From Desulfoprunum benzoelyticum (GTDB taxonomy: Bacteria; Desulfobacterota; Desulfobulbia; Desulfobulbales; Desulfocapsaceae): DNA of 64,000 nucleotides. Below are positions 1 through 64,000 of the stretch, piece by piece (the first letter of the stretch is position 1; each line of letters opens with the position of its first letter). Under the pieces are notes generated by a model. The model was not told the origin of the DNA. It did no database searches and saw nothing but the letters and a program-made list of their open reading frames with translations. The position numbers were made by a program, and so were the translations under genes. Location of the stretch: NCBI RefSeq assembly GCF_014201505.1, contig NZ_JACHEO010000006.1, forward strand, positions 1 through 64,000, in the 5' to 3' direction.

Positions 1-111
1 CGGGGCAGCAGCAAGGCGGAAGCAGACTCATTCCTGGGCGAGACGGGAAACCTCCGTTTTCCCATTGACAATACTTATCATGGATGACCCCATTTATCGA
101 TTTTTTCGGGA

Positions 112-1164
112 TCAATCCTGCCCGAAATGTCGATCAATAAAGTCTGCATGGATCATCCGTGCGGTTTCCATGGTTCGTTGATCACTGATCGCGACCAGGT
201 CGGCGTAGATGAGAATCGGATGGACGGTATCACCTGCGCCGAAGCCATCAACCGGAGGCCAGAACCGTTCCAGTATTTCAACGTTGCCCCGGGGATCCTT
301 TTTCAACCTGCAGTCGAGCACGAGTTCGGCCAAACGGTTTTTGTCCGCATACAGCGTGACTGTACCCGGTTTCAGGTATCCGGTCAGTTTCGCTGCGGCG
401 ACCTCGCCGCCCCATTGGGCGACGATCGGATCGAGCCGGGTGTTGTCCCACCAGTTGCCGTCTCCCCGGAAGCGGCCCAGCAGAATCTTCGGTTTGAGAA
501 CGTCGGGATAGGCCATGACCCATCGCTCGAGAAGAGATTTTCTCTCCTGCAACATCTTCCCCCTTTTTCCCATATCGACGATAAAACCTTTGCGGATCAT
601 ATCCATCATGGTGCTGTTGACGGTTCCCAGGGCAACATGTGCCATCTCGGCGAGTTCGCGATACGGTCGGCCGACGAGGTCCGGCCGGCAGAGCAGGAGA
701 TACGCGATCTTCAATCCCACCCCTTTGAAGAGGCGTACGGCGGGAACGGCGGTTTCCGCCGTTTTCGGTCTGTTGCCTGTGACGAAGATGAACAGCGGCG
801 GTTGATTGATGAAGGCGTTTCCGGCCGTGTCGATAAACTGGACGCCACGGGCGTGCAGTCTCGCCGCAGCTTCGGGAGAGACGTATCGTGTTGCTGTCAG
901 GAAGGGGGATTGCGCCTTGTCGTTGTCGATCAGAGCCAGGAACTCCACCGCTCTGGTAAACCGGTTCCTGACCTGGACACGCCACACGATCTGCAGTCCG
1001 AAAACCTGGGCCCGAACGGCGCAATCGTATCCCTGCTCGCGAAGGTTGGGATCCGGCTCCACCTCGTATTCCAGCGGAACCAGCTTCTTCAGCGCGTCCA
1101 GTGCCTGGTGGAGGATGACTTCATTTTCCGCCGCCGGATTATGTTCAATGTTTTTCTTGTTCAT
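112..1164 (-). CDS. AbiEi-like antitoxin / transcriptional regulator (COG4861-like)
   Basis: 350 aa. The N-terminal half resembles the restriction-endonuclease-like region of COG4861/AbiEi_2 proteins, and residues about 150-215 look like a winged helix (RPYRELAEMAHVALGTVNST, then MIRKGFIV). Such proteins are usually annotated as type IV toxin-antitoxin antitoxins or regulators. It lies downstream of the AbiEii toxin gene on the same strand, separated from it by 254 bp of repeat DNA. A small inverted repeat TGTTCA-N6-TGAACA (1158-1175) overlaps its start codon and could be its own operator. No clear ribosome binding site is visible. The family call rests on remembered sequence features, and whether it works with the neighbouring toxin is unknown. 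Confidence 0.6.
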   Translation of the reverse strand: MNKKNIEHNPAAENEVILHQALDALKKLVPLEYEVEPDPNLREQGYDCAVRAQVFGLQIVWRVQVRNRFTRAVEFLALIDNDKAQSPFLTATRYVSPEAAARLHARGVQFIDTAGNAFINQPPLFIFVTGNRPKTAETAVPAVRLFKGVGLKIAYLLLCRPDLVGRPYRELAEMAHVALGTVNSTMMDMIRKGFIVDMGKRGKMLQERKSLLERWVMAYPDVLKPKILLGRFRGDGNWWDNTRLDPIVAQWGGEVAAAKLTGYLKPGTVTLYADKNRLAELVLDCRLKKDPRGNVEILERFWPPVDGFGAGDTVHPILIYADLVAISDQRTMETARMIHADFIDRHFGQD

Positions 1165-1260
1165 TTTTTTTGAACATACAAATATATTGAACAGAGGTCA
1201 AGGCAAAGGGGGACAGATTGATCTGTAAACGACTAAAATTTCTGTCGATCCCTCCACCCC

Positions 1261-1385
1261 TGTCGAGCGAAGCGAGAAATCTCGATGTTCCCGGTAGGGC
1301 GAAGGTCGAGACTCTCTCCCCGTTGTCATTTCGTTTTTTCTCCCTGTCATTTCGAAGCGAAGCGAGAAATTTTGTCTTTCCGCTG
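1261..1385 (+). repeat. Interspersed repeat, two units 90 bp apart
   Basis: Two copies of the core GCGAGAAAT(C/T) begin at 1272 and 1362, each preceded by GAGCGAA or GAAGCGAA. The flanking blocks (TTCCCGGTAGGGC..., GTCATTTCGTTTTTTCTCC...) also recur near 4690. Same family and same 90-bp period as the array at 4621-5110. It fills the gap between the two Abi-related genes. Confidence 0.85.
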
Positions 1386-1418
1386 AGATCCGGCTCTGCA
1401 GAGATCTCTCCCTCCGGT

Positions 1419-2240
1419 TCAGACAAAAACCACCTTGCCGGCCAGATCCTGAAAATATGACAACGACCAGATATCCAAAGCCTCAGGCGACCGGACAAAT
1501 GGCTGCACATCTCTTTTAGCCACGCTCACATCCAGCGATTGAATACGCTCTTTCAGCAGTTGGAAAAAATCATCCCGCGTCAACTCACCGGCCTGCCAGT
1601 CACCACTTTGCCGGGCTCGCTCCTCCAGATGCCTGAGATTCAGCGGCGTAGAGTTTTGCACATACCATTCAAAATCGAACCAGTCGCGCCCCTTCACCCT
1701 GTTTTTCCAGCGACGAAAGAGCAAGGCGTGCATTTTGCCCGCAAACAAGTCCGGCAGTGCATAGCACTTGACATAAAATGAATAGGGCTGAACCAGCAGC
1801 TTTTCTTCCGTCGCAAAGCCGCCGGGAGGGTCAGTATCCACCTCAAACTTGATTTTCAGGGTGCGCTGCCCAGTCACTTTGACGTCGTATATGCTGGTGC
1901 CTTTTTTGAGAAAAGCAGACACCACTGCCGATTGTACCGACTTACGTCGCTGAGAAATCTCCACCTCGATGCCAAAGGCGGAAAACTCCTCTTCCAGCGC
2001 TTTGAAGTAAGGCTCCAGAGAGAAATCGACATCCGTGGTCAACAGCGAAAAATCCAGATCCTCGGAAAAGCGGGGCAATCCGTAGAAAATTCGTAAACAG
2101 GTGCCGCCATACAACGCAGCCTTGTCAAAAAATCCCGCCCGTTGCAAGCCCGCCAGAGCGATCTCCTGCATCACTTCCCGCAGGGCATGGTGGCCCTCCT
2201 CCCTGGCATACCGCGACAGCATCTGTTCAATCACCTTCAC
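1419..2240 (-). CDS. abiEii: AbiEii-family nucleotidyltransferase toxin
   Basis: 273 aa nucleotidyltransferase of the AbiEii/AbiGii group, the toxin half of type IV toxin-antitoxin systems. The signature is YGGTCLRIFYGLPRFSEDLDF at about residues 44-64: the GGT turn of the nucleotidyltransferase fold followed by the metal-binding DLDF. Known AbiEii-family toxins transfer nucleotides to RNA substrates and can abort phage infection. The start codon overlaps the stop of the AbiEi-like gene (2237-2240), the usual coupled order antitoxin then toxin. The C-terminus runs close to the downstream repeat block. The frame is intact with no missing motif noted. Confidence 0.85.
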   Translation of the reverse strand: MKVIEQMLSRYAREEGHHALREVMQEIALAGLQRAGFFDKAALYGGTCLRIFYGLPRFSEDLDFSLLTTDVDFSLEPYFKALEEEFSAFGIEVEISQRRKSVQSAVVSAFLKKGTSIYDVKVTGQRTLKIKFEVDTDPPGGFATEEKLLVQPYSFYVKCYALPDLFAGKMHALLFRRWKNRVKGRDWFDFEWYVQNSTPLNLRHLEERARQSGDWQAGELTRDDFFQLLKERIQSLDVSVAKRDVQPFVRSPEALDIWSLSYFQDLAGKVVFV

Positions 2241-2899
2241 CGGGCTTCCTCCAGCACCTGCATCAGGGCGTGCAACTGGCGCGCCTTGTGACCGGATTCG
2301 GCGTATTGCGCCACCACCGCCACATCCAGCCCGACCAACGCCTCTTCATCCAGGCGCAGGTCTTCGAACAAAAATACCTGCATGGCGTCACGGCTTCGAG
2401 CGCGCAGGTTGCGGGTGAGCAAGACCTTGTCGCACAGGGCCTTTTCAGGGCCGGCGATCAGAAACGTCTCACGTTCCGACGCCTGTTCCTGCCGCATCCC
2501 CACAGGAAACAGGCTTTGCGGCGCCGTCAGATAGGAAAACCGCCCCAACGCGTTGTCAAACACCCGACTGCGACGCATGCACACCGATGTCACCTCGTAC
2601 ACCCGCTCGGGGATCAGGCCATGCCAGAACAGGGCGTAATCCAGCGACACGCAGGACGGTCCGTACAGTCGGTTGGCCACCAGCGGCAAGGACAGCTCGC
2701 CCTTGCGCCAGGGCGGCCCGGCCACATAGAGCCCCCGCTTGAGCGGTACCAGGTCGCCACGCCTCAACCATTCGGCGATCTTGTCATTCGGACGCCGATA
2801 CCCCTTCAGCAGAAGCATCAACGTCCCATGACTGAAAGGTACGGCACCAAACTGTTCCAGTTTATACTCCCGTATCATGCCATTTGTCTTTTTTTGCAT
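2237..2899 (-). CDS. abiEi: AbiEi-family type IV antitoxin
   Basis: 220 aa. The start of the protein fits the AbiEi winged-helix pattern (PFSHGTLMLLLKGYRRPNDKIAEWLRRGDLVPLKRGLYV), followed by the C-terminal antitoxin domain (GPSCVSLDYALFWHGLIPERVYEVTSV; GPEKALCDKVLL). AbiEi proteins repress their own operon and neutralise the AbiEii toxin. The first ATG (2899) lies inside a perfect 15-bp inverted repeat, so the ATG at 2878 is a possible alternative start; neither has a good ribosome binding site. The stop overlaps the toxin start by four bases. Confidence 0.85.
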   Translation of the reverse strand: MQKKTNGMIREYKLEQFGAVPFSHGTLMLLLKGYRRPNDKIAEWLRRGDLVPLKRGLYVAGPPWRKGELSLPLVANRLYGPSCVSLDYALFWHGLIPERVYEVTSVCMRRSRVFDNALGRFSYLTAPQSLFPVGMRQEQASERETFLIAGPEKALCDKVLLTRNLRARSRDAMQVFLFEDLRLDEEALVGLDVAVVAQYAESGHKARQLHALMQVLEEAR

Positions 2900-2932
2900 A
2901 GATAATCGAAAAATATCCGATTATCTATGCAA
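2894..2932. promoter_or_regulatory. Perfect 15-bp inverted repeat, probable AbiEi operator
   Basis: Arms TTGCATAGATAATCG (2894-2908) and CGATTATCTATGCAA (2918-2932) are exact reverse complements with a 9-nt AT-rich spacer. The site overlaps the presumed abiEi start. AbiEi proteins are known to bind inverted repeats in their own promoters, so autoregulation is the natural reading. Confidence 0.75.
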
Positions 2933-2990
2933 TATCCACATAAAACAGCTGCAGCAATGATAGTGCTAGCAAAAGAACAGGGGGGAGCTT

Positions 2991-3020
2991 GTCATTTCGA
3001 AGCGAAGCGAGAAATCTCAT
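2991..3020 (+). repeat. Single copy of the interspersed repeat overlapping a gene end
   Basis: GTCATTTCGAAGCGAAGCGA followed by GAAATCTC is the same core as the arrays at 4.6 and 23.7 kb. It overlaps the 3' end and stop codon of the histidine kinase gene. Confidence 0.8.
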
Positions 3021-4584
3021 GCTGCCGAGAATGCCCATTTTTGCTTCGAGCAAACACCTCTCCCCCCCCCATCGCCAATCGCACGCCAGGAAGCTCGACA
3101 TGGATCTCCGCCCCCACCCCAGAACTTTCAGCCCATATCCGGCCGCCGGCCGCCTCGACAATCGAATGCGATACCGCCAGGCCAAGCCCCGTCCCCTTGC
3201 CAGGGGCCTTGGTGGTATAGAACGGGTCGAAGATCGTCTCGAGACTGTCGGCGGCGATCCCTTGGCCGTTATCGGCGATCAACACCTCCACCATGAGTCG
3301 GTCGTCACCGCCGCAGCGACAGTCGACATCGATCCGTCCCGGATGCCCCTCGCCCATCTCCCAGATGCTGTCGGCGGCGTTGAGCAGGCAGTTGAGAAAC
3401 ACCTGGCGCAGCTCGCCGGCGTTGGCGACGACGATGTCGGCCCCCTCGCCGCAGTGCCGCTGGAAACGGAGCTCCGGCGCCCGTTTCTGGGCCCGGAACA
3501 TGTCGATGACCTCGGCGAGCAGGGCCTGCACCGCCACCGGCTCGGGGGCCTGGGACGAGGAGCGGGAAAAATCGAGCAACTGATGGATGAGATGGTTGAT
3601 GCGCTGCAGTTCGGCGATCGCCCGCCGGGAGAACTGGCGCCGGTCTTCCGCCGCCAGGTCGGCATTGTCCAGCAGTTCGAGATAGCCCTGGACGATGCCG
3701 ATGGGGTTACCGATCTCGTGCGCCAGCCCCGCCGCCAGCCGCCCCACCGCCGCCAGCTTCTCGGCCCGGACCATCTCCTTCTGGGTCGCGACCAGTTGCA
3801 GATTGGCCTGCTCCAGGGAGTGGACGGAGGCGCGCAACTTCTGCCGATCCTCCTCGATCCGCGCCAGCATCCGGTTGAGGGCCAGCGACAGCTGCCCGAG
3901 TTCGCTCCCGACCTCGCCGCCGATGAAGGCGACGCCATCGCCATAATCATAGGATTCCGAGGTCTTGACCAAACGCTCGAGCGGGCGGACGACGAGACGG
4001 TCAAGCCGGGACAGGCCGATGATCGTCAGCAACAGCACATTGATCAGGATCCAGGCGAAGATGATCTTGCCGTGCTGGAGGACGAGGTGGGAGGCGGTGG
4101 TGATATCGATGATCAGCCCCAGCCCCGCCGCCGCTGCCCCCTCCGCTGCGACCGGGCGGGCGAGCAGCAGCTGTTTGTCGCCGAAAAAGATGCCGCCGAC
4201 TGTGGCACCGGCAAAACGGACGATGTGGCGGTTGGTCTGCACCGCCTCGCCGATGACCTCTTGCAGCTGCAGCGGTGCAGCCGTCATCCCGGCGTAGACG
4301 ACCGTGCGATCGCCAACGTAGGCGGCCTCGCGACAGGAGGGACCGACGGCGCGGCACAGCTGCTGCAGGTCTGTCGCCTGGATCGCCACCGGTGCTTTGC
4401 CCCGAGCGACCAGGATCTCCCACCGGCCGACAACGGCCTGGGCATGGCTGACCTCCACCGTGACGATCTGCCGCTGCCAGAACAGGACGATGACGATATT
4501 GCCGAGTATCGTCGCACATGCCAGCAACAGAAACATCGTCGCCGAGATATTGAGTTTGAGCCCCGAGGAACGCATCCAGATCAC
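2992..4584 (-). CDS. Membrane sensor histidine kinase (orphan)
   Basis: 530 aa. Membrane helix at about 12-38, an extracytoplasmic sensor of roughly 130 residues, a second helix at 173-193, HAMP at about 194-247, then a coiled stretch and the kinase core. The H-box is GLAHEIGNP with His289; the N-box is ELRQVFLNCLLNAADS; the G-boxes are DNGQGIAADS and GTGLGLAVSHSI. HisKA type with HATPase_c. No response regulator is adjacent, so the partner is unknown. The last residues, HEISRFASK, and the stop are encoded by the interspersed repeat, so the tail beyond the HATPase fold is not native to the family. The start may be GTG 4584 or ATG 4575. Confidence 0.9.
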   Translation of the reverse strand: MIWMRSSGLKLNISATMFLLLACATILGNIVIVLFWQRQIVTVEVSHAQAVVGRWEILVARGKAPVAIQATDLQQLCRAVGPSCREAAYVGDRTVVYAGMTAAPLQLQEVIGEAVQTNRHIVRFAGATVGGIFFGDKQLLLARPVAAEGAAAAGLGLIIDITTASHLVLQHGKIIFAWILINVLLLTIIGLSRLDRLVVRPLERLVKTSESYDYGDGVAFIGGEVGSELGQLSLALNRMLARIEEDRQKLRASVHSLEQANLQLVATQKEMVRAEKLAAVGRLAAGLAHEIGNPIGIVQGYLELLDNADLAAEDRRQFSRRAIAELQRINHLIHQLLDFSRSSSQAPEPVAVQALLAEVIDMFRAQKRAPELRFQRHCGEGADIVVANAGELRQVFLNCLLNAADSIWEMGEGHPGRIDVDCRCGGDDRLMVEVLIADNGQGIAADSLETIFDPFYTTKAPGKGTGLGLAVSHSIVEAAGGRIWAESSGVGAEIHVELPGVRLAMGGGEVFARSKNGHSRQHEISRFASK

Positions 4585-4620
4585 CGTGAGTTATACATCA
4601 TGTGATAAATCAAGTGCATA

Positions 4621-5110
4621 CCATTATTTCGAGCCCCCCTTCAGCCATTTCAAAGAGAAGCGAAAAATCCCGTTGTTCCCGGTAGGGCAAAGGCCAAGAC
4701 ACCCACCCCCACTGTCATTTCGTTTTTTCTCCCTGTCATTTCGAAGCGAAGCGAGAAATCTCGCTTTTCCCACCGGGGCAAACGCCAAGCCACCCACCCC
4801 CACCGTCATTCCGAGCCCCCTTTTGTCATTCCGAGCGAAGCGAGAAATCTTGCTTTTCCCACCGGGGCCAAGACCAAAACAGCCACCCCCACTGTCATTC
4901 CGAGCCCCCTTTTGTCATTCCGAGCGAAGCGAGAAATCTCATCATTCCCGCCGGGGCAAAGCCAAGACGCCCACCCCCACCGTCATTCCGAGCCCCCCTT
5001 TCGTCATTTCGAAGCGAAGCGAGAAATCTCATCATTCCCGACAGGGCAAACGCCAAGCCACCCACCCCCGCCGTCATTTCGAAGCGAAGCGAGAAATCTT
5101 GCTTTTCCCC
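4621..5110 (+). repeat. Array of six interspersed-repeat units, about 90-bp period
   Basis: Gene-free stretch. The core GCGAGAAATC (first copy degenerate) begins at 4660, 4751, 4840, 4929, 5019 and 5089, giving spacings of 91, 89, 89, 90 and 70. Each unit carries the core, then a block like TTCCCRCCGGGGCAAA, then a C-rich block CCACCCCCAC, then GTCATTCCGAGCCCCCTTT. The spacers are conserved, so this is not CRISPR. Between 5110 and the promoter at 5411 nothing else is recognisable. Confidence 0.9.
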
Positions 5111-5410
5111 GCCAGAAACCACTCCCTTGCACGAAAATCCAGGCTCATTGTGGCATAGATGGATATCTTTGGAAAGGCAAATCAGGATGTTAGACGGAAG
5201 GAACTACTTTCAAGCAGGAACTTGAGTGGCCGGATCTCATCCGACCACCCACAGGTGACACTTTTTGTCACCATTGCGCAAAATTCGTCACCTCAATAGA
5301 AAATGAATAAACCCTTCCATCATCCATGCCGGAACCAATACCAACCATCACCCCAGATAACCCTCAAAAATCAATTATAAAATCAAAAAACCACATTCCC
5401 TCTTGACTCT

Positions 5411-5426
5411 TGGCATCAAAATTGCT
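5411..5426 (+). promoter_or_regulatory. Sigma-54 promoter (-24/-12) of pilA
   Basis: TGGCATCAAAATTGCT matches the consensus TGGCAC-N5-TTGCW with GG and GC ten bases apart. The predicted start lies near 5438, about 65 nt before the pilA ATG. pilA genes of many proteobacteria use sigma-54 with PilR; no pilS/pilR pair is in the window. Confidence 0.85.
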
Positions 5427-5503
5427 TTAAACGATTCCAGTTTGTCAGAAAGCGTTTCTCAAACCGGCAGTACCCCTAAAAACCTCTTAAAGGAGAAAAG
5501 AAC

Positions 5504-5944
5504 ATGACACTGAAGAAACTGACCCTCAACCGGAACCAGAAAGGTTTCACCCTGATCGAGCTCATGATCGTCATCGCCATCATCGGTATCCTGGCAGCGA
5601 TCGCCATCCCGAACTATATTTCGTACCGTGACAAATCCTTCTGCTCAGCTGCAGAGAGTGATGCTCAGGCTGTTGCCTCCGGTTTGGCTGATTATTTCGC
5701 TATCCCAGGTAATACAACCCACTCTAATGTTACCGCTGGTGCTATCTCTGTTCCTTTCCCAGGAGGCCAACCTATAAATATGAGTGGAAAAAATACTGTT
5801 GAAGTGACTGCGGGGACAGGTACCAATCTGAATACCTATAGAATAAGAGTAACCGATGCAGGTGGACGTTGTCCGTCCACTTATCAACAAGGCAGTGCAA
5901 AGTGGAGCAAAACCAACCCAGGTATTTATAGCATTACCCTGTAA
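5504..5944 (+). CDS. pilA: Type IV major pilin
   Basis: 146 aa prepilin. Class III signal with cleavage expected between Gly14 and Phe15 ([18 protein letters not shown]), and Glu19 as the mature Glu5. The hydrophobic N-terminal helix is followed by a short globular domain. There are exactly two cysteines, Cys47 and Cys123, suited to a disulfide across the C-terminal region. The start follows a clear AAAGGAG site. It is intermediate in length between the short conductive Geobacter PilA and full-length type IVa pilins. Preceded by a sigma-54 promoter, followed by a terminator, and then by membrane glycosyltransferase-like genes and a disulfide-forming fusion protein. Confidence 0.93.
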
Positions 5945-5968
5945 TCCTCATCAGTCATTTTCAATTTC

Positions 5969-6005
5969 AACAGGCGTCCCTTACTCAAGGGTCGCCTGTT
6001 TTTTT
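5969..6005 (+). terminator. Rho-independent terminator after pilA
   Basis: AACAGGCGTCCCT pairs with AGGGTCGCCTGTT (one mismatch) and is followed by a T-run. It would let pilA be expressed more strongly than the genes downstream. Confidence 0.85.
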
Positions 6006-6028
6006 ATAGCTACCAACAAACAATTTAT

Positions 6029-8140
6029 ATGAACATATCAGAAGATGCATACCCCACCAAGTTTACTGGATTCACGACTCAATCAATATGGTGGCATCTC
6101 CATTCCTTCGGGATTCTATTTCTCTTCATCGTAATCAGTTATAGTAACACCCTGTCTACTGACTGGCATCTTGACGATTTTCCGAATATCATTGAAAATG
6201 AAAAGCTACATCTCACTTCATTTAATTTAGACTCTATTAACCAGGTTTTTTTCGCCCACCCGCGTGAAGAAGGACGGCTTTTCCGGCCAGTTGCCTATCT
6301 TTCCTTTGCCCTCAACTGGTATCTCGGTGCGGATAACGTCTTTGGCTATCATCTCGTCAATATCCTCTTTCATTGGGGAACGGCCGTATTGCTCTATCTG
6401 GTGGTTCTCCAATTATTGGAAACCCCAGTCCTGCAGAAACGGTCGATCAGCACCAAACACCAAGCGGCGTTGCTCACCGCCCTGTTATGGGCGATGAATC
6501 CAGTGCAGACCCAGGCCGTGACCTACATTGTCCAGCGCATGGCCGTACTTGCCACTTTATTCTTCCTCGCCGCTTTCCTTTGCTACCTGATGGGCCGTCG
6601 TGATCGCCCGAGAATGAAACAATTCTACTGGTTCCTGGCCGGATTGGTCTGTTTCGTTCTTTCCTTGGGCTCCAAGGAGAACGTTATAACCTTGCCAGCA
6701 GTTCTTGTGCTTGTGGAAGGATTTTTTTTTCAATCCTTCAGCAAAATTAAAAAGCAGCACATTCTTCTCGGCGCCGGCCTCCTCTTCATCTGTGGAGTCG
6801 CCGCCTATCTCCTTACCAACGGCAACCCTCTCGGGAGCATTTTCAATTACGAACATCGCAGTTTCACCCTCTGGCAACGGGTCCTGACGGAAAGCCGGAT
6901 CATGGTCTTCTACCTGTCGCTGCTGTTTTTCCCGGCGCCATTCCGTCTCTCTCTCGATCACGACGTTATTCTCTCCACCTCGCTGTTCCAACCATTAACC
7001 ACAATTTTCTCGATCACCTTTCTTGTCGTTTTAACGCTTTGGGCGCTATGGAAGCATAAAACCTGGCCGATCACCTCGTTTGCGATCCTTTTTTTCCTCC
7101 TCAACCATGTCATCGAATCGTCCGTCTTCCCGCTTGAGTTGATCTTCGAACATCGCAACTATCTGCCCTCCCTCTTTCTCTTCCTGCCCATCGCCGTGCT
7201 CCTGGTCGATGCCTACAACGGCGAGCGACTGCAGACTGCACCAGTCCTACGCCACACATTAGCCGGCGCCGTCCTGCTGACCTTATGCGCCTTATCTGTT
7301 GCGACATACACCCGCAATAACGTCTGGCGCACCGAGCAAAGCCTGTGGGAAGATGGGGTGGCCAAGGCGCCGGGACAGAGTCGTCCCTATATCAATCTCG
7401 CCGTTACCTATCAGAAGTTGGGCCGAAATGACGAGGCATTCGAACTGAGTCGACAATCCCTCTCCAAAAACTCTCCCACTCCGACAAAAGACCGGATGCG
7501 AGCCTACAACAATATGGGGAACATTGCCGCGGGTAAGGGCAACTATAAAGAAGCTATTGGCTATTACCAGCAGGCATTGCAGGCCAATGAAAACGAGTCT
7601 TCGCATTACTACCTTTACAAGACGTTGCTGGCCGACCGCCAATTCGATGCAGCCAAGAAAGAACTCGAAGGACTGATGCAGAAGAACCCAAACGACGGGC
7701 ATCTGATGACCAACATGGGAGTTGTTCTGGCGCTTGAGGGCCAGTACCCCCAGGCCATCGCCATGTTGCACGCCACTCTCGATACCGCAGATAAAAAGAG
7801 TTTCGCGCATATACGAACTGTCGCCACTCTCGGCAGCATCCTCAGCAGAAATGGTGACTACCAGGGAGCGGAGCAGCAATTCAAGACACTGTTTTCCATC
7901 TCCGAACCGCGCCTACCCCTGCTCTGTGTGATCGGCAACCACCTGCGCCAGAACAATAGAGAGGCAGCCAAGGCCCAGCTGAAAGAATTGTACAAGCATT
8001 TCAGATCTGAAGACCTGCTGAGCACCGTCACCTCGGCGGCCAGCCAGGAAATCCTGTTTCCTGTCGATACGCAAGAGCTGATCGATTTCATTCGTTCCAC
8101 TTCCGACCCTGGGCAGACTCCCGATGACCGGAAGTTGTAA
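6029..8140 (+). CDS. GT-C-like membrane protein with C-terminal TPR repeats
   Basis: 703 aa. About ten membrane helices in residues 20-430, with an early extracytoplasmic loop STDWHLDDFPNIIEN carrying the Asp-Asp pair typical of GT-C glycosyltransferases. Residues about 440-670 form TPR repeats (for example RPYINLAVTYQKLGRNDEAFEL and MRAYNNMGNIAAGKGNYKEAIGYYQQAL). This resembles the bacterial TMTC/PMT-like plus TPR proteins. It starts 24 nt after the pilA terminator with no obvious ribosome binding site. The position suggests a role in modifying pilin or another exported protein; the substrate cannot be read from sequence. Confidence 0.75.
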   Translation: MNISEDAYPTKFTGFTTQSIWWHLHSFGILFLFIVISYSNTLSTDWHLDDFPNIIENEKLHLTSFNLDSINQVFFAHPREEGRLFRPVAYLSFALNWYLGADNVFGYHLVNILFHWGTAVLLYLVVLQLLETPVLQKRSISTKHQAALLTALLWAMNPVQTQAVTYIVQRMAVLATLFFLAAFLCYLMGRRDRPRMKQFYWFLAGLVCFVLSLGSKENVITLPAVLVLVEGFFFQSFSKIKKQHILLGAGLLFICGVAAYLLTNGNPLGSIFNYEHRSFTLWQRVLTESRIMVFYLSLLFFPAPFRLSLDHDVILSTSLFQPLTTIFSITFLVVLTLWALWKHKTWPITSFAILFFLLNHVIESSVFPLELIFEHRNYLPSLFLFLPIAVLLVDAYNGERLQTAPVLRHTLAGAVLLTLCALSVATYTRNNVWRTEQSLWEDGVAKAPGQSRPYINLAVTYQKLGRNDEAFELSRQSLSKNSPTPTKDRMRAYNNMGNIAAGKGNYKEAIGYYQQALQANENESSHYYLYKTLLADRQFDAAKKELEGLMQKNPNDGHLMTNMGVVLALEGQYPQAIAMLHATLDTADKKSFAHIRTVATLGSILSRNGDYQGAEQQFKTLFSISEPRLPLLCVIGNHLRQNNREAAKAQLKELYKHFRSEDLLSTVTSAASQEILFPVDTQELIDFIRSTSDPGQTPDDRKL

Positions 8141-8325
8141 TGGGTAGGATTCTGTCCTCTCCGTTCATACACGCCGGCAACGATGTCATCTAAGGTCCCT
8201 TGCGCATGACCAACCCTTTTGTATGACGTAAAAAAACGTTCTTGTTCATCCCTCGATGGCAAGTGGAATGGCAATCAATCGACCATAACCAAAGTCAGAT
8301 CTCTATCACGCCAGCAAGCACCGGA

Positions 8326-9501
8326 ATGAATCCAGTAATTCACCAGGGGACCGGTAAAACCCTGCCATATCGCTACTACGCCATCCCGGTGTTCATCCTG
8401 CTACTCCTTGGCCTGGCCGATACCGGTTACCTGATCTATTCGCACTACCGCAACTACACCGATATATCGTTCAGCAGTTTTTGCGCTCTGACCAAGGCTA
8501 TCAATTGCGATACCGTCTCCCAGAGCCCCTGGTCGATTCTTCTCGGACTCCCGCTGGCGATCTGGGGTCTTTTTTCTTACCTGCTCTATTTGATAATTTT
8601 TCTGGCTGCCTCGCGCCGAACAAAAGGGTCGGAGTCGCTGTGGCATCTCCTGTTCCTACTCGGCCTGCTTTACTCCATCGCCTCGATATATCTGGGCTAT
8701 GTTTCGGCGACCAAGGTCAAGGCCTACTGTCTGCTCTGCCTTGCCAGTTATGGCATCAGTTTTTCCCTCTGCTACTATGCCTGGATCATCCGACGCCGCT
8801 TCTGTGCTGATTCTTTCTGGCGTGGGGTAAAACAAGGGACGAACTATCTTCTCAATTCCTGGACGTTAACAGGCAGCATCCTTTGTCTCGTTGCCACCCT
8901 CTTCTTTCTCAAGGCCAACCTGCCCCGCTACTGGGAATACACCCTTCCGCCGCCATCGAAAACGGCCGCCCAAGGCCTGACCGCGGAAGGCAATCCCTGG
9001 ATCGGCGCGGAGGATGGGGAGATAACCATTCATGAGTATATGGACTATCTGTGTTTCCAATGCCGCAAGATGCACCTGTTTCTGCGAAGGCTTATCGCCG
9101 AACACCCGGGCAAAATCAAACTGATCCACCATCACTACCCGATGGACCATGAGTTCAACCCCATTGTTGTCCCCGAACCTTTTCATGCGGGAGCGGGGAA
9201 AATGGCGATGATCGCGATTTATGCCGCTTCAAAGGGAAAATTCTGGGAAATGAACGATGAGCTGTATACCATAGCGCAAGGGAAAGAGTCTTTCGACACC
9301 CGGACGCTGGGGGAAAAAACAGATTTTACAGCGGGTGAGCTGGCAGCTGCCAGTCAACATCCTCAGATTCGGGAAGTTCTCCTCTACGACATCCGTCAAG
9401 GCATGAAGCTCGGGATTACCGGCACCCCGTCCTATGTCATCGACGGAAAGGTGTATGAAGGCTCGATGCCCGGTGAAATTTTACAGAAGATCATGAAATG
9501 A
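8326..9501 (+). CDS. VKOR-DsbA fusion, disulfide bond-forming protein
   Basis: 391 aa from this ATG; a TTG start at 8242 would add 28 residues and neither has a strong ribosome binding site. The N-terminal half is a vitamin K epoxide reductase domain with several helices, the loop cysteine pair Cys53/Cys61 (FCALTKAINC) and the quinone-facing CLLC pair 135/138. The C-terminal half is a thioredoxin-fold DsbA-like domain with CFQC at 243-246 and the cis-proline segment GTPSYVIDG. Such fusions oxidise exported proteins and pass electrons to quinone. Position between pilin and glycosyltransferase-like genes suggests it forms the Cys47-Cys123 bond of PilA (inference). Confidence 0.88.
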   Translation: MNPVIHQGTGKTLPYRYYAIPVFILLLLGLADTGYLIYSHYRNYTDISFSSFCALTKAINCDTVSQSPWSILLGLPLAIWGLFSYLLYLIIFLAASRRTKGSESLWHLLFLLGLLYSIASIYLGYVSATKVKAYCLLCLASYGISFSLCYYAWIIRRRFCADSFWRGVKQGTNYLLNSWTLTGSILCLVATLFFLKANLPRYWEYTLPPPSKTAAQGLTAEGNPWIGAEDGEITIHEYMDYLCFQCRKMHLFLRRLIAEHPGKIKLIHHHYPMDHEFNPIVVPEPFHAGAGKMAMIAIYAASKGKFWEMNDELYTIAQGKESFDTRTLGEKTDFTAGELAAASQHPQIREVLLYDIRQGMKLGITGTPSYVIDGKVYEGSMPGEILQKIMK

Positions 9502-11228
9502 GAACGGCAGATTCGGCACACAGTTCATCGACTTCCACTGAAAAATACGTTCTCTGGGGGCTGCTCGCTATCCTGGCGCTGCTGGTGGCGGCAACGGTGA
9601 TCCTCGCCTCCGTTCCACCCGTCGATCGCGACGCCCTGACCCACCACCTGTTCGTCCCCAAGCTCTGGCTGCAGCACGGCGGCATCTACGAGATTCCGGA
9701 GATCCCGTTCTCGTATTACCCGATGAATCTCGACCTGCTGTATACGATCCCGCTTTATTTCGGCAACGACATTATCCCCAAATATATTCATTACCTTTTC
9801 GCCTTGCTGACGGCATGGCTGATCCACCGCTATCTCAACAAACGCCTCGGCAATGTTTTCGGCCTGCTCGGAGCGATCTTCTTTCTGTCGATCCCGATCA
9901 TCGTCAAACTGTCGATCACCGTCTACGTCGATCTCGGCCTCGTGTTCTTTACCACCGCCTCGCTGCTCCTTCTGCTGCAGTGGGCGGAAAAAGATTTTCA
10001 ATTACGCTATCTCCTCCTTGCCGGTCTGTGCTGCGGACTTGCCGCCGGGACAAAATACAATGGATTGATTTCCATTTTTGCCCTCACCATCTTTGTTCCG
10101 ATTATCTACCAACGGAGTGCCGGAAAAGATCAACAGAGTAATGGCAAGGCTTTGCTTTACGGAATGATCTTTACGGTAGCCACCTTCGTTGCCTTTTCTC
10201 CATGGCTGATCAGAAATTATGTCTGGACCGGCAATCCCATCTATCCGCTGCACAATTCGCTTTTCCAGAAAATCCAACAACCAACTGTGGCTGCGAGTCA
10301 ATCGACTACAGATGAGGCACCAAGCGCCCTACAGCAGATAACCAGTAATGGCAGCGGCGCCTTTGCCTCGAGAAAAATTCTATACCACGAGACATGGTGG
10401 CAGGCTCTACTGCTGCCGGTGCGCTTTTTCATTGAAGGCCAGGATGACAACCCGCAGTTCTTTGACGGCAAACTGACGCCGTTTCTCCTTGTCCTGTCGA
10501 TCATGGCCTTTTTACTCAAGCCGTCATCATCGCAGGAAAGCCGCGAGAAAAAAATCCTCCTTTCTTTCGCCCTGCTCTATTTTTTTCTCACATTCTTCCA
10601 ACAGGTGCTACGCATCCGTTACATCGTCCCGATTGTCCCACCCCTGGTTATTTTGTCGATGTATGGGTTGCGGGGACTGAACGATACTCTAATCAGGCGG
10701 ACAGGAGGGAATAACGTAAAAACAACAACTACTGCAATGATCGTCACCGGCATCTCGTGCTTGATGGTGGGGTACAACACGCAATACATAGTAAACCAGT
10801 TCTCCACAGTCGCCCCCTTACCCTATGTACGGGGAAAAATCAGCAGAGACCAGTACATCACTGCCTACCGCCCTGAATACGCGGCCATTCAATACACCAA
10901 TTCAGTGCTTCCATCTGACGCCAAAGTGCTCTGCATATTTTTAGGAAACAGGGGATATTACATGGATTTTCAGCCAGTTTTCGAGCAACCATTTGGCCCA
11001 TCCGGCCTTTTTTCAGAATTTTTCAAGAATGAACATCAAGATATTCTTGAATATATCCGGGAGAAAGGGATATCCCATGTTCTAATGCGAGACGATCTAA
11101 CGGCACAATGGTTCAAACAACTCAGAAATAATGACAAATTACTCATTGCACCATTTTTCCAAAATTCATCAAATCCATTGTTTCAAAAGAATGGTCACAC
11201 CTTCTTTCAATTGAGCCTGAAAAACTGA
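9498..11228 (+). CDS. GT-C family membrane glycosyltransferase (ArnT/PMT-like)
   Basis: 576 aa with about eleven predicted helices. Loop 1 contains PPVDRDALTHHLFVPKLW, the acidic-plus-histidine pattern of GT-C enzymes such as PMT_2/ArnT, which use polyprenyl-phosphate sugars. The C-terminal extracytoplasmic domain has no recognisable motif. The ATG overlaps the stop of the VKOR-DsbA gene (ATGA), showing translational coupling. With the TPR protein upstream it could glycosylate the pilin or another surface polymer; acceptor and donor are unknown. Confidence 0.72.
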   Translation: MRTADSAHSSSTSTEKYVLWGLLAILALLVAATVILASVPPVDRDALTHHLFVPKLWLQHGGIYEIPEIPFSYYPMNLDLLYTIPLYFGNDIIPKYIHYLFALLTAWLIHRYLNKRLGNVFGLLGAIFFLSIPIIVKLSITVYVDLGLVFFTTASLLLLLQWAEKDFQLRYLLLAGLCCGLAAGTKYNGLISIFALTIFVPIIYQRSAGKDQQSNGKALLYGMIFTVATFVAFSPWLIRNYVWTGNPIYPLHNSLFQKIQQPTVAASQSTTDEAPSALQQITSNGSGAFASRKILYHETWWQALLLPVRFFIEGQDDNPQFFDGKLTPFLLVLSIMAFLLKPSSSQESREKKILLSFALLYFFLTFFQQVLRIRYIVPIVPPLVILSMYGLRGLNDTLIRRTGGNNVKTTTTAMIVTGISCLMVGYNTQYIVNQFSTVAPLPYVRGKISRDQYITAYRPEYAAIQYTNSVLPSDAKVLCIFLGNRGYYMDFQPVFEQPFGPSGLFSEFFKNEHQDILEYIREKGISHVLMRDDLTAQWFKQLRNNDKLLIAPFFQNSSNPLFQKNGHTFFQLSLKN

Positions 11229-11492
11229 GTTTTTTTTACAATCCAGACATTTTTTCCTTTTCTCTTCATTGTTGTCTCGTAAATATGCAAGGGAAAATCA
11301 AGGAATAAACTATGAGACACCCGTGATATTAGCACATTATTCCTGAATATACATTGTACTCGGGGTAAAGTGGTGTCTACTAGAGTGAACGCTACCCTAG
11401 CTGGAAAAATTCCGTAATCGAAAGGGGCAATGCAATTAGTATCGTATTAGATTAACACCATTTGTGTAAAATCTATTGAACCAGGAGGCAGA
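11229..11492. other. Gap before the O-antigen cluster
   Basis: No gene seen. It ends with a good ribosome binding site, CCAGGAGGC, directly before rfbF. It probably holds the cluster promoter, but no convincing -35/-10 pair was found. Confidence 0.4.
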
Positions 11493-12266
11493 ATGAAAGC
11501 CATAATTCTGGCAGGTGGCCTAGGGACACGATTGAGCGAGGAGACCAGCATTCGTCCGAAACCGATGGTGCTAATTGGTGGCAAACCGATCCTCTGGCAC
11601 ATCATGAAGATATACTCATCTCATGGCATCAATGATTTCCTTATCTGTTGCGGCTACCAAGGCTATGTGATCAAGGAATACTTCGCCAATTATTTTCTGC
11701 ACATGTCTGATGTTACTTTTCATATGCGAGACAATGCTATGGAAGTCCATGACAAGCGTGCCGAACCTTGGAGCGTTACTCTCGTCGATACCGGTGAAAA
11801 TTCCATGACCGGAGGTCGACTGCGCCGCATCGCCCCTTACGTCCAACATGAAGATTTTTTTTGCTTTACTTACGGTGATGGCGTAGGTGATATCGATATT
11901 AGTGCGACATTGGTCTTCCACAGGCAGCATGGCAAAGCCGCCACCTTGACTGCTGCTTATCCACCCGGTCGATTTGGTGCATTGGATATCCATCAGGGCC
12001 AGGTCCTCAACTTCAAGGAAAAGCCCAAAGGTGACGGCGCCATGATTAACGGTGGTTTTTTCGTGCTAACTCCTAAAGTGTTCGATTATCTCACCGACGA
12101 CAGCACTGTCTGGGAGCAGGAACCGCTGAAGAACCTGGCGGCCGATGGGCAGCTAATGGCCTATGAACATCATGGTTTCTGGCAGCCGATGGATACTCTG
12201 CGAGACAAGCATTTACTGGAAGAGCTTTGGCAAACGGGCAAAGCACCCTGGAAAATTTGGGATTAA
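11493..12266 (+). CDS. rfbF: Glucose-1-phosphate cytidylyltransferase
   Basis: 257 aa, the full family length. Makes CDP-glucose from CTP and glucose-1-phosphate, the first step to CDP-3,6-dideoxyhexoses. The nucleotidyltransferase signature [20 protein letters not shown] is at residues 5-24, followed by [21 protein letters not shown]. First gene of rfbF-rfbG-rfbH, with a strong AGGAGG site. The stop is two bases from the rfbG start. Confidence 0.95.
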
Positions 12267-12268
12267 CA

Positions 12269-13354
12269 ATGAAAGCTTCTGTCACACCTGATTTCTGGAA
12301 AGGTAAAAAAGTCTTTCTTACCGGCCATACAGGCTTTAAAGGCAGCTGGTTGACACTCTGGCTGCAGATGTTGGGGGCAGAGGTCAAAGGTTTTGCTTTG
12401 ACGCCGCCCACTACTCCGGCTTTATTCGATGAAGCCCGTATTGAACAGGGGATGCTGTCAGAACTCGGCGATATTCGTGACCTGCAGACCATCACCCGTA
12501 GCATGATTAGCTTCAACCCGGACCTGCTGGTTCATATGGCTGCCCAATCCCTGGTGCGCCTGTCCTACCGCCAACCTGTGGAAACTTATTCCACCAACGT
12601 GATGGGCAGTCTGCATGTCTTGGAGGCCGCACGCCAATGCCCCAACCTTCGTGTTATCGTCAACGTGACCACCGACAAATGTTACGAAAATCGGGAGTGG
12701 GAATGGGGCTACCGCGAGGACGAGCCCATGGGTGGACATGACCCTTACAGCAATAGCAAGGGATGTGTAGAACTGCTCACAGCCGCCTACCGTAAATCCT
12801 TCTTCAACAATCCAGACAAGGCTGCTTTGTCCTCGGTACGGGCCGGTAACGTGATTGGTGGTGGCGACTGGGCCGAAGACCGTTTGATTCCGGATATTCT
12901 CCGTGCCTTTGAACAAAAGCAGCCGGTGGTTATTCGTAATCCTCGAGCAATCCGGCCCTGGCAGCACGTGCTGGAACCTCTCGGTGGCTATCTGGTATTG
13001 GCGGAACACCTGTGGAACCATGGCCAGGCTTTTGCCCAAGGGTGGAACTTCGGCCCAAGGGACGAAGATGTTCGCCCGGTGGAGTGGATTATGGATCACA
13101 TGGTTAAAACCTGGGGTGCAGGGACCAGTTGGAAACTGGACCTTGAGCCTCAACCCCATGAGGCGCTTTACCTTAAACTCGACATTTCAAAGGCCCAGGC
13201 TCGCCTGCACTGGTCACCCACCTGGAACCTGGGAACCGCCTTGGACCGAATCGTCAACTGGCACCGCTCCTGGTTACGCGGCGAAAATGTGCAGGTATGC
13301 TGTCTCAACGAAATCAAGACCTACATGGCGGACATGCCAGAATGTGACAAATAA
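12269..13354 (+). CDS. rfbG: CDP-glucose 4,6-dehydratase
   Basis: 361 aa extended short-chain dehydrogenase. Rossmann motif TGHTGFKGSW near the N-terminus. The catalytic SDR tyrosine lies in YSNSKGCVE (YxxxK) and the Thr in VNVTTDKCY. Converts CDP-glucose to CDP-4-keto-6-deoxyglucose. The start chosen (MKASVTPDFW) gives the family length and follows rfbF directly; an in-frame upstream extension lies within rfbF and is ignored. Confidence 0.95.
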   Translation: MKASVTPDFWKGKKVFLTGHTGFKGSWLTLWLQMLGAEVKGFALTPPTTPALFDEARIEQGMLSELGDIRDLQTITRSMISFNPDLLVHMAAQSLVRLSYRQPVETYSTNVMGSLHVLEAARQCPNLRVIVNVTTDKCYENREWEWGYREDEPMGGHDPYSNSKGCVELLTAAYRKSFFNNPDKAALSSVRAGNVIGGGDWAEDRLIPDILRAFEQKQPVVIRNPRAIRPWQHVLEPLGGYLVLAEHLWNHGQAFAQGWNFGPRDEDVRPVEWIMDHMVKTWGAGTSWKLDLEPQPHEALYLKLDISKAQARLHWSPTWNLGTALDRIVNWHRSWLRGENVQVCCLNEIKTYMADMPECDK

Positions 13355-13380
13355 ATATATTATTTCAAGAAGATAACCCG

Positions 13381-14694
13381 ATGAATCCCGAGATCCTCCG
13401 CCAGGAAATACATAAGCTCGTCGAGCTGTATGCTCAAGCCACACTGTCGGTTAAACCCTTTGTTGCCGGAGAATGCGTCATCCCCCCAGCTGGCAAGATC
13501 ATTGGCGCTCGGGAATTCCAGTTGATGGTTGAAGCAGCCCTTGACGGCTGGCTCACCACCGGAAGGTTCAATGCCGAATTTGAAAAGAAACTGGCAGCAT
13601 TTCTCGGCGTTAAATATCTGATCACCGTCAATTCGGGCTCCTCGGCCAACCTTGTAGCCTTCAGTACCCTCACTTCACCGAGGCTTGGTGAGCGGGCCAT
13701 CAAAAAAGGGGATGAAGTGATTGGCGTAGCCGCAGCCTTCCCTACTACCGTTAACCCCATCGTTCAGTTTGGAGCGGTGCCGGTCTTCGTCGATGTGGAC
13801 AGGACGACCCATAACATCGATACCGACCTGATCGAAGCCGCCATCACCCCGAAAACCAAAGCCATCATGCTCGCCCATACCCTAGGCAACCCCTTCAACC
13901 TCGGCATGGTCGAGGCGCTGTGCGAAAAGTACAAGCTGTGGCTGGTCGAGGACTGCTGTGATGCCCTGGGGTCCAGGTATGATGGCAGGCTGGTTGGCAC
14001 CTTCGGCGATATCGCCACCTTGAGTTTCTACCCGGCCCACCATATCACAATGGGGGAAGGTGGTGCGGTATTCACGAATAACGGCCAACTCAAGAAGATC
14101 GCCGAATCTTTACGCGACTGGGGCCGGGATTGCTACTGTGCACCTGGCTGCGACAATACCTGCGGCAACCGCTTTGACCAACAATTCGGCAGCCTGCCGC
14201 AAGGCTATGACCACAAGTATGTATACGCCCACCTGGGCTACAACTTAAAGATCACCGACATGCAGGCCGCCTGCGGCCTGGCCCAGCTTGAGCGCGCCCA
14301 AGACTTCATCGACACCCGCAAGCGCAATTTCAAATTACTGAAGCAGCACCTCAGTCGCCTGTCTGACTATCTCGAAATTGCCGAAGCCACGCCAAACAGC
14401 GATCCGTCATGGTTTGGCTTCCCGGTCACACTCAAGGAAAGTACCGGCGTCAAACGTGTCGATCTGCTCAAGTTCCTCGATCAGAACAAGATCGGCACCC
14501 GCCTGCTTTTCGCCGGTAACCTGACCCGTCAACCGTACTTCCAGGATATTGAGTACCGGGTGGTTGGCGAACTGACCAATACCGACCGCACCATGGACCA
14601 GACCTTCTGGCTGGGGGTGTATCCGGGTCTTGGCGAAGAGCACTTCAACTTTGTTGGCGAAAAACTTGAAGAGTTCTTCGGAGTGCATTCCTAA
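13381..14694 (+). CDS. rfbH: CDP-4-keto-6-deoxyglucose-3-dehydrase (E1)
   Basis: 437 aa PLP/PMP enzyme of the aminotransferase fold that removes the C3 hydroxyl in 3,6-dideoxysugar synthesis, working with a flavin/FeS reductase not seen here. The usual Schiff-base lysine is replaced by histidine in FYPAHHITMGEGGA, the hallmark of RfbH/E1. The cysteine-rich stretch CAPGCDNTCGNRF fits its [2Fe-2S] cluster. Only 2 nt separate its stop from the next gene. Confidence 0.95.
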   Translation: MNPEILRQEIHKLVELYAQATLSVKPFVAGECVIPPAGKIIGAREFQLMVEAALDGWLTTGRFNAEFEKKLAAFLGVKYLITVNSGSSANLVAFSTLTSPRLGERAIKKGDEVIGVAAAFPTTVNPIVQFGAVPVFVDVDRTTHNIDTDLIEAAITPKTKAIMLAHTLGNPFNLGMVEALCEKYKLWLVEDCCDALGSRYDGRLVGTFGDIATLSFYPAHHITMGEGGAVFTNNGQLKKIAESLRDWGRDCYCAPGCDNTCGNRFDQQFGSLPQGYDHKYVYAHLGYNLKITDMQAACGLAQLERAQDFIDTRKRNFKLLKQHLSRLSDYLEIAEATPNSDPSWFGFPVTLKESTGVKRVDLLKFLDQNKIGTRLLFAGNLTRQPYFQDIEYRVVGELTNTDRTMDQTFWLGVYPGLGEEHFNFVGEKLEEFFGVHS

Positions 14695-14696
14695 CC

Positions 14697-15620
14697 ATGA
14701 AAACCATACTGTTGACCGGCGCTACCGGGTTTCTCGGCAGCCATTTACTGGAGGCCCTTCTGAAGGAGGGCTATTCCGTTGTTATCTTGAAACGCTCAAG
14801 CTCTAATACCTGGAGAATCCAGCACTTGCTGGATCAGGTAAAGACTTATGACGTTGATTGTGTACCGCTGGAAGTTGCATTTAGGGATCAACGGATCGAT
14901 ACTGTGATCCATACGGCTTGCCAATATGGACGTAATGGTGAGCCGATTCATAAGATTGTTGAAAGTAATTTGATGTTTGGCCTAAAACTGCTTGACGCAG
15001 CCACGTTTTTCAATACGGACACGTTTTTCAATACGGACACGTTTTTCAATACGGACATGTTTTTCAATACGGACATGTTGTTACAAAAGTACTTGAATGC
15101 ATACACGCTGTCAAAAAAACAGTTTGTCGAATGGCTACATTTGCAAAGTGAAAAGATTCAGGTGGTCAATCTCAAACTGGAACACATTTATGGCCCGAAA
15201 GATGACAAGACCAAATTTGTCCCGTGGGTTATCGATCAGCTAGAACGGCAGGTAGAGGAAGTCAAGCTTACCATGGGTGAACAGGAGCGCGATTTTGTTT
15301 ATATTGACGATGTTATTTCAGCCTACCTGCTGACTCTGAAAAAAACTATGCAGATGGAGCGCTTTACAGAGTTTGATGTTGGCACAGGGATGCTCACTTC
15401 CGTCAGGAATTTTGTCGAAGAAATCAAGCGTGCGCATGAAACTCTGTATGGCAAAAGCAACACATTACTTCACTTCGGAGCCCTTCCATATAGCGCCGGT
15501 GAAATGATGACTATCAACGTGGATAACAAGCTACTTACTGATTTGGGCTGGGCTTTCAATATATCAATACAGGCAGGTATTACGAAAATAATAAGCCTAA
15601 AACTACAAAGTGATTTGTGA
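14697..15620 (+). CDS. NAD-dependent sugar epimerase/reductase, CDP-abequose/paratose synthase-like
   Basis: 307 aa SDR. TGATGFLGSHLLEALL binds the nucleotide and YTLSK is the catalytic YxxxK. Its place after rfbFGH makes a CDP-3,6-dideoxyhexose 4-reductase (abequose or paratose synthase type) the likely role. Residues 103-126 are four tandem copies of a six-residue unit (TFFNTD, the last MFFNTD) encoded by an 18-bp DNA repeat just before the active-site helix. Relatives are remembered to have one such unit, so this is probably an expansion; in-frame changes in copy number would keep the reading frame. Confidence 0.8.
   Translation: MKTILLTGATGFLGSHLLEALLKEGYSVVILKRSSSNTWRIQHLLDQVKTYDVDCVPLEVAFRDQRIDTVIHTACQYGRNGEPIHKIVESNLMFGLKLLDAATFFNTDTFFNTDTFFNTDMFFNTDMLLQKYLNAYTLSKKQFVEWLHLQSEKIQVVNLKLEHIYGPKDDKTKFVPWVIDQLERQVEEVKLTMGEQERDFVYIDDVISAYLLTLKKTMQMERFTEFDVGTGMLTSVRNFVEEIKRAHETLYGKSNTLLHFGALPYSAGEMMTINVDNKLLTDLGWAFNISIQAGITKIISLKLQSDL
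15003..15074 (+). repeat. In-frame 18-bp tandem repeat, four copies
   Basis: The unit ACGTTTTTCAATACGGAC occurs three times exactly (15003, 15021, 15039) and once with ACG changed to ATG (15057). It is a multiple of three, so slippage alters protein length without a frameshift. Confidence 0.95.
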
Positions 15621-15739
15621 CAACCAGTTATATATATGGTATGCCAGAAAATCTGGATGTGTGCTTGGGTAGAAAGCACTATTACTAAAGAAAGTAGATA
15701 TGCAACCGGTTTTGCCTATAAGGCTATAGTCGACATCTC

Positions 15740-17134
15740 TTGATGGGTTTTGCGAGAAGCAAAGGCGATATTGTGTCAAATTTTGTAATTAACCTCCTGA
15801 GATTGTTCGGTGTGAATAGAGCTATCGGTTTTGGTATTCTTACCCGTATGTGGAGTGCCCTGGCCGGGCCTCTCACCATTATCCTTATAGCAACCCGTTT
15901 TTCAGATGTTGAGCAGGGCTATTACTATACTTTCAGTAGCTTACTGGCGATTCAGGTCTTTTTCGAGCTTGGCCTGCTCACTGTCCTAGCTCAATTTGCC
16001 GCTCATGAATTTGCTTTTCTTTCGTGGGGAGAAAAGGGTGAGGTAACAGGCAGTGAGGTGCACTGTGACCGATTTGTTGATTTGCTCGGCAAGGGGTTCA
16101 AATGGTACACTGTCAGTGCAGTGATGCTGATTCTTGTCTTAATTCCAGCAGGTTTCTTGTTTTTCACTCAATCCTCCGCCAATGCTGTTGATTTTTTCTG
16201 GCGTATACCATGGGCATTGGCAGTAATCAGCGTCGGGTGTAACCTGCTGTTGATTCCCTTTTACGCCGTCATATCCGGTAGTGGCGATGTGGCCTCAATC
16301 AACCGCCGGGAAATGATGGGCGGAATGGCGGGTTCGATTTTTGGTTGGATGGTAATAGCGTTCGGCGGTGGATTGTATGCAATTCCAGCAGTTATGACAG
16401 GAAATATCATTGTGGGTGTAATGTACCTGTTCAGAAGTAAACCCCGGTTAGTGAAAGCGGCTTTTTCCTATGCTTTCGGTCCGCGGAGGTCTTCTCACAC
16501 AATCTATTGGTGGGGAGAAGTCTGGCCAATGCAGTGGAAGATTGCTTTGTCTTGGGTTTCGGGATACTTCATATTTCAATTATTTACTCCGGTACTCTTT
16601 AAATTTCACGGGCCTGTGGAGGCGGGACAGATGGGGATGACGCTGAGTGCTGTCAATGCAGTGCAAGGTGTATGCCTTATGTGGCTTAACGCCAGAAGTC
16701 CTGAATTCGGTAAGTTGATTGCGCTCAAGAAATGGCGCGATCTTGATATATTTTTTAACCAAATTCTGAAGCAGGCAATGATAGTTAGTGTTGTCCTTGC
16801 TACAGTTGCAGTTTTGGTAGTTGCAGGAATTCAATCTTATACAACCATCGGTACTCGTTTTCTTCCGGTACTGCAGGTTATGATTTTTCTTGTAGCTGTC
16901 TGCGGAAATATTGCTATCAGTGGTTGGGCTGTTTATATGCGAGCCTATAAGCAAGAACCGATGTTATTACTCTCTATAATTTGTGCTGTTTTAGTTGGAA
17001 CTTCGACTATTTTTTTTGGTATGAAATATTCGAGTTGTGGAATAGCTTTATCGTACTGTTTTATAACATTATTATATGGAATTCCTTCAACTTATATTTG
17101 TTTTGTAAAATTCAAAGAGCGTTACCAAAAATGA
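15740..17134 (+). CDS. O-antigen/polysaccharide flippase (Wzx-like)
   Basis: 464 aa with about twelve hydrophobic helices along the whole length, no signal peptide and no large soluble domain, as in the MATE/MOP flippases that export lipid-linked O-units. It lies among O-antigen genes. The GC content drops from here through about 20.8 kb. The start could be either of two adjacent ATGs (15740 or 15743), or later. No wzy-type polymerase was recognised in the cluster. Confidence 0.75.
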   Translation: MMGFARSKGDIVSNFVINLLRLFGVNRAIGFGILTRMWSALAGPLTIILIATRFSDVEQGYYYTFSSLLAIQVFFELGLLTVLAQFAAHEFAFLSWGEKGEVTGSEVHCDRFVDLLGKGFKWYTVSAVMLILVLIPAGFLFFTQSSANAVDFFWRIPWALAVISVGCNLLLIPFYAVISGSGDVASINRREMMGGMAGSIFGWMVIAFGGGLYAIPAVMTGNIIVGVMYLFRSKPRLVKAAFSYAFGPRRSSHTIYWWGEVWPMQWKIALSWVSGYFIFQLFTPVLFKFHGPVEAGQMGMTLSAVNAVQGVCLMWLNARSPEFGKLIALKKWRDLDIFFNQILKQAMIVSVVLATVAVLVVAGIQSYTTIGTRFLPVLQVMIFLVAVCGNIAISGWAVYMRAYKQEPMLLLSIICAVLVGTSTIFFGMKYSSCGIALSYCFITLLYGIPSTYICFVKFKERYQK

Positions 17135-17175
17135 TGTGTTTATTATTTCTACAGTAACAACAGAGAGTTCAAACG

Positions 17176-18129
17176 ATGAATTCCAACCCTTTCTTATCTA
17201 TTGTCATTCCAACCTACAATCGTGTCGATTTTCTCGACTATTGTCTTGAAGTTCATATTCCTCTGGCCAAAGTACACAATATACCTATTTTTGTTTCTGA
17301 TAATGCGTCAACAGATACTACAGGTGAGGTCGTTAAAAGACGAATAATAGAGTACCCTCTTATACAATATCACCGAAATGAAACAAATCTTGGTTTTGAT
17401 GGTAATTTTGAATGTGCACTTAAATATCCACAAACCGATTATGTTTGGCTTTTGGGGGATACCTATCAAATCCCGCCCGATGGGATTGACTATGTCCTTA
17501 AACTTATAACAGCTAATAAAAAAAAATATGAAGCCATCATATTTAATGTCGCCGATAGAGTGATTGATATTCCTCAACAAGATTATACTGATCAAAACCA
17601 ATTATTATCTGATTTAGGTTGGCACATGACATGCCTTTCAAGTCTGGTGTATAGTTCCAAACTCATAACTAATGCAGATTTTGAACGTTATAAAAATACT
17701 GATTTAGTTCAAACTGGTGTTATCTTTGAATCTATAGCAAATAGAAGTTTTCTTATTCACTGGGTTGAAAATTTATCAGTTAAGTCTATCAAGATTAAAG
17801 ATCTTGTAAAAAAAAGTTGGCAAGCCAGAACTATAGAAATTTGGGCGGAGAAGTGGCCAAATCTTATCCTTTCACTACCACCTTCATATAAATTGGACAT
17901 TAAAATAAAATGTATTAAGGAACATGGAATTAAAACTCAAACTTTCACTCTCATGGGATTACTGAAACTTAGAAGTGAAAATATTTTAAATTTCAAAACT
18001 TATAAAAATTATTCTAAAATTTTCCCTTTAGCAACTGATTTATCAAATATAACTATATTAATAATAAGTTTTCTACCATCAACGATTTTAAAATTTATTA
18101 GAGCATTAAAAAAAAAGACTCATGTGTAA
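17176..18129 (+). CDS. Family 2 glycosyltransferase
   Basis: 317 aa. GT-A start LSIVIPTYNRVDFLDYCLE, then FVSDNASTDTTGEVV and NLGFDGNFECAL, with the acidic metal-binding region at WLLGDTYQIP. The C-terminal half is lysine-rich with a hydrophobic segment near the end. Strongly AT-rich compared with the rest of the window, a usual sign of laterally acquired O-antigen genes. The sugar transferred cannot be inferred. Confidence 0.85.
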   Translation: MNSNPFLSIVIPTYNRVDFLDYCLEVHIPLAKVHNIPIFVSDNASTDTTGEVVKRRIIEYPLIQYHRNETNLGFDGNFECALKYPQTDYVWLLGDTYQIPPDGIDYVLKLITANKKKYEAIIFNVADRVIDIPQQDYTDQNQLLSDLGWHMTCLSSLVYSSKLITNADFERYKNTDLVQTGVIFESIANRSFLIHWVENLSVKSIKIKDLVKKSWQARTIEIWAEKWPNLILSLPPSYKLDIKIKCIKEHGIKTQTFTLMGLLKLRSENILNFKTYKNYSKIFPLATDLSNITILIISFLPSTILKFIRALKKKTHV

Positions 18130-18245
18130 ATTAAACCTTAAGATATTCGAACATTTTCCCTTTCTCTGGAAAGCTATTGCAGAAATCAATAAAATAATGA
18201 AGATTTGAGTTTATTTGCATTTGTCAACACATCCTGTTTGGCCAG

Positions 18246-18602
18246 AACACGAAATGCCATGGGATTTTTAACGATTTCCCAAACATGGATTCCATGCTCT
18301 ATTTTACAAATATACAATTTTCGAAATAATATCTCTTACGAAAGGATTTCCATGCAAAGCATACTCACTTGTTGATGATTCTCCGACACGCAATCTTTGG
18401 CTTTATACACTATGACAAAGGGTCGCTATCATAAAAAAAAAACAAGCACCTATCAGAGTGATTTATTGAAATTGGAGATCAGAATGCTCTTTTACAAACC
18501 GGATTTAGGGAAATTTACGATTTCCCTTTTCGTCCTCTTTACAAAGAGATCTTTGCAGCAAGTGAACAGATTAAGAATGGACAGAACCTACAGACAAAAT
18601 AA
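18246..18602 (+). pseudogene. Possible decayed gene between glycosyltransferases
   Basis: AT-rich gap of 560 bp with no intact gene. Short protein-like fragments in different frames follow each other: one ending MLYFTNIQFSK (18329), one ending SLVDDSPTRNLWLYTL (18415), and a 46-codon piece containing ALLQTGFREIYDFPFRPLYK (18462-18602). A run of ten A bases lies in between. This looks like one gene broken by frameshifts and stops. I could not assign a family. Confidence 0.3.
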
Positions 18603-18689
18603 AGGTTATCCTTTAGAGAAAAATGGCGATTTTGGAAGGCTGATAAAATTGAAACTAAACATTAGTGATAAGCGAGAGCTTATCACATT

Positions 18690-19706
18690 ATGTGCTATAA
18701 AATGAATTATACAATTACTGCAGGAAAAAAGTATTCAAATGGAAAACCTTTCAAAGTTTCTTACTGCAAAAATCAAAACGATTCACCTATTGAAAAACCA
18801 GTTTACGACAATGTTGCCGTAATAATTGTAACATATTGGCCGGATGACGGATTTGCTGAACGTGTAGAGCATCTTTCGACATTGTTTACCAGGGTATTGG
18901 TCGTAGACAATTCTGGTGGCCCTAACCAAGAAGTAAATCTTTTACTATTAACAAAAAATTACAACATTGAAATATTAATAAATACTTGCAACTTGGGCAT
19001 TGCAACCGCAATGAACAAGGGGATTAACTGGTCTATCAATAAAGGTTATACATGGACGCTAACTCTTGATCAAGATACTCATATTAAAGATAATATTTTA
19101 GATGAAATTGGTGTTGTATATGACACTATAGAATCAAAGAAATTCATAGGATTGATTGGATGCAACTACAAAGACCTTCATGGTTCCGTTCCAACGCATT
19201 GGAGTGTCTCACAGGAAAACAATACTTATATTGATGCCCTTGTTTTCATTTCATCAGGATCTTTTCTTAATAATAAAGCTTTTGTTGATTGTGGGCCTTT
19301 TAGAGAAGACTATTTTATCGATTATGTAGACAATGAATACTGTCTGAGAGCATTATCCAAAGGATATCATGTATATATAACAAAAAAATATCTAATGACC
19401 CATTCTGTCGGCAATAGAACATGTCATAAGTTTATTTGGCGAAATTTCTATACAAACAACCATGTAGCTTTTCGTCGATATTTTATTGCAAGGAATCGAA
19501 TATGGACATTAAAAAAATACTGGAAGAATAATACATTTTGGTGTTCGCATCAGATTCTAGTTGCAATAATCGAAGCTTTAAAAATATTTTTATTCGAATC
19601 TGGAAAAACGCTAAAACTAAGAGCATTATTAGATGGTTACTTAGATGCTTTTTCAGACAAAAAACAAGACCCACAAGAAATCATTCGGAAATATTTTAAG
19701 ATATAG
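18690..19706 (+). CDS. Family 2 glycosyltransferase, rhamnosyltransferase-like
   Basis: 338 aa. VAVIIVTYWPDD begins the GT-A domain near residue 40; LVVDNSGG, CNLGIATAMNKGINW and the metal-binding LTLDQDTHI follow, and the later DYFIDYVDNEYCLRA fits the RfbF/WbbL-like rhamnosyltransferase pattern. The N-terminal 40 residues before the fold are unusual, so a later start is possible. Its 3' end overlaps the convergent glycosyltransferase gene by 11 bp. Confidence 0.85.
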   Translation: MCYKMNYTITAGKKYSNGKPFKVSYCKNQNDSPIEKPVYDNVAVIIVTYWPDDGFAERVEHLSTLFTRVLVVDNSGGPNQEVNLLLLTKNYNIEILINTCNLGIATAMNKGINWSINKGYTWTLTLDQDTHIKDNILDEIGVVYDTIESKKFIGLIGCNYKDLHGSVPTHWSVSQENNTYIDALVFISSGSFLNNKAFVDCGPFREDYFIDYVDNEYCLRALSKGYHVYITKKYLMTHSVGNRTCHKFIWRNFYTNNHVAFRRYFIARNRIWTLKKYWKNNTFWCSHQILVAIIEALKIFLFESGKTLKLRALLDGYLDAFSDKKQDPQEIIRKYFKI

Positions 19707-20778
19707 TTTTGCCTTTTATCGATTTTGCAGAGGTAAATATGCCATCATTAATCCCCTTCAATATATATTTAAATTGACTTTTCCTATCCTGATCAAACAA
19801 GGAAAACCATACCAGTGTAAATATTAGTTTGATGCAATTGTTAACTTTCCAAGCAAATGGAGTATAAGGTTTATTATAAAGCCATAAACTATTACGCACA
19901 ATCGTATAATGTCTTTTTGGCGATCTCCTTGGCATTGTTCGCCAACCAAAAAACCAGAAATTTACAACATCATCTCCTAAATTGTGATTTAACGTTGTAG
20001 AACAATCACCAAAACATTGATATGCCAAATGGCGTGCTCTCATGTACCAATCAGTTTCAACATGATCAATGAAGAAAGCCTCATCAAATTTTCCTATAAT
20101 TTGCCAAGCAGAAAGGTTAATAAAACTGCCAGATGAGTTTATGAATTGGCAGGGCAAAATAGAACAACTACAGTTGCCGCACTTCACTTTTTTCCAAATG
20201 AAATTATGTAAGACTGCAAAACCTAATTCTTTTTCCGACCTCGGATCAAAAAGACGTGGTCCTATAGCCGCGATTTTTTCCTTTCCCTCAATCAAGATTT
20301 CTAAATGGCATGTTAATACTTCAACAAGATTATTATCCGGTATGCTATCATGGTCCAGCAGTAATGCAAAATCGAATCCTAGTTTGATGGCTGTTTCGAT
20401 ACCAACATTTAAAGCTTTTGCTATGCCAAGATTTCTTTTTAGAAATATAACATTCAGATGTTCTAAATTTTGTTTTTTTTGGAGAATGAATGTCATAAAT
20501 TCATCATCAGATCCGTTGTCAACCACAATAACAAAACATTGAACTTCAATAGCATTAAGTTCTTTCTCAAAAATAAAAAGGTTGGGATTATACGTGACGA
20601 TAATAGCCGCAACCTTTTTCTCTCTTTTCTGGACTCTTGCGATGCACTTTGATTTTATATTTTCTAACACTATGCTATTACCACTGAATGATTCATATTT
20701 GTTTAATAGATTCGAATCTATTTTTGTAGACGGTAAATTAGTGTAGGGATAATTGGAGATAACCAATCTAACCAACAA
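19696..20778 (-). CDS. Family 2 glycosyltransferase, rhamnosyltransferase-like
   Basis: 360 aa. KKVAAIIVTYNPN starts the GT-A domain at about residue 54; FVIVVDNGSDDEF, RNLGIAKALNVGIE and LLLDHDSIP follow, then AFFIDHVETDWYMRA. Same architecture as the convergent 18690 gene, so the two may be related transferases adding neighbouring sugars. The predicted start overlaps the upstream methyltransferase by about 60 bp, so the true start may lie further in. Confidence 0.83.
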   Translation of the reverse strand: MLVRLVISNYPYTNLPSTKIDSNLLNKYESFSGNSIVLENIKSKCIARVQKREKKVAAIIVTYNPNLFIFEKELNAIEVQCFVIVVDNGSDDEFMTFILQKKQNLEHLNVIFLKRNLGIAKALNVGIETAIKLGFDFALLLDHDSIPDNNLVEVLTCHLEILIEGKEKIAAIGPRLFDPRSEKELGFAVLHNFIWKKVKCGNCSCSILPCQFINSSGSFINLSAWQIIGKFDEAFFIDHVETDWYMRARHLAYQCFGDCSTTLNHNLGDDVVNFWFFGWRTMPRRSPKRHYTIVRNSLWLYNKPYTPFAWKVNNCIKLIFTLVWFSLFDQDRKSQFKYILKGINDGIFTSAKSIKGKTIS

Positions 20779-21467
20779 TCAGGAATTTGTTTAATCATGG
20801 GACTTAACAACCCGTGCTTTTTCTCTATTGCTAATGTTTCTCTAAAAGCTCTAGTGCAGATATTTCGATATGCAAACCCATTCTTATCTAGTATTTTCTC
20901 CAATTCTTTTTTCTCAAGTGGTTCACAGTCATAAAAAATACCTCGACGGGCTAACCGTAAGTAATAGCTTCGCAGGTACAGCGGCAACCAGCTCAAGAAT
21001 ATGAGTTTATAATGGGGTTCTATGAGCATCCAGCGGTTTGGAACCGCTAGGTAGCCAATACCATCCATTTTCAATACACGATGAATCTCACTGATATGAT
21101 GGGATTGCGCATCACGATTGCCAACATGTTCGATTACGTGGTTAGAAATCACAACATCAAAACTTCCATTTGCAAACGGGAGCACCGTGTCTTTAATAAG
21201 AACAAACATGTATTTGTCCCGCAATAAACGCTGATCTACGACATCGACAGCCGCAACATCGCATCTGATACTTCTGTGTGTGGCAAAGTAATGAGCTATC
21301 CCTCCGGAACCAGTTCCAATCTCCAGCAATCGTATTACTTTAGATCTTGCTGAAAGGTCAAGCAAGCGCTCAATCTTGAGCGCTTTATGCTGTCGCGAGG
21401 GCAAATCGAGGACAGCGTGTGGCTTTCGATCAAGTGCCGGCAATCCCACTACCTCCACTTTCGACAT
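20718..21467 (-). CDS. SAM-dependent class I methyltransferase
   Basis: 249 aa. Motif I LLEIGTGSGGIAHYFAT, the post-I acidic VAAVDVVDQR, and the class I motif FDVVISNHVIEHV followed by SEIHRVLKMDGIGYLAVPNR. This is the UbiE/Methyltransf_11 fold. In an O-antigen cluster it may methylate a sugar, but the substrate is not visible. It overlaps the glycosyltransferase start on one side and the GT4 stop on the other, consistent with a compact leftward operon. Confidence 0.83.
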   Translation of the reverse strand: MSKVEVVGLPALDRKPHAVLDLPSRQHKALKIERLLDLSARSKVIRLLEIGTGSGGIAHYFATHRSIRCDVAAVDVVDQRLLRDKYMFVLIKDTVLPFANGSFDVVISNHVIEHVGNRDAQSHHISEIHRVLKMDGIGYLAVPNRWMLIEPHYKLIFLSWLPLYLRSYYLRLARRGIFYDCEPLEKKELEKILDKNGFAYRNICTRAFRETLAIEKKHGLLSPMIKQIPDCWLDWLSPIIPTLIYRLQK

Positions 21468-22602
21468 TATGAAAAACTCTCCTCAGCTGACTACCAAACT
21501 CATTCCACTGAAATAATTCGGCAAATTTTCTGCACTCACCAGTAGGTTTAGGCGACGCTCCTTCCTTGATAAGTTCAATTACAGCTTGAGCAAAAGAGAT
21601 ATTATCATTTGCACGTATCAGTCTACCACAACAACCATCAGAAACCGCATCCGGCACTCCACCAACCGAAAAAGCTACCGTAGGTAACCCGTGAGCTGCT
21701 GCCTCTACTGCAACCATTCCAAATCCCTCTATATCATGATTGCTTTGTTGAACTGGAAACACGAGAACGTCAGCGGCAAAATAGGCATTATCAAGCTCCT
21801 CATCTGAACAATTACCCAAAAAATTAACCCTGTTTTTTAACCCTTTTTCTATTAAGACAGATCTGATCCGGGCACGTTCATCCGTCACAGTCTGCAACGC
21901 ATCGACCGGATCATCCCCAATAACTACCAATATTGATTTTGGCGCCTCTGATATAATATTCGGTAAAATATTTTCTACGAAATACAATAACCCCTTACGG
22001 GGTGTAATACGACCAACACAAAGCATAATAGGGGACTGACCGAAGTTATAACGTGATCGAAAGGCAAGATTTTTATTATGGACATCTGCCATATCCGGCA
22101 TTTCAACTCCTGGGTGCAAGATCGAAATGCACTCTGACGGTACCCTTGCTTCTAATGCGAGTTGTTTCGTATAGCGGCTATTGACAAGCACATGATCAAA
22201 ATATTGAAAAAATGGTAGCCATATTGACCGATAAACAGAATGCTGAACCTTCACATCAAGGCCATGTAAGTAAACAATACATCGCGCCCTCGAAAGGCGG
22301 GCGAATATCCAAACGATTGGGGCTGTAAGACCGCTGCCGGCAAATATTATATTTGGACGATGACGCACAACCGATCTTAATGCCCCTAAGGTAGTACCAA
22401 GCAGAAAAAAGAACATAGGACTCAGCTGTACTTCAATGACATTTACATCAGGAGGTAATTTATCTTTACAGCCAGAAGGACCCACTACTTGAACTTGATA
22501 GTCAGATCTTAACTCATCGATTGCATGCCATATCAAACGCTCCATACCTCCAACAAGTGGTGGTAAATTGCGGGTTACGATCAACACATTCGCTTTATTC
22601 AT
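21430..22602 (-). CDS. Family 4 glycosyltransferase
   Basis: 390 aa from the start MNKANVLIVTRNLPPLVGGMERL; an upstream ATG at 22635 would overlap the preceding gene. GT-B fold with an N-terminal acceptor domain, then LCVGRITPRKGLLYF beginning the donor domain and the GT4 signature EGFGMVAVEAAAHGLPTVA (Glu-x7-Glu). The donor is likely a nucleotide sugar and the product an O-antigen or exopolysaccharide linkage. Confidence 0.88.
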   Translation of the reverse strand: MNKANVLIVTRNLPPLVGGMERLIWHAIDELRSDYQVQVVGPSGCKDKLPPDVNVIEVQLSPMFFFLLGTTLGALRSVVRHRPNIIFAGSGLTAPIVWIFARLSRARCIVYLHGLDVKVQHSVYRSIWLPFFQYFDHVLVNSRYTKQLALEARVPSECISILHPGVEMPDMADVHNKNLAFRSRYNFGQSPIMLCVGRITPRKGLLYFVENILPNIISEAPKSILVVIGDDPVDALQTVTDERARIRSVLIEKGLKNRVNFLGNCSDEELDNAYFAADVLVFPVQQSNHDIEGFGMVAVEAAAHGLPTVAFSVGGVPDAVSDGCCGRLIRANDNISFAQAVIELIKEGASPKPTGECRKFAELFQWNEFGSQLRRVFHNVESGGSGIAGT

Positions 22603-22618
22603 TTTCCGAAATAAATTT

Positions 22619-23488
22619 TTATTCAACCCTGTCATACCGCATTTGGCTGATCTGTTCCGCTACCAGTCCAATCATAAAAATAATGATCGAGCTGTTAAAC
22701 AGCATGGCCGACATGTTGGTAAATCTTGCCGCCGTCACAAATGTATAAAAATAGTAGCCAAGAGCCACTGCAAAGAAAGCGGCACTAATCGGCAGAAACA
22801 CCCGCAGCGGCGAGAACAGGGTCGCGATCTTGGTGATGATAAGGAAAAACCGGGTGCCATCCTGGAACAGTTTTATTTTGCTCTTGCCGATGCGGTATTT
22901 CGTTTCGATCGGGACGTATTTGACGCTGCGGCCGCTGCGCAGGTAGGCCATCGTCAGGGTGGACGGGTAGGAAAAGGTGTTGGGCAGCAGGTAGATGAAC
23001 TGTCGGGCCGTGGACAGCCGAACCAGCCTGAAACCCGAGGTCAGATCCTCCACCTTGAATTTGGTCACATAGGAGGCGAACCAGTTGTAGACGGTGTTGG
23101 CGATGTCGCGGTGCATCGCCGTCTCGGAGTTGCTGCTCCGCGCCCCCACCACCATATCGTAGGTGTCTTTGTGTTCGAGGAGGCGGGCGATATCTTCCGG
23201 GGCGTGCTGGCCATCGGCATCCATCATCACCACCCATTCGCCCTGGGCCGCACGCAAGCCTGATTTGATCGCCGCCCCGTTGCCGATATTGTAGGGGTGG
23301 GGCCAGACATTGGCGCCGGCCTCCATTGCCTTTTGGAGGGTGGTGTCGGTTGATCCGTCGTCTACTACCAGGATTTCGTAATTTGGGTATAGTTCCCGGA
23401 TTCGGCGGATGGTGTCGCCGATGCTGAGTTCTTCGTTGTAGGCGGGTAGCAGGATGGTGACGGGGACCTTCTTTTTCTTCTCGTCCAC
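22619..23488 (-). CDS. DPM/GtrB-like family 2 glycosyltransferase with membrane anchor
   Basis: 289 aa. VTILLPAYNEELSIGDTI, LVVDDGSTDTT, IGNGAAIKSGLRAAQGEWVVMMDADGQH are the classic dolichyl/undecaprenyl-phosphate glycosyltransferase motifs. Two hydrophobic segments at about 232-285 anchor the C-terminus. Such enzymes make the polyprenyl-phosphate sugars used by GT-C transferases, so this one could supply donors for the pilin-linked GT-C proteins at 6-11 kb (inference). GTG start preceded by an AG-rich site. First gene of the leftward unit. Confidence 0.87.
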   Translation of the reverse strand: MDEKKKKVPVTILLPAYNEELSIGDTIRRIRELYPNYEILVVDDGSTDTTLQKAMEAGANVWPHPYNIGNGAAIKSGLRAAQGEWVVMMDADGQHAPEDIARLLEHKDTYDMVVGARSSNSETAMHRDIANTVYNWFASYVTKFKVEDLTSGFRLVRLSTARQFIYLLPNTFSYPSTLTMAYLRSGRSVKYVPIETKYRIGKSKIKLFQDGTRFFLIITKIATLFSPLRVFLPISAAFFAVALGYYFYTFVTAARFTNMSAMLFNSSIIIFMIGLVAEQISQMRYDRVE

Positions 23489-23689
23489 TCTCTTTCCCCT
23501 TTCCTGATTGGATTTTTTTTACTGCGTTTTGTGTTCGGTTGGTGGGCACTCGGAAATGTAGCCGGGATTGTGGTCTTGTGCAACTTTTGTAACGATTTGC
23601 GAAGGATAAACATATTGGGGAGGGTTTTGCAAAATTTATGTTGGGGTGGTGTTTGATTTCGGTTGTTGAAATGTGATTTGAGGGGGGAA

Positions 23690-24060
23690 AAGCAAGATTT
23701 CTCGCTTCGCTTCGAAATGACAGCGGGGGTGGGAGTTTGGGTTTGGCCCTATCGGGAATGGTGAAATTTCTCGCTTTGCTTGGAATGACAGCGGGGGTTG
23801 GAGTTTGGGTTTGGCCCTATCGGGAAGGGTGAGATTTCTCGCTTTGCTCGGAATGACAGCGGGGGTGGGGGTATGGGCTTGGCCTTAACGGGAACAGCAA
23901 GATTTCTCGCTTCGCTTCGAAATGACCGCGGGGGTTGGGTTTTGGACATTGGCCCTATCGGGAATGATGAGATTTCTCGCTTCGCTTCGAAATGACAGGA
24001 AGAAAAACGGAATGACAGCGGGGGTGAGAGTGTGGGCTTGGCCCTATCGGGAAGTATCTC
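23690..24060 (-). repeat. Array of five interspersed-repeat units, about 69-bp period, inverted
   Basis: The core GATTTCTCGC (the reverse complement of that at 4.6 kb) begins at 23696, 23765, 23833, 23901 and 23971, followed by a partial unit to about 24060. The unit lacks the extra CCGAGCCCCC block of the first array, which explains the shorter period. No gene lies between 23489 and 24149. Confidence 0.9.
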
Positions 24061-24120
24061 CCAATTCTCAAAACCGAACATCATCTCTGAGCATGGGCGC
24101 CGGCCAAGGGTAACAGGAAT

Positions 24121-24149
24121 TTGACAATCGTTAACTCTTTTGTTAATGT
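24121..24149 (+). promoter_or_regulatory. Sigma-70 promoter of the first HigBA-like module
   Basis: TTGACA at 24121, 17 nt, TAATGT at 24144. Repeated GTTAA words between the boxes could be antitoxin-binding sites. The predicted start is close to the ATG at 24156, so the transcript may be nearly leaderless. Confidence 0.6.
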
Positions 24150-24489
24150 ATGCGCATGGGATACGAAATCGAATACTATAGCGAAAAGGTACAGGAAGAA
24201 ATAGCCAGGCTGCCGAAAACCTTGGTTGCCCGCTACCTCAGACTTGCCGAGCGAATGATGGTTTTCGGTCCTGACTTGGGAATGCCACACAGCCGAGCCA
24301 TGAAAGGCGGCTTGTTTGAACTGCGCCTTATAGGCGCAGAGGGAATCGCAAGAGTTTTTTTACTGTACGGTAGCGGGACGTCGCATTGTCATATTGCATA
24401 GTTTTGTCAAAAAGACCAACCGAACGCCGAGTGCGGAACTTGCCGTCGCCAAGCGTCGATTGAAAGAGGTGTGCCATGTTAAGTCATGA
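24150..24489 (+). pseudogene. Frameshifted HigB/RelE-superfamily toxin
   Basis: The frame opens as YEIEYYSEKVQEEIARLPKT...SRAMKGGLFELRLIGAEGIARVF, a phage-derived Gp49-like/HigB toxin, then runs out of frame at a seven-T run (about 24355-24361). Removing one T restores the frame: VFYCTVAGRRIVILHSFVKK followed by TNRTPSAELAVAKRRLKEV, ending at 24489, where the stop overlaps the antitoxin start by 14 bp as in intact modules. The last step is inactivation, slippage-based control or a sequencing error; sequence alone cannot tell. Confidence 0.8.
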
Positions 24490-24763
24490 AGATTTTAAGA
24501 AAAAACTCCTTTCCGATCCGGAAGTAAAAAAAGAGTATGATCAACTTGAGCCGGAATTTTTGCTGCTTGATGAACTTCGCCGCGCTCGCGAGGCCTCCGG
24601 CTTGTCACAGGCCGAGATTGCCCGACGCATGGGAACCAAGCCACCGGCGTTGTCGCGCATGCTCTCCGGGATGTCGAGCGCCAAACACTCTCCATCGATT
24701 GCCACGCTACGGAAATACGCCGAGGCCTGTGGTATGAAGCTGCAGGTCCACATATCGAAATGA
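24476..24763 (+). CDS. HigA-like XRE antitoxin
   Basis: 95 aa helix-turn-helix protein: ARRMGTKPPALSRMLSG is the recognition helix region after LRRAREASGLSQAEI. It follows and overlaps the frameshifted toxin. Antitoxins of this family bind their own promoter and block the toxin. Intact, although its toxin is not. Confidence 0.85.
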   Translation: MLSHEDFKKKLLSDPEVKKEYDQLEPEFLLLDELRRAREASGLSQAEIARRMGTKPPALSRMLSGMSSAKHSPSIATLRKYAEACGMKLQVHISK

Positions 24764-24894
24764 TTGGCAGCGGGGTCAATGCCTTTTCCGAGTATGAGCG
24801 CGGCGTCAGGCAACCGGCCAAATCGACCGTCCTGCTGTTGAAGTTGCTCGATCGCCATCCCGACCTCCTCCCGGAGGTTCTGGCGGCATCCTGA
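24764..24894 (+). pseudogene. C-terminal remnant of an MqsA/YgiT-like antitoxin
   Basis: An open stretch of 42 codons (24766-24894) with no start reads GSGVNAFSEYERGVRQPAKS followed by a leucine-rich tail ending PEVLAAS. This matches the end of the HTH domain of MqsA-type antitoxins. The zinc-ribbon N-terminus and the toxin are missing. Confidence 0.55.
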
Positions 24895-24947
24895 ATGCTC
24901 GCATAATGTCCATGGCGTTGCCCTCCTCAATCCCACTTCCCGGCGAT

Positions 24948-25050
24948 TCATTTTGCAGTGGCCTTCTTAATGATCTCGGGGATGATCCCTTTGTCGATGA
25001 CGTCGGGGTTGCCGATCAGGCGACGGGGCTGCGAGGGAATATTGACACCT
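24948..25050 (-). pseudogene. Short coding-like remnant, unidentified
   Basis: On the minus strand an open frame without a start codon ends NPDVIDKGIIPEIIKKATAK at a stop at 24948. It reads like the tail of a real protein but I cannot place it. The rest of 24895-25076 holds nothing recognisable. Confidence 0.3.
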
Positions 25051-25076
25051 ATGTTTGTTGTTACTACAATAAATAA

Positions 25077-25349
25077 ATGGCTATTGAATTCGACCAGAAC
25101 AAACGCGACAAAACGCTGCAGCAGCGGGGTCTCGATTTCGCCAGGGCAGCAGAAGTCTTTGCTTCGGTCGCCGTCACCATCGAGGATATTCGCCGGGATT
25201 ACGGCGAAAAGAGATATATCTCCGTTGGTTTACTGGATCTCCGGGCTGTGGTTGTGGTCTGGACCCCACGCGGTAAAACTCGCCGCATCATTTCAATGAG
25301 GTACGCCAATGATCGCGAAAAAGAAAAGTACTCGAAGCACCTGGATTGA
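25077..25349 (+). CDS. brnT: BrnT-family toxin
   Basis: 90 aa RelE-fold ribonuclease toxin. FDQNKRDKTLQQRGLDFARAAEVF, then YGEKRYISVGLLDLRAVVVVWTPRGKTRRIISMRYANDREKEKY, is the BrnT pattern (start FDwDpaKa..., end R.ISaRkA...E...Y). Intact. It overlaps brnA by 41 bp, the normal toxin-first order for this family. A second, broken BrnT copy lies at 28150. Confidence 0.9.
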   Translation: MAIEFDQNKRDKTLQQRGLDFARAAEVFASVAVTIEDIRRDYGEKRYISVGLLDLRAVVVVWTPRGKTRRIISMRYANDREKEKYSKHLD

Positions 25350-25611
25350 TCCCGACGACGCCCCCGAGCTGACCGACGAGGACTTTGCTCGCGGCGTATG
25401 GACGATCGGTGAAAAAGTCGTTTCCCGTGAAGAGGCACTGAAAGCGCTCAATAAGGTCACGCGCGGTCGGCCGGCCGGAACGGCGACGAAATCATCAACC
25501 ACCGTCCGTTTCGACAACGACGTGCTGGACGCCTTCAAGGCCAGCGGCAAAGGCTGGCAGAGCCGCATGAACGCCGCCCTCCGCGACTGGTTGAAGGAAC
25601 ATCGGCCATGA
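25309..25611 (+). CDS. brnA: BrnA-family antitoxin
   Basis: 100 aa. N-terminal toxin-binding region (STRSTWIDPDDAPELTDEDF) and a C-terminal ribbon-helix-helix fold (STTVRFDNDVLDAFKASGKG). The last 55 residues are almost identical to those of the second BrnA at 28205, showing a recent duplication or conversion. Autoregulation by the RHH domain is known for the family. Confidence 0.9.
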   Translation: MIAKKKSTRSTWIDPDDAPELTDEDFARGVWTIGEKVVSREEALKALNKVTRGRPAGTATKSSTTVRFDNDVLDAFKASGKGWQSRMNAALRDWLKEHRP

Positions 25612-25644
25612 AGAACCAGGCGCCTCTTGTGCCATTCGAATATT

Positions 25645-25668
25645 TGACGTCATGACGTCATGACGTTA
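25645..25668. promoter_or_regulatory. Three tandem TGACGTCA sites, probable RHH operator
   Basis: Two perfect copies of the palindrome TGACGTCA (25645, 25653) are followed directly by TGACGTTA (25661). They lie 27 bp upstream of the RHH antitoxin start. Tandem short palindromes are how ribbon-helix-helix antitoxins bind. Confidence 0.75.
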
Positions 25669-25694
25669 CACTGTTGAAAACAGGGGGTGATTGT

Positions 25695-25928
25695 ATGTCT
25701 GCACAAGCGAAGAGAGCGACGATCTATTTTGACCCGGAGATACACAGGGCGCTGAAATTGAAAGCACTGGAAACTTCTCGATCGATTACCGATCTGGTCA
25801 ATCAGGCGGTAAAGGAGGCCCTGGCCGAGGATGCGGGAGATATTCTCGCCTGTGAGGAGCGGAAAAACGAGCCGCTGATCAGTTATGATCAAATGGTAAA
25901 AAAATTGAGGAAAGATGGAAGGATATAG
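25695..25928 (+). CDS. Ribbon-helix-helix antitoxin (RelB/CopG type)
   Basis: 77 aa from ATG 25695, placed after AGGGGG. The N-terminal RHH fold is AKRATIYFDPEIHRALKLKA followed by LETSRSITDLVNQAVKEAL; the C-terminal tail ENEPLISYDQMVKKLRKDGRI-like region wraps the toxin in relatives. It overlaps the RelE toxin by 14 bp and sits behind a tandem operator. Confidence 0.88.
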   Translation: MSAQAKRATIYFDPEIHRALKLKALETSRSITDLVNQAVKEALAEDAGDILACEERKNEPLISYDQMVKKLRKDGRI

Positions 25929-26181
25929 CATCTTCTTCAAAAAATCCGTCGAGAAGGATCTCGATGGCATACCAAAGAGCTCTTTGACGAAGATTCTCCA
26001 AAGAATAGAGGCTCTGAAGATAGATCCCCGGCCACGTGGGAGCGAAAAACTCACCGGCCAGGAACTGTATCGCATTCGGCAGGGACTATTCAGAATCGTT
26101 TACTCGATTCAAGACCGGGAATTGACAATCTGGATCATCAGGATCGCGCATCGCAGGGAAATATACAGGAAATTGCGATAG
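25915..26181 (+). CDS. RelE/ParE-family toxin
   Basis: 88 aa. YSIFFKKSVEKDLDGIPKSS, DPRPRGSEKLTGQELYRIRQ and FRIVYSIQDRELTIWIIRIAHRREIY follow the RelE pattern: ordered secondary structure with Arg/Tyr/His near the C-terminus, as in mRNA interferases. Intact and coupled to its antitoxin. Confidence 0.9.
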   Translation: MEGYSIFFKKSVEKDLDGIPKSSLTKILQRIEALKIDPRPRGSEKLTGQELYRIRQGLFRIVYSIQDRELTIWIIRIAHRREIYRKLR

Positions 26182-26219
26182 CCGGGGTTGTCATCGCGTC
26201 GAACACCGTTCTCCCTCTG

Positions 26220-26708
26220 TTATACATCCCAATCCGTGAGATTCAGCATGAGGGTCATCGGATTGAAAGGAGATTCCCGGAAACCATACCGGAGATAAAA
26301 ATCCTTTGCCGATTCGGAAAGGGCATGGACCAGAAGGGCCCGAATGCCGGCCTTGCGCGAAACGGTGAGGGTTCGCAGCACCGCGTCTTTCAACAGTCCG
26401 GCGCCGACACCGTGTTTCTGCCAATGCCGGGCAACGGCTAGTCGGCCCAGGACCATGACCGGCAGTGGGTCCGGCATCCCCCGTTTCACCCTGCCCGGGG
26501 CCTCTCCGCGTCGCACGCTGCCTGTGGCCAGAGCGTAAAAACCGACAACCCGCTGATGATCGCAGGTAACAAACGTCCGGGAGGCCCCTGTTGTTTCGTT
26601 GATCAGCGCCTGCCGCTGCAGCCACTGGTTCAGCGTTTGTATCCCGCAATCGAATTGATCGAGACCATGCCCTGGCGTGATTGGTTCCGGGGCGGTCAAT
26701 CTTCCCAT
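26220..26708 (-). CDS. GNAT-family acetyltransferase toxin (TacT-like)
   Basis: 162 aa. LGRLAVARHWQKHGVGAGLL is the acetyl-CoA pyrophosphate loop, and LSESAKDFYLRYGFRESPFNPMTL closes the GNAT fold. DQFDCGIQTLNQWLQRQAL near the N-terminus is typical of TacT/AtaT-type toxins that acetylate aminoacyl-tRNA. It overlaps a DUF1778 antitoxin by 13 bp, the standard partner. Transcribed opposite to the modules on both sides. Confidence 0.9.
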   Translation of the reverse strand: MGRLTAPEPITPGHGLDQFDCGIQTLNQWLQRQALINETTGASRTFVTCDHQRVVGFYALATGSVRRGEAPGRVKRGMPDPLPVMVLGRLAVARHWQKHGVGAGLLKDAVLRTLTVSRKAGIRALLVHALSESAKDFYLRYGFRESPFNPMTLMLNLTDWDV

Positions 26709-26968
26709 GGCGCCCTGGCGGCCAGGATTTTCTTCATCGCCTCGGCTGCAGGCGTCTTCAGGGCAGCCTCAAAGGCCGCGAACTCTTCCTCCTGAACGAA
26801 AAAAAGGCGTTGATCCAGCAGAACGTTTTCCGCCTCCCGGCAAGCGGCTTCGAGCATGAAATCGGATCGGCTTTTGTTCACCGCTGCCGCCGCGCTGTCG
26901 ATCAGGTTGCGTTGTGCGGCCAATGCCCTGATGTTGATCGGTGCTTTGCGCGTTTCAGTGTTCGCCAT
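26696..26968 (-). CDS. DUF1778/TacA-like antitoxin
   Basis: 90 aa from MANTETRKAPINIRALAAQR, which follows AAGGAGGACCTC; longer in-frame versions read through repeat DNA and are rejected. The N-terminal RHH domain binds DNA and the C-terminal FFVQEEEFAAFEAALKTPAA helix blocks the acetyltransferase in relatives. Confidence 0.9.
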   Translation of the reverse strand: MANTETRKAPINIRALAAQRNLIDSAAAAVNKSRSDFMLEAACREAENVLLDQRLFFVQEEEFAAFEAALKTPAAEAMKKILAARAPWED

Positions 26969-26989
26969 GAGGTCCTCCTTGTGCTTTTG

Positions 26990-27010
26990 TGTATATAACA
27001 TCAATATACA
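26990..27010. promoter_or_regulatory. Inverted repeat upstream of the TacA-like gene
   Basis: TGTATAT-AACATCA-ATATACA, perfect 7-bp arms, 21 bp before the antitoxin start. A likely operator for the RHH antitoxin. Confidence 0.65.
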
Positions 27011-27049
27011 CTTTGCACGGTTGCTGTCAATGTGCAATGCCTGCTGATG

Positions 27050-27190
27050 ACAACGGGGGAGAAATCTTGTCCTTCGCCCTATTGGGAACGACGAGATTTC
27101 TCGCTTCGCTTCGAAATGAAATGACAGGGAGGGCGGCGCCTCGTTTTTCGCCCTACCGGGAACAATTAGATTTCTCGCCGGCGCTCGACA
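27050..27190 (-). repeat. Two interspersed-repeat copies, 75 bp apart
   Basis: GATTTCTCGC at 27094 and 27169 with the flanking blocks CGCCCTATTGGGAAC and CGCCCTACCGGGAAC. Orientation matches the 23.7-kb array. It divides two toxin-antitoxin modules. Confidence 0.8.
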
Positions 27191-27222
27191 AGGGGGGAGG
27201 CCGGAATCGTAAGGGGAATTTC

Positions 27223-27251
27223 TTGACATGATGTAGCCTGTGGACTACATG
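27223..27251 (+). promoter_or_regulatory. Promoter with overlapping palindrome
   Basis: TTGACA at 27223, 17 nt, TACATG at 27246. The inverted repeat ATGTAG-N8-CTACAT (27231-27250) covers the spacer and -10 region, the expected layout for antitoxin autorepression. Confidence 0.65.
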
Positions 27252-27257
27252 GTGACC

Positions 27258-27344
27258 ATGAAATACGAGATCGAAAGAACAGAGCCGTTCGACAAGTGGC
27301 TGAAAAATCTGAAAGACCGCAAAGCCGTACGACAATATGGATAA
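27258..27344 (+). pseudogene. Truncated RelE-superfamily toxin (N-terminal 28 residues)
   Basis: YEIERTEPFDKWLKNLKDRKAV is the start of the RelE-like addiction-module killer family (about 100 aa when complete), but the frame stops after RQYG and runs into the antitoxin start. The middle and end of the gene appear deleted, while promoter, palindrome and antitoxin remain. Confidence 0.7.
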
Positions 27345-27648
27345 AGTAAAGACCAGCCCATACAATCCCTTTGATTATCTTGAGAACGATGAAGAGATAA
27401 ATGAATATTTGTCTGCGGCTTTCAATGATGAAGATCCGCACGTTTTCCTGATCGCCCTTGGTTACCTGGCCAAAAAGAGAGGTATGTCCGAAATTGCCCG
27501 GCTTACCGGGGTCAACAGGGAAAGTCTGTACAAGTCGCTTTCCGGAAAAGGAAACCCGGGGTTTGCCACAATCGCCAAGATAGCGAAAGCCCTGGGGCTT
27601 AGCCTGCACTGGGAGACCAAGGTCACGCAATTGCCGACCGCAAGTTGA
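27337..27648 (+). CDS. HigA-like antidote protein, XRE family
   Basis: 103 aa. Starts SPYNPFDYLENDEEINEYLSAAFND and carries the HTH SEIARLTGVNRESLYKSLSG, as in COG3636 antidote proteins. Complete, with its toxin reduced to a stub. Confidence 0.85.
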   Translation: MDKVKTSPYNPFDYLENDEEINEYLSAAFNDEDPHVFLIALGYLAKKRGMSEIARLTGVNRESLYKSLSGKGNPGFATIAKIAKALGLSLHWETKVTQLPTAS

Positions 27649-27655
27649 GAATGTT

Positions 27656-27745
27656 GAACATCGCCCGCACCCGGACAAAGCTGCCCTGCGGTATAGGGTC
27701 AAAGGCGCGAGAGATTTTTTGACACAGTTGAGGATAATGCCATGA
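27656..27745 (+). pseudogene. C-terminal remnant of a HicA toxin
   Basis: An open frame without a start reads EHRPHPDKAALRYRVKGARD then FLTQLRIMP, and its stop overlaps the hicB start by four bases. This is the HicA end (HRPHP...), so the toxin lost its N-terminal half including the catalytic His region. Confidence 0.65.
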
Positions 27746-28074
27746 ACGCAATGACCCACAAAGGCTATGCCGCTCGCGTTGAATTTGATGCCGAAGACCG
27801 CATTTTTGTGGGCCGCGTCATCGGTATCAGGGATGTTGTCAGTTTCCACGGAGAGACGGTTTCCGAACTGGAAAACTCTTTTCGTGAGGCCGTCGACGAC
27901 TACCTCGATGCCTGCGCGTCACTGGGCCAGCAGCCGAACAAACCATATTCCGGCAAGCTCCTGATCCGGGTAAACGCTGAAGTCCACGCTGCCGTGGCGG
28001 CTGCCGCCGAATCTGCCGGCAAGAGTCTGAACCAGTGGGCGGCAGAGGTCCTGAACAAAGCGGCTCATGCGTAA
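27742..28074 (+). CDS. hicB: HicB-family antitoxin
   Basis: 110 aa. KGYAARVEFDAEDRIFVGRV is the partial RNase H-like HicB fold, and RVNAEVHAAVAAAAESAGKS then LNQWAAEVL is the C-terminal RHH domain. Complete, whereas the coupled hicA is only a fragment. Confidence 0.88.
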   Translation: MNAMTHKGYAARVEFDAEDRIFVGRVIGIRDVVSFHGETVSELENSFREAVDDYLDACASLGQQPNKPYSGKLLIRVNAEVHAAVAAAAESAGKSLNQWAAEVLNKAAHA

Positions 28075-28097
28075 ATCGCCACCAGAAGGAATGGACC

Positions 28098-28142
28098 ATG
28101 GCGCTGAAAACACGCCCGTTCGATCCGGCTGAGTTTCACCCC
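28098..28142 (+). pseudogene. N-terminal stub of a HigA-like antidote gene
   Basis: MALKTRPFDPAEFHP is the conserved start of COG3636-type antidote proteins; similarity ends there, and after a few codons a BrnT tail begins in another frame. Confidence 0.45.
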
Positions 28143-28149
28143 TGTACCT

Positions 28150-28230
28150 GGTGGCGTTCGGGTTATCAGTTTTCGCAAAGCAAACGAGAGGGAGGCAAAA
28201 CGCTATGGCAAAGCGCTTACCACTGACTGA
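28150..28230 (+). pseudogene. C-terminal remnant of a BrnT toxin
   Basis: GGVRVISFRKANEREAKRYG and a tail KALTTD, ending at 28230, match the BrnT end and overlap the second brnA start as in intact modules. The first two thirds of the toxin are gone. Confidence 0.65.
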
Positions 28231-28480
28231 CAAGGACGGCGAAGTTCGGGAATTGACCATGGACGATCTCAAACATTTCAAACCGGCAACCGATATTTTG
28301 CCACGGGAATTGGCCGAGGTCTTGCCGAAACGCGGCCGCCCGGCCGGAACGGCAGCGAAAACATCGACAACCGTCCGTTTCGACAACGACGTGCTGGAAG
28401 CCTTCAAGGCCAGCGGCAAAGGCTGGCAGAGCCGCATGAACGCCGCTCTCCGCGACTGGTTGAAGGAACATCGGCCATGA
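28205..28480 (+). CDS. BrnA-family antitoxin, second copy
   Basis: 91 aa. MAKRLPLTDKDGEVRELTMD begins the toxin-binding region; the RHH domain TTVRFDNDVLEAFKASGKG and the rest of the C-terminus are nearly identical to the 25309 BrnA, including at DNA level (about 25452-25615 versus 28321-28484). It could still neutralise the intact BrnT at 25077. The direct repeat could recombine and delete the 2.9 kb in between. Confidence 0.87.
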   Translation: MAKRLPLTDKDGEVRELTMDDLKHFKPATDILPRELAEVLPKRGRPAGTAAKTSTTVRFDNDVLEAFKASGKGWQSRMNAALRDWLKEHRP

Positions 28481-28641
28481 AGAGCCGGCAGCGAGATATC
28501 TCGTGTTTTCAATGAGATATCTTCATGCGGAGATCTCTCCAAGGCGCGCGAGATGACATGGGGAGGAAAGTCGAGATGACAGCGGAGAAAGGCCGAAATG
28601 ACGGGGCCGGAAAGATCGAAATCTGAACCTTGAACGCAGAA

Positions 28642-28672
28642 AAGGCCGGACCCGACTGCAGGATCCGGCCTT
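28642..28672 (-). terminator. Terminator for the leftward cytochrome gene
   Basis: AAGGCCGGA and TCCGGCCTT form a 9-bp stem just beyond the cytochrome stop, with a short T-run on the minus strand. Confidence 0.65.
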
Positions 28673-28697
28673 CGATGCTCATGCCGCAGGCGGTGGA

Positions 28698-30002
28698 TTA
28701 TTTCCCGCCCTTCGCGATGCTCATGTTCTTGGTGACGGCAAACCATTTCTGGGCGTTGCCCTCATCATCCTTCTTGCCGTACGGCTGATACCATACCTCG
28801 ACATCGACGGTGAAGTCGTTGGCGATGATGGTCCGAACCAGCTTGTCGTCCTTCGTTGCCTCGGTGTAGACGGGGATCGTGAATTTTTCCCTGGTCGTCT
28901 TCAACGGCGGCAGGCTGGAATCGCGCAGGATGCCGCTCTTCTCGTACGGTCCACGGCCCATCTTGTCGCCCCGGCCCATCTGCTGCGGAACCGGCATGTA
29001 GATTTTTTCGTTTTCGTAGAATACCTTGCCATCAGCTGTTTTCGCGGTCACATACAGGACCACCCGGTTTGGGGTCGGTCAGCCGTCCGGAATGGGGTGA
29101 CCGGCCTTGTTCGTCAGCTCGACGATGACATCGGCCAGCGGCGTCATGGTCGAACCGTCACGCCACTGATACGCCTCGGCCTCGACCTCGACCTGCAGCG
29201 CCATCTTGACCATCTCGGGTGAACGGTAGCTCTGCATGTCATGACCGAGCCCGCTCTTCTCCATATGGCATTCCTGGCAGGTTTCGACCCCGCCTTCGGC
29301 CTTGTAGGTATAGAGATGGGCGCCGTAGAGCGTGGCGCACTGGGTCGGGTTTTCCAGCTCGAAATTCGGTCCCAGGCCATGGCACTGACCGCAGAGGATC
29401 GATTCCTTCATGATCTTGCTCTCTTTCATCACCGGATAGTTTTCGTCCTCATGCTCGCCATCCTGGGTGCCATAGACTGCATTTTTCTGCGGGACGCCAT
29501 CCGTCCACTTATGGATAATGGCATTCCGTCCGTGACAGACGGTACAACCGATATTCAACGTCTGCAGGGTCTCGGCCGCCTCTTCATCGCCATCCTCGGC
29601 AAAGGCGTAGATGTTCTTGACGATTTCCTGGGCGACGCTGTCCTCGGCATCTTCCAGCTGCGGCAGATGGCACTTGGCGCAGATCATCAGGTGCTTGATG
29701 CCGACATCCTCGGGTTCCTGCACTCCGGAATGCTCCCATTCCATCAAGCCGTTCTCGATCGTCGTCCTGAAGGTCGCGGCGGTTCTGCCGGTATTTTCCG
29801 GACCGAAAATCGAGCGGGCGTGGAGTGATTTCTGCCACTGCTCATGAACTTCCGTATGGCAGTCGATACATCCGCTCGAATCGTACATTGCCACCAGTTC
29901 GGCAATGGTTTTGGCTTTCTTCTCCTCAGCCGCCTGGGCGCCGGTCAACATCAACGGCACGGCGAGCCCGAGCAGTACGGTCATGCTCTTGAAAAATCTC
30001 AT
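28698..30002 (-). CDS. Pentahaem c-type cytochrome with in-frame UGA, candidate selenoprotein
   Basis: 434 codons if the UGA at 29079-29081 (codon 308) is read. Signal peptide at 1-24 (MTVLLGLAVPLMLTGAQAA). Five CXXCH haem sites at 45, 108, 153, 204 and 242. The UGA separates GHPIPDG from PTPNRVVLYVTAKTADGKVF in one continuous frame; the second part has no ribosome binding site or signal and reads as the rest of a beta-rich domain ending at 28698. Selenocysteine is therefore likely, with loss of a Cys codon or a point-mutated pseudogene as alternatives. The name ExtKL, used as I recall for Geobacter-type cytochromes in which some members carry selenocysteine, may apply. AGGAGGAGG precedes the ATG. 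Confidence 0.72.
29044..29080 (-). promoter_or_regulatory. Candidate bacterial SECIS hairpins after the UGA
   Basis: Two alternative stems follow the UGA in the mRNA: GACC-G-ACCC paired with GGGU-GGUC (29058-29080), and GUGGUC paired with GACCGC closing an 8-nt loop CUGUAUGU (29044-29063) that begins 22 nt after the UGA. The second has the distance expected of bacterial SECIS elements, though its first loop bases are not the usual G. Confidence 0.4.
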
Positions 30003-30162
30003 ACCTCCTCCTGACTAAAGGTTTACGTGATCATGAATGCAGCGACACTGCCGGCACGTCCTCCCCACCACCTCCTTCACCCTCTTCGCACTTCCGTTGG
30101 ATGGAGGAAAGAAAACTAATTCTTTCAACCAATTATAAATATCTCAATGAGTTTACCTTTCC

Positions 30163-30190
30163 ATTGTACGATACTCAAAATTTTTGTCAA
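30163..30190 (-). promoter_or_regulatory. Sigma-70 promoter of the cytochrome gene
   Basis: On the minus strand TTGACA (30190-30185), 16 nt, TACAAT (30168-30163), leaving a leader of about 155 nt. The rest of 30003-30269 shows no gene. Confidence 0.6.
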
Positions 30191-30269
30191 TAATGAGCCT
30201 GGTGCAAAATGAAGGTCTGCCCGCCCTTGTCGTCTCGGCCGGGGAGAGATCGCCTGCGCCCTTGGAGGC

Positions 30270-31355
30270 TCACTCCCTGTCCTCGTCCAGCCGCTGCAAC
30301 CCTTCCATGATCAGGCCGATGAACCCGCCGATGGGCGGCAGCTCCTGGAGTTCGGGGCCGATCCCCCTGGTGTAGGTGAACCGCCCGCTCTTGACGCCGA
30401 GTATGACATAGATGGCGTCCTTGTCGCGGAGGCTCCTGAGCCGGGCATGAACGATCTCCCCCTCCCTGAAGTAGATGACCGCCTTGCCCTCGTCGAGAGC
30501 CAGATCGATCGTCCCGGTCTTCTGGGCGGAGTTGATCAGCTGCAGGAGATCGACAATCGAGATCTCCGCCAGTTCGCCGCTCATTCCCGAGGTGATATTG
30601 CCCGAGCGGAGGGTCATCGCCTGGGCCCGCTCGACCAGCAATTTAAAGAGGAATATCTGCAATACCGGATACTTTTTCAGAACATGGCGCAGATTTTTGA
30701 GACTCAGCATCGCCACCTGGGTATCGGCGATGGTGTAGACGTCGTTGGTCACCGGTTCGTCGGAGAGCAGGCTCATCTCCCCGAAGATCTCCCCCTGCCC
30801 CAATTCGGTGATCCTCGACCCATCCGCGTCCATCACCGCGACCCGGCCGTCGAGGATGATGAACAGATGGCTGCCGGGCTCGTCTTTCTTCAGTATGATC
30901 CGATCGATCGGGACAATCTTCATCTCCAGGAGCATGATCAGATCGATCAAGGCGTCGTCATCGAGGGCTTCGAAGACGTCGAGATTGCGCAATATGGCAA
31001 AAAACCTGTCGAGGTGCTGCTTGCGCCGCCGGGCCTCGGATTCGATCAGCAGCTTCATCTGCAGCGTAGCGAAATCCTTTTCCTTCTTGAATTCAAAGTA
31101 GATCAGGCCCTGACAGCCGCCGCAATCGAAGCGCTTCCTGGGGCCGGTGCGTTTGGGCAGGCCGCTGAACGTCGCCCGGGTGGTGATGACTTTCATGATC
31201 GCCTGCGACAGGTGAAGGCATTGCGGTTTGAAGGCCGGGACCGACAGGCAGAAGTTTTCGACCTTGAGTTCCTCGCCGACATTGTAAATAGGACAGGAAC
31301 GTTCCTCGGTGACGAGGAATATGGCGTTGTTCAACTTGTCGACTGGCTTTCTCAC
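30270..31355 (-). CDS. Cyclic nucleotide-binding-like protein with DUF4388 domain
   Basis: 361 aa. An N-terminal region with several cysteines (including CGGC at 78-81), then a cNMP-binding fold at about 120-240 (SHLFIILDGRVAVMDADGSR; LGQGEIFGEMSLLSDEPVTN) and a PATAN/DUF4388 domain at about 258-340 (MSGELAEISIVDLLQLINSA). No DNA-binding helix-turn-helix is seen, so it is probably a signalling adaptor rather than a CRP-type regulator. The lone-gene context gives no further clue. Confidence 0.8.
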   Translation of the reverse strand: MRKPVDKLNNAIFLVTEERSCPIYNVGEELKVENFCLSVPAFKPQCLHLSQAIMKVITTRATFSGLPKRTGPRKRFDCGGCQGLIYFEFKKEKDFATLQMKLLIESEARRRKQHLDRFFAILRNLDVFEALDDDALIDLIMLLEMKIVPIDRIILKKDEPGSHLFIILDGRVAVMDADGSRITELGQGEIFGEMSLLSDEPVTNDVYTIADTQVAMLSLKNLRHVLKKYPVLQIFLFKLLVERAQAMTLRSGNITSGMSGELAEISIVDLLQLINSAQKTGTIDLALDEGKAVIYFREGEIVHARLRSLRDKDAIYVILGVKSGRFTYTRGIGPELQELPPIGGFIGLIMEGLQRLDEDRE

Positions 31356-31518
31356 GGTTTACCTCGCGCTTCAGATCTGGAACCGGGAACGGATTGCAGC
31401 GGATTGCGACGACCGGGAAAACGGTTTGGGCGAATGCCGGTGAAAAACGGCGGCGGGCCGATGTAAATCATTTTACGGCTGCGATCTGGATTGAGCAATG
31501 TTTATCGATCATCGCCGA

Positions 31519-32706
31519 TCACCGGTCGCGCCCCGTCTGCCCGTTCCAATCACGCAATCCCCACCAGACCGACAGCAGGCCGACACCGGTCAAGGCCGCC
31601 GAACTCCAGGCAACGGCGGTAATCCCGCCGATCTGCCACAGCCAGCCGCCGACCAGGACCCCGATCATCCGCCCCACCCCGGAGGTGGCGTAGAAGCCGG
31701 CCATCATCGTCGCCCGCGACTCCGCCATCAGTTCGGTGCTGAGCGAAAAGCTCGTGACGATCGTAAACTCGAAGGCCAGAAAAACCAGAAACATCCCGGC
31801 CATCGCCAGCGACAGCGAACTGCCGGTGAGGGGCAGGAGGAGGTAGGCGGCCATCGCCAGCCCCAGCCCGAGGATCATCGCCCGCTTCAGCCCGAGACGA
31901 TCGGCGAACAGCGCCGTCAGCGATTCGCCGCACAGCTCCGCCGCCCCGATCGCGACGGTGCTGAAACCGAGGGTGGCGATGCTGACCTGAAAATCCTGCT
32001 CGAACCAGGCGCCGTAGACGACGAACAGGCTGTCGTTGGCGATACTGATCCAGAACCCGAAGGCCAGCATCCCCGCGGCCGGCCGGACCTTGAACAGTTG
32101 CGGCAGGGCGGCGAAGACACTGACCCGGCTCGTCTCCGCCCCGGCGGCCGGCCCGTCGGCCGGGATGACCCGGCTGATGGTCAGCCAGCCGACCGCGCCG
32201 AGCAGTGCCAGCAGGTAAAAGGCGCCGCTGAGGCCGACCTCGGCGATGATCAGGCCGATGGCCGGAATGCCGATCAGGGTCGAGCCGGCCCAGGCGGTTT
32301 CGATGATCCCGATGACCCTGCCGCGGCGTTCAAACGGGACATTGTGGCCGATAAAGGCCTGGATCGACGGATCGAAGATCGTCTTGCCGAAACTGGCGAG
32401 CACCAGGCCGACAAACACCAGCCAGTATTCCGAGACCAGGCCGCAGAGCAGCATCCCGATTGCCAGCATCGCCAGCCCCGACCGCATCATCACCCGGTAG
32501 CCGAAGCGATCGGCCAGCGGGCCGCTGAAGAGGCCGAGCAGCGATGTCAGCTGGCCGGCGGCGATGATCGAGGTGATCGCCGCCAGCGGTACCGCCAGTT
32601 CCCGGCTCAGGGCCGGGGCAAAGGGGTAGACGAAGCGTCGCCCGGTATTGAGCAGGAGCCGGCAGAACAGCGCCGCGACAATCTGTCTGGCCAGTGATGG
32701 TTTCAT
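31519..32706 (-). CDS. MFS transporter
   Basis: 395 aa from MKPSLARQIVAALFCRLLLN; the longer open frame upstream is hydrophilic and unlike the family. Twelve hydrophobic segments, with GPLADRFGYRVMMRSG in the loop 2-3 position and a similar DRLGLKRAMILG in the second half, as in the major facilitator superfamily. NTGRRFVYPFAPALSREL at the N-terminus resembles drug/metabolite efflux members. Substrate unknown. Confidence 0.85.
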   Translation of the reverse strand: MKPSLARQIVAALFCRLLLNTGRRFVYPFAPALSRELAVPLAAITSIIAAGQLTSLLGLFSGPLADRFGYRVMMRSGLAMLAIGMLLCGLVSEYWLVFVGLVLASFGKTIFDPSIQAFIGHNVPFERRGRVIGIIETAWAGSTLIGIPAIGLIIAEVGLSGAFYLLALLGAVGWLTISRVIPADGPAAGAETSRVSVFAALPQLFKVRPAAGMLAFGFWISIANDSLFVVYGAWFEQDFQVSIATLGFSTVAIGAAELCGESLTALFADRLGLKRAMILGLGLAMAAYLLLPLTGSSLSLAMAGMFLVFLAFEFTIVTSFSLSTELMAESRATMMAGFYATSGVGRMIGVLVGGWLWQIGGITAVAWSSAALTGVGLLSVWWGLRDWNGQTGRDR

Positions 32707-33074
32707 CGCTTGTGGTTCGCAGGTGTTTTGGTGAGGGCAAGCGGCAGAAGGCGCCGCCGGTCGCCAGGCATGCACATCATCGTCGATCTCCCACCTATAC
32801 ACGACAGATCGCTGTAATTCAAAGCAATTTCGCACATCGACGATCAGAAGCGGCGGCGCCGGCGCCAGGCCCCGGCGCCGGTCTGAACGAGATTCGGACC
32901 GCCGCCCCATGGACATCGGACCGCATTGACCTTAAAATGGGGGTTGAGACTGCGGATGCATCATGTGCCATGTTCGAAACAATCGCCATTCGGAGACGGA
33001 AGGATGAGCAACGGATGGCCGCTCAATGCCATCGCGATTGCCCCACCCTTCTTCCACAACAGTTGAAAAAGATT
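32707..33074. other. Divergent intergenic region
   Basis: Lies between the leftward MFS gene and the rightward IscU-like gene. It contains a GC-rich stretch with repeated GGCGCC words near 32865-32880. No gene or convincing promoter pair was found, though promoters for both neighbours must be here. Confidence 0.35.
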
Positions 33075-33500
33075 ATGGAACCTGAACTTCCCGCTATCGA
33101 CCAGGCGCATTCGGCGCAATTCATCGATATGGCCTCCCGGACGAACCGCCTGAAAATCGTCCCCCACCCCGACGGCTACGGCAAGCGGGTCAGCAGCTGC
33201 GGCGACAGCATCGAACTGTACCTGTCCGTCCGCGACGACCGGATCCGGGCGGTCTCCTTTTTGATCCAGGGATGTCTCAACACCAACGCCTGTGCCAACA
33301 CCCTCGCATCTCTGGTGGAGGGCAAAAGCGTGGCCGAGGGCTGGCAGCTCACGCCGGCCGACATCATGGAGTATCTGCAGACCCTGCCGGCCGAACATAC
33401 CCATTGCGCCGAACTGGCGGTGGAGGCCCTGCACCAGGCGTTGAAAGATTACAGCGCCACCCGGCGCGAGCCGTGGAAGAAGGTTTATCGGAAAAGATGA
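33075..33500 (+). CDS. IscU/NifU-like iron-sulfur scaffold protein
   Basis: 141 aa. The fold is recognisable from VSSCGDSIELYLSVRDDRIR, FLIQGCLNTNACANTLASLV and HTHCAELAVEALHQALKDY, giving the three cluster-ligand cysteines of the IscU/NifU-N family. No cysteine desulfurase lies nearby, so it is probably a stand-alone variant, as found in many anaerobes. The start is uncertain; the frame is open upstream, but the ATG at 33075 gives the family length. Confidence 0.8.
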   Translation: MEPELPAIDQAHSAQFIDMASRTNRLKIVPHPDGYGKRVSSCGDSIELYLSVRDDRIRAVSFLIQGCLNTNACANTLASLVEGKSVAEGWQLTPADIMEYLQTLPAEHTHCAELAVEALHQALKDYSATRREPWKKVYRKR

Positions 33501-33541
33501 CGGAGGCCGCGGCCGGACGGCCGCGGCAATGACGGGCGGGG

Positions 33542-34168
33542 CTATTCCTCCCGCCGCGGGTAGGTGGCGCAGACGTTCTTCAGCATGGCGCCATTCTCAT
33601 CGATCCGGCGATACGCCTTGATGAGCTCTTCACTCGATTCCAGGTGCTGCTCGACCGATTGCGCCAGCAGTTCATGGATGTGATAGGGCGGCCGTTCCGC
33701 AAAATAGAAGTCGACGATCGCATGCCCCAGCTCGTGGGCGACCACCCCGATCCGCGTATCCGACGCCGAGATGTAGATCGTATTCTCCGACAGGGAATAG
33801 TAGGCGATCTTTTTCTCCCGTTGCCCATATTTCTTGGCGAATACGGCCGAACAGTCCTGGGCGGTGGGGAGGATGACGACCTTGACGTGCAGGTTTTTGG
33901 GGTACATGTTGAGCACGAACTTGGCCTGTTCGATAATGGCGTTGAATTTGGCCGTCAATTCATCCTCGACCGTCACGTAGTCCTTCTGCTCGACCATGGT
34001 GCACAGGCGGGGGCCGAGCTGTAGCCGGTCATTGAAATCCTGGAGAACCTGCTCACTGTCGCACTGCAGCGTCACATGGCCTCTGGTGTGGTGGCCATAC
34101 AGCTGCAGCGGCAGGAAGAGACCGGCAAGCAGCAACAGCACGGACAAGGTGACGGTGTAGATTTTCAT
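33542..34168 (-). CDS. Secreted metallopeptidase-like protein (HExxH)
   Basis: 208 aa with a signal peptide (MKIYTVTLSVLLLLAGLFLP). VVAHELGHAIVDFYF carries the zinc-binding HExxH motif with a downstream region that could give the third ligand. Close to gluzincin-like DUF proteins. Predicted periplasmic or exported. ATG 34168 is chosen because the signal peptide begins there; longer versions are low-complexity. Confidence 0.65.
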   Translation of the reverse strand: MKIYTVTLSVLLLLAGLFLPLQLYGHHTRGHVTLQCDSEQVLQDFNDRLQLGPRLCTMVEQKDYVTVEDELTAKFNAIIEQAKFVLNMYPKNLHVKVVILPTAQDCSAVFAKKYGQREKKIAYYSLSENTIYISASDTRIGVVAHELGHAIVDFYFAERPPYHIHELLAQSVEQHLESSEELIKAYRRIDENGAMLKNVCATYPRREE

Positions 34169-34397
34169 TTCCAGGCCCTGTTCCAGCACCGGCCATGCGA
34201 CGACCGGCTGCGGTGACGTTTTCCGGCGGTGAAGCTCGAGGAGCGATGAAGCTTTGCGAGTCGCTGCGACCGCTTGACCGCCATGCTTCATGGATACTGT
34301 AATGCCGAAACCGTTCCGGTCAACGGGGCCGGGTGTGACGGCCGTGCCGGCCGTGACGGCTTGAGGGGATGTTGCCGGTGGCGGGATCGAGCGGGAC

Positions 34398-34447
34398 AAA
34401 AAGAGCCCTTCCTGACAAGAAGCTGGGGGGCCAATCAGGAAGGGCTC
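34398..34447 (-). terminator. Perfect 13-bp hairpin with T-run on the minus strand
   Basis: GAGCCCTTCCTGA (34403-34415) pairs exactly with TCAGGAAGGGCTC (34435-34447), followed leftward by five T on the minus strand. It faces the tRNA genes, about 125 bp beyond their own terminator. Confidence 0.7.
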
Positions 34448-34474
34448 AACCCCCTGCAGACAGGAGGAGAATTC

Positions 34475-34534
34475 ATGGTACAATTACCTGGAGAAAAATC
34501 AACAGCAAAGAGCGGCGGCGGCATCAGAAGATGA
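34475..34534 (+). other. Small possible ORF with strong ribosome binding site
   Basis: An ATG follows CAGGAGGAGAATTC, a near-ideal ribosome binding site, and opens 19 codons beginning MVQLPGEKSTAKS and ending at a TGA. It lies inside the gap 34169-34569, between two hairpins. No family is known to me, and the site could be chance. Confidence 0.3.
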
Positions 34535-34569
34535 TCGTCCGGATTCCCGAGTTGCAACGGGCACAAAAA

Positions 34570-34600
34570 AAGGGTTCCAGCCGAATTGACTGAAACCCTT
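34570..34600 (-). terminator. Rho-independent terminator of the tRNA operon
   Basis: AAGGGTTTCAG pairs with CTGGAACCCTT on the minus strand (one mismatch), followed by a seven-T run, just past tRNA-Asp. Confidence 0.85.
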
Positions 34601-34608
34601 GATTTTGC

Positions 34609-34685
34609 TGGCGGGGCCGACCGGGCTCGAACCGGCGACATCCGGCGTGACAGGCCGGCATTCTAACCAACTGAACTACGACCCC
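34609..34685 (-). tRNA. tRNA-Asp (GTC)
   Basis: Cloverleaf with acceptor GGGGTCG/CGGCCCC, anticodon loop CCTGTCACG, T-arm GGTTCGAGCC and an encoded CCA end. Confidence 0.95.
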
Positions 34686-34701
34686 AAATCAGGTCTGGTT
34701 G

Positions 34702-34777
34702 TGGTGGGCGGAACAGGGATCGAACCTGTGACCCTCGGCTTGTAAGGCCGATGCTCTCCCAGCTGAGCTACCCGCCC
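34702..34777 (-). tRNA. tRNA-Val (TAC)
   Basis: Acceptor GGGCGGG pairs with TTCCGCCC-type 3' strand, anticodon loop CCTTACAAG, T-arm GGTTCGATCC and an encoded CCA. Cotranscribed with tRNA-Asp, downstream of lon. Confidence 0.95.
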
Positions 34778-34850
34778 GCGCAACCAAAGCGTGAAGGAGT
34801 TTTTACCAGCTTCGCCTACCTCCGTCAAGCAAAAAACGAGGCGGGAGATA

Positions 34851-37229
34851 TTATAAAACCGCCGCGGCTTTCCTGGAAATTTCAATGTTCTGAGGGCGTT
34901 TGAAGAGATCTTCGCCCTCCTTCATGACGATCGCATGACGCAGGACCTCGTCCATGTGTTCAACCAGATCGATCGTCAATTTTTTCCGGATCTTGATCGG
35001 CACATCGTTGAGATCGCGCTCGTTGTCCTTCGGGATCAGCACATGGGTGATATTCCCGCGTTTGGCGGCCAGCAGTTTTTCGGTCAGCCCGCCGATCGGC
35101 AGCACCCTGCCCCTGAGCGTAATCTCACCGGTCATCGCCAGCTTGTGCCGGACCGGGGCCTTGACCAGCGCCGACACCAGGGTCGTGGCGATGGTGATGC
35201 CGGCCGACGGCCCATCCTTCGGGATCGCCCCCTCCGGGACGTGGATATGGATATCGAGTTTCTGATAGAAATCCGGCTCCAATCCCAGCAACCCGGCCCG
35301 CGAGCGCACGTAGCTGAGCGCCGCCTGGGCCGACTCCTGCATGACATCGCCGAGTTTGCCGGTGATGATGAGCTTGCCGGCCCCGGGCATCAGGGTCGTC
35401 TCGATCTGCAGCAGCTCGCCGCCGACCTCGGTCCAGGCGAGCCCGGTCGTCAAGCCGATCTCGTCCTGTTCCTCGGCCAGCCCGTATCGGTATTTCGGGG
35501 TGCCGAGATAGCCGAGCACGGCCTGGGCGTTGATCCGGTATTTCTTCGTCTTCAGGTTCTTCTTCAGGCGATCGCGCGCCACCTTGCGACAGAGACCTGC
35601 AATGCTTCGCTCGAGGTTCCGGACCCCGGCCTCACGGGTATAGCGACGGACGATCTCCAGGATCGCCCCGTCGGTCAGCTGGATGTCTCCGACCTTGAAA
35701 CCGTTTTCCTCCAGCTGTTTCGGGATCAGGAAGCCTTCGGCGATCTTCAGCTTTTCCTCTTCGGTATAGCCGTTGAGCTGGATGATCTCCATCCGGTCCT
35801 GGAGCGGCAGCGGGATGCCGTGCAGGTTGTTGGCGGTGGTGATGAAAAAGACCTCGGACAGATCGTAGTCGATGTCGAGATAGTGGTCGTTGAAGGCGAC
35901 GTTCTGCTCGGGATCGAGGACTTCGAGCAGGGCCGAGGACGGGTCGCCGCGGAAATCCATCGACATCTTGTCGACCTCGTCGAGACAGAAGACGGGATTG
36001 GCGACGTTGACCTTCTGCATCGACTGGATGATCTTGCCCGGCATCGCCCCGATATAGGTGCGGCGATGCCCCCGGATCTCGGCCTCGTCGCGCACCCCGC
36101 CCAGCGACAATCGGGCGAACTGCCGCCCCATCGCCCGGGCGATCGACCGGCAGATCGAGGTCTTGCCGACCCCGGGCGGACCGACCAGGCAGAGGATCGG
36201 CCCCTTGATCTTCTTGACCTGGGCCTGAACCGCCAGGTACTCGAGGATCCGCTCCTTCGGCTTGTCGAGGCCGTAATGATCCTCGTCGAGGATCTGCTCG
36301 GCCTTGTTGATGTCGATATGCGACTTGCTCTTCTTCTGCCAGGGGAGGTTGACGATGCAGTCGATATAGTTGCGCACGACCGTCGTCTCGGCCGACATCG
36401 GCGGCATGTTCTTCAGCTTTTTCAGTTCCTTGAGGGCCTTCTCCCGGGCCTGGAGCGGCATTTTTTTCTTGTTGATCAGCTCCTCCAGCTCGGCCAGTTC
36501 GTCGAGGCCGTTCTCGTTCTGCCCCATCTCGGTCTGGATCTCGCGCACCTTCTCGCCGAGATAGTAGTTGCGCTGGGTCTTGCCCATCCGCATCTTGACC
36601 TTGGCGTTGATCGCCTTCTCCAGTTCACCGAGCTCGATCTCGCGGTAGATGATCTCGAGGACCTTCTCGATCCGGGCGATCAGGGTTTCGCTCTCGAGGA
36701 TCTCCTGCTTCTCCTCGGCCCGCAGCGGCAAATGAGCGCAGATGACGTCGACCAGCTTCGACGAATCCTCGATGCTGTTGACCGACTTCACCACTTCCTT
36801 GGCGATTTTCTTGTTGGTATTGGCAAATTCGTCGAAAAACCGTCGCAGCTCCCGCTCGTAAGCCAGCAGCTCGCTGTTCTTTTCGACGACATCGGGGATC
36901 TCCTCGACCTCGGCCTGGAGGAAGCGGTCATGGGGGACGAAGGAGACGATCCGCGCCTTGGTCTTGCCTTCGACCAGCGCCTTGATCGTCCCGTCCGGCA
37001 GGCGCAGCAGCTGCATCACCGAGGCCAGGGTGCCGTAGGAGTAGATTTCCTTCTCGCTCGGTTCGTCGACCGTCGAATCCTTCTGAGCGACCAGCAGGAT
37101 CTCGGTCCGTTTTTCCATCGCATCCTCGAGGGCCTGGATGGAACGTTTCCGTCCCACGACCAGCGGCGCCACCATATGCGGGAAAATGACAATATCGCGA
37201 AGGGGCATGAGTGGATAAAGCTTTGTCAC
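34851..37229 (-). CDS. lon: ATP-dependent protease Lon
   Basis: 792 aa. N-terminal substrate domain (PLMPLRDIVIFPHMVAPLVVGR), AAA+ module with Walker A GPPGVGKT, and C-terminal Ser-Lys protease with the catalytic serine in PKDGPSAGITI. Cytoplasmic quality control. Last gene of tig-clpP-clpX-lon, an order common in proteobacteria. About 40 bp after clpX. Confidence 0.97.
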   Translation of the reverse strand: MTKLYPLMPLRDIVIFPHMVAPLVVGRKRSIQALEDAMEKRTEILLVAQKDSTVDEPSEKEIYSYGTLASVMQLLRLPDGTIKALVEGKTKARIVSFVPHDRFLQAEVEEIPDVVEKNSELLAYERELRRFFDEFANTNKKIAKEVVKSVNSIEDSSKLVDVICAHLPLRAEEKQEILESETLIARIEKVLEIIYREIELGELEKAINAKVKMRMGKTQRNYYLGEKVREIQTEMGQNENGLDELAELEELINKKKMPLQAREKALKELKKLKNMPPMSAETTVVRNYIDCIVNLPWQKKSKSHIDINKAEQILDEDHYGLDKPKERILEYLAVQAQVKKIKGPILCLVGPPGVGKTSICRSIARAMGRQFARLSLGGVRDEAEIRGHRRTYIGAMPGKIIQSMQKVNVANPVFCLDEVDKMSMDFRGDPSSALLEVLDPEQNVAFNDHYLDIDYDLSEVFFITTANNLHGIPLPLQDRMEIIQLNGYTEEEKLKIAEGFLIPKQLEENGFKVGDIQLTDGAILEIVRRYTREAGVRNLERSIAGLCRKVARDRLKKNLKTKKYRINAQAVLGYLGTPKYRYGLAEEQDEIGLTTGLAWTEVGGELLQIETTLMPGAGKLIITGKLGDVMQESAQAALSYVRSRAGLLGLEPDFYQKLDIHIHVPEGAIPKDGPSAGITIATTLVSALVKAPVRHKLAMTGEITLRGRVLPIGGLTEKLLAAKRGNITHVLIPKDNERDLNDVPIKIRKKLTIDLVEHMDEVLRHAIVMKEGEDLFKRPQNIEISRKAAAVL

Positions 37230-37272
37230 AAAATCTCCTTTTTTCCTGAATGCTCGTGTGGCAAAAGACCTC

Positions 37273-38532
37273 TCAGGCGGTCTTCAACTTTTCGTCCGGG
37301 CTGTAGAGAATAACCGGATAATCACCGTTGGTTATGACCTGTTCGCTGATAACGCACTCCTGGACATTGTTCTTCGAGGGCAGATCGTACATGACGTCGA
37401 GCATCGCCGTCTCCATGACCGACCGCAACCCGCGGGCCCCCGATTTGCGTTCCAGCGCCTTCCTGGCAATGGCCGACAGGGCCCCTTCGGTGAAGCGCAG
37501 CTTGATGCCCTCCAGTTCGAACAGCTTCTGGTACTGCTTGGTCAGCGCGTTCTTCGGTTCGCGGAGGATGCGGATCAGGTCCTCCTCGACGAGTTCCTCC
37601 ATCGTCGCGATGACCGGCAACCGTCCGACGAGTTCGGGGATCAGGCCGTACTTCAGCAGATCCTCGGGCCGGACCGTGGCCAGCAGCTGGCCGAGCTCCT
37701 TCTTCGGCTCGGCAACGACCTTGGCGCCGAAACCGATCGATTTCGTGCCCTGCCGCCGCTTGATGACATTCTCCAGCCCGACGAAGGCCCCGCCGCAGAT
37801 AAAGAGAATATTGGTGGTATCGATTTTCACCAGGTCCTGCTGCGGATGCTTGCGCCCACCCTTGGGGGGGATGGAGGCGACGGTCCCCTCGACGATCTTC
37901 AGCAGGGCCTGCTGCACCCCTTCGCCGGAGACATCGCGGGTCAGCGACGGACTGTCGGATTTGCGGGCGATCTTGTCGATTTCATCGATGTAGATGATGC
38001 CGCGCTGGGCCCTCTCGATATCGAAATCGGCGGCCTGGAGCAGGTTGACGAGGATATTCTCGACGTCTTCGCCGACATAGCCGGCCTCGGTCAGGGTCGT
38101 CGCATCGGCCATGCAGAACGGGACATTGAGGATGCGGGCCAGGGTCTGGGCCACCAGCGTCTTCCCCGAGCCGGTAGGGCCGATGAGGATGATGTTGGAT
38201 TTCTGCAGTTCGACCTGCTCGTTGTCCAGCGGGGCGTCGATCCGTTTGTAGTGGTTGTGGACGGCGACGGAGAGCACCTTTTTCGCGTATTCCTGGCCGA
38301 TGACGTAGGAATCGAGATGGGCCTTGATTTCCATCGGCTTCAGCGATGCCGGCAGCACTTCCTCTGCCTGGCCGTGCTCCCCACCCTCCTCGCGCACGAT
38401 CTCGTTGCACAGCTCGATGCACTCGTCGCATATGTACACATTCGGGCCGGCAATAAGCTTCTGCACTTCGCTCTGGTGCTTGCCGCAGAACGAGCAGCTG
38501 CATTCCGGCTCATTGTTCTTGTTGTCAGCCAT
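37273..38532 (-). CDS. clpX: ClpXP protease ATPase subunit ClpX
   Basis: 419 aa. Zinc-binding domain [11 protein letters not shown]...CDECIELC at the N-terminus, Walker A GPTGSGKT, and the pore-loop and arginine-finger regions in place. Recognises and unfolds substrates for ClpP. Standard length, one base from the clpP stop. Confidence 0.97.
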
Positions 38533-38533
38533 A

Positions 38534-39136
38534 TTATTTTTCCTCAGCTACATCTTCACGTTTTACCAGTACCTTGTCAATAATCCCATAGGCCATGGCA
38601 TCCGCGGCGCTCATAAAGTTGTCGCGCTCGGTGTCGGCCTTGATCCGCTTCATCGTCTGGCCGGTGTGAGCGGCGAGTATCCGGTTCAGGTCCTCGCGCA
38701 TCCGCAGGATCTCACGGGCATGGATGTCGACATCGGTCGCCTGTCCCTGGAACCCGCCCATCGGCTGATGGATCATGATCCGGGAGTTGGGCAGGGAATA
38801 GCGTTTGCCGTGGCTGCCGGCAGCCAGCAGCAGGGCCCCCATCGACGCCGCCTGGCCCATGCACAGCGTGGCGATGTCGCACTTCACGTACTGCATGGTG
38901 TCGTAGATCGCCATCCCGGCCGTGACCGAACCGCCGGGGGAGTTGATGTAAAAGGTGATATCCTTGTCCGGGTCCTCGGCCTCGAGGAACAGGAGCTGGG
39001 CGATGACGACATTGGCGACGTCATCGTTGACCCCGGATCCGAGAAAGATGATCCGTTCCTTCAACAGCCGGGAGTAGATGTCATAGGCACGCTCTCCCCT
39101 GGGACTCTGTTCAACCACCATCGGTACTAGATTCAT
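38534..39136 (-). CDS. clpP: ClpP protease subunit
   Basis: 200 aa from [20 protein letters not shown], which follows AGGAGTG; an in-frame ATG at 39181 is less likely. Catalytic serine in [11 protein letters not shown], histidine in [11 protein letters not shown], and the aspartate further on. Forms the tetradecamer with ClpX. Confidence 0.97.
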
Positions 39137-39264
39137 GGCAACACTCCTGAAACGGTACGACTGCAAGAGGCAGGGGCCCATTGCAGTCGTCCAGATTGAA
39201 ATTCACAGTGCGGCGCCCTTGAGCGTCCGCTTGTCTCTTTTGGCAATCCCTCTTGCCGGGATGA

Positions 39265-40575
39265 TCAGGCTTCCTGGGCAGGCGGCTCCGCCGGAGCGGC
39301 GACGATGACGGCCTGATCCCTGAGGAAGTGCAGGATCTTCTCGTTCAAGAGTTCATTCATAAAGGGAAGAAGATCGTCCCGACTCTGGAAGAACTCCTTG
39401 ACCTTCTCCACCGTCATGCTGTACTGGTCGCCGATCCGTTTGAATCCCCGCTCGAGATCCTCGTCATTGACTTTGATTCCCTCGACTTCGGCGATCTTCT
39501 TGAGGATGAAATCGCCCCGGACCCGCTTCGTCGCCATATCGAGATGCTGCTTGGCAAGATCCTCGCGGTTGAGACCGGCGACCTCGAGGCTGATGCCGTT
39601 CTTCATCAGGGTCTGCTCGGTCTGCTTGATCATCTGGTCGATCTCGAAGGCCACCAGACGGTTGGGGACCTCGAATTCATGGCCCTCGAGAATCTTCTGC
39701 ATGATCCTGTCGGTGAAGGCCCCTTCTGCGGCCTGCTCCTTCTCCCGGAGGCACCGCTCGCGGATCGAGTTCTTCAGGTCTTCCAAGGTACCAAAGGACT
39801 TGTTGACATCCTTGGCAAAATCGTCATCGAGCGGCGCCAGGACCCGTTCCTTGATATCCTTGACCTTGATCCTGAACTCCACTTCCTTGCCGGCCAGTAT
39901 CGGGTTGGCATGTTTTTCCGGGAAAGTGACGCTGTGCGTACCTTCCTCGTCCTTGCCCATGCCGACCAGCTTTTCCTCGAACTCCCTGCCCATGCGGCCC
40001 GAGCCGACATCGACCGAATAGTCTTCGTTCTTGACCTGCTTGATGGGATTGCCCTTGTGGAAACCCTGAAAATCGATGACGACGACATCGCCTTCGGCAA
40101 TCACCCGGTCATTGACGCTCTGCAGCACCGCCATATTCTTCTGCATGGCCTTGAGCTCAGTCTCGACTTCCTCCTCGGAGACCGTCACCGGCGGCTTCTC
40201 GACCTCGATACCCTTGTAATCGCCAAGCTCGAACTGGGGCTTGGTATCGACATTGGCCACATAGGTGAAGGCGCCATCGTCAGTGTAGGTGACGCTGGAG
40301 ATCTCCGGATGCACGACCGGGTCGACACCTTCCTTTTCGATGGCGTCGAAATACGTGTCCTGGACAAGCTTTTCCCCCACTTCGGCCTCGACCTGAGGTT
40401 TGTAGGTCTTCACGATGATCGTGCGTGGGACCTTGCCCTTCCTGAACCCTTTGATTTTAATGTCCTTCCGCAGCTTCTCATAGGCCTCGTCGAGCTTCGG
40501 CTGGACGATCTCTGCAGGCAGGGTGACAGTGATTTTCTTCGTCAAGGCGCTTATCTCTTCAACACGTACTTCCAT
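39265..40575 (-). CDS. tig: Trigger factor
   Basis: 436 aa chaperone and peptidyl-prolyl isomerase. The ribosome-binding signature GFRKGKVPRTI is at about residue 44, the FKBP-like domain spans about 155-245, and the rest is the helical cradle. Heads the tig-clpP-clpX-lon group. Confidence 0.97.
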   Translation of the reverse strand: MEVRVEEISALTKKITVTLPAEIVQPKLDEAYEKLRKDIKIKGFRKGKVPRTIIVKTYKPQVEAEVGEKLVQDTYFDAIEKEGVDPVVHPEISSVTYTDDGAFTYVANVDTKPQFELGDYKGIEVEKPPVTVSEEEVETELKAMQKNMAVLQSVNDRVIAEGDVVVIDFQGFHKGNPIKQVKNEDYSVDVGSGRMGREFEEKLVGMGKDEEGTHSVTFPEKHANPILAGKEVEFRIKVKDIKERVLAPLDDDFAKDVNKSFGTLEDLKNSIRERCLREKEQAAEGAFTDRIMQKILEGHEFEVPNRLVAFEIDQMIKQTEQTLMKNGISLEVAGLNREDLAKQHLDMATKRVRGDFILKKIAEVEGIKVNDEDLERGFKRIGDQYSMTVEKVKEFFQSRDDLLPFMNELLNEKILHFLRDQAVIVAAPAEPPAQEA

Positions 40576-40711
40576 GAAATTTCATCCTTTCAGTTTAGTT
40601 ATATTGTAGTGAAACCTGAAAAATATCGTTTTTACCGTCACGTAGCCGCCGGCGCCGCAGCTCTCGGCGCCAACCGCGGCAAATCCGGCGTTATCCGGAA
40701 TATCAATCACA

Positions 40712-40794
<83 letters not shown>

Positions 40795-41250
40795 GCGGGT
40801 ATTTTATCTCTGTTTTTATTACAATTCCCCAATTTCCAACGGAGAATTTCGATCATCTGCCGTGCTGTCGCGTCTGCCGATCCACCCGTGCGCTCCGGCT
40901 GTCGCCGCATGACGGAGACCGAACAGGACATGAAGCGAATTTTTCCCAGATTTCACGAGTAATTCACATCACCCACCCAGTCAAGGGCGGGACACACAGC
41001 CAGGGTATGGATTTCCGAATAGGTAAACTTGCAATAACTACCATCTCGACCACGCTCTTTCCAGTTCTTTTTCGATAATCCCGGGATCAATTCAGGAAAA
41101 AGTCAGTATTCATCGTTAAAAAGCGTTGCAATCTTCACAAAAAGAATAACAATGGCAGATGCTGTTGGCAATAACCCTGCCTTTTTTCGTTTTTTACCCA
41201 GCCTTTTCATTTTTTTTCTGAATTCTGCAGCCCATCGAGAGGATTTTCCC
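40795..41250 (+). other. Gap of 456 bp before the DsbA-like gene
   Basis: No gene found. Its only notable feature is the candidate -24/-12 promoter at 41166. Confidence 0.35.
41166..41181 (+). promoter_or_regulatory. Candidate sigma-54 promoter
   Basis: TGGCAATAACCCTGCC keeps GG and GC ten bases apart; the -12 part deviates (CTGC). The predicted start is near 41193, about 58 nt before the DsbA-like gene. Confidence 0.35.
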
Positions 41251-42120
41251 ATGCGATACTCCACGATTTTCCCGACAACTGTTCTTTCCCTGCTCCTCGC
41301 CGTCGGCCCCCAGGCTTCGGCGGCGACGTATACCGGCAAGGACGACAAGCTGGAATGGACCCAGCAGCAAAGCTGGGCCACTTCCGGCAAACCCCTGCAT
41401 CTGGTGCGCTCGCTCGACGGAAAATACACCTTCATTCTCAACGACCAGCAGCAGATCGTGGTCCATGACCAGTCCGGGGCGGTCCAGGGAAAGATAGCGG
41501 TCGCCAAGGGCGTGACGGCGTTCGATATCTCGCCCCAGGGAGAATTCCTCTATCTGATCGACCAGGATGCCGCCGCCTTCACCACCATCGCCCTCGATTT
41601 CGTCATCGCCATCGACACCGCCGGCTCCCCGGTCAAAGGCGATGCCGCGGCCCCGGTCAGCATTGTCCTGTTTACCGATTTCCAATGCCCGTACTGCATC
41701 AAGCTCAATCCGGTGCTCGACCAGATCTACGAAAAGAACAAGGGCAAGGTGAAAATCGTCTTCAAAAACATGCCGCTGCAGTTTCACCAGATGGCCGAAC
41801 CGGCAGCGATTGCCGCCCTGGCCGCGGGCGAACAGGGCAAGTTCTGGGAATTCCACGACAAACTTTTCACTGCGCCCCAACTCAGTCCCGACCTGCTCCC
41901 CAAGATCGCCCAGGACCTCGGCCTCGACATGGCCCGGTTCGAGAGCGATCGGAATTCGCCGATGCTGCGCCAGAAACTCGGCAAGGACATGTCCGACGCC
42001 CAGAAGGCCGGCGTCACCGGCACCCCCACCCTCTATATCAATGGCCGGAAGCTGAAACAGCGCTCGCCGGAAGGATTCCAGGCGATGATCGACGAAGAGC
42101 TGGCCAAGGCGGGCAAGTAA
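41251..42120 (+). CDS. Periplasmic DsbA/DsbG-like thiol oxidoreductase
   Basis: 289 aa from MRYSTIFPTTVLSLLLAVGP, a good signal peptide ending QASA. A domain of about 100 residues (WTQQQSWATSGKPLHLVRSL) precedes a thioredoxin fold with active site CPYC (FTDFQCPYCIKL) and cis-proline GTPTLYING. Likely isomerase or oxidase in the periplasm, where cytochrome and other exported cysteines need it. Eight bases before phoH, though phoH is cytoplasmic. Confidence 0.85.
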   Translation: MRYSTIFPTTVLSLLLAVGPQASAATYTGKDDKLEWTQQQSWATSGKPLHLVRSLDGKYTFILNDQQQIVVHDQSGAVQGKIAVAKGVTAFDISPQGEFLYLIDQDAAAFTTIALDFVIAIDTAGSPVKGDAAAPVSIVLFTDFQCPYCIKLNPVLDQIYEKNKGKVKIVFKNMPLQFHQMAEPAAIAALAAGEQGKFWEFHDKLFTAPQLSPDLLPKIAQDLGLDMARFESDRNSPMLRQKLGKDMSDAQKAGVTGTPTLYINGRKLKQRSPEGFQAMIDEELAKAGK

Positions 42121-42127
42121 CGAAACC

Positions 42128-43090
42128 ATGCCTCCACAGCAGATCAGCCAGGACCTGAACTTCCCCGACAACACCAGCGCCAGTGCGCTGTACGGCGACC
42201 TGAACCGGAACCTGCACATCGTCGAAGAGAGCGTCAACGTCAAGATCAACGTGCGCGGCAACGATGTGCAGGTCACCGGCTTTCGCCACGATGTCGAAAT
42301 CGCCGTCGAACTGCTGACCCAGCTCTACGACCTGATCGGCCGGGGCCACCCGGTCTTCAGTTCCGACTTCGCCTTCGGCCTCAAGATCCTCGGCGCCTCC
42401 TCGAAGGCACGGCTCGACAAGATCTTTCTCGACAAGGTCTACGTCACCACCCAGAACCGGATCATCTCGCCGAAGACTCCGAACCAGAAGATCTATATCG
42501 ACGCCATCCGCAGCAACGACATCGTCTTCGGCATCGGCCCGGCCGGCACCGGCAAGACCTACCTGGCGGTGGCGATGGCCGTTTCGGCGCTGGTCAGCGG
42601 CCAGGTCCGGTCGATCGTTCTGACCCGCCCGGCGGTCGAGGCCGGCGAGAAGCTCGGATTCCTGCCCGGCGACCTCGCCCAGAAGGTCAATCCCTACCTG
42701 CGGCCACTGTATGACGCCCTCCACGACATGCTCGGACCGGAGAAAAGCTTCGACATGATCGAGCAGGGGATCATCGAGGTCGCCCCGCTGGCCTTCATGC
42801 GCGGCCGGACCCTGAGCAACGCCTTCATCATCCTCGACGAGGCCCAGAATACCACGCGCGAGCAGATGAAGATGTTTCTTACCCGCATCGGATTCGATTC
42901 CCGCGCCGTCATCACCGGCGACAGCACCCAGGTCGACCTGCCGATCAAGAAAAACTCCGGCCTGCTCGAGGCCCGCCATATCCTCAAACAGGTCGAGGGG
43001 ATCGCCTTCTGCAGTTTTTCGAAGATCGACGTCGTCCGTCATCCGCTGGTGCAAAAGATCATCCAGGCCTATGAGACACTTGCAAACTGA
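42128..43090 (+). CDS. PhoH-like ATPase (YbeZ)
   Basis: 320 aa. Small N-terminal KH-like region, then ATPase with Walker A GPAGTGKTY and Walker B AFIILDEAQNTT. YbeZ and YbeY are neighbours in most bacteria and act together on ribosome maturation and RNA. Here the YbeY domain comes 90 bp later. Confidence 0.93.
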   Translation: MPPQQISQDLNFPDNTSASALYGDLNRNLHIVEESVNVKINVRGNDVQVTGFRHDVEIAVELLTQLYDLIGRGHPVFSSDFAFGLKILGASSKARLDKIFLDKVYVTTQNRIISPKTPNQKIYIDAIRSNDIVFGIGPAGTGKTYLAVAMAVSALVSGQVRSIVLTRPAVEAGEKLGFLPGDLAQKVNPYLRPLYDALHDMLGPEKSFDMIEQGIIEVAPLAFMRGRTLSNAFIILDEAQNTTREQMKMFLTRIGFDSRAVITGDSTQVDLPIKKNSGLLEARHILKQVEGIAFCSFSKIDVVRHPLVQKIIQAYETLAN

Positions 43091-43180
43091 GGCTGCGGCG
43101 GCAATGCCGCCGGATCCTGCCGCCGACCGATTCCTGACCGTCCCGGTGCCGATCCCACTCCCCCCAGCCATCGTTTCGCC

Positions 43181-44371
43181 GTGCCGGTAGCCCTGTCGAT
43201 CAACCATCCCCGCGCCGCGGTCCTTGTCAACCGGCGGCGGCTGCGGCGCCTGACGGAACAGCTCCTCCGGGAGTGCGACGCCGGCGGCTACACCGTCAGC
43301 CTGCACCTGGTCGCCGACGCCGAAATCCAGGAGCTGAACCGGCGCTACCGCCACAAGGACCAGCCGACCAACGTCCTGTCCTTCCCCTTTGCCGACGGCA
43401 TCGATCCCGCCCTGGCCGAACTGCCGGTCGCCGAACTCGGCGACATCGTCATTTCCCTTGACACCGCCGGTCGCGAGGCGAGAGAATTCGGCCAGAGCTT
43501 CGATCACCGCCTGCTCTGGCTCGTCACCCATGGCCTGCTGCACCTGCTCGGCTACGATCATGAACGGTCGCCGGCGGAAGAACAGCGGATGCAGGCGCGG
43601 GAAGAAGAATTGCTTGCCCGCCTTACCACCCACAGGAGAACCCCCATGCCTTCCCTTGCCATCAATGTCGACCATGTCGCCACGATCCGCCAGGCCCGCG
43701 GCACCATCGAACCCGATCCGGTCGCCGCCGCCGCAATCTGCGAACTCGCCGGCGCCTCCGGCATCGTCGTCCACCTGCGGGAAGACCGACGCCATATCCA
43801 GGACCGCGACGTCCTGCTGCTGCGCCAGACCGTCAAGACCCGGCTCAACCTCGAGATGGGCGCCAACCGGGAGATCATAAACTTCGCTCTCGACCTCAGG
43901 CCGGATCTGGTCACCCTGGTGCCGGAAAAGCGCCAGGAACTGACCACCGAGGGCGGGCTCAACGTCATCGCCCAGAAGCGCAAGCTGGCCCAGACGATCA
44001 AGAGCATGGCTTCCCGCGACATCCCGGTGTCGATCTTCATCGACCCCGATCCCGCCCAGATACAGGCCGCCAACGACATCGGCGCGACCTACGTCGAGAT
44101 CCACACCGGCCGCTACTGCGACGCCGCCACCGAACTGGCCCGCGACCAGGAGTTCCAGCTGGTGGCCGCCGCCGTCGAGGAGGCCTGCCGCATCGGCCTG
44201 CGGGTCAACGCCGGGCACGGCCTCGACTACCGCAACACCGCCCCGATCGCGGCGCTGGAGGGGATCGACGAGCTGTCGATCGGCCATGCCATCATCTCCC
44301 GCTCCGTCTACACCGGCCTGAACCACGCGGTGCGGGAGATGCTCACCATCATCCGCGAGGCCCGCTATTGA
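43181..44371 (+). CDS. YbeY endoribonuclease - PdxJ pyridoxine 5'-phosphate synthase fusion
   Basis: 396 aa. Residues 1-150 are YbeY: the zinc motif HGLLHLLGYDHE at 117-128 and RYRHKDQPTNVLSFPF before it. Residues 156-396 are a complete PdxJ (LAINVDHVATIRQARG; HLREDRRHIQDRDV; VNAGHGLDYRN; ELSIGHAIISRSVYTG). No stop separates them; the junction reads THRRTPMPSL. An AGGAGA sits before ATG 43646 (Met156), so PdxJ may also be made from an internal start. The GTG start follows phoH. The linker is only about six residues. Confidence 0.92.
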   Translation: MPVALSINHPRAAVLVNRRRLRRLTEQLLRECDAGGYTVSLHLVADAEIQELNRRYRHKDQPTNVLSFPFADGIDPALAELPVAELGDIVISLDTAGREAREFGQSFDHRLLWLVTHGLLHLLGYDHERSPAEEQRMQAREEELLARLTTHRRTPMPSLAINVDHVATIRQARGTIEPDPVAAAAICELAGASGIVVHLREDRRHIQDRDVLLLRQTVKTRLNLEMGANREIINFALDLRPDLVTLVPEKRQELTTEGGLNVIAQKRKLAQTIKSMASRDIPVSIFIDPDPAQIQAANDIGATYVEIHTGRYCDAATELARDQEFQLVAAAVEEACRIGLRVNAGHGLDYRNTAPIAALEGIDELSIGHAIISRSVYTGLNHAVREMLTIIREARY

Positions 44372-44522
44372 TCGATCGGTCTCGGCGGCAGAGCTGCCGA
44401 GCGTCTCGTCTGGATGCGATAACACCTTAAATTACAGTAGGATACTGGCCGGCTGCGGCTTCATTGGCGGCAATTTTGGCGATTGACACCGCAACAATCG
44501 ATATGGTATGAACACACATTCC

Positions 44523-44609
44523 GCCTGGGTGGTGGAACTGGTAGACACCCGGGACTTAAAATCCCGTTGCCGCAAGGCAGTGCGGGTTCGATTCCCGCCC
44601 CAGGCACCA
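44523..44609 (+). tRNA. tRNA-Leu (TAA)
   Basis: Acceptor GCCTGGG/CCCAGGC, anticodon loop ACTTAAAAT, long variable arm, T-arm GGTTCGATTCC and an encoded CCA. Confidence 0.95.
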
Positions 44610-44616
44610 GCAAGTC

Positions 44617-44651
44617 AGGAGGTCAAGGATTGTTCCTTGCCTCCTTTTCTT
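44617..44651 (+). terminator. Terminator after tRNA-Leu
   Basis: AGGAGGTCAAGGA pairs with TCCTTGCCTCCT (one bulge), followed by TTTTCTTTTTT. Confidence 0.85.
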
Positions 44652-44954
44652 TTTTCCGACCCGCGGATAAAACAGCACACGAGGTGCAGCCGACCGCCAG
44701 GATTGCCCCTGGCCGCCGTCGTCATGGAGGCCCTGTTCATCACCAGCAACCTCGTCGGTTACTACCGTTTCTATTTGAAAAGACTGTAATAGAAACACGA
44801 TCGCGGCCGCCCCGGCAAGCCGCGGAACGGTGTGCCGGGACCGAACCCGGGCTTGATCTTTGCGCCTTTCCCTCCTATCATGAACTGACAGTCCCGCCGC
44901 CCACCGCCCGTCCTTGGGGACTGCATTCCGATCACCTTCACCGTGGAGTACGTT
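44652..44954 (+). other. Gap of 303 bp before the aldo/keto reductase
   Basis: No gene supported; a 21-codon frame at 44725 has no ribosome binding site. Presumably contains the promoter of the following genes, which I could not identify. Confidence 0.3.
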
Positions 44955-45908
44955 ATGGAGCTTCAACCCGACCGCAACCACCCGCTCGTCCCGATCATCG
45001 GCCTCGGCACCTGGAAATCGAAACCGGGGCAGGTCTATGCCGCCGTCAAAGAGGCGATCGCGGCAGGGTATCGCCATATCGACTGTGCCCCGGCCTACGG
45101 CAACGAGTCCGAGGTCGGCGCCGCGATAGGCGAGGCCATCAAGGCCGGCGCCGTCACCAGGGAAGACCTGTGGGTGACCTCCAAACTGTGGAACAACGCC
45201 CACCAACCCGACCAGGTCCTCCCCGCCCTCCTCAAGACCCTGCATGATCTCCGGCTCGATTACCTCGACCTGTTTCTGATCCACTGGCCGGTCGCCTTCA
45301 AGGCGGAGGTCAGCTATCCCCGCAGCCGCGAGGACTGGCTGTCGCTCGAGGAGATGCCGATCATCGCCACCTGGCAGGCGATGGAGGAATGCCTCGGCAA
45401 AGGGGTCGTCAGACACATCGGCGTCAGCAACTTTTCGATCAAAAAGCTCGACGACCTCCATCGCCAGGCGACGGTCCCGCCGCTGATGAACCAGGTCGAG
45501 ATCCACCCCTATCTGCAGCAGCAGGCGATGCTCGACTACTGCCGTGGCCAGGGCATCATGCTGACCGCCTACTCCCCATTGGGCTCCGGCGATCGGCCCA
45601 AGGCTCTGAAATCGGCCGGCGAACCGGTTCTGCTCCAGGATCCGGTGCTCCAGGGGATCGCCGACCGCCATCGGTGCGCCGTCAGCCAGGTCCTCCTTGC
45701 CTGGGCCATGGCCCGCGGCGTCATCGTCATCCCCAAATCGGTGGAACCCAAGCGGATCCGCCAGAATCTTCAGGCCGTCACGGTCGAACTTCAAGCCGCG
45801 GACATGGCGGCCATCGCCGAACTCGACCGCGGTTACCGCTACGTCGACGGCAGCTTCTGGCAGTCCGAGGGTTCCCCGTACACCACCGCCGGGATCTGGG
45901 ACGAATGA
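44955..45908 (+). CDS. Aldo/keto reductase
   Basis: 317 aa. Strand-forming IGLGTWKS at the start, then the tetrad Asp/Tyr in DCAPAYGNE, Lys in TSKLWNN, His in LIHWPV; NADPH-binding IPKSVEPKRIRQN. A (beta/alpha)8 oxidoreductase of broad carbonyl specificity. The ATG at 44955, with GGAG before it, is preferred to the GTG at 44943. The stop overlaps the next gene by four bases. Confidence 0.92.
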   Translation: MELQPDRNHPLVPIIGLGTWKSKPGQVYAAVKEAIAAGYRHIDCAPAYGNESEVGAAIGEAIKAGAVTREDLWVTSKLWNNAHQPDQVLPALLKTLHDLRLDYLDLFLIHWPVAFKAEVSYPRSREDWLSLEEMPIIATWQAMEECLGKGVVRHIGVSNFSIKKLDDLHRQATVPPLMNQVEIHPYLQQQAMLDYCRGQGIMLTAYSPLGSGDRPKALKSAGEPVLLQDPVLQGIADRHRCAVSQVLLAWAMARGVIVIPKSVEPKRIRQNLQAVTVELQAADMAAIAELDRGYRYVDGSFWQSEGSPYTTAGIWDE

Positions 45909-47404
45909 GCCGGCGCGCACGTATTCACTACCCGCCCCTGCGCGACAAGGTCACCGACGCCGGGACCGCCGCCGCCCATATCCAGGACGGGACCAACCTC
46001 TTCATCTCCGGTTTCACCTCCGGCTACCCGAAACTGGTGCCCAGGGAACTGGTGCGACGGGCGCAGGCGGGGGAAGAGTTCAAGGTCAACCTCTTTGCCG
46101 GGGCCTCGACCGGCGAGTCGGTGGACGGCATCCTCGCCGAGGCCGGAGTGGTGGCCTGGCGCCGACCGTACATGAGCGACCGGACCATGCGCCGCTTGAT
46201 CAACGACAACCAGATCCGCTTCAAGGACGATCATCTGTCGATGCTCTCCGGCCAGGTCCGGGCCGGCAACTGGGGCCCCGTCGATGTCGCGATCGTCGAG
46301 GCGGTGGCGATCACCGAGGACGGCAACCTGATCCCGACGATGTCGGTCGGCAACACCCCGACCTATGTCAAGAAGGCCGATAAGATTATCATCGAGATCA
46401 CCCACGAGCCCGAAGAACTCTATGGTCTGCACGACATCTTCATCCCCGAGGATCCGCCCTACCGCATGCCGATCCCGATCTACCGGGCCGCCGACCGGAT
46501 CGGCAAGCCCCACATCGATATGGACCCGAGCCGGGTCGTCGCCATTCTGTTCAGCGAGGAGGAGGACTGCTGCGCCGTCTTCACCCCACCGGACCAGGCG
46601 GCCCGCCGCATCGCCGAGCACATTCTCGATTTCGTCCGCCACGAGATCAGCAAAAAACGGCTGCCGGCCTCGCTGCCCTGGCAATCGGGGGTCGGCGATG
46701 TCGCCAACGCCGTCCTGAGCGGCTTTCTCGAGGACGATTTCTACCACAACCTCGACATCTACTCCGAGGTGCTGCAGGATTCGGTCCTCGATCTGATCGA
46801 CATGGGGACGGTGCGCGTCGCCTCCGGCTCGGCGATGACCCTTTCATACAAGGGACGGCAGCGCTTCTTCAACGAACTCTATCGCTACAAGGACAAGATC
46901 GTCCTCCGGCCGGTGGAGATCTCGAACTCGCCCGAGGTCATCCGCCGCCTCGGGGTCATCGCCATCAATACCGCCATCGAGGTCGACATCTACGGCCACG
47001 TCAACTCGACCCACGTCATGGGCTCGCAGCTGATGAACGGCATCGGCGGCTCCGGCGATTTTCTCCGCAACGGCGCCCTGACCTTCATCGTCACCCCGAG
47101 CACCGCCAAGGGCGACAGGATCTCGGCGATCGTGCCGATGGTCTCCCATGTCGATCACAACGAACACTCGGTCGACATCATCGTCACCGAACACGGTCTC
47201 GTCGACACCCGGCCGCTGACGCCGCGGCAGGTCGCCGAACAGGTCATCACCACCTGCGCCCATCCCGATTACCGCGAAATGCTGTGGGAATATTACCAGC
47301 GGGCGATCCATGCAAACGGCGGCCATGAGCCGCACGACCTGAGCGAGGTGTTCGCGATGCACCAGCGGTTCCTGCGCACCGGCAGCATGCGGAAGGATTG
47401 CTGA
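45905..47404 (+). CDS. Acetyl-CoA hydrolase/CoA-transferase family (Cat1-like)
   Basis: 499 aa. GSGD/GNxxxE-like features of class I CoA-transferases: FISGFTSGYPKLVPRELV, SGVGDVANAVLSGF and the catalytic glutamate region VEISNSPEVIRRLGVIAINT followed by HVMGSQLMNGIGGSGDF. Succinyl-CoA:acetate or acetyl-CoA transferase activity fits an acetate-linked anaerobe. ATG overlaps the aldo/keto reductase stop. Confidence 0.92.
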   Translation: MSRRARIHYPPLRDKVTDAGTAAAHIQDGTNLFISGFTSGYPKLVPRELVRRAQAGEEFKVNLFAGASTGESVDGILAEAGVVAWRRPYMSDRTMRRLINDNQIRFKDDHLSMLSGQVRAGNWGPVDVAIVEAVAITEDGNLIPTMSVGNTPTYVKKADKIIIEITHEPEELYGLHDIFIPEDPPYRMPIPIYRAADRIGKPHIDMDPSRVVAILFSEEEDCCAVFTPPDQAARRIAEHILDFVRHEISKKRLPASLPWQSGVGDVANAVLSGFLEDDFYHNLDIYSEVLQDSVLDLIDMGTVRVASGSAMTLSYKGRQRFFNELYRYKDKIVLRPVEISNSPEVIRRLGVIAINTAIEVDIYGHVNSTHVMGSQLMNGIGGSGDFLRNGALTFIVTPSTAKGDRISAIVPMVSHVDHNEHSVDIIVTEHGLVDTRPLTPRQVAEQVITTCAHPDYREMLWEYYQRAIHANGGHEPHDLSEVFAMHQRFLRTGSMRKDC

Positions 47405-47493
47405 AACCGGGGCGGCGGACGAACAGTGGAGGCGCCATTGGCCACAGCGGCGACACAGACGCCGAAGCGACCACTTACAGGAGAAAGCGTATC

Positions 47494-47916
47494 ATGGAAA
47501 AGGCCTATTCATCGGAGTACGTCGTCACCATCGGCGACATCAATTACGGCGGCCATCTCGGCAACGAGCGGTCACTGCTGATCTTTCACGACGCCAGGTA
47601 CCGTTTCCTGCAGAGCCTCGGTTTCTCCGAGGCCGATATCGGCAACGGCAAAGGTCTGATCATCGTCGAGGCCACCGTCCACTTTCTCAAGGAGGTCCTG
47701 GTCCATGACGTGCTGGAGACCCGGGTATGGCTGTCCGAATGCAGTGAACGCCGGCTGCCGATGCAGTACGAGGTCAAACGCAAGGCCGACGGCAAGGTCG
47801 TGCTGTCCGGCTCGACCCTGCTCCTCGCCTTCGACTACCAGACCCGCAAGGTCACCCGCGTTCCCGCCGTCTTCCTTCAGGCCTACCGTCAGGTCTACGG
47901 CGAGCCGGAGATATAA
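47494..47916 (+). CDS. Hotdog-fold acyl-CoA thioesterase
   Basis: 140 aa from MEKAYSSEYVV, placed after AGGAGA. The hotdog signature is GDINYGGHLGNERSLLIFHDAR (N-terminal Asp/His motif of 4HBT-like enzymes) and VEATVHFLKEVLVHDVLETR. Probably hydrolyses acyl-CoAs; substrate unknown. Confidence 0.88.
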   Translation: MEKAYSSEYVVTIGDINYGGHLGNERSLLIFHDARYRFLQSLGFSEADIGNGKGLIIVEATVHFLKEVLVHDVLETRVWLSECSERRLPMQYEVKRKADGKVVLSGSTLLLAFDYQTRKVTRVPAVFLQAYRQVYGEPEI

Positions 47917-47982
47917 TGGGCCATGGCGGCTCCGGTCATCGGCGTCAACCTCTAACCGGAGAGCCTCCCAGCTGGAACCGCA

Positions 47983-49023
47983 ATGCCGAAAGAAAGACTC
48001 TACTACCTCGATTTCATTCGTGTATTCGCCACTCTGCTGATCATCCTGTTTCACTACAACGTGTGGACGGAACGGCTGGTCTCCGCCGATTTCCTGCTGG
48101 TCCGGAACTACACCTTCCTCGGTGAGATCGGCGTCAGCCTCTTTCTCATTCTCTCCGGCGCCTCCCTGGCCCAGAGCACGAAAGGCGATTTTGACGTCCC
48201 GACGTTTTACAGCAAACGCATTCGGGCGATATTTCCAATGTTTTACCTCGTCTATGCAACCTTCATGGGACTGGCCCTGGTGCTCCACCAATACCAGTTC
48301 TCGGCCGAACGGAGCCCATTCGCCTTCGCCCTGACGCTCATCGGCCTCGACGGTCTCCTGTCCACCGTCGTCCCGACCTATTACCTCGTCGGCGAGTGGT
48401 TCCTCGGCTGCATCATCGTCCTCTACCTGATCTATCCCGCAATCCGACACTGCTTCGTCAAAAACGACATCCTGACCCTGACCCTGTGCGCCGCCGTCGT
48501 CCTCCTGCTCCAGCACCATTACACCTTGACCTTCCCGTTGCAGCGCCTGCCGCTGTTCCGGCTCGCGGAATTCGTCTTCGGCATGTTTTTCCTCACCCGC
48601 TTCAGCGACAATCGGCCGGTCGGCCATCTCCTGATCGCCCTGGCGGCGATGATCCTGCTCTCGGCCTCGACCTTCGATTTTCAAAGTCTGGGCTCCATCA
48701 CGATGAACATCTACGGCATGGTGGTCTTCGTCGGCATCGCCTATGCCGTTCGCTTTGCGCCCTGGAAACCGCTGCGACCGGCGATTTCCTTTCTCAGCCG
48801 CTACGCCTACCCGGCGTTTCTGGTCCATCATATCATCCTCAAACAGACCCTGATTGCCGGCGGCCGGCTGATCCATTCGGTCGCCGCCAATCTATTTGTT
48901 TTTGTCCTGGTCGTAATAGTTGTATATTTGGCTGCGTATGCATTCGCCATGGCACTGGCCCATCTCCCCCAGCCTGGTCGGATTCTCAGCTACATCAAGG
49001 CAACCAGCGGTCAACGTCCGTAA
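47983..49023 (+). CDS. Acyltransferase 3 family membrane protein
   Basis: 346 aa with about ten helices. The family signature is YYLDFIRVFATLLIILFHYN at the start (the catalytic His), then GVSLFLILSGASLAQS and FYSKRIRAIFPMF. Such enzymes (OafA-type) O-acetylate cell-surface polysaccharides. The partner polymer may be the O-antigen encoded at 11-23 kb (inference). Confidence 0.88.
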   Translation: MPKERLYYLDFIRVFATLLIILFHYNVWTERLVSADFLLVRNYTFLGEIGVSLFLILSGASLAQSTKGDFDVPTFYSKRIRAIFPMFYLVYATFMGLALVLHQYQFSAERSPFAFALTLIGLDGLLSTVVPTYYLVGEWFLGCIIVLYLIYPAIRHCFVKNDILTLTLCAAVVLLLQHHYTLTFPLQRLPLFRLAEFVFGMFFLTRFSDNRPVGHLLIALAAMILLSASTFDFQSLGSITMNIYGMVVFVGIAYAVRFAPWKPLRPAISFLSRYAYPAFLVHHIILKQTLIAGGRLIHSVAANLFVFVLVVIVVYLAAYAFAMALAHLPQPGRILSYIKATSGQRP

Positions 49024-49142
49024 CCAGCCGATGCATGACCCGGACCAGCCGCCGGCGCCGGAGCTCGCCGCCGGGGGTGGCGGCGCGGTCGTTGCCGATA
49101 CTGCGGTTATCAACCACTCATTTTTTCTCCCAGGAGGATACC

Positions 49143-50069
49143 ATGTACGCACAATTGTCCAGCATCGGCCTGGTGGTGACGCTCGCCCTGCTGTCCGGCT
49201 GCGCCACCGGCAATCAGGAACGGATGGTGCGGGAAGGCAAAACCCAGCTCTCTGCCGAACAGATCTTCCAGACGGTCTCCGGCAATACCGTGCATCTGAA
49301 AGCCATCGATTTCAACGCCCGGGTGCATTTTCTCGACAGCGGCCGGATTTCCGCCCGGAGCAGCGGCAACAGCCGCGACACCGGCGCGTGGGACGTCAGC
49401 AGCGACCAACAGCTGTGCCTGAAATTCGACACCTGGTATTACGGTGACGAACGCTGCTTCACGATGGTCGGGACCGGGGCCGGCAACTATGCCCTCTTCA
49501 CCGCCAACGGGGCCCGGGCTTATACCGCCGCCGTAGCCGAGGGTGATCCGGAAAAGCTGGCAACGGCCGGCCGGAAGAAGGACAAGGCCTACCTGCGGGC
49601 GAAAATGGCGTCCGGTCAGCCGGCCGCCGCTGACCGACCGTCCCCGTCAGCGGCGGCGCCGGCGCCGGCCCCGCCGCCCCGGGTGGTCGCCTCACCCCCG
49701 CCGCCGCCGGAGGAGCTCCGCCACACCCTGGCCTTCATGGCCAGAAACTGCCCCAACTGCAACCTCGCCGGGGCCGACCTCGCCGGGGCCGACCTGGTCA
49801 CCGCCAACCTCGCCGGCGCCAATCTCGCCGGCGCCGACCTCAGCCGCGCCAACCTGCGCCGGGCCAACCTTGCCGGCGCCAATCTGGCCGGGGCGACCCT
49901 GGTCAACGCCAACCTGCTCGGGGCCAATCTCGCCAACTGCAACATGAGCGACGCCGACCTCAGCGGCGCCAGCCTGATCAAGGCCAATCTCACCGGAGCG
50001 ATGACACGGGGCGTAGGCCTTCAGGGCGCCCATCTCGAAGGGGTCGTCGGCCTGGAGCGCCGGCCATGA
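49143..50069 (+). CDS. Pentapeptide-repeat lipoprotein
   Basis: 308 aa. Lipobox LLSGC with Cys20. An N-terminal beta-rich region (SGRISARSSGNSRDTGAWDV) is followed by a proline/alanine-rich linker and, from about residue 202, two dozen A(D/N)LxG pentapeptides forming a right-handed beta-helix. A clear AGGAGG site precedes the ATG. The GC-rich repeat section is low in complexity. Function unknown. The stop overlaps dnaE. Confidence 0.85.
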   Translation: MYAQLSSIGLVVTLALLSGCATGNQERMVREGKTQLSAEQIFQTVSGNTVHLKAIDFNARVHFLDSGRISARSSGNSRDTGAWDVSSDQQLCLKFDTWYYGDERCFTMVGTGAGNYALFTANGARAYTAAVAEGDPEKLATAGRKKDKAYLRAKMASGQPAAADRPSPSAAAPAPAPPPRVVASPPPPPEELRHTLAFMARNCPNCNLAGADLAGADLVTANLAGANLAGADLSRANLRRANLAGANLAGATLVNANLLGANLANCNMSDADLSGASLIKANLTGAMTRGVGLQGAHLEGVVGLERRP

Positions 50070-53000
50070 GCGCCGGGTTCGTCCACCTCCACGTCCATAC
50101 CCAGCACAGCCTGCTCGACGGCGCCATCCGGGTCTCCGACCTGCTGGCCAAGTGCCGGGAATACGAAATGGACACCGTCGCCATCACCGACCACGGGGCG
50201 ATGTTCGGGGCTCTGGAGTTTTACAGCAAGGCGAAGAAGGCCGGGATCAAGCCGATCATCGGCTGCGAGTTCTACATCGCCCCGGTCGACCGCCGCGAGA
50301 AGAAGGCCGTCGACGGCACCACCGCCTTTCACCTGATCCTGCTGGCGATGAACATCGAGGGCTACCAGAACCTGATGAAGCTGGCCTCGATCGCCCAGTT
50401 CGAAGGTTTCTACTACAAGCCGCGGATCGACATGGAGGTCCTGCGCCAGTACAGCGGCGGCCTGATCGCGATGTCGGCCTGTCTCCACGGCTGGGTGCCG
50501 TGGCTGATCCTGCAGCAGGATATGGACCGGGCGCGACAGAAGGCCCTGGAGTTCAAGGAAATCTTCGGCGACCGCTACTATTTCGAGATCCAGGAAAACG
50601 GCATGTCCGAGCAGCAGGTCGTCAACGACGGCCTGATCGCCCTGGGAAAAGAGCTCGACATCAAGGTCGTGGCCACCAACGACTGCCACTATCTCAACCG
50701 CGACGAGGCCTACGCCCACGAGGTCCTGCTCTGCATCCAGACCAACCGGACGATCAACGACCCGAAGCGCTTCCGCTTCTCCACCGACGAGCTCTACTTC
50801 AAATCACCGGAGACCATGAAGAAGAGTTTCGCCTACTGCCCCGAGTCGATCGCCAACACCGTCGAGGTCGCCTCCCGCTGCAACCTCGAGATCGCCTTCG
50901 GCGAATACCACTTTCCCAACTTCCCGGTGCCGGAGGGTGAGACCATCGAGACGATGTTCTCCCGCATCTGCCGCAACGGCCTGAAGGACCGGTTCGAGAC
51001 GATGCGCCGGATCGGGACCTTCAGCAAGGAGGTGGAGAAGCGCTACACCGAGCGCCTCGAATACGAGATCGGCGTCATCACCACGATGGGCTTTCCCGGC
51101 TATTTCCTGATCGTCGCCGACTTCATCAACTGGGCCAAGGACCACGGCATCCCGGTCGGACCCGGCCGCGGCTCGGGGGCGGGCAGCCTCGCCGCCTACT
51201 GCATGCGCATCACCAACATCGACCCGCTGCCCTACGGCCTGCTGTTCGAACGTTTCCTCAACATCGAGCGCAAGTCGATGCCCGACTTCGACGTCGACTT
51301 CTGCCAGGACCGGCGCGGCGAGGTCATCGACTACGTCCGCGACAAGTACGGCGGCGATGATCACGTCGCCCAGATCGTCACCTACGGGACGATGAAGGCC
51401 CGCGGCGTCATCCGCGACGTCGGCAGGGCCCTCGACATCCCGCTGGCCGAGGTCGACCGGATCGCCAAGCTGGTGCCGGAACAGCTGAAGATGACGATCA
51501 AAAAGGCGATGGAGGAAGAGCCGAAACTGCGCGAGCTGGCCGCCGCCAGCCCACAGGTCCAGGAACTGCTGAACATCTCGATGACGCTGGAGGGCCTGGC
51601 CCGCCACACCTCGACCCACGCCGCCGGGGTCGTCGTCTCGCCCGGGCCGATGGTCCAGTACCTGCCGGTCTGCCGGGGCAGCAACAACGAGACCCTGACC
51701 CAGTACGACATGAAGCATACCGAGATGACCGGACTGATCAAGTTCGACTTTCTCGGCCTGAAGACCCTGACCGTCATCGACAAGGCCTTGAAGCACATCA
51801 AGGCCGATATCGGCACGGACCTCGACATCGACACCCTGCCGATGGACGACCTCAAGACCTTCGACCTGCTGTGCGCCGGCGACACCCTCGGCATCTTCCA
51901 GTTGGAGAGCGCCGGGATGCGCGAACTGCTGGTGAAGATGGCCCCGACCCAGTTCACCGACCTGATCGCCCTGGTCGCCCTCTACCGCCCCGGGCCGCTC
52001 GATTCCGGGATGGTCAACGACTTCGTCGAGACCAAGCACGGACGGAGCACCGCCAACTACCCGCTGCCGCAGCTCAAACCGGTGCTGGAAGAGACCTACG
52101 GGGTCATCGTCTACCAGGAGCAGGTCATGCAGATCGCCAACATCCTGGCGAGCTACACCCTGGGCGACGCCGACACCCTGCGCCGGGCGATGGGCAAGAA
52201 GATCCCCGAGGTCATGGAGACGGAGAAGACCAAGTTCATGGCCGGGGCGAAGGCCAACAGGATCCCGGAGGACAAGGCCGCCTACGTCTTCGACCTGATG
52301 GCCAAGTTCGCCGGCTACGGCTTCAACAAGTCGCACTCCGCCGCCTACGCCCTGATCCTTTACCAGACCGCCTACCTCAAGGCCCATTACCCGGCCCAGT
52401 TCATGGCCGCCCTGCTGTCCTGCGACATGACCAACACCGACAAGGTCGTACGCTATATCAACGACTGCAAGGAACACACCATCGAGGTCCTGCCGCCGGA
52501 CATCAACGAGAGCGGCATCGGCTTCACGGTCATCGACGACCGCATCCGCTTCGGCCTGGCGGCGGTCAAGAACGTCGGCGAGTCGGCGCTGGAATCGATC
52601 ATCGAGGAGCGGGAGAAGAACGGCCGCTACACCTCGCTGTCCAATTTCTGCAACCGGGTCGACAGCCGGCGGGTCAACTCGCGGGTCATCGAGAGCCTGA
52701 TCAAGTCCGGCTCCTTCGATTCGCTCGGCCACCGCCGCGCCCAGTTGATGGCGGTCCTCGACAAGGCGATGGAACAGGCCAAGGCGGTGCAGCGCGACCA
52801 GCAGAGCGGCCAGCTGTCGCTGTTCGGCGGGCCGGCGGCGGCCGACCGGTCGCGGGAGATCAACGAGGTGCCGATGCCCGACCTCCCGGAGTGGAGCGAG
52901 CAGAAACGGCTGGCCTACGAGAAGGAGACGGTCGGCTTCTACATCACCGGCCACCCGCTCGACGACTCGCTGGCCGAGATCCGCACCGTCATCGACAGCG

Positions 53001-53608
53001 ATATCCACGGCCTGACCGAGATGGGAGACGGCCAGATCGTGCGGATCGGCGGCCTGATCCGCAGCTTCAAGCGCCACAAGAGCAAGAAGGGCGACCCGAT
53101 GGCCTTTGTCACGATCGAGGACATCTTCGAGGCCGTCGAGGTCGTCGTCTTTCCCGAGACCTACGGTCGCTGTGCCGAGATCCTCGAGACCACCGAACCG
53201 GTGGTCATCCAGGGTACGATCCAGAAAGAGGAACGGGGGATCAAGATCATCGCCGACGCCGTCGACCTGCTGCCGGCGGCGCGGGAAAAATACACCGATA
53301 CCCTGCAGCTCCGCCTCCAGCCCGACAAGATCAACCGGCCGAAACTGGAGGCCATCAAGAAGATCCTCCTCCAGTTCCACGGCCCCTGTCCGGTCGTGCT
53401 GACGATCCACTTCGCCGCCAAGGGGGAGGTGGATATCGAGGTGGAGAGGGATATGACGGTCAGGCCGTGCCGGGAGCTGACCGACCGGATCGACGAGGCC
53501 CTCGGCTACCGGGCCTGTTCGTTCACCAGAAAAGAGATCGTCGCGCCGCCGCGGCGAAAATGGGGCAACGGCGGCAACGGCGGCAACGGCTCGGCCAAGG
53601 CGGCCTGA
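50066..53608 (+). CDS. dnaE: DNA polymerase III alpha subunit
   Basis: 1180 aa. N-terminal PHP domain (HLHVHTQHSLLDGAIRVSDL), PolIII palm with the catalytic acidic residues in MPDFDVDFCQDRR, HhH and OB-fold region (GGLIRSFKRHKSKKGDPMAF), then the C-terminal tail. Replicative polymerase. ATG overlaps the pentapeptide gene stop (ATGA). Long relative to about 1160 for E. coli, because of a glycine-rich tail. Confidence 0.97.
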   Translation: MSAGFVHLHVHTQHSLLDGAIRVSDLLAKCREYEMDTVAITDHGAMFGALEFYSKAKKAGIKPIIGCEFYIAPVDRREKKAVDGTTAFHLILLAMNIEGYQNLMKLASIAQFEGFYYKPRIDMEVLRQYSGGLIAMSACLHGWVPWLILQQDMDRARQKALEFKEIFGDRYYFEIQENGMSEQQVVNDGLIALGKELDIKVVATNDCHYLNRDEAYAHEVLLCIQTNRTINDPKRFRFSTDELYFKSPETMKKSFAYCPESIANTVEVASRCNLEIAFGEYHFPNFPVPEGETIETMFSRICRNGLKDRFETMRRIGTFSKEVEKRYTERLEYEIGVITTMGFPGYFLIVADFINWAKDHGIPVGPGRGSGAGSLAAYCMRITNIDPLPYGLLFERFLNIERKSMPDFDVDFCQDRRGEVIDYVRDKYGGDDHVAQIVTYGTMKARGVIRDVGRALDIPLAEVDRIAKLVPEQLKMTIKKAMEEEPKLRELAAASPQVQELLNISMTLEGLARHTSTHAAGVVVSPGPMVQYLPVCRGSNNETLTQYDMKHTEMTGLIKFDFLGLKTLTVIDKALKHIKADIGTDLDIDTLPMDDLKTFDLLCAGDTLGIFQLESAGMRELLVKMAPTQFTDLIALVALYRPGPLDSGMVNDFVETKHGRSTANYPLPQLKPVLEETYGVIVYQEQVMQIANILASYTLGDADTLRRAMGKKIPEVMETEKTKFMAGAKANRIPEDKAAYVFDLMAKFAGYGFNKSHSAAYALILYQTAYLKAHYPAQFMAALLSCDMTNTDKVVRYINDCKEHTIEVLPPDINESGIGFTVIDDRIRFGLAAVKNVGESALESIIEEREKNGRYTSLSNFCNRVDSRRVNSRVIESLIKSGSFDSLGHRRAQLMAVLDKAMEQAKAVQRDQQSGQLSLFGGPAAADRSREINEVPMPDLPEWSEQKRLAYEKETVGFYITGHPLDDSLAEIRTVIDSDIHGLTEMGDGQIVRIGGLIRSFKRHKSKKGDPMAFVTIEDIFEAVEVVVFPETYGRCAEILETTEPVVIQGTIQKEERGIKIIADAVDLLPAAREKYTDTLQLRLQPDKINRPKLEAIKKILLQFHGPCPVVLTIHFAAKGEVDIEVERDMTVRPCRELTDRIDEALGYRACSFTRKEIVAPPRRKWGNGGNGGNGSAKAA

Positions 53609-53652
53609 AAGCGGAGATGGATTGTCGCGGCAACGGGTGACGGTTGCAACCC

Positions 53653-53695
53653 CCAACGACCACGGCCCCGCTCATCGCGGGGCCGTGGTCGTTGG
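53653..53695. terminator. Perfect 18-bp hairpin between dnaE and the small membrane genes
   Basis: CCAACGACCACGGCCCCG pairs exactly with CGGGGCCGTGGTCGTTGG around a 7-nt loop. No T-run on either side, so a factor-aided or bidirectional terminator is likely for dnaE and the converging genes. Confidence 0.75.
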
Positions 53696-53721
53696 ATCGA
53701 ACGAGACACCTCTTGGAATCA

Positions 53722-54036
53722 TCACTTGGGCAGCCGAACAATCGACCGTACCGGCGGTGTTTTCCTCTTCTCGACAAAACGGAAAAATACCGGGAAGGCG
53801 ACAAAGAAAGCGACACAGATGATGTATTCAATGCCCTTGATATGGGTGTAGAAATCCACCAAGGTGTGGATCGGCTGGATCATTCCCGTAGCCGCCAGGT
53901 ATTGCCGGGCCAGTTCCGTCACCTGCCAGTTGGCCTGGCGCAGACCCCCGACCAGCATCACCGCCGCCCAGAGAAAGAAGAACCCACCCGCACCGATCAA
54001 CAGTTTTTCGACAGCTCTCGATCCTCTCGTTTCCAT
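53722..54036 (-). CDS. Small membrane protein, two helices
   Basis: 104 aa. Helices at about 12-30 (LLIGAGGFFFLWAAVMLVGG) and 68-85 (IEYIICVAFFVAFPVFFRF). Short basic C-terminus. Twelve bases downstream of another small membrane gene and next to an NrfD/FeS/cytochrome operon. A part in that redox complex is plausible from context only; I know no family. Confidence 0.6.
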   Translation of the reverse strand: METRGSRAVEKLLIGAGGFFFLWAAVMLVGGLRQANWQVTELARQYLAATGMIQPIHTLVDFYTHIKGIEYIICVAFFVAFPVFFRFVEKRKTPPVRSIVRLPK

Positions 54037-54048
54037 GGCATCCTCCTC

Positions 54049-54246
54049 TCAACGACCGGTGATCGCGCTGATATATCCGCGAACCAGCTCCATAGGACCG
54101 ACATCGACCACCCCGGCGAACAGGCAGGTGAAGGCCCAGACTCCGATAAGGCCACTGGCGACTGCTCCAACCTTGAGCGTGAAGCGCATGATCTCGTCGG
54201 CGTAATCGACTGCAATCTTATCTTTGGTGATAATCGAACTTTTCAT
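54049..54246 (-). CDS. Small membrane protein, one helix
   Basis: 65 aa. A hydrophilic start with KDKIAVDYADEIMRFTLKVG, then a hydrophobic stretch VASGLIGVWAFTCLFAGVV at about 29-47. Small single-helix proteins of this kind often accompany quinone-linked redox complexes, but that is inference. A GGAGGATGCC site precedes the ATG. A sigma-54 promoter lies about 60 bp upstream. Confidence 0.6.
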   Translation of the reverse strand: MKSSIITKDKIAVDYADEIMRFTLKVGAVASGLIGVWAFTCLFAGVVDVGPMELVRGYISAITGR

Positions 54247-54308
54247 GGCATCCTCCGTCTCTTGTGGTGGTTGTTCTGATGCTCCTCATCAGCCTGTACC
54301 CAGGTAGT

Positions 54309-54324
54309 TGCATTCGGTATGCCA
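54309..54324 (-). promoter_or_regulatory. Sigma-54 promoter of the small membrane genes
   Basis: On the minus strand TGGCATACCGAATGCA has GG and GC ten bases apart. The predicted start is about 52 nt before the 54246 gene. No exact TGTGGCCACA copy was found upstream of it. Confidence 0.65.
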
Positions 54325-54553
54325 GAAAAATTTTTTCTCAGGTTATGCGTCTCATGCCAGAATGGCCTCGCCGTAACGATACATATTGATGATATGTTTG
54401 AACTTTTTAGACATTCAGGGGGAAATGCGGCCCCTCGCCGGCGAACTTCTCCGGCCATATCTGTCGCAGCCAGCCTGGCGCCGTGCCACATTACTGCATT
54501 TATGTTGTATAATCTTTGAGATAGGCCTCTCGTCGGATCAGCATCGAGTTGCA

Positions 54554-54601
54554 AGAAAAGCCGTGAGGGGCAGAAACCGGTCAGTGTTCCTGCCCCTCAC
54601 G
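54554..54601 (-). terminator. Terminator of the NrfD operon
   Basis: CGTGAGGGGCAG pairs exactly with CTGCCCCTCACG, followed on the minus strand by CTTTTCTT. It separates the operon from the small membrane genes. Confidence 0.8.
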
Positions 54602-54636
54602 AGGCAATGGTGCTATCGTTGTCGAGACCCTGTATA

Positions 54637-55902
54637 TCATGTCTGAGGCGCAGCCGTTTCCTTCCACTCGAAAACGATCGGCAGACGATAGACGATCCAG
54701 CGATAGACCACGAAATACAGGGCGTAGAGGGTGATCGTCAGCCAGACTTCCTTCCAGTGCGGGATCTCCGCATACATCTGGTAGTTAAAGCAGACAAGCG
54801 CGGTATTGAGACGGTTCCAGACAATGCCGACCACCGTCAGGAAGGCGGCAATCCTGACCTTGCCGACCTCGCCGTTGCGGACGCCGGTGGCAAAGAGCAG
54901 CATCGGCGCCACCACGCCGATCCCGACCTCGAGGAGGTAGTACAGGCCCCAGCCGCCAAGCAGCTGTTCCCATTCGTTATCATGGGCGATCGCCACCAGC
55001 TTGATCACCAGATAGGTGATCATCGCATAGGAGGCGCCTTTTCCCAGCCCCAGGGTCATCCGTTGCAGATTGGCCCGGAAGGCATGACCGCAGCGCCAGG
55101 GAATCCAACGATCGATCAGGGTGGAACTGACGATCACCATCGCCAGTCCGCCGAAAATCGCCGAACAGAAGAAATGAATCCATTGGAATTCGCTCGACAG
55201 CCAGAGGGGATGCACCTTCGTCGGGGCATAGGTGAACAGGGCTCCCAATGCCCCCTGGTGCAGGGTTGAGAGGATGATACCGGCGATCGTCAGCCCCAGA
55301 GTGATCCGTTTGATGTGGATCTTCCATGCCGACCGGCCGATCCACTCGAAAAATGAGGGCAGGACCTCGGCGACCTGCACCGAAAGGTAGGTGGCGACAT
55401 GCCAGGCCACCAGAAAGAGCACCGCCGCCGGGCCGAAGGAGATGACCATCGGATAGGTCAACCGCCAGGGCATGCCGAGGTCGACCAGCAGATAGACGAC
55501 GGCGAAGAAATAGCCCAGCAGGCCGTTGAGCAGGGCCAGGCGTTCGATGGGATGGAAATCCTTCCGCCCGAACAGGGAAACCGTCGTGCCGAGGAGGAAA
55601 CCGGAGGCCGAGAGCGGCACCATGCCGAACAGGCCGAAACCGAGAAACAGGCCCCACGGGTAATCGTTGGAGGCATGGGTGACCGAACCGAGACCGACCA
55701 GGTAGCGCTGCAGCAGCAGCGGCAGGCCGACCGCGAAGAGCACCAGCAGCAGCCAGTTGACGGGGTTGCGCAGCAGCTGCCGCAGATACTGACGGGCAGT
55801 GAGGCCGAGCAGGATCTTTTCCTTCAATGTCCAGGGACTGCCGTCGACTCGATAGGAACTGCTGAGCGGCAGATAATCGCTTTCCGCGACCAGGTTTTTC
55901 AT
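54637..55902 (-). CDS. NrfD/PsrC-family membrane quinone-interacting subunit
   Basis: 421 aa with about ten helices and no signal peptide, in the NrfD/PsrC/HybB family, which passes electrons between the quinone pool and a partner FeS protein. Hydrophobic stretches begin at about residue 48 (PVNWLLLVLFAVGLPLLLQR). Small loops carry few conserved polar residues. It overlaps the FeS gene by four bases and ends at a terminator, so it is the last gene of the operon. Confidence 0.9.
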   Translation of the reverse strand: MKNLVAESDYLPLSSSYRVDGSPWTLKEKILLGLTARQYLRQLLRNPVNWLLLVLFAVGLPLLLQRYLVGLGSVTHASNDYPWGLFLGFGLFGMVPLSASGFLLGTTVSLFGRKDFHPIERLALLNGLLGYFFAVVYLLVDLGMPWRLTYPMVISFGPAAVLFLVAWHVATYLSVQVAEVLPSFFEWIGRSAWKIHIKRITLGLTIAGIILSTLHQGALGALFTYAPTKVHPLWLSSEFQWIHFFCSAIFGGLAMVIVSSTLIDRWIPWRCGHAFRANLQRMTLGLGKGASYAMITYLVIKLVAIAHDNEWEQLLGGWGLYYLLEVGIGVVAPMLLFATGVRNGEVGKVRIAAFLTVVGIVWNRLNTALVCFNYQMYAEIPHWKEVWLTITLYALYFVVYRWIVYRLPIVFEWKETAAPQT

Positions 55903-56831
55903 CGCTTCTCCTCCTCCGGGTGATCCACCGCTTCCCCTGCCGCTGTCTCCTTGCGGGTGGCGAGGAGATGGAAACCGGCAAACAGGGCCGGCCAGATCGT
56001 CAGCACCATCGGCACGATGCCGAGGAAATTCTTCACCGAATCCAGGATCGGGGCATGGGGCAGTTCGGTATTGAAGCCGATCTGCGCAAACGGCACCGGC
56101 GACAGATAAAGCCAGGATGTCCCCCCCGCCTCGTATTCACCATAGATATGATCGACGTAGCGATCGGGGTGCTCCTCGATCCGGCGCCGGCCGACCTTGA
56201 TCAGATCCTGGCGCCGGCCGAAGACCAGGGCTTCCTGGGGGCAGGCCTCGACACAGGCCGGCGGTTTGCCGTATTTGAGCCGGGTGTCGTAACAGAAGAC
56301 GCATTTCTGGATCCGCGGCGAAAAGGCGCTGGAGTACTTGAATGCCGGGATATAAAAGGGACAGGCGATCATGCAGGTGCGGCAACCGACGCAGACATCC
56401 TGATTGTAGATCACCGCCCCTTCCGGAGTCTTGGTGTAGGCGTTGACGAAACAGGACGTCAGGCAGGCCGGCTCCTGGCAATGGTTACACTGGACCTTGC
56501 GGAACAACGGATGCTCACGCCCCGGCGCCTCATAGCGGTTGACGACGGTATAGCGGGTTTCGTCGGTCCGCCGCTGCCGGCCATGTTCCAATTCTTCAAA
56601 GACCGTCATGTCGTTGAACGGCTTTTCCGGCTCAGGCAGCCCCTGCTCGGCGTTGCAGGCCGCCTCGCAGCTGCGGCAGCCGACACAGCGCCCGAGATCG
56701 ACCAGGACCCCCATCGAATCCGGGTACTCCTTCACCTGATGGCCGCTGCTCTGCCGCGGCGACAGCAGTGCCGCGATGGCCGCCGCCACCCCGCTCTTCA
56801 GCATGGTTCTGCGTGTTGTTTTCTCACCCAT
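55899..56831 (-). CDS. TAT-exported 16-cysteine (four-cluster) FeS protein
   Basis: 310 aa from MGEKTTRRTMLKSGVAAAI, a twin-arginine signal; the ribosome binding site is closer to ideal here than for an ATG two codons earlier. Four ferredoxin-type clusters: CVGCRSCEAAC from 49, CNHCQEPACLTSC from 115, CVGCRTCMIAC from 147, and CVFC...CVEAC from 177. C-terminal helix at about 268-291 anchors it at the outer face of the membrane. Same family as HybA/NrfC/DmsB-like partners of NrfD. Confidence 0.92.
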   Translation of the reverse strand: MGEKTTRRTMLKSGVAAAIAALLSPRQSSGHQVKEYPDSMGVLVDLGRCVGCRSCEAACNAEQGLPEPEKPFNDMTVFEELEHGRQRRTDETRYTVVNRYEAPGREHPLFRKVQCNHCQEPACLTSCFVNAYTKTPEGAVIYNQDVCVGCRTCMIACPFYIPAFKYSSAFSPRIQKCVFCYDTRLKYGKPPACVEACPQEALVFGRRQDLIKVGRRRIEEHPDRYVDHIYGEYEAGGTSWLYLSPVPFAQIGFNTELPHAPILDSVKNFLGIVPMVLTIWPALFAGFHLLATRKETAAGEAVDHPEEEKR

Positions 56832-56907
56832 GAACATTTCCTCCTTCCCCCCAGGTTCACACTCCGTCCCGATAACCTTGACCCGGCAACGTCCCCACCG
56901 GGCGGAT

Positions 56908-57390
56908 TCAGCGTTGCGCCGAAAACCGCTCGACCCCGGCCGGGGATAGCCGATGACAGTCCTCACAGCCCACCCCGGCGCCCTCGGTGCGATGACACCC
57001 CAGGCACTGCAGATGCAGGGCGCCAAGAAGTCCGGGGGTATCGATGTGATAGCGATCTTCTTGTTTTTCCCCCGTCCTGCCGAAGGTCGGCCCCTCCGCC
57101 GAATGACAGGCGGAGCACGCCACTTCCGCCGCTTCGGGTGAATCGGCATGGCACTTGACGCAGACCGGTTGCCGGGTCCCGCCTCCAGTCGTGTGGTGGT
57201 GACAGGACGCGCATTCAAATCCGTCGGCATGGAGGCGGTGGTCGAATTCCACCGCCTCGTAAAGACGCTGGAGGACGTCGAGGCTGACCGTCTCCGGCGC
57301 ATCCTCCGCCTCCATCGCCATGACCGGCACAGTCAATGCGGTCACGACAAGACTGCAACAGATCGCTCGAACGCTCTTTGCCCACTTCAT
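56908..57390 (-). CDS. Pentahaem class III-type cytochrome c
   Basis: 160 aa from [12 protein letters not shown], placed after AAGGGGG, with a signal peptide to about residue 27. Five CXXCH motifs at 60, 77, 92, 129 and 142 and an EFDHRLHADGFECASCHHH start typical of cytochrome c3/c7-like folds. Periplasmic carrier, likely exchanging electrons with the FeS/NrfD proteins encoded downstream. Its ATG overlaps the ftsH stop. Confidence 0.9.
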   Translation of the reverse strand: MKWAKSVRAICCSLVVTALTVPVMAMEAEDAPETVSLDVLQRLYEAVEFDHRLHADGFECASCHHHTTGGGTRQPVCVKCHADSPEAAEVACSACHSAEGPTFGRTGEKQEDRYHIDTPGLLGALHLQCLGCHRTEGAGVGCEDCHRLSPAGVERFSAQR

Positions 57391-59252
57391 ACCGGAATCC
57401 CCCTTGTAGGTTGGACAGCCGCGACCGACGGGACAGCAACGGCCTGTTCCGTTCGGTCGGGTTGCATACCGCCGACCGAACTCATATAGCACTGCATGAC
57501 GATATTGATTTCCTCGGCATCGATCGTTTCGTTGATCAGCAACACCTCGGCCAGCTCATGGATGAGACGGTTGTGACTGCGCAGCAGCTTTTCGGTTTCT
57601 TCGGTGCAGTCGGTGATGATCCGCCGGACCTCGAGATCGATCTCCCGCGCCGTCGCCTCGCTGAAATCACCACGGGTGGCGATGTCGCCCAGGAACTGGT
57701 GCTGTTTGTGACGGTAGACGGTGGAACCGAGGGAGGCGCTCATCCCCCACTCACAGACCAGTCGGGTGGCGATATCGGTGGCGGCGGCGATGTCGTTGGC
57801 GGCCCCGGTCGACAGGTGGTTGAAAACGATCTTCTCGGCGACCCGTCCCCCCAGCAGGACCTTGATGCGGTTGAGCAGGTACACCAGGGAATAGGTATAA
57901 CGCTCCTCGAAGGGAATCTGCTGGGTCAGGCCCATGGCCATGCCCCGCGGGATGATGGTGATCTTGTGGAGTTTGTCGGTCTCCGGCAGCAGTTGGGCGA
58001 CGATGGCGTGACCGGCCTCGTGGTAGGCGATCACCCGGCGCTCCCGTTCGTTGATGGCGGCATTGCGGCGTTCGATACCGAGCAGGATCTTGTCCTTGGC
58101 GTCTTCGAAGTCGTCCATTTCCACCGCCTGCTTCTGCCGCCGGGCGGCGATCAGGGCCGCCTCGTTGACCAGGTTGGCGATGTCGGCGCCGCTGAACCCG
58201 GGGATGCCCTGGGCGATCAGGGTCAGGTTCAGGCCGGGCGACACGGCCACCTGGCGGGTGTGGACCTCGAGGATCCGGACCCGGCCGAGCAGGTTCGGCA
58301 GCGACACGGTGAGCTGACGATCAAAGCGCCCCGGCCGGAGCAGGGCGGGATCGAGGACGTCGGGACGATTGGTGGCGCCGATCAGGATAACGGTCTCGTT
58401 GCTGGAGAAGCCGTCCATTTCGACCAGCAGGGCATTGAGCGTCTGCTCCCGCTCCTCGTTGGAGCCGCCGCTCGTCCGCCGGCTGCCGATGGCGTCGATC
58501 TCGTCGATGAAGACGATGCAGGGGGCGGTCTTCTTCGCCAGTCCGAACAGCTCCCTGACCCGGGATGCACCGACGCCGGCGAACATCTCGACAAAATCCG
58601 AGCCGCCGATGGAGTAGAAGGGTACCGAGGCCTCGCCGGCTATCGCCCGGGCCAGCAGGGTCTTGCCGGTTCCCGGCGGCCCCTGCAGCAGCACCCCTTT
58701 GGGGATCCGGCCGCCAAGCAGGTTGTATTTCTGATGGTTTTTGAGGAAGTCGACGATCTCCTTGAGCTCTTCCTGCACCTCGTCGATGCCGGCGACATCG
58801 GCAAAGGTCTTGGTCTCACCCGGTCCGGTCCTGATCTGGAAGCGCTTGTCCTTCCAGATCGTGTTGTCACCGTAGGTCGAGCGCCGGCTGAACATCAGCC
58901 AGATTCCGCCCGCAATCATCGACAGCAGCACCAGGCCCATAACCCTGGTGAAGGGGCTCGGCGGCGGGCTGACTTTGACCTCGACATCCTTCTGATCCAG
59001 CAGCGGCATGACGGCGGTAATATCCGGAGAATAGGTGATGAACTCCGTTCCCCCCCGGTCGTGTCCCCGGATTTCGCTCCCCCGGATAGCCACCGCCACC
59101 ATCCGGTCGGCCCTGAGATCGTCGACAAAGGCGGAATAACTCCGTTCCGGCGGGGTCGTCTCCAGCAGCCAGACATTGTATCCCAGGACGCCGAGAACGG
59201 TCAGGAGAATCAGAAACAATCCGAGCTGGACATTGTTCCGCATGGCCCTCAC
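57387..59252 (-). CDS. ftsH: Membrane protease FtsH
   Basis: 621 aa. Helices at about 9-29 and 104-122 flank a small periplasmic domain. AAA+ Walker A GPPGTGKT at 191-198, FIDEIDAIG Walker B, second-region [23 protein letters not shown], and the zinc site HEAGHA. Complete but placed inside a redox operon (ATGA overlap on both sides), away from the usual hflB-folP context, so it is probably an extra, dedicated copy; whether another FtsH exists cannot be seen from this window. Confidence 0.95.
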
Positions 59253-60130
59253 CCTCTCCTGACCACATATGGGGACATCCCGCCGTCGGAAGAGAGCAGG
59301 GCGGTGACGAGATGATCGAGCACCGCCTGGCGGTCAGGCCAGAAGGCGGTATTCCAGTGAAAGCTGAACTCATCGAGATACGTCTGGAGATAGGCGCCAT
59401 CGACGGCCCTGTGAAAGACGCGCTGCAGCCAGGCCTCCGCCTGCTCCACCACATCCCGGCCCTTCTGCCGCTGCTCCGCCGCAGCCATTCCGAGATGGAA
59501 GGCGCCGGCAAGGCCGGCATACTCCGCCCTCCGCCCGTCGCCTACCTGCAGGCTGGAATTCTTCATCACCAGAGAAGAGATGGCGGCAGCCAAGTCCGGC
59601 GGGGTCCGGGATTGGAGGACCTGAAATCTGACGCGCGCCGAATCGGCCTTGCGGGCGTTGAGTTCCAGCGCCATGGCGATTTCCCGGGATACCAGCCGCC
59701 CCCCGGCCGCTGCCGACAGAGCGACGACATCGAAGAGAACCTGACCGCGACAGCCGGCCGATTCCGCCAGCGCCGCAGCCAGCCTGAGTTTCTGCAGCCA
59801 GCTCCAGGCCGTCTGATAGCAGGTCAATCCCATCAAGCGCTGCAGTTCGCGGGCGCTCAGCCCTTGACTGCGGGAACAGAACAGCGAGGCCACCTGCAGC
59901 CAGGCGCCGAGGTCCTTCTTACTGCCATGCATGATCGTCTGGGCAGTGATGGACGTCTGTTTGCGGCAGTAGCGGCAGACGACGGTGTAGGCCGGGGCCG
60001 TTTCCTTCTGCACCGCTCCGCAGAACGGACACCTGAATCCCAGCGGCCAGCGGCGGCGAAACAGATAGGTGACGCAGGCATGTTCGTTGGTAAAACGGCT
60101 GTTGATCCCTGTTCTGCTCGTCCCGGCCAT
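59249..60130 (-). CDS. IS1595/ISXO2-like protein with altered active site, possibly domesticated
   Basis: 293 aa from MAGTSRTGINSRF (site AGGAGGCG before it); a start at 60151 is also possible. N-terminal zinc ribbon (C34, C37, C52, C55), then the helical ISXO2 region with QTIMHGSKKDLGAWLQ and GLTCYQTAWSWLQKLRLA. The DDE strand that normally reads like VEVDExYxGG is LFDVVALSAAAGG, VTDGW-like is VGDGRRAEY, and the last part is VFHRAVDGAYLQTYLDEFSF. Some acidic residues are kept and others lost, so transposition is doubtful. Overlaps ftsH by ATGA and no terminal repeats were seen. A regulatory or host-adapted role is inferred. Confidence 0.75.
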   Translation of the reverse strand: MAGTSRTGINSRFTNEHACVTYLFRRRWPLGFRCPFCGAVQKETAPAYTVVCRYCRKQTSITAQTIMHGSKKDLGAWLQVASLFCSRSQGLSARELQRLMGLTCYQTAWSWLQKLRLAAALAESAGCRGQVLFDVVALSAAAGGRLVSREIAMALELNARKADSARVRFQVLQSRTPPDLAAAISSLVMKNSSLQVGDGRRAEYAGLAGAFHLGMAAAEQRQKGRDVVEQAEAWLQRVFHRAVDGAYLQTYLDEFSFHWNTAFWPDRQAVLDHLVTALLSSDGGMSPYVVRRG

Positions 60131-60193
60131 ATCGTTGACGCCTCCTGTCATTGCCGTGCAGGTGGAGCACCATCCCCTGATGTATCATTCAAT

Positions 60194-60209
60194 AGCATAG
60201 GCAATGCCA
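60194..60209 (-). promoter_or_regulatory. Sigma-54 promoter of the redox operon
   Basis: On the minus strand TGGCATTGCCTATGCT has GG and GC ten bases apart (consensus TGGCAC-N5-TTGCW). The predicted start, near 60183, is about 50 nt before the first gene. Confidence 0.75.
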
Positions 60210-60349
60210 ACTTGACGGCCGACCGGATTATCGGTGGATTTTTTTTCCAGGACCCCGCCAAGGCGCAGGGAATCAGGCCTCGCGATGACTTCAGGCGGTC
60301 GGCAGATGACGATGAACTGGGGAGCGGAGAGCGATGGGCGACAAATGCG

Positions 60350-60387
60350 ACACAAGTGTGGCCACAGAACTGTGGCCACACTTGTGT
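60350..60387. promoter_or_regulatory. Perfect 18-bp inverted repeat, probable enhancer (UAS)
   Basis: ACACAAGTGTGGCCACAG and CTGTGGCCACACTTGTGT are exact reverse complements around AA. Each arm holds the palindrome TGTGGCCACA (60357-60366 and 60371-60380, 14 bp apart). It lies about 170-200 bp upstream of the operon start, the usual distance for activators of sigma-54. It may also end the regulator transcript, but there is no T-run. Confidence 0.8.
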
Positions 60388-60404
60388 GGGATGGAGGGGT
60401 TGGT

Positions 60405-62198
<1,794 letters not shown>

Positions 62199-62233
62199 GA
62201 CGTTGATTTGACCGGCCGCAGCCGGTTCAACCC

Positions 62234-62968
62234 TTACTTGAAGGTGTTCATGTCGCGGAAAACCACGACTGCCCCGGTGAGCATGCCGCGGTCCCTGATC
62301 GGGGTGCTGACGTATTCGACCGGAAAACTGGCGCCGTTCTTTCCCCAGAACACATCATCGCTCCGGTAGTGCACCAGACCGTCCTTGTAGGCCATGTAAA
62401 TCGGACATTCTTCCATCGGATGCGGCGACCCGTCCGGCCGGGTATGGTGGATCAACCGGTGATGGCCGTTGCCGATCAGTTCTTCCGGTTCCCGGCCCAA
62501 CATCAGCGAAGCGGCCCGGTTGATGAACATCACCCGGCCCTGGTTGTCGATGCCGAGGATTCCCTCACCGGCGGAATCGAGGATCAGGTGCAGCCGCTTC
62601 TGCAGGCCCCGGACCTCCTCCTCGGCCTGGGTCCGCTCCGCGATCTCGCGATTGAGGGCGCCGTTGATGACCTGGAGCTCAAACACCCTCTTCTCGATCA
62701 GTTCCGCAAACTGGTTCTGCATCTGACCCGACCGGTTCCGTTGTGCCTCCAACTCCTCACGCAGACCGGCCAACGTTTCCTGCTGCCGGTGCAGAGTGCG
62801 TTGGACGACGTACAGAACCAGGGCCAGCAGCACAGCCAACAGGCCGAACCTGACGAAAATGGCGTTTTCCCCCGCACCACTCCCCGTCCCCTGCAGCATC
62901 AGCATCAGGCCGGCATAGAGAATGAATCCAACCACCACATAGATTTTTGTCCAGACCTGGTCCCTCAT
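62234..62968 (-). CDS. Membrane-anchored PAS domain protein
   Basis: 244 aa from MRDQVWTKIYVVVG, whose ATG overlaps the upstream kinase stop. Two helices at about 8-26 and 37-56, a coiled coil (about 60-125), then a PAS domain with HLILDSAGEGILGIDNQGR and the PAS/PAC end GAVVVFRDMN. No kinase or other output domain, so it probably senses a ligand or redox signal and passes it to the neighbouring proteins by contact. Confidence 0.8.
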   Translation of the reverse strand: MRDQVWTKIYVVVGFILYAGLMLMLQGTGSGAGENAIFVRFGLLAVLLALVLYVVQRTLHRQQETLAGLREELEAQRNRSGQMQNQFAELIEKRVFELQVINGALNREIAERTQAEEEVRGLQKRLHLILDSAGEGILGIDNQGRVMFINRAASLMLGREPEELIGNGHHRLIHHTRPDGSPHPMEECPIYMAYKDGLVHYRSDDVFWGKNGASFPVEYVSTPIRDRGMLTGAVVVFRDMNTFK

Positions 62969-64000
62969 CCCATCCCCCCGTCCGCTTCCACCGGCAAGTC
63001 GATCTGAAACCGGGTCCATTCCCCCACCTTGCTGCGTACCCGGATGAAACCGCCATGATCACGGATCAGCCCGTGACTGATGCTCAACCCCAGCCCCGTC
63101 CCTTCGCCCTTCGGCTTGGTCGAGAAGAAGGGATCGAAAATCCGCTCCTGTATCTCCGGGGTAATGCCGATGCCGTAATCGGTGAACGTCAGGCAGATGT
63201 ATTTCCGGCCATCCTGCTGTTTCATCTCGCCCCCGATGACGAGCCGTTTTTTAGCGCAAGGTTGAGGATAGCGGCTGTTCAGGGCATACCGGGCATTGCT
63301 GATCAGGTTGAGGAAGACCTGCTGCAGCTGCTGCTCATTGCACATCAGGGGCGGCAGAGAATCGATGATATTCACCGAGCAGACAATGCCGTCCTTTTTC
63401 AGCAGATGGGCGACGAGATGGAGACTGTTGGCGATGATCGACTCGATCCTGGACAGGGCCAGTTCCTCGCCACGGTGGCGGGCGAAGGCCAGCAGGTTCG
63501 AGACGATGCCGGCGATCCGCTTGCCTTCGCTGATGATATTGTAGAGGTTGTCGGTATTGTCAGGATCCTGGGGATCATCGAGGATGATCTGGGCGTAATT
63601 GATGATACCGTTGATCGGATTGTTGATCTCATGGGCCACGCCGGAGGCCAGTTCGCCGATGGCCGCCAGTTGCGCCGCCCGGATCGCCTCGGCCCGGACC
63701 ACTTCCTCCTCGGTGAGGTTGCGGGCCAGCAGCAGTGTCGCGTTGATGTCGCCGTTTTCCTCCACCAGAGGGCTGACGGTCAGCATATAGGTGCCGTGCA
63801 GACCATGGAGCTCCGTTTCCGATATCTGCGTCCTGCGGCAACCGATGAAATCCTCGAGCGGGCAGCGATTTCCCTCCCCATGCCCGAGGTGAAGAATATC
63901 GCATACTTTCTTACCAACCACCTCCTCTCGACGCTTCTTGGCGGCGGCGCAGGTGGCCGGGTTGGCCTCGATGATGATGCTGTCGTTGGAGACCACCAGG
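62965..64000 (-). CDS. PAS sensor histidine kinase, 5' end beyond the window
   Basis: At least 345 aa, open at the window edge. PAS fragment (NDSIIIEANPATCAAAKKRREEVVGKKVCDIL with cysteines nearby), then HisKA with GVAHEINNPINGI, N-box QVFLNLISNARYAL, G-boxes DYGIGI and GTGLGLSISHGL. The cysteine-containing PAS end (CPLEDFIGC) suggests a redox or metal cofactor, which is inference. With the PAS protein and the NtrC regulator it forms a three-gene signalling operon. Confidence 0.9.
   Translation of the reverse strand, partial: LVVSNDSIIIEANPATCAAAKKRREEVVGKKVCDILHLGHGEGNRCPLEDFIGCRRTQISETELHGLHGTYMLTVSPLVEENGDINATLLLARNLTEEEVVRAEAIRAAQLAAIGELASGVAHEINNPINGIINYAQIILDDPQDPDNTDNLYNIISEGKRIAGIVSNLLAFARHRGEELALSRIESIIANSLHLVAHLLKKDGIVCSVNIIDSLPPLMCNEQQLQQVFLNLISNARYALNSRYPQPCAKKRLVIGGEMKQQDGRKYICLTFTDYGIGITPEIQERIFDPFFSTKPKGEGTGLGLSISHGLIRDHGGFIRVRSKVGEWTRFQIDLPVEADGGMG

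Follow-up and report, generated by a model that had tools for sequence, protein, structure and literature searches.

The SDR gene that follows rfbH in an rfbF-rfbG-rfbH cluster of Desulfoprunum benzoelyticum carries four in-frame copies of an 18-bp unit coding for the strand segment next to the active site. The gene quite probably encodes a paratose/abequose-type reductase in which this catalytic strand segment was expanded from two copies to four by slippage, the additional copies being tolerated as a loop. In the window, which is the whole stretch of 64,000 nucleotides analysed, the four units occupy positions 15003-15074. Units 1 to 3 are identical, with the sequence ACGTTTTTCAATACGGAC at 15003-15020, 15021-15038 and 15039-15056, and unit 4 (15057-15074) has a single change, beginning with ATG where units 1-3 begin with ACG; the partial unit that follows it likewise begins with ATG. 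TRF calls the array at 15002-15079, with a period of 18, 4.3 copies and 98% matches. The longest unbroken self-match at a lag of 18 is 38 bp, compared to a maximum of 11 in 100 sequences of 64 kb simulated with a first-order Markov model. The encoded residues are TFFNTD three times, then MFFNTD and MLLQK, followed by Y136xxxK140, and the ORF (14697-15620, forward strand) encodes 307 amino acids with no internal stops. The first-pass annotation had described four 18-bp in-frame units ahead of the YxxxK motif, and the coordinates, the TRF call and the uninterrupted ORF all bear this out. Since a unit of 18 bp is a multiple of three and the frame is kept, a frame-shifting phase switch is ruled out. 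The parts of the array and the residues near it are as follows:

15003-15020, forward strand: unit 1, TFFNTD, residues 103-108, modelled by AlphaFold as the end of the preceding helix and a turn
15021-15038, forward strand: unit 2, TFFNTD, residues 109-114, beta-strand of the fold (assigned by DSSP to 109-114 in each of the two AlphaFold models)
15039-15041, forward strand: Thr115 codon, at the alignment position of the Ser/Thr that is catalytic in SDRs
15042-15077, forward strand: insert of 36 bp (12 aa) relative to the closest relative, FFNTDMFFNTDM, residues 116-127, seen as a gap in protein and DNA alignments
15075-15077, forward strand: Met127 codon, adjoining the ancestral downstream LLQK, at a place where relatives have the catalytic Thr/Ser
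15102-15116, forward strand: Y136xxxK140 motif, read from the sequence

No second copy of the array was detected in the 3.78-Mb assembly, where a query of 121 bp around the array matched its own site only, and viral contigs had 0 matches, whether to the pattern of the 18-bp unit or to a degenerate pattern of two units. Repeats of other kinds are also present in the window. Arrays of a dispersed repeat with the core AGATTTCTCGCTTCGCTTCGAAATGAC flank the polysaccharide cluster in opposite orientation (4626-5082 and 23695-23998); with up to 2 mismatches allowed, the genome contains this core 78 times and its reversed control 0 times. In addition, an array with a 15-bp period at 49760-49934 encodes a pentapeptide repeat of the NLAGA type, as read by eye.

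The array-bearing gene is located in a sugar nucleotide cluster with the following genes:

11493-12266, forward strand: rfbF, glucose-1-phosphate cytidylyltransferase (TIGR02623, 470 bits, cut-off 300)
12227-13354, forward strand: rfbG, CDP-glucose 4,6-dehydratase (TIGR02622, 501 bits, cut-off 278)
13381-14694, forward strand: rfbH, CDP-6-deoxy-4-keto-glucose 3-dehydrase (NF011936, 737 bits, cut-off 423)
14697-15620, forward strand: CDP-paratose/abequose-synthase-like SDR with the array, 307 aa (Pfam Epimerase, alignments and the neighbours of its relatives)

The products of rfbF, rfbG and rfbH all score above their NCBIfam cut-offs, and the SDR gene lies directly after rfbH. The ORF of rfbG is listed from a TTG, and its real start is probably a later ATG. 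The SDR has a Pfam Epimerase match of 120 bits, a GxxGxxG motif near the N-terminus (TGATGFLG at residues 7-14), and a predicted structure that matches SDR epimerases, among them UDP-glucose 4-epimerase 4zrn_A (Z 32.6, rmsd 2.2, 284 residues). It shares 37% identity with the annotated CDP-abequose synthase of Salmonella and 31% with the CDP-paratose synthase. Among the best 25 of 31 NCBIfam matches, no model is named for paratose or abequose synthase, and the top one, TIGR02197, reaches 70.6 bits with a cut-off of 274.6. From its sequence and surroundings, the protein best fits a predicted CDP-paratose/abequose synthase (CDP-3,6-dideoxyhexose reductase); the gene class given in the first-pass annotation, a CDP-dideoxyhexose reductase, is thus supported by an SDR right after rfbF-rfbG-rfbH.

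The neighbours in related loci point in the same direction. A match to RfbH is present in 25 of the 31 relatives' loci (the others being L036, L041, L045, L046, L047 and L048), and RfbE, which the annotation of L038 names as a CDP-paratose 2-epimerase, is matched at ~62-100% in 25 of the 31, a count that includes L036 and L137 (the latter being L022 again), whose matches are partial. For the remaining loci, L047 has a match of 24% only, and L037, L041, L046, L048 and L154 have none; these loci mostly span a few kb, so that a missing neighbour may simply reflect the end of the locus. The usual order in the relatives, rfbH-SDR-rfbE, points to a paratose synthase. In the genome of the window itself, no close match to rfbE is present beside the SDR gene or elsewhere in an assembly that is 93% complete (best identity 27%), which makes paratose or abequose a likelier end product than tyvelose, as judged from gene content. 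At 15620-15740, directly after the SDR gene, the window has no rfbE and instead a flippase-like ORF, named by eye from its sequence.

The SDR gene has a patchy distribution. Among 97 genomes, consisting of the window's own genome and its nearest kin, 95 have some SDR match, the best beyond the own gene (E 1.5e-14, 29% identity) belonging to other SDRs. At 1e-25, a search of 257 genomes from the class found no gene besides the window's own. A draw from the phylum had matches at 1e-20 in 9 of its 395 genomes, and the genomes around G532 had matches at 1e-30 in 20 of 244. The closest relative, L022, is found in Deltaproteobacteria bacterium LaCa_MAG_21 (genome G801), which is kin at the phylum level only, and its product is 74% identical in amino acid sequence. 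Given this patchy spread, the gene has probably moved horizontally together with its cluster. The cluster also has the look of a mosaic. Identity to L022 is 0.75-0.86 over most of rfbF-rfbG, rises to 0.86-0.95 from ~13.5 kb to 15.15 kb, and then drops to 0.74, 0.70 and 0.60. The dS values relative to L022 are 1.26 for rfbF, 0.87 for rfbG and 0.37 for rfbH, and within the SDR gene 0.27 for residues 1-102, 0.83 for residues 128-215, and saturated beyond. The array is located near the downstream edge of this block of low divergence (13500-15150), which ends just past it. Such a block of high identity in an otherwise divergent cluster suggests recombination, as expected in O-antigen clusters.

L022 retains the order rfbF-rfbG-rfbH-SDR and has two units (ATFFNTATFFNTDT-LLQK), which are alike at 16 of 18 bp. 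Compared to this gene, the window shows a clean gap of 36 bp and 12 residues in the DNA and protein alignments. The family alignment holds 30 other rows, 29 of them distinct as L137 duplicates L022, and all 29 keep the strand segment without the insert of the window. It had been predicted beforehand that relatives would be without the four units, which proved correct: none of the 29 (0/29) has four. The same alignment, which had been proposed as the check on the ancestral copy number, indicates that the ancestral gene had the length of the two-unit form and that the SDR of the window has gained exactly 12 residues. The insert falls in a part of the fold where length varies. With the spacing of some rows counted by eye, the catalytic Thr/Ser and Tyr are separated by 9 residues in 24 of the 29 members, by 15 in L036, L037 and L154, and by 24 and 23 in the distant L047 and L048, compared to 21 in the SDR of the window. 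In a wider alignment of 102 SDR rows, a set that includes near-copies, most have 22-30 residues at this place. The column of Thr115 in these 102 relatives contains 50 Thr, 45 Ser and 7 gaps, that is, Thr or Ser in 95 of 95 letters, and the YxxxK columns have Tyr in 99 of 102 and Lys in 98 of 102.

With few exceptions, the relatives read F-x-N-T-D-(T/S) in this segment, which we take to be the strand ending in the catalytic Ser/Thr of SDRs, exemplified by S124 of E. coli GalE. Of the four units in the window, the first two have Thr as the next residue and the last two have Met; alignment gives T115, Y136 and K140 as the catalytic residues, in a register that the array makes formally ambiguous. 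MAFFT, phmmer (against 4zrm) and AlphaFold agree that the strand is unit 2 and the catalytic residue Thr115; in the phmmer alignment, Thr115 pairs with the Thr of the 4zrm segment FIFSST, and units 3 and 4 fall in a loop. The AlphaFold model of the window SDR has a mean pLDDT of 93.4, with a strand at 109-114 and a helix at 135-150 containing Tyr136, and is least confident in the array, with block means of 78 (residues 111-120) and 57 (121-130). In the model of the two-unit L022 (pLDDT 92.5), the strand is likewise at 109-114 and the helix, with Tyr124, at 123-138. The AlphaFold placement is support rather than proof, because the input alignment is not neutral: some rows are shifted by 1-2 residues, and L049 and L050 are split across the insert. 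Alignment of a repeat is also inherently ambiguous, and the insert can be drawn before the strand, in which case the copy on the LLQK side becomes the strand and Met127 takes the catalytic place. Most likely, judged from alignments and models together, the unit encodes a beta-strand with the catalytic Ser/Thr at its end, with unit 2 taking this role and Thr115 being catalytic, and the model, which is of low confidence at the insert, suggests that the insert is a loop between Thr115 and Tyr136.

The rise from two in-frame 18-bp copies of the strand segment T-FFNTD-T to four probably came about through replication slippage, or unequal exchange, on a direct repeat that already had two copies. Units 1 and 2 would have stayed where the two-copy relative has them, with unit 2 forming the strand and Thr115 supplying the catalytic Thr, while units 3 and 4 (FFNTDMFFNTDM) would form a spare loop of 12 residues between Thr115 and Tyr136, where SDR length varies naturally. 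The simplest path from an ancestor similar to L022 would be duplication of the strand unit, a change of Thr to Met in the spare copy, and duplication of the Met-bearing unit; alternatively, a 36-bp duplication may have been followed by the changes. Units 1-3 are identical, whereas the flanking DNA differs by ~10% from L022, which suggests that the expansion is recent when compared with the divergence from L022. Since this loop site is naturally variable in length in SDRs, the four-unit enzyme most likely still folds and works. The expansion is most likely near-neutral. The dN/dS values relative to L022, ~0.25 for residues 1-102 and 0.16 for residues 128-215, indicate that the gene has been under constraint, although they average over a long branch and could mask a recent loss of function.

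Two-copy repeats, an older state than the array of four, are found at the same site in other genes of the family. L144 (G814:C135:21094-21942), a gene with 45% identity, has a perfect 18/18-bp repeat of two copies at the same place, ACCTATTTTAATACCGAT twice, and its unit differs in sequence from that of the window and L022. The likeness of the two copies is 16/18 in L022, 12/18 in L041, 10/18 in L042 and L139, and at most 8 in the remaining rows. The copies in L144 resemble each other more than they resemble those of L022 or the window, which implies either independent copying or homogenisation. In the tree, L144 is placed apart from the window and L022 and two changes are required; a single origin of the two-copy state is therefore disfavoured, though the AU test does not reject a clade that unites the window with L022, L041 and L144 (p-AU 0.096). 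Independent origins in L144 and in the L022/window lineage are thus only favoured. As the two-copy genes keep an unchanged length, the copying there would have replaced six codons rather than added them, and the presence of a two-copy repeat in the distant L144 makes the site appear to be recurrently copied. A bolder reading holds that the site is a hot spot at which strand DNA is copied beside itself again and again in different lineages. With spare copies at hand, the enzyme could choose which one supplies its catalytic strand, the original Thr could be lost (Met127) and the loop over the active site could drift in steps of 6 residues, perhaps with an effect on C4 stereochemistry or substrate range; we regard this reading as rather improbable.

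Several other explanations of the array have been weighed against expansion into a tolerated loop. The expansion may have put the Met copy in the catalytic place of an enzyme on its way to being lost, with rfbE already gone. Met127 does stand where relatives have Thr/Ser if the insert is drawn upstream, and together with the missing close rfbE this leaves some room for a damaged enzyme; however, a register that keeps Thr115 exists and is recovered by MAFFT, phmmer and AlphaFold alike, and the ORF and all motifs are intact, which renders damage unlikely. The copy number could also vary within the population and, as the first-pass annotation put forward, tune the activity or specificity of the reductase and, with it, the O antigen. 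The units are identical enough to slip, every change would be in frame, the predicted loop lies at the active site, and the number of in-frame repeats controls O-antigen fucosylation in Helicobacter pylori, according to the excerpted text of PMC2583950. This analogy is strained by the C-terminal position of the H. pylori repeats, outside any active-site loop, and the cases seen amount to a single four-unit genome and a single gene in which two near-identical units share that sequence, so that a tuning locus seems quite unlikely. It is highly improbable that the real copy number is other than four through an assembly or sequencing error: the assembly is in 51 contigs, but the array of 72-78 bp is shorter than an ordinary read and unit 4 can be told apart by a base change of its own.

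Expansion of the catalytic strand segment into a tolerated loop thus remains the preferred reading, and it can be set beside known systems. The closest counterparts are RfbJ (CDP-abequose synthase) and RfbS (CDP-paratose synthase) from the O-antigen clusters of Salmonella, which share the position directly after rfbH, the F-x-N strand segment and YxxxK but, at 37% and 31% identity, have a single copy of the strand and no array. Frame-shifting phase variation through simple sequence repeats exists in LPS genes; it likewise involves slippage in a gene for a surface sugar, whereas the 18-bp units of the window cannot shift the frame. A tandem repeat in an abequose or paratose synthase was not found in the open literature, judged on titles and the starts of abstracts, and the available part of PMC4452650 reports no rfbJ repeat. 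In the alpha1,3-fucosyltransferases FutA and FutB of H. pylori, as described in the excerpt of PMC2583950, C-terminal heptad repeats vary between isolates and change O-antigen fucosylation. As far as that excerpt goes, they resemble the window SDR in being enzymes of O-antigen synthesis with tandem units that stay in frame and are open to slippage; the heptads are C-terminal and known to be variable, whereas the unit of the window SDR is a catalytic strand and its four-unit form is known from one genome. The array provides a natural case of duplication of a catalytic secondary-structure element in which a change from Thr to Met indicates which copy is likely in use, and the two units of L022 and the four of the window form a ready series for studying how enzymes tolerate in-frame repeats at the active site. 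By itself, it looks like modest natural tinkering, in which copying errors have added a flexible loop, and not like a new regulatory system or a proven switch. In T4 lysozyme, an engineered duplication of a secondary-structure element reportedly leaves two equal segments competing for one place, with one of them spare; the window SDR shares this spare segment, and differs in that the duplication in lysozyme was engineered, concerns a helix and lies away from the catalytic residue.

Follow-up and report, generated by a model that had tools for sequence, protein, structure and literature searches.

The extKL gene of Desulfoprunum benzoelyticum very probably encodes an exported pentahaem c-type cytochrome, ExtKL, in which UGA codon 308 would be decoded as selenocysteine with the aid of SelB and a SECIS element, giving one 434-residue protein. 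We put the probability of this reading at roughly 95%. Selenocysteine at this UGA had been proposed in an initial annotation, and the proposal is now supported by the exchange of UGA and cysteine codons at one alignment column, the sel genes of the genome, a SECIS-like signal, and the recurrence of the TGA in other species. The gene is a further member of ExtKL, an already named and structurally solved selenoprotein family, and not a new candidate; the step forward is therefore small. Nonetheless, standard annotation would have split or truncated this gene, which is corrected here, and the case for ExtKL use outside the Geobacter ext cluster gains another example. To our knowledge, few cytochromes carry selenocysteine.

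A single reading frame continues through an in-frame UGA

Within the 64,000-nucleotide stretch of DNA that we analysed (the window), extKL runs on the minus strand from an ATG at 30002 to a TAA that ends at 28698 and comprises 434 sense codons (Table 1). The initial annotation had described a single UGA interrupting an otherwise open frame, coding sequence on both sides of it, and a second half with neither a ribosome-binding site nor a signal peptide; all three points were borne out. The first half is preceded by a strong Shine-Dalgarno sequence. In the second half the earliest possible start codon, a GTG at 29063, is accompanied by neither a Shine-Dalgarno nor a signal peptide on reading of the sequence. 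In comparisons of extKL with its three closest relatives (L001, L005 and L007), for which dS is near saturation, dN/dS was 0.05–0.08 upstream of the TGA and 0.08–0.13 downstream. By these estimates purifying selection is acting on both halves of the gene, and both halves are therefore coding.

Table 1. Features of extKL and its flanks, in window coordinates
Feature	Position	Strand	Basis
Shine-Dalgarno AGGAGGAGGT, abutting the extKL start codon	30003..30012	minus	read from sequence
extKL, pentahaem c-type cytochrome selenoprotein gene (ExtK and ExtL in a single frame)	28698..30002	minus	NF040886 match
Putative signal peptide, residues 1–24, assumed cleavage site	29931..30002	minus	translation, by eye
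Haem-binding motif 1, CIDCH, C45–H49	29856..29870	minus	translation; invariant in 50 relatives
Haem-binding motif 2, CAKCH, C108–H112	29667..29681	minus	translation; invariant in 50 relatives
Haem-binding motif 3, CTVCH, C153–H157	29532..29546	minus	translation; invariant in 50 relatives
Haem-binding motif 4, CGQCH, C204–H208	29379..29393	minus	translation; invariant in 50 relatives
Haem-binding motif 5, CQECH, C242–H246	29265..29279	minus	translation; invariant in 50 relatives
Sec-loop motif G-H302-x-I-P-D-G-U308-P-T	29073..29102	minus	His302 invariant in 50 relatives
In-frame TGA, codon 308, probably read as selenocysteine	29079..29081	minus	sole in-frame TGA of extKL
Candidate bacterial SECIS hairpin GUGGUC-C-[UGUAU]-G-U(bulge)-GACCGC	29044..29063	minus	folding; family-wide synonymous constraint

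Read through the UGA, the protein scores 581.4 bits against NCBIfam NF040886 ("multiheme c-type cytochrome (seleno)protein ExtKL"), well above the curated cut-off of 250 bits, with residues 8–429 covering profile positions 11–422 of 423. This essentially full-length match upholds the family name ExtKL given in the initial annotation. Searching the genome with the same profile returned a sole copy, at 574 bits and with one TGA inside the match, and Pfam recognized general multihaem domains only. Because the frame scores 581 bits across a curated family profile and both of its halves are under purifying selection, it did not arise by chance. The corresponding split gene of Geobacter sulfurreducens was flagged in 2007 (PMC1914089) and treated as selenocysteine-containing ExtKL in 2018 (PMC5877670, PMC6148476), and a 2026 review counts ExtKL among selenoprotein families under NF040886 (PMC13188914).

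A solved homologue carries a non-standard residue opposite codon 308

For the mature protein, AlphaFold (pLDDT 91.5, pTM 0.88) predicts a helical pentahaem N-terminal part followed by an immunoglobulin-like beta-sandwich as the C-terminal domain. Sec308 is placed by the model in a loop of the beta-sandwich, six residues past the invariant His302 (GHxIPDGU). Besides the CXXCH histidines, the alignment shows three invariant histidines, His61, His254 and His302 of the precursor, corresponding to mature His37, His230 and His278. We infer that His302 ligates a haem near the selenocysteine.

A close homologue is already in the PDB as "Multiheme cytochrome c selenoprotein (MccSep)", with two sequences spread over five entries (9WT8, 9WT9, 9WTA, 9WTB and 9WTC). 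Although it is the protein of another organism, MccSep matches residues 25–434 with a phmmer E-value of 1.3e-162 and shares the motif IPDG(X)PTPNR, in which the non-standard residue X aligns exactly to codon 308; the other sequence is described as the mutant U325A. A more distant structural relative, the pentahaem cytochrome c552 of Thermochromatium tepidum (PDB 5ZE8), has the same overall fold as the predicted model (VIA-align Z 22.9, 314 residues, rmsd 3.3 Å), but is only 17–19% identical to ExtKL and reads PHAMPTGAP instead of GHxIPDGUP, with alanine at the Sec position.

UGA and cysteine share one column across the family

The initial annotation had pointed to codon 308 in relatives as informative, and the codon there is U in nearly all of them and Cys in four. 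Every one of 24 loci retrieved from species-level genomes reads TGA at this column, within the motif IPDGUP. Across 395 genomes of the phylum, NF040886 matched above the cut-off 50 times, and 43 of these matches have exactly one TGA in frame. Cysteine (TGT) occupies the column in L074, the second copy of L075, L076 and L077, and valine or isoleucine occupies it in a paralogue type with PDS(V/I)SSNHR (L064/L078 and the first copy of L075). Exchange of selenocysteine and cysteine at one fixed column is a classic sign of a selenoprotein.

Several individual loci depart from the common pattern. Tandem ExtKL paralogues (L075:3155-4384, L075:4509-5744 and L064:1537-2766) have isoleucine, valine or cysteine in place of selenocysteine, and the change from PDGU to PDS(I/V)SS in the isoleucine and valine copies suggests, at the level of sequence, that Sec function was lost in these extra copies. 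The cysteine-type L077:3713-4762 carries a TAA in frame, at codon 51 of its match, which could reflect a pseudogene or an assembly error. At L014:6004-7254, the TGA at the Sec column is followed by an in-frame TAG 39 codons further on.

Were the UGA of extKL a true stop, only a 307-residue pentahaem cytochrome would be made, and the downstream frame would be a separate gene or a relic. Where decoding of a UGA is inefficient, part of the product may always terminate there. Consistent with termination, the Geobacter sulfurreducens gene has been annotated as two, extK and extL (PMC6148476, PMC1914089). Yet the downstream half is under purifying selection while having no ribosome-binding site of its own, and together with upstream strands it makes up one domain in the confident AlphaFold model. 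The cysteine members, moreover, are fused into one open frame with no stop, and MccSep is an already solved homologue in which the UGA position is read through. A true stop is thus very improbable.

The genome encodes the selenocysteine machinery

Decoding of UGA 308 as selenocysteine calls on a machinery that is complete in this genome, where selA, selB, selC and selD, four genes singled out at the outset as a check on the selenocysteine reading, are all present. Matches to selA and selB score 632 and 342 bits, and the tRNA-Sec gene selC scores 69 bits and has the anticodon TCA. There are two selD genes, on other contigs (L043 and L044), each with its own in-frame TGA at the usual GUAxK position (GUAAK and GUASK); to judge from these codons, both selD products are apparently selenoproteins themselves. 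Three molybdopterin oxidoreductases of the genome also contain one TGA each.

These findings bear on a second reading, in which UGA would specify another amino acid, such as tryptophan under code 4, or be passed by generic readthrough. An in-frame TGA by itself leaves the inserted residue unspecified, but the full Sec machinery argues for selenocysteine, and TGA is used as a normal stop codon within the window, where it ends 25 of the 42 long non-overlapping ORFs (a mechanical list that includes some spurious ORFs). Relatives with an intact PDG motif substitute cysteine and never tryptophan, and the PDB mutant is named U325A. We regard such recoding as highly unlikely. Least plausible of all is a sequencing error or a recent nonsense mutation that made extKL a pseudogene, for which we found no supporting evidence: the same TGA turns up in the independently sequenced genomes of dozens of species, including isolates of Desulfobulbus elongatus, Desulfuromusa kysingii and Desulfofustis glycolicus, so sequencing error is excluded and the earlier worry that the codon might be corrected away is gone. 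With the cysteine members, the recurrent TGA, the Sec machinery and MccSep in view, we rejected a true stop, a pseudogene and UGA as tryptophan alike.

A SECIS-like signal follows the UGA

A SECIS search of the mRNA had been suggested, and a SECIS-like signal does follow the UGA, in the form of a hairpin combined with family-wide synonymous constraint. Read from 29063 to 29044, the candidate is GUGGUCC-UGUAU-GUGACCGC; its loop begins 23 nt after the UGA and has G at position 2. In most relatives the sequence can fold into a short stem whose apical loop of five bases, U-G-(G/U)-A-N, is closed by C-G and lies some 23 nt from the UGA; a single bulged base occurs at differing places. Synonymous variation falls to the minimum of the gene in windows starting −2 to +5 codons from the UGA (131 windows, 58 UGA sequences); a minimum at and just after the UGA is the pattern expected for a SECIS.

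Compared with synonymous shuffles, UGA sequences folded with a mean z of −1.28, versus −0.12 for non-UGA sequences (Mann-Whitney p 0.007), in a comparison where the sequences are related to each other and the control group is small (six). By the same comparison, the hairpin of the window on its own was not significant (p about 0.22). RNAalifold gave no consensus fold over 47 main-type UGA sequences or over all UGA sequences, probably because the bulge shifts between sequences, and an Rfam scan at the UGA site found no family near its gathering score. We consider a SECIS after the extKL UGA likely, not proven.

For nine Desulfuromonas-type sequences, RNAalifold predicted a different hairpin. 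In this type of extKL (L009, L010, L018, L052 and relatives) the hairpin is ACCGAC-UGGUUCU-GUCGGU and lies closer to the UGA than in other lineages. One orthologous family may thus hold two SECIS solutions.

In the mechanism we propose, SelB with Sec-tRNA(UCA) would act together with the hairpin just past the UGA to place selenocysteine at codon 308. Translation in Desulfoprunum benzoelyticum would then pass through the UGA to give the full-length protein instead of the 307-residue product, and this protein would be exported and loaded with haem.

extKL stands apart from an ext cluster

In the window, extKL stands alone. Read by eye, its neighbours are a regulator-like gene upstream, which reads as cyclic-nucleotide-binding, and small toxin-antitoxin-like genes downstream; no ext genes adjoin it. 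A query with the Desulfuromusa ExtI porin matched two control genomes but neither this one nor any of five further members of the same order. An ExtM-like multihaem gene lies on another contig, unlinked to extKL. Placement in an ext cluster is usual in Geobacteraceae, but is neither required by the NF040886 model nor defining. Gene order and sequence features indicate that extKL of Desulfuromusa kysingii (L009) belongs to a complete ext cluster that also includes a rhodanese, a porin and additional cytochromes. The Geobacter sulfurreducens ExtKL (GSU2937-GSU2936; NF040886) is likewise a pentahaem cytochrome, its cytochrome and C-terminal parts separated by a single in-frame UGA, but its gene sits inside the extHIJKLMNOPQS cluster, whereas here it is alone in a Desulfobulbaceae-like genome. 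In cable bacteria, the short pentahaem cytochromes (sPHC) offer a parallel in gene arrangement: PMC11976967 describes them as ExtKL homologues, encoded in one strain by a two-gene structure, with ExtM and ExtN homologues dispersed across the genome as here.

Selenocysteine and a nearby haem would together make up a redox-active site whose substrate may be selenite or another oxyanion, and a periplasmic redox role for ExtKL may be inferred. The authors of PMC5877670 propose a link of ExtKL to selenite reduction. More speculatively, ExtKL in Desulfobulbaceae and similar lineages might be a stand-alone periplasmic enzyme that works without the ext porin cluster, with Sec308 and the His302-ligated haem as a single catalytic site for an oxyanion, an idea we hold as tentative and on balance doubtful.

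Small toxin-antitoxin-like ORFs, together with repeated 'AKREISSFP' elements in the intergenic spaces, fill some 5 kb (23600-28500) that separates extKL from a glycosyltransferase gene (22619-23488). This stretch looks inserted, because the glycosyltransferase directly follows extKL in L007.
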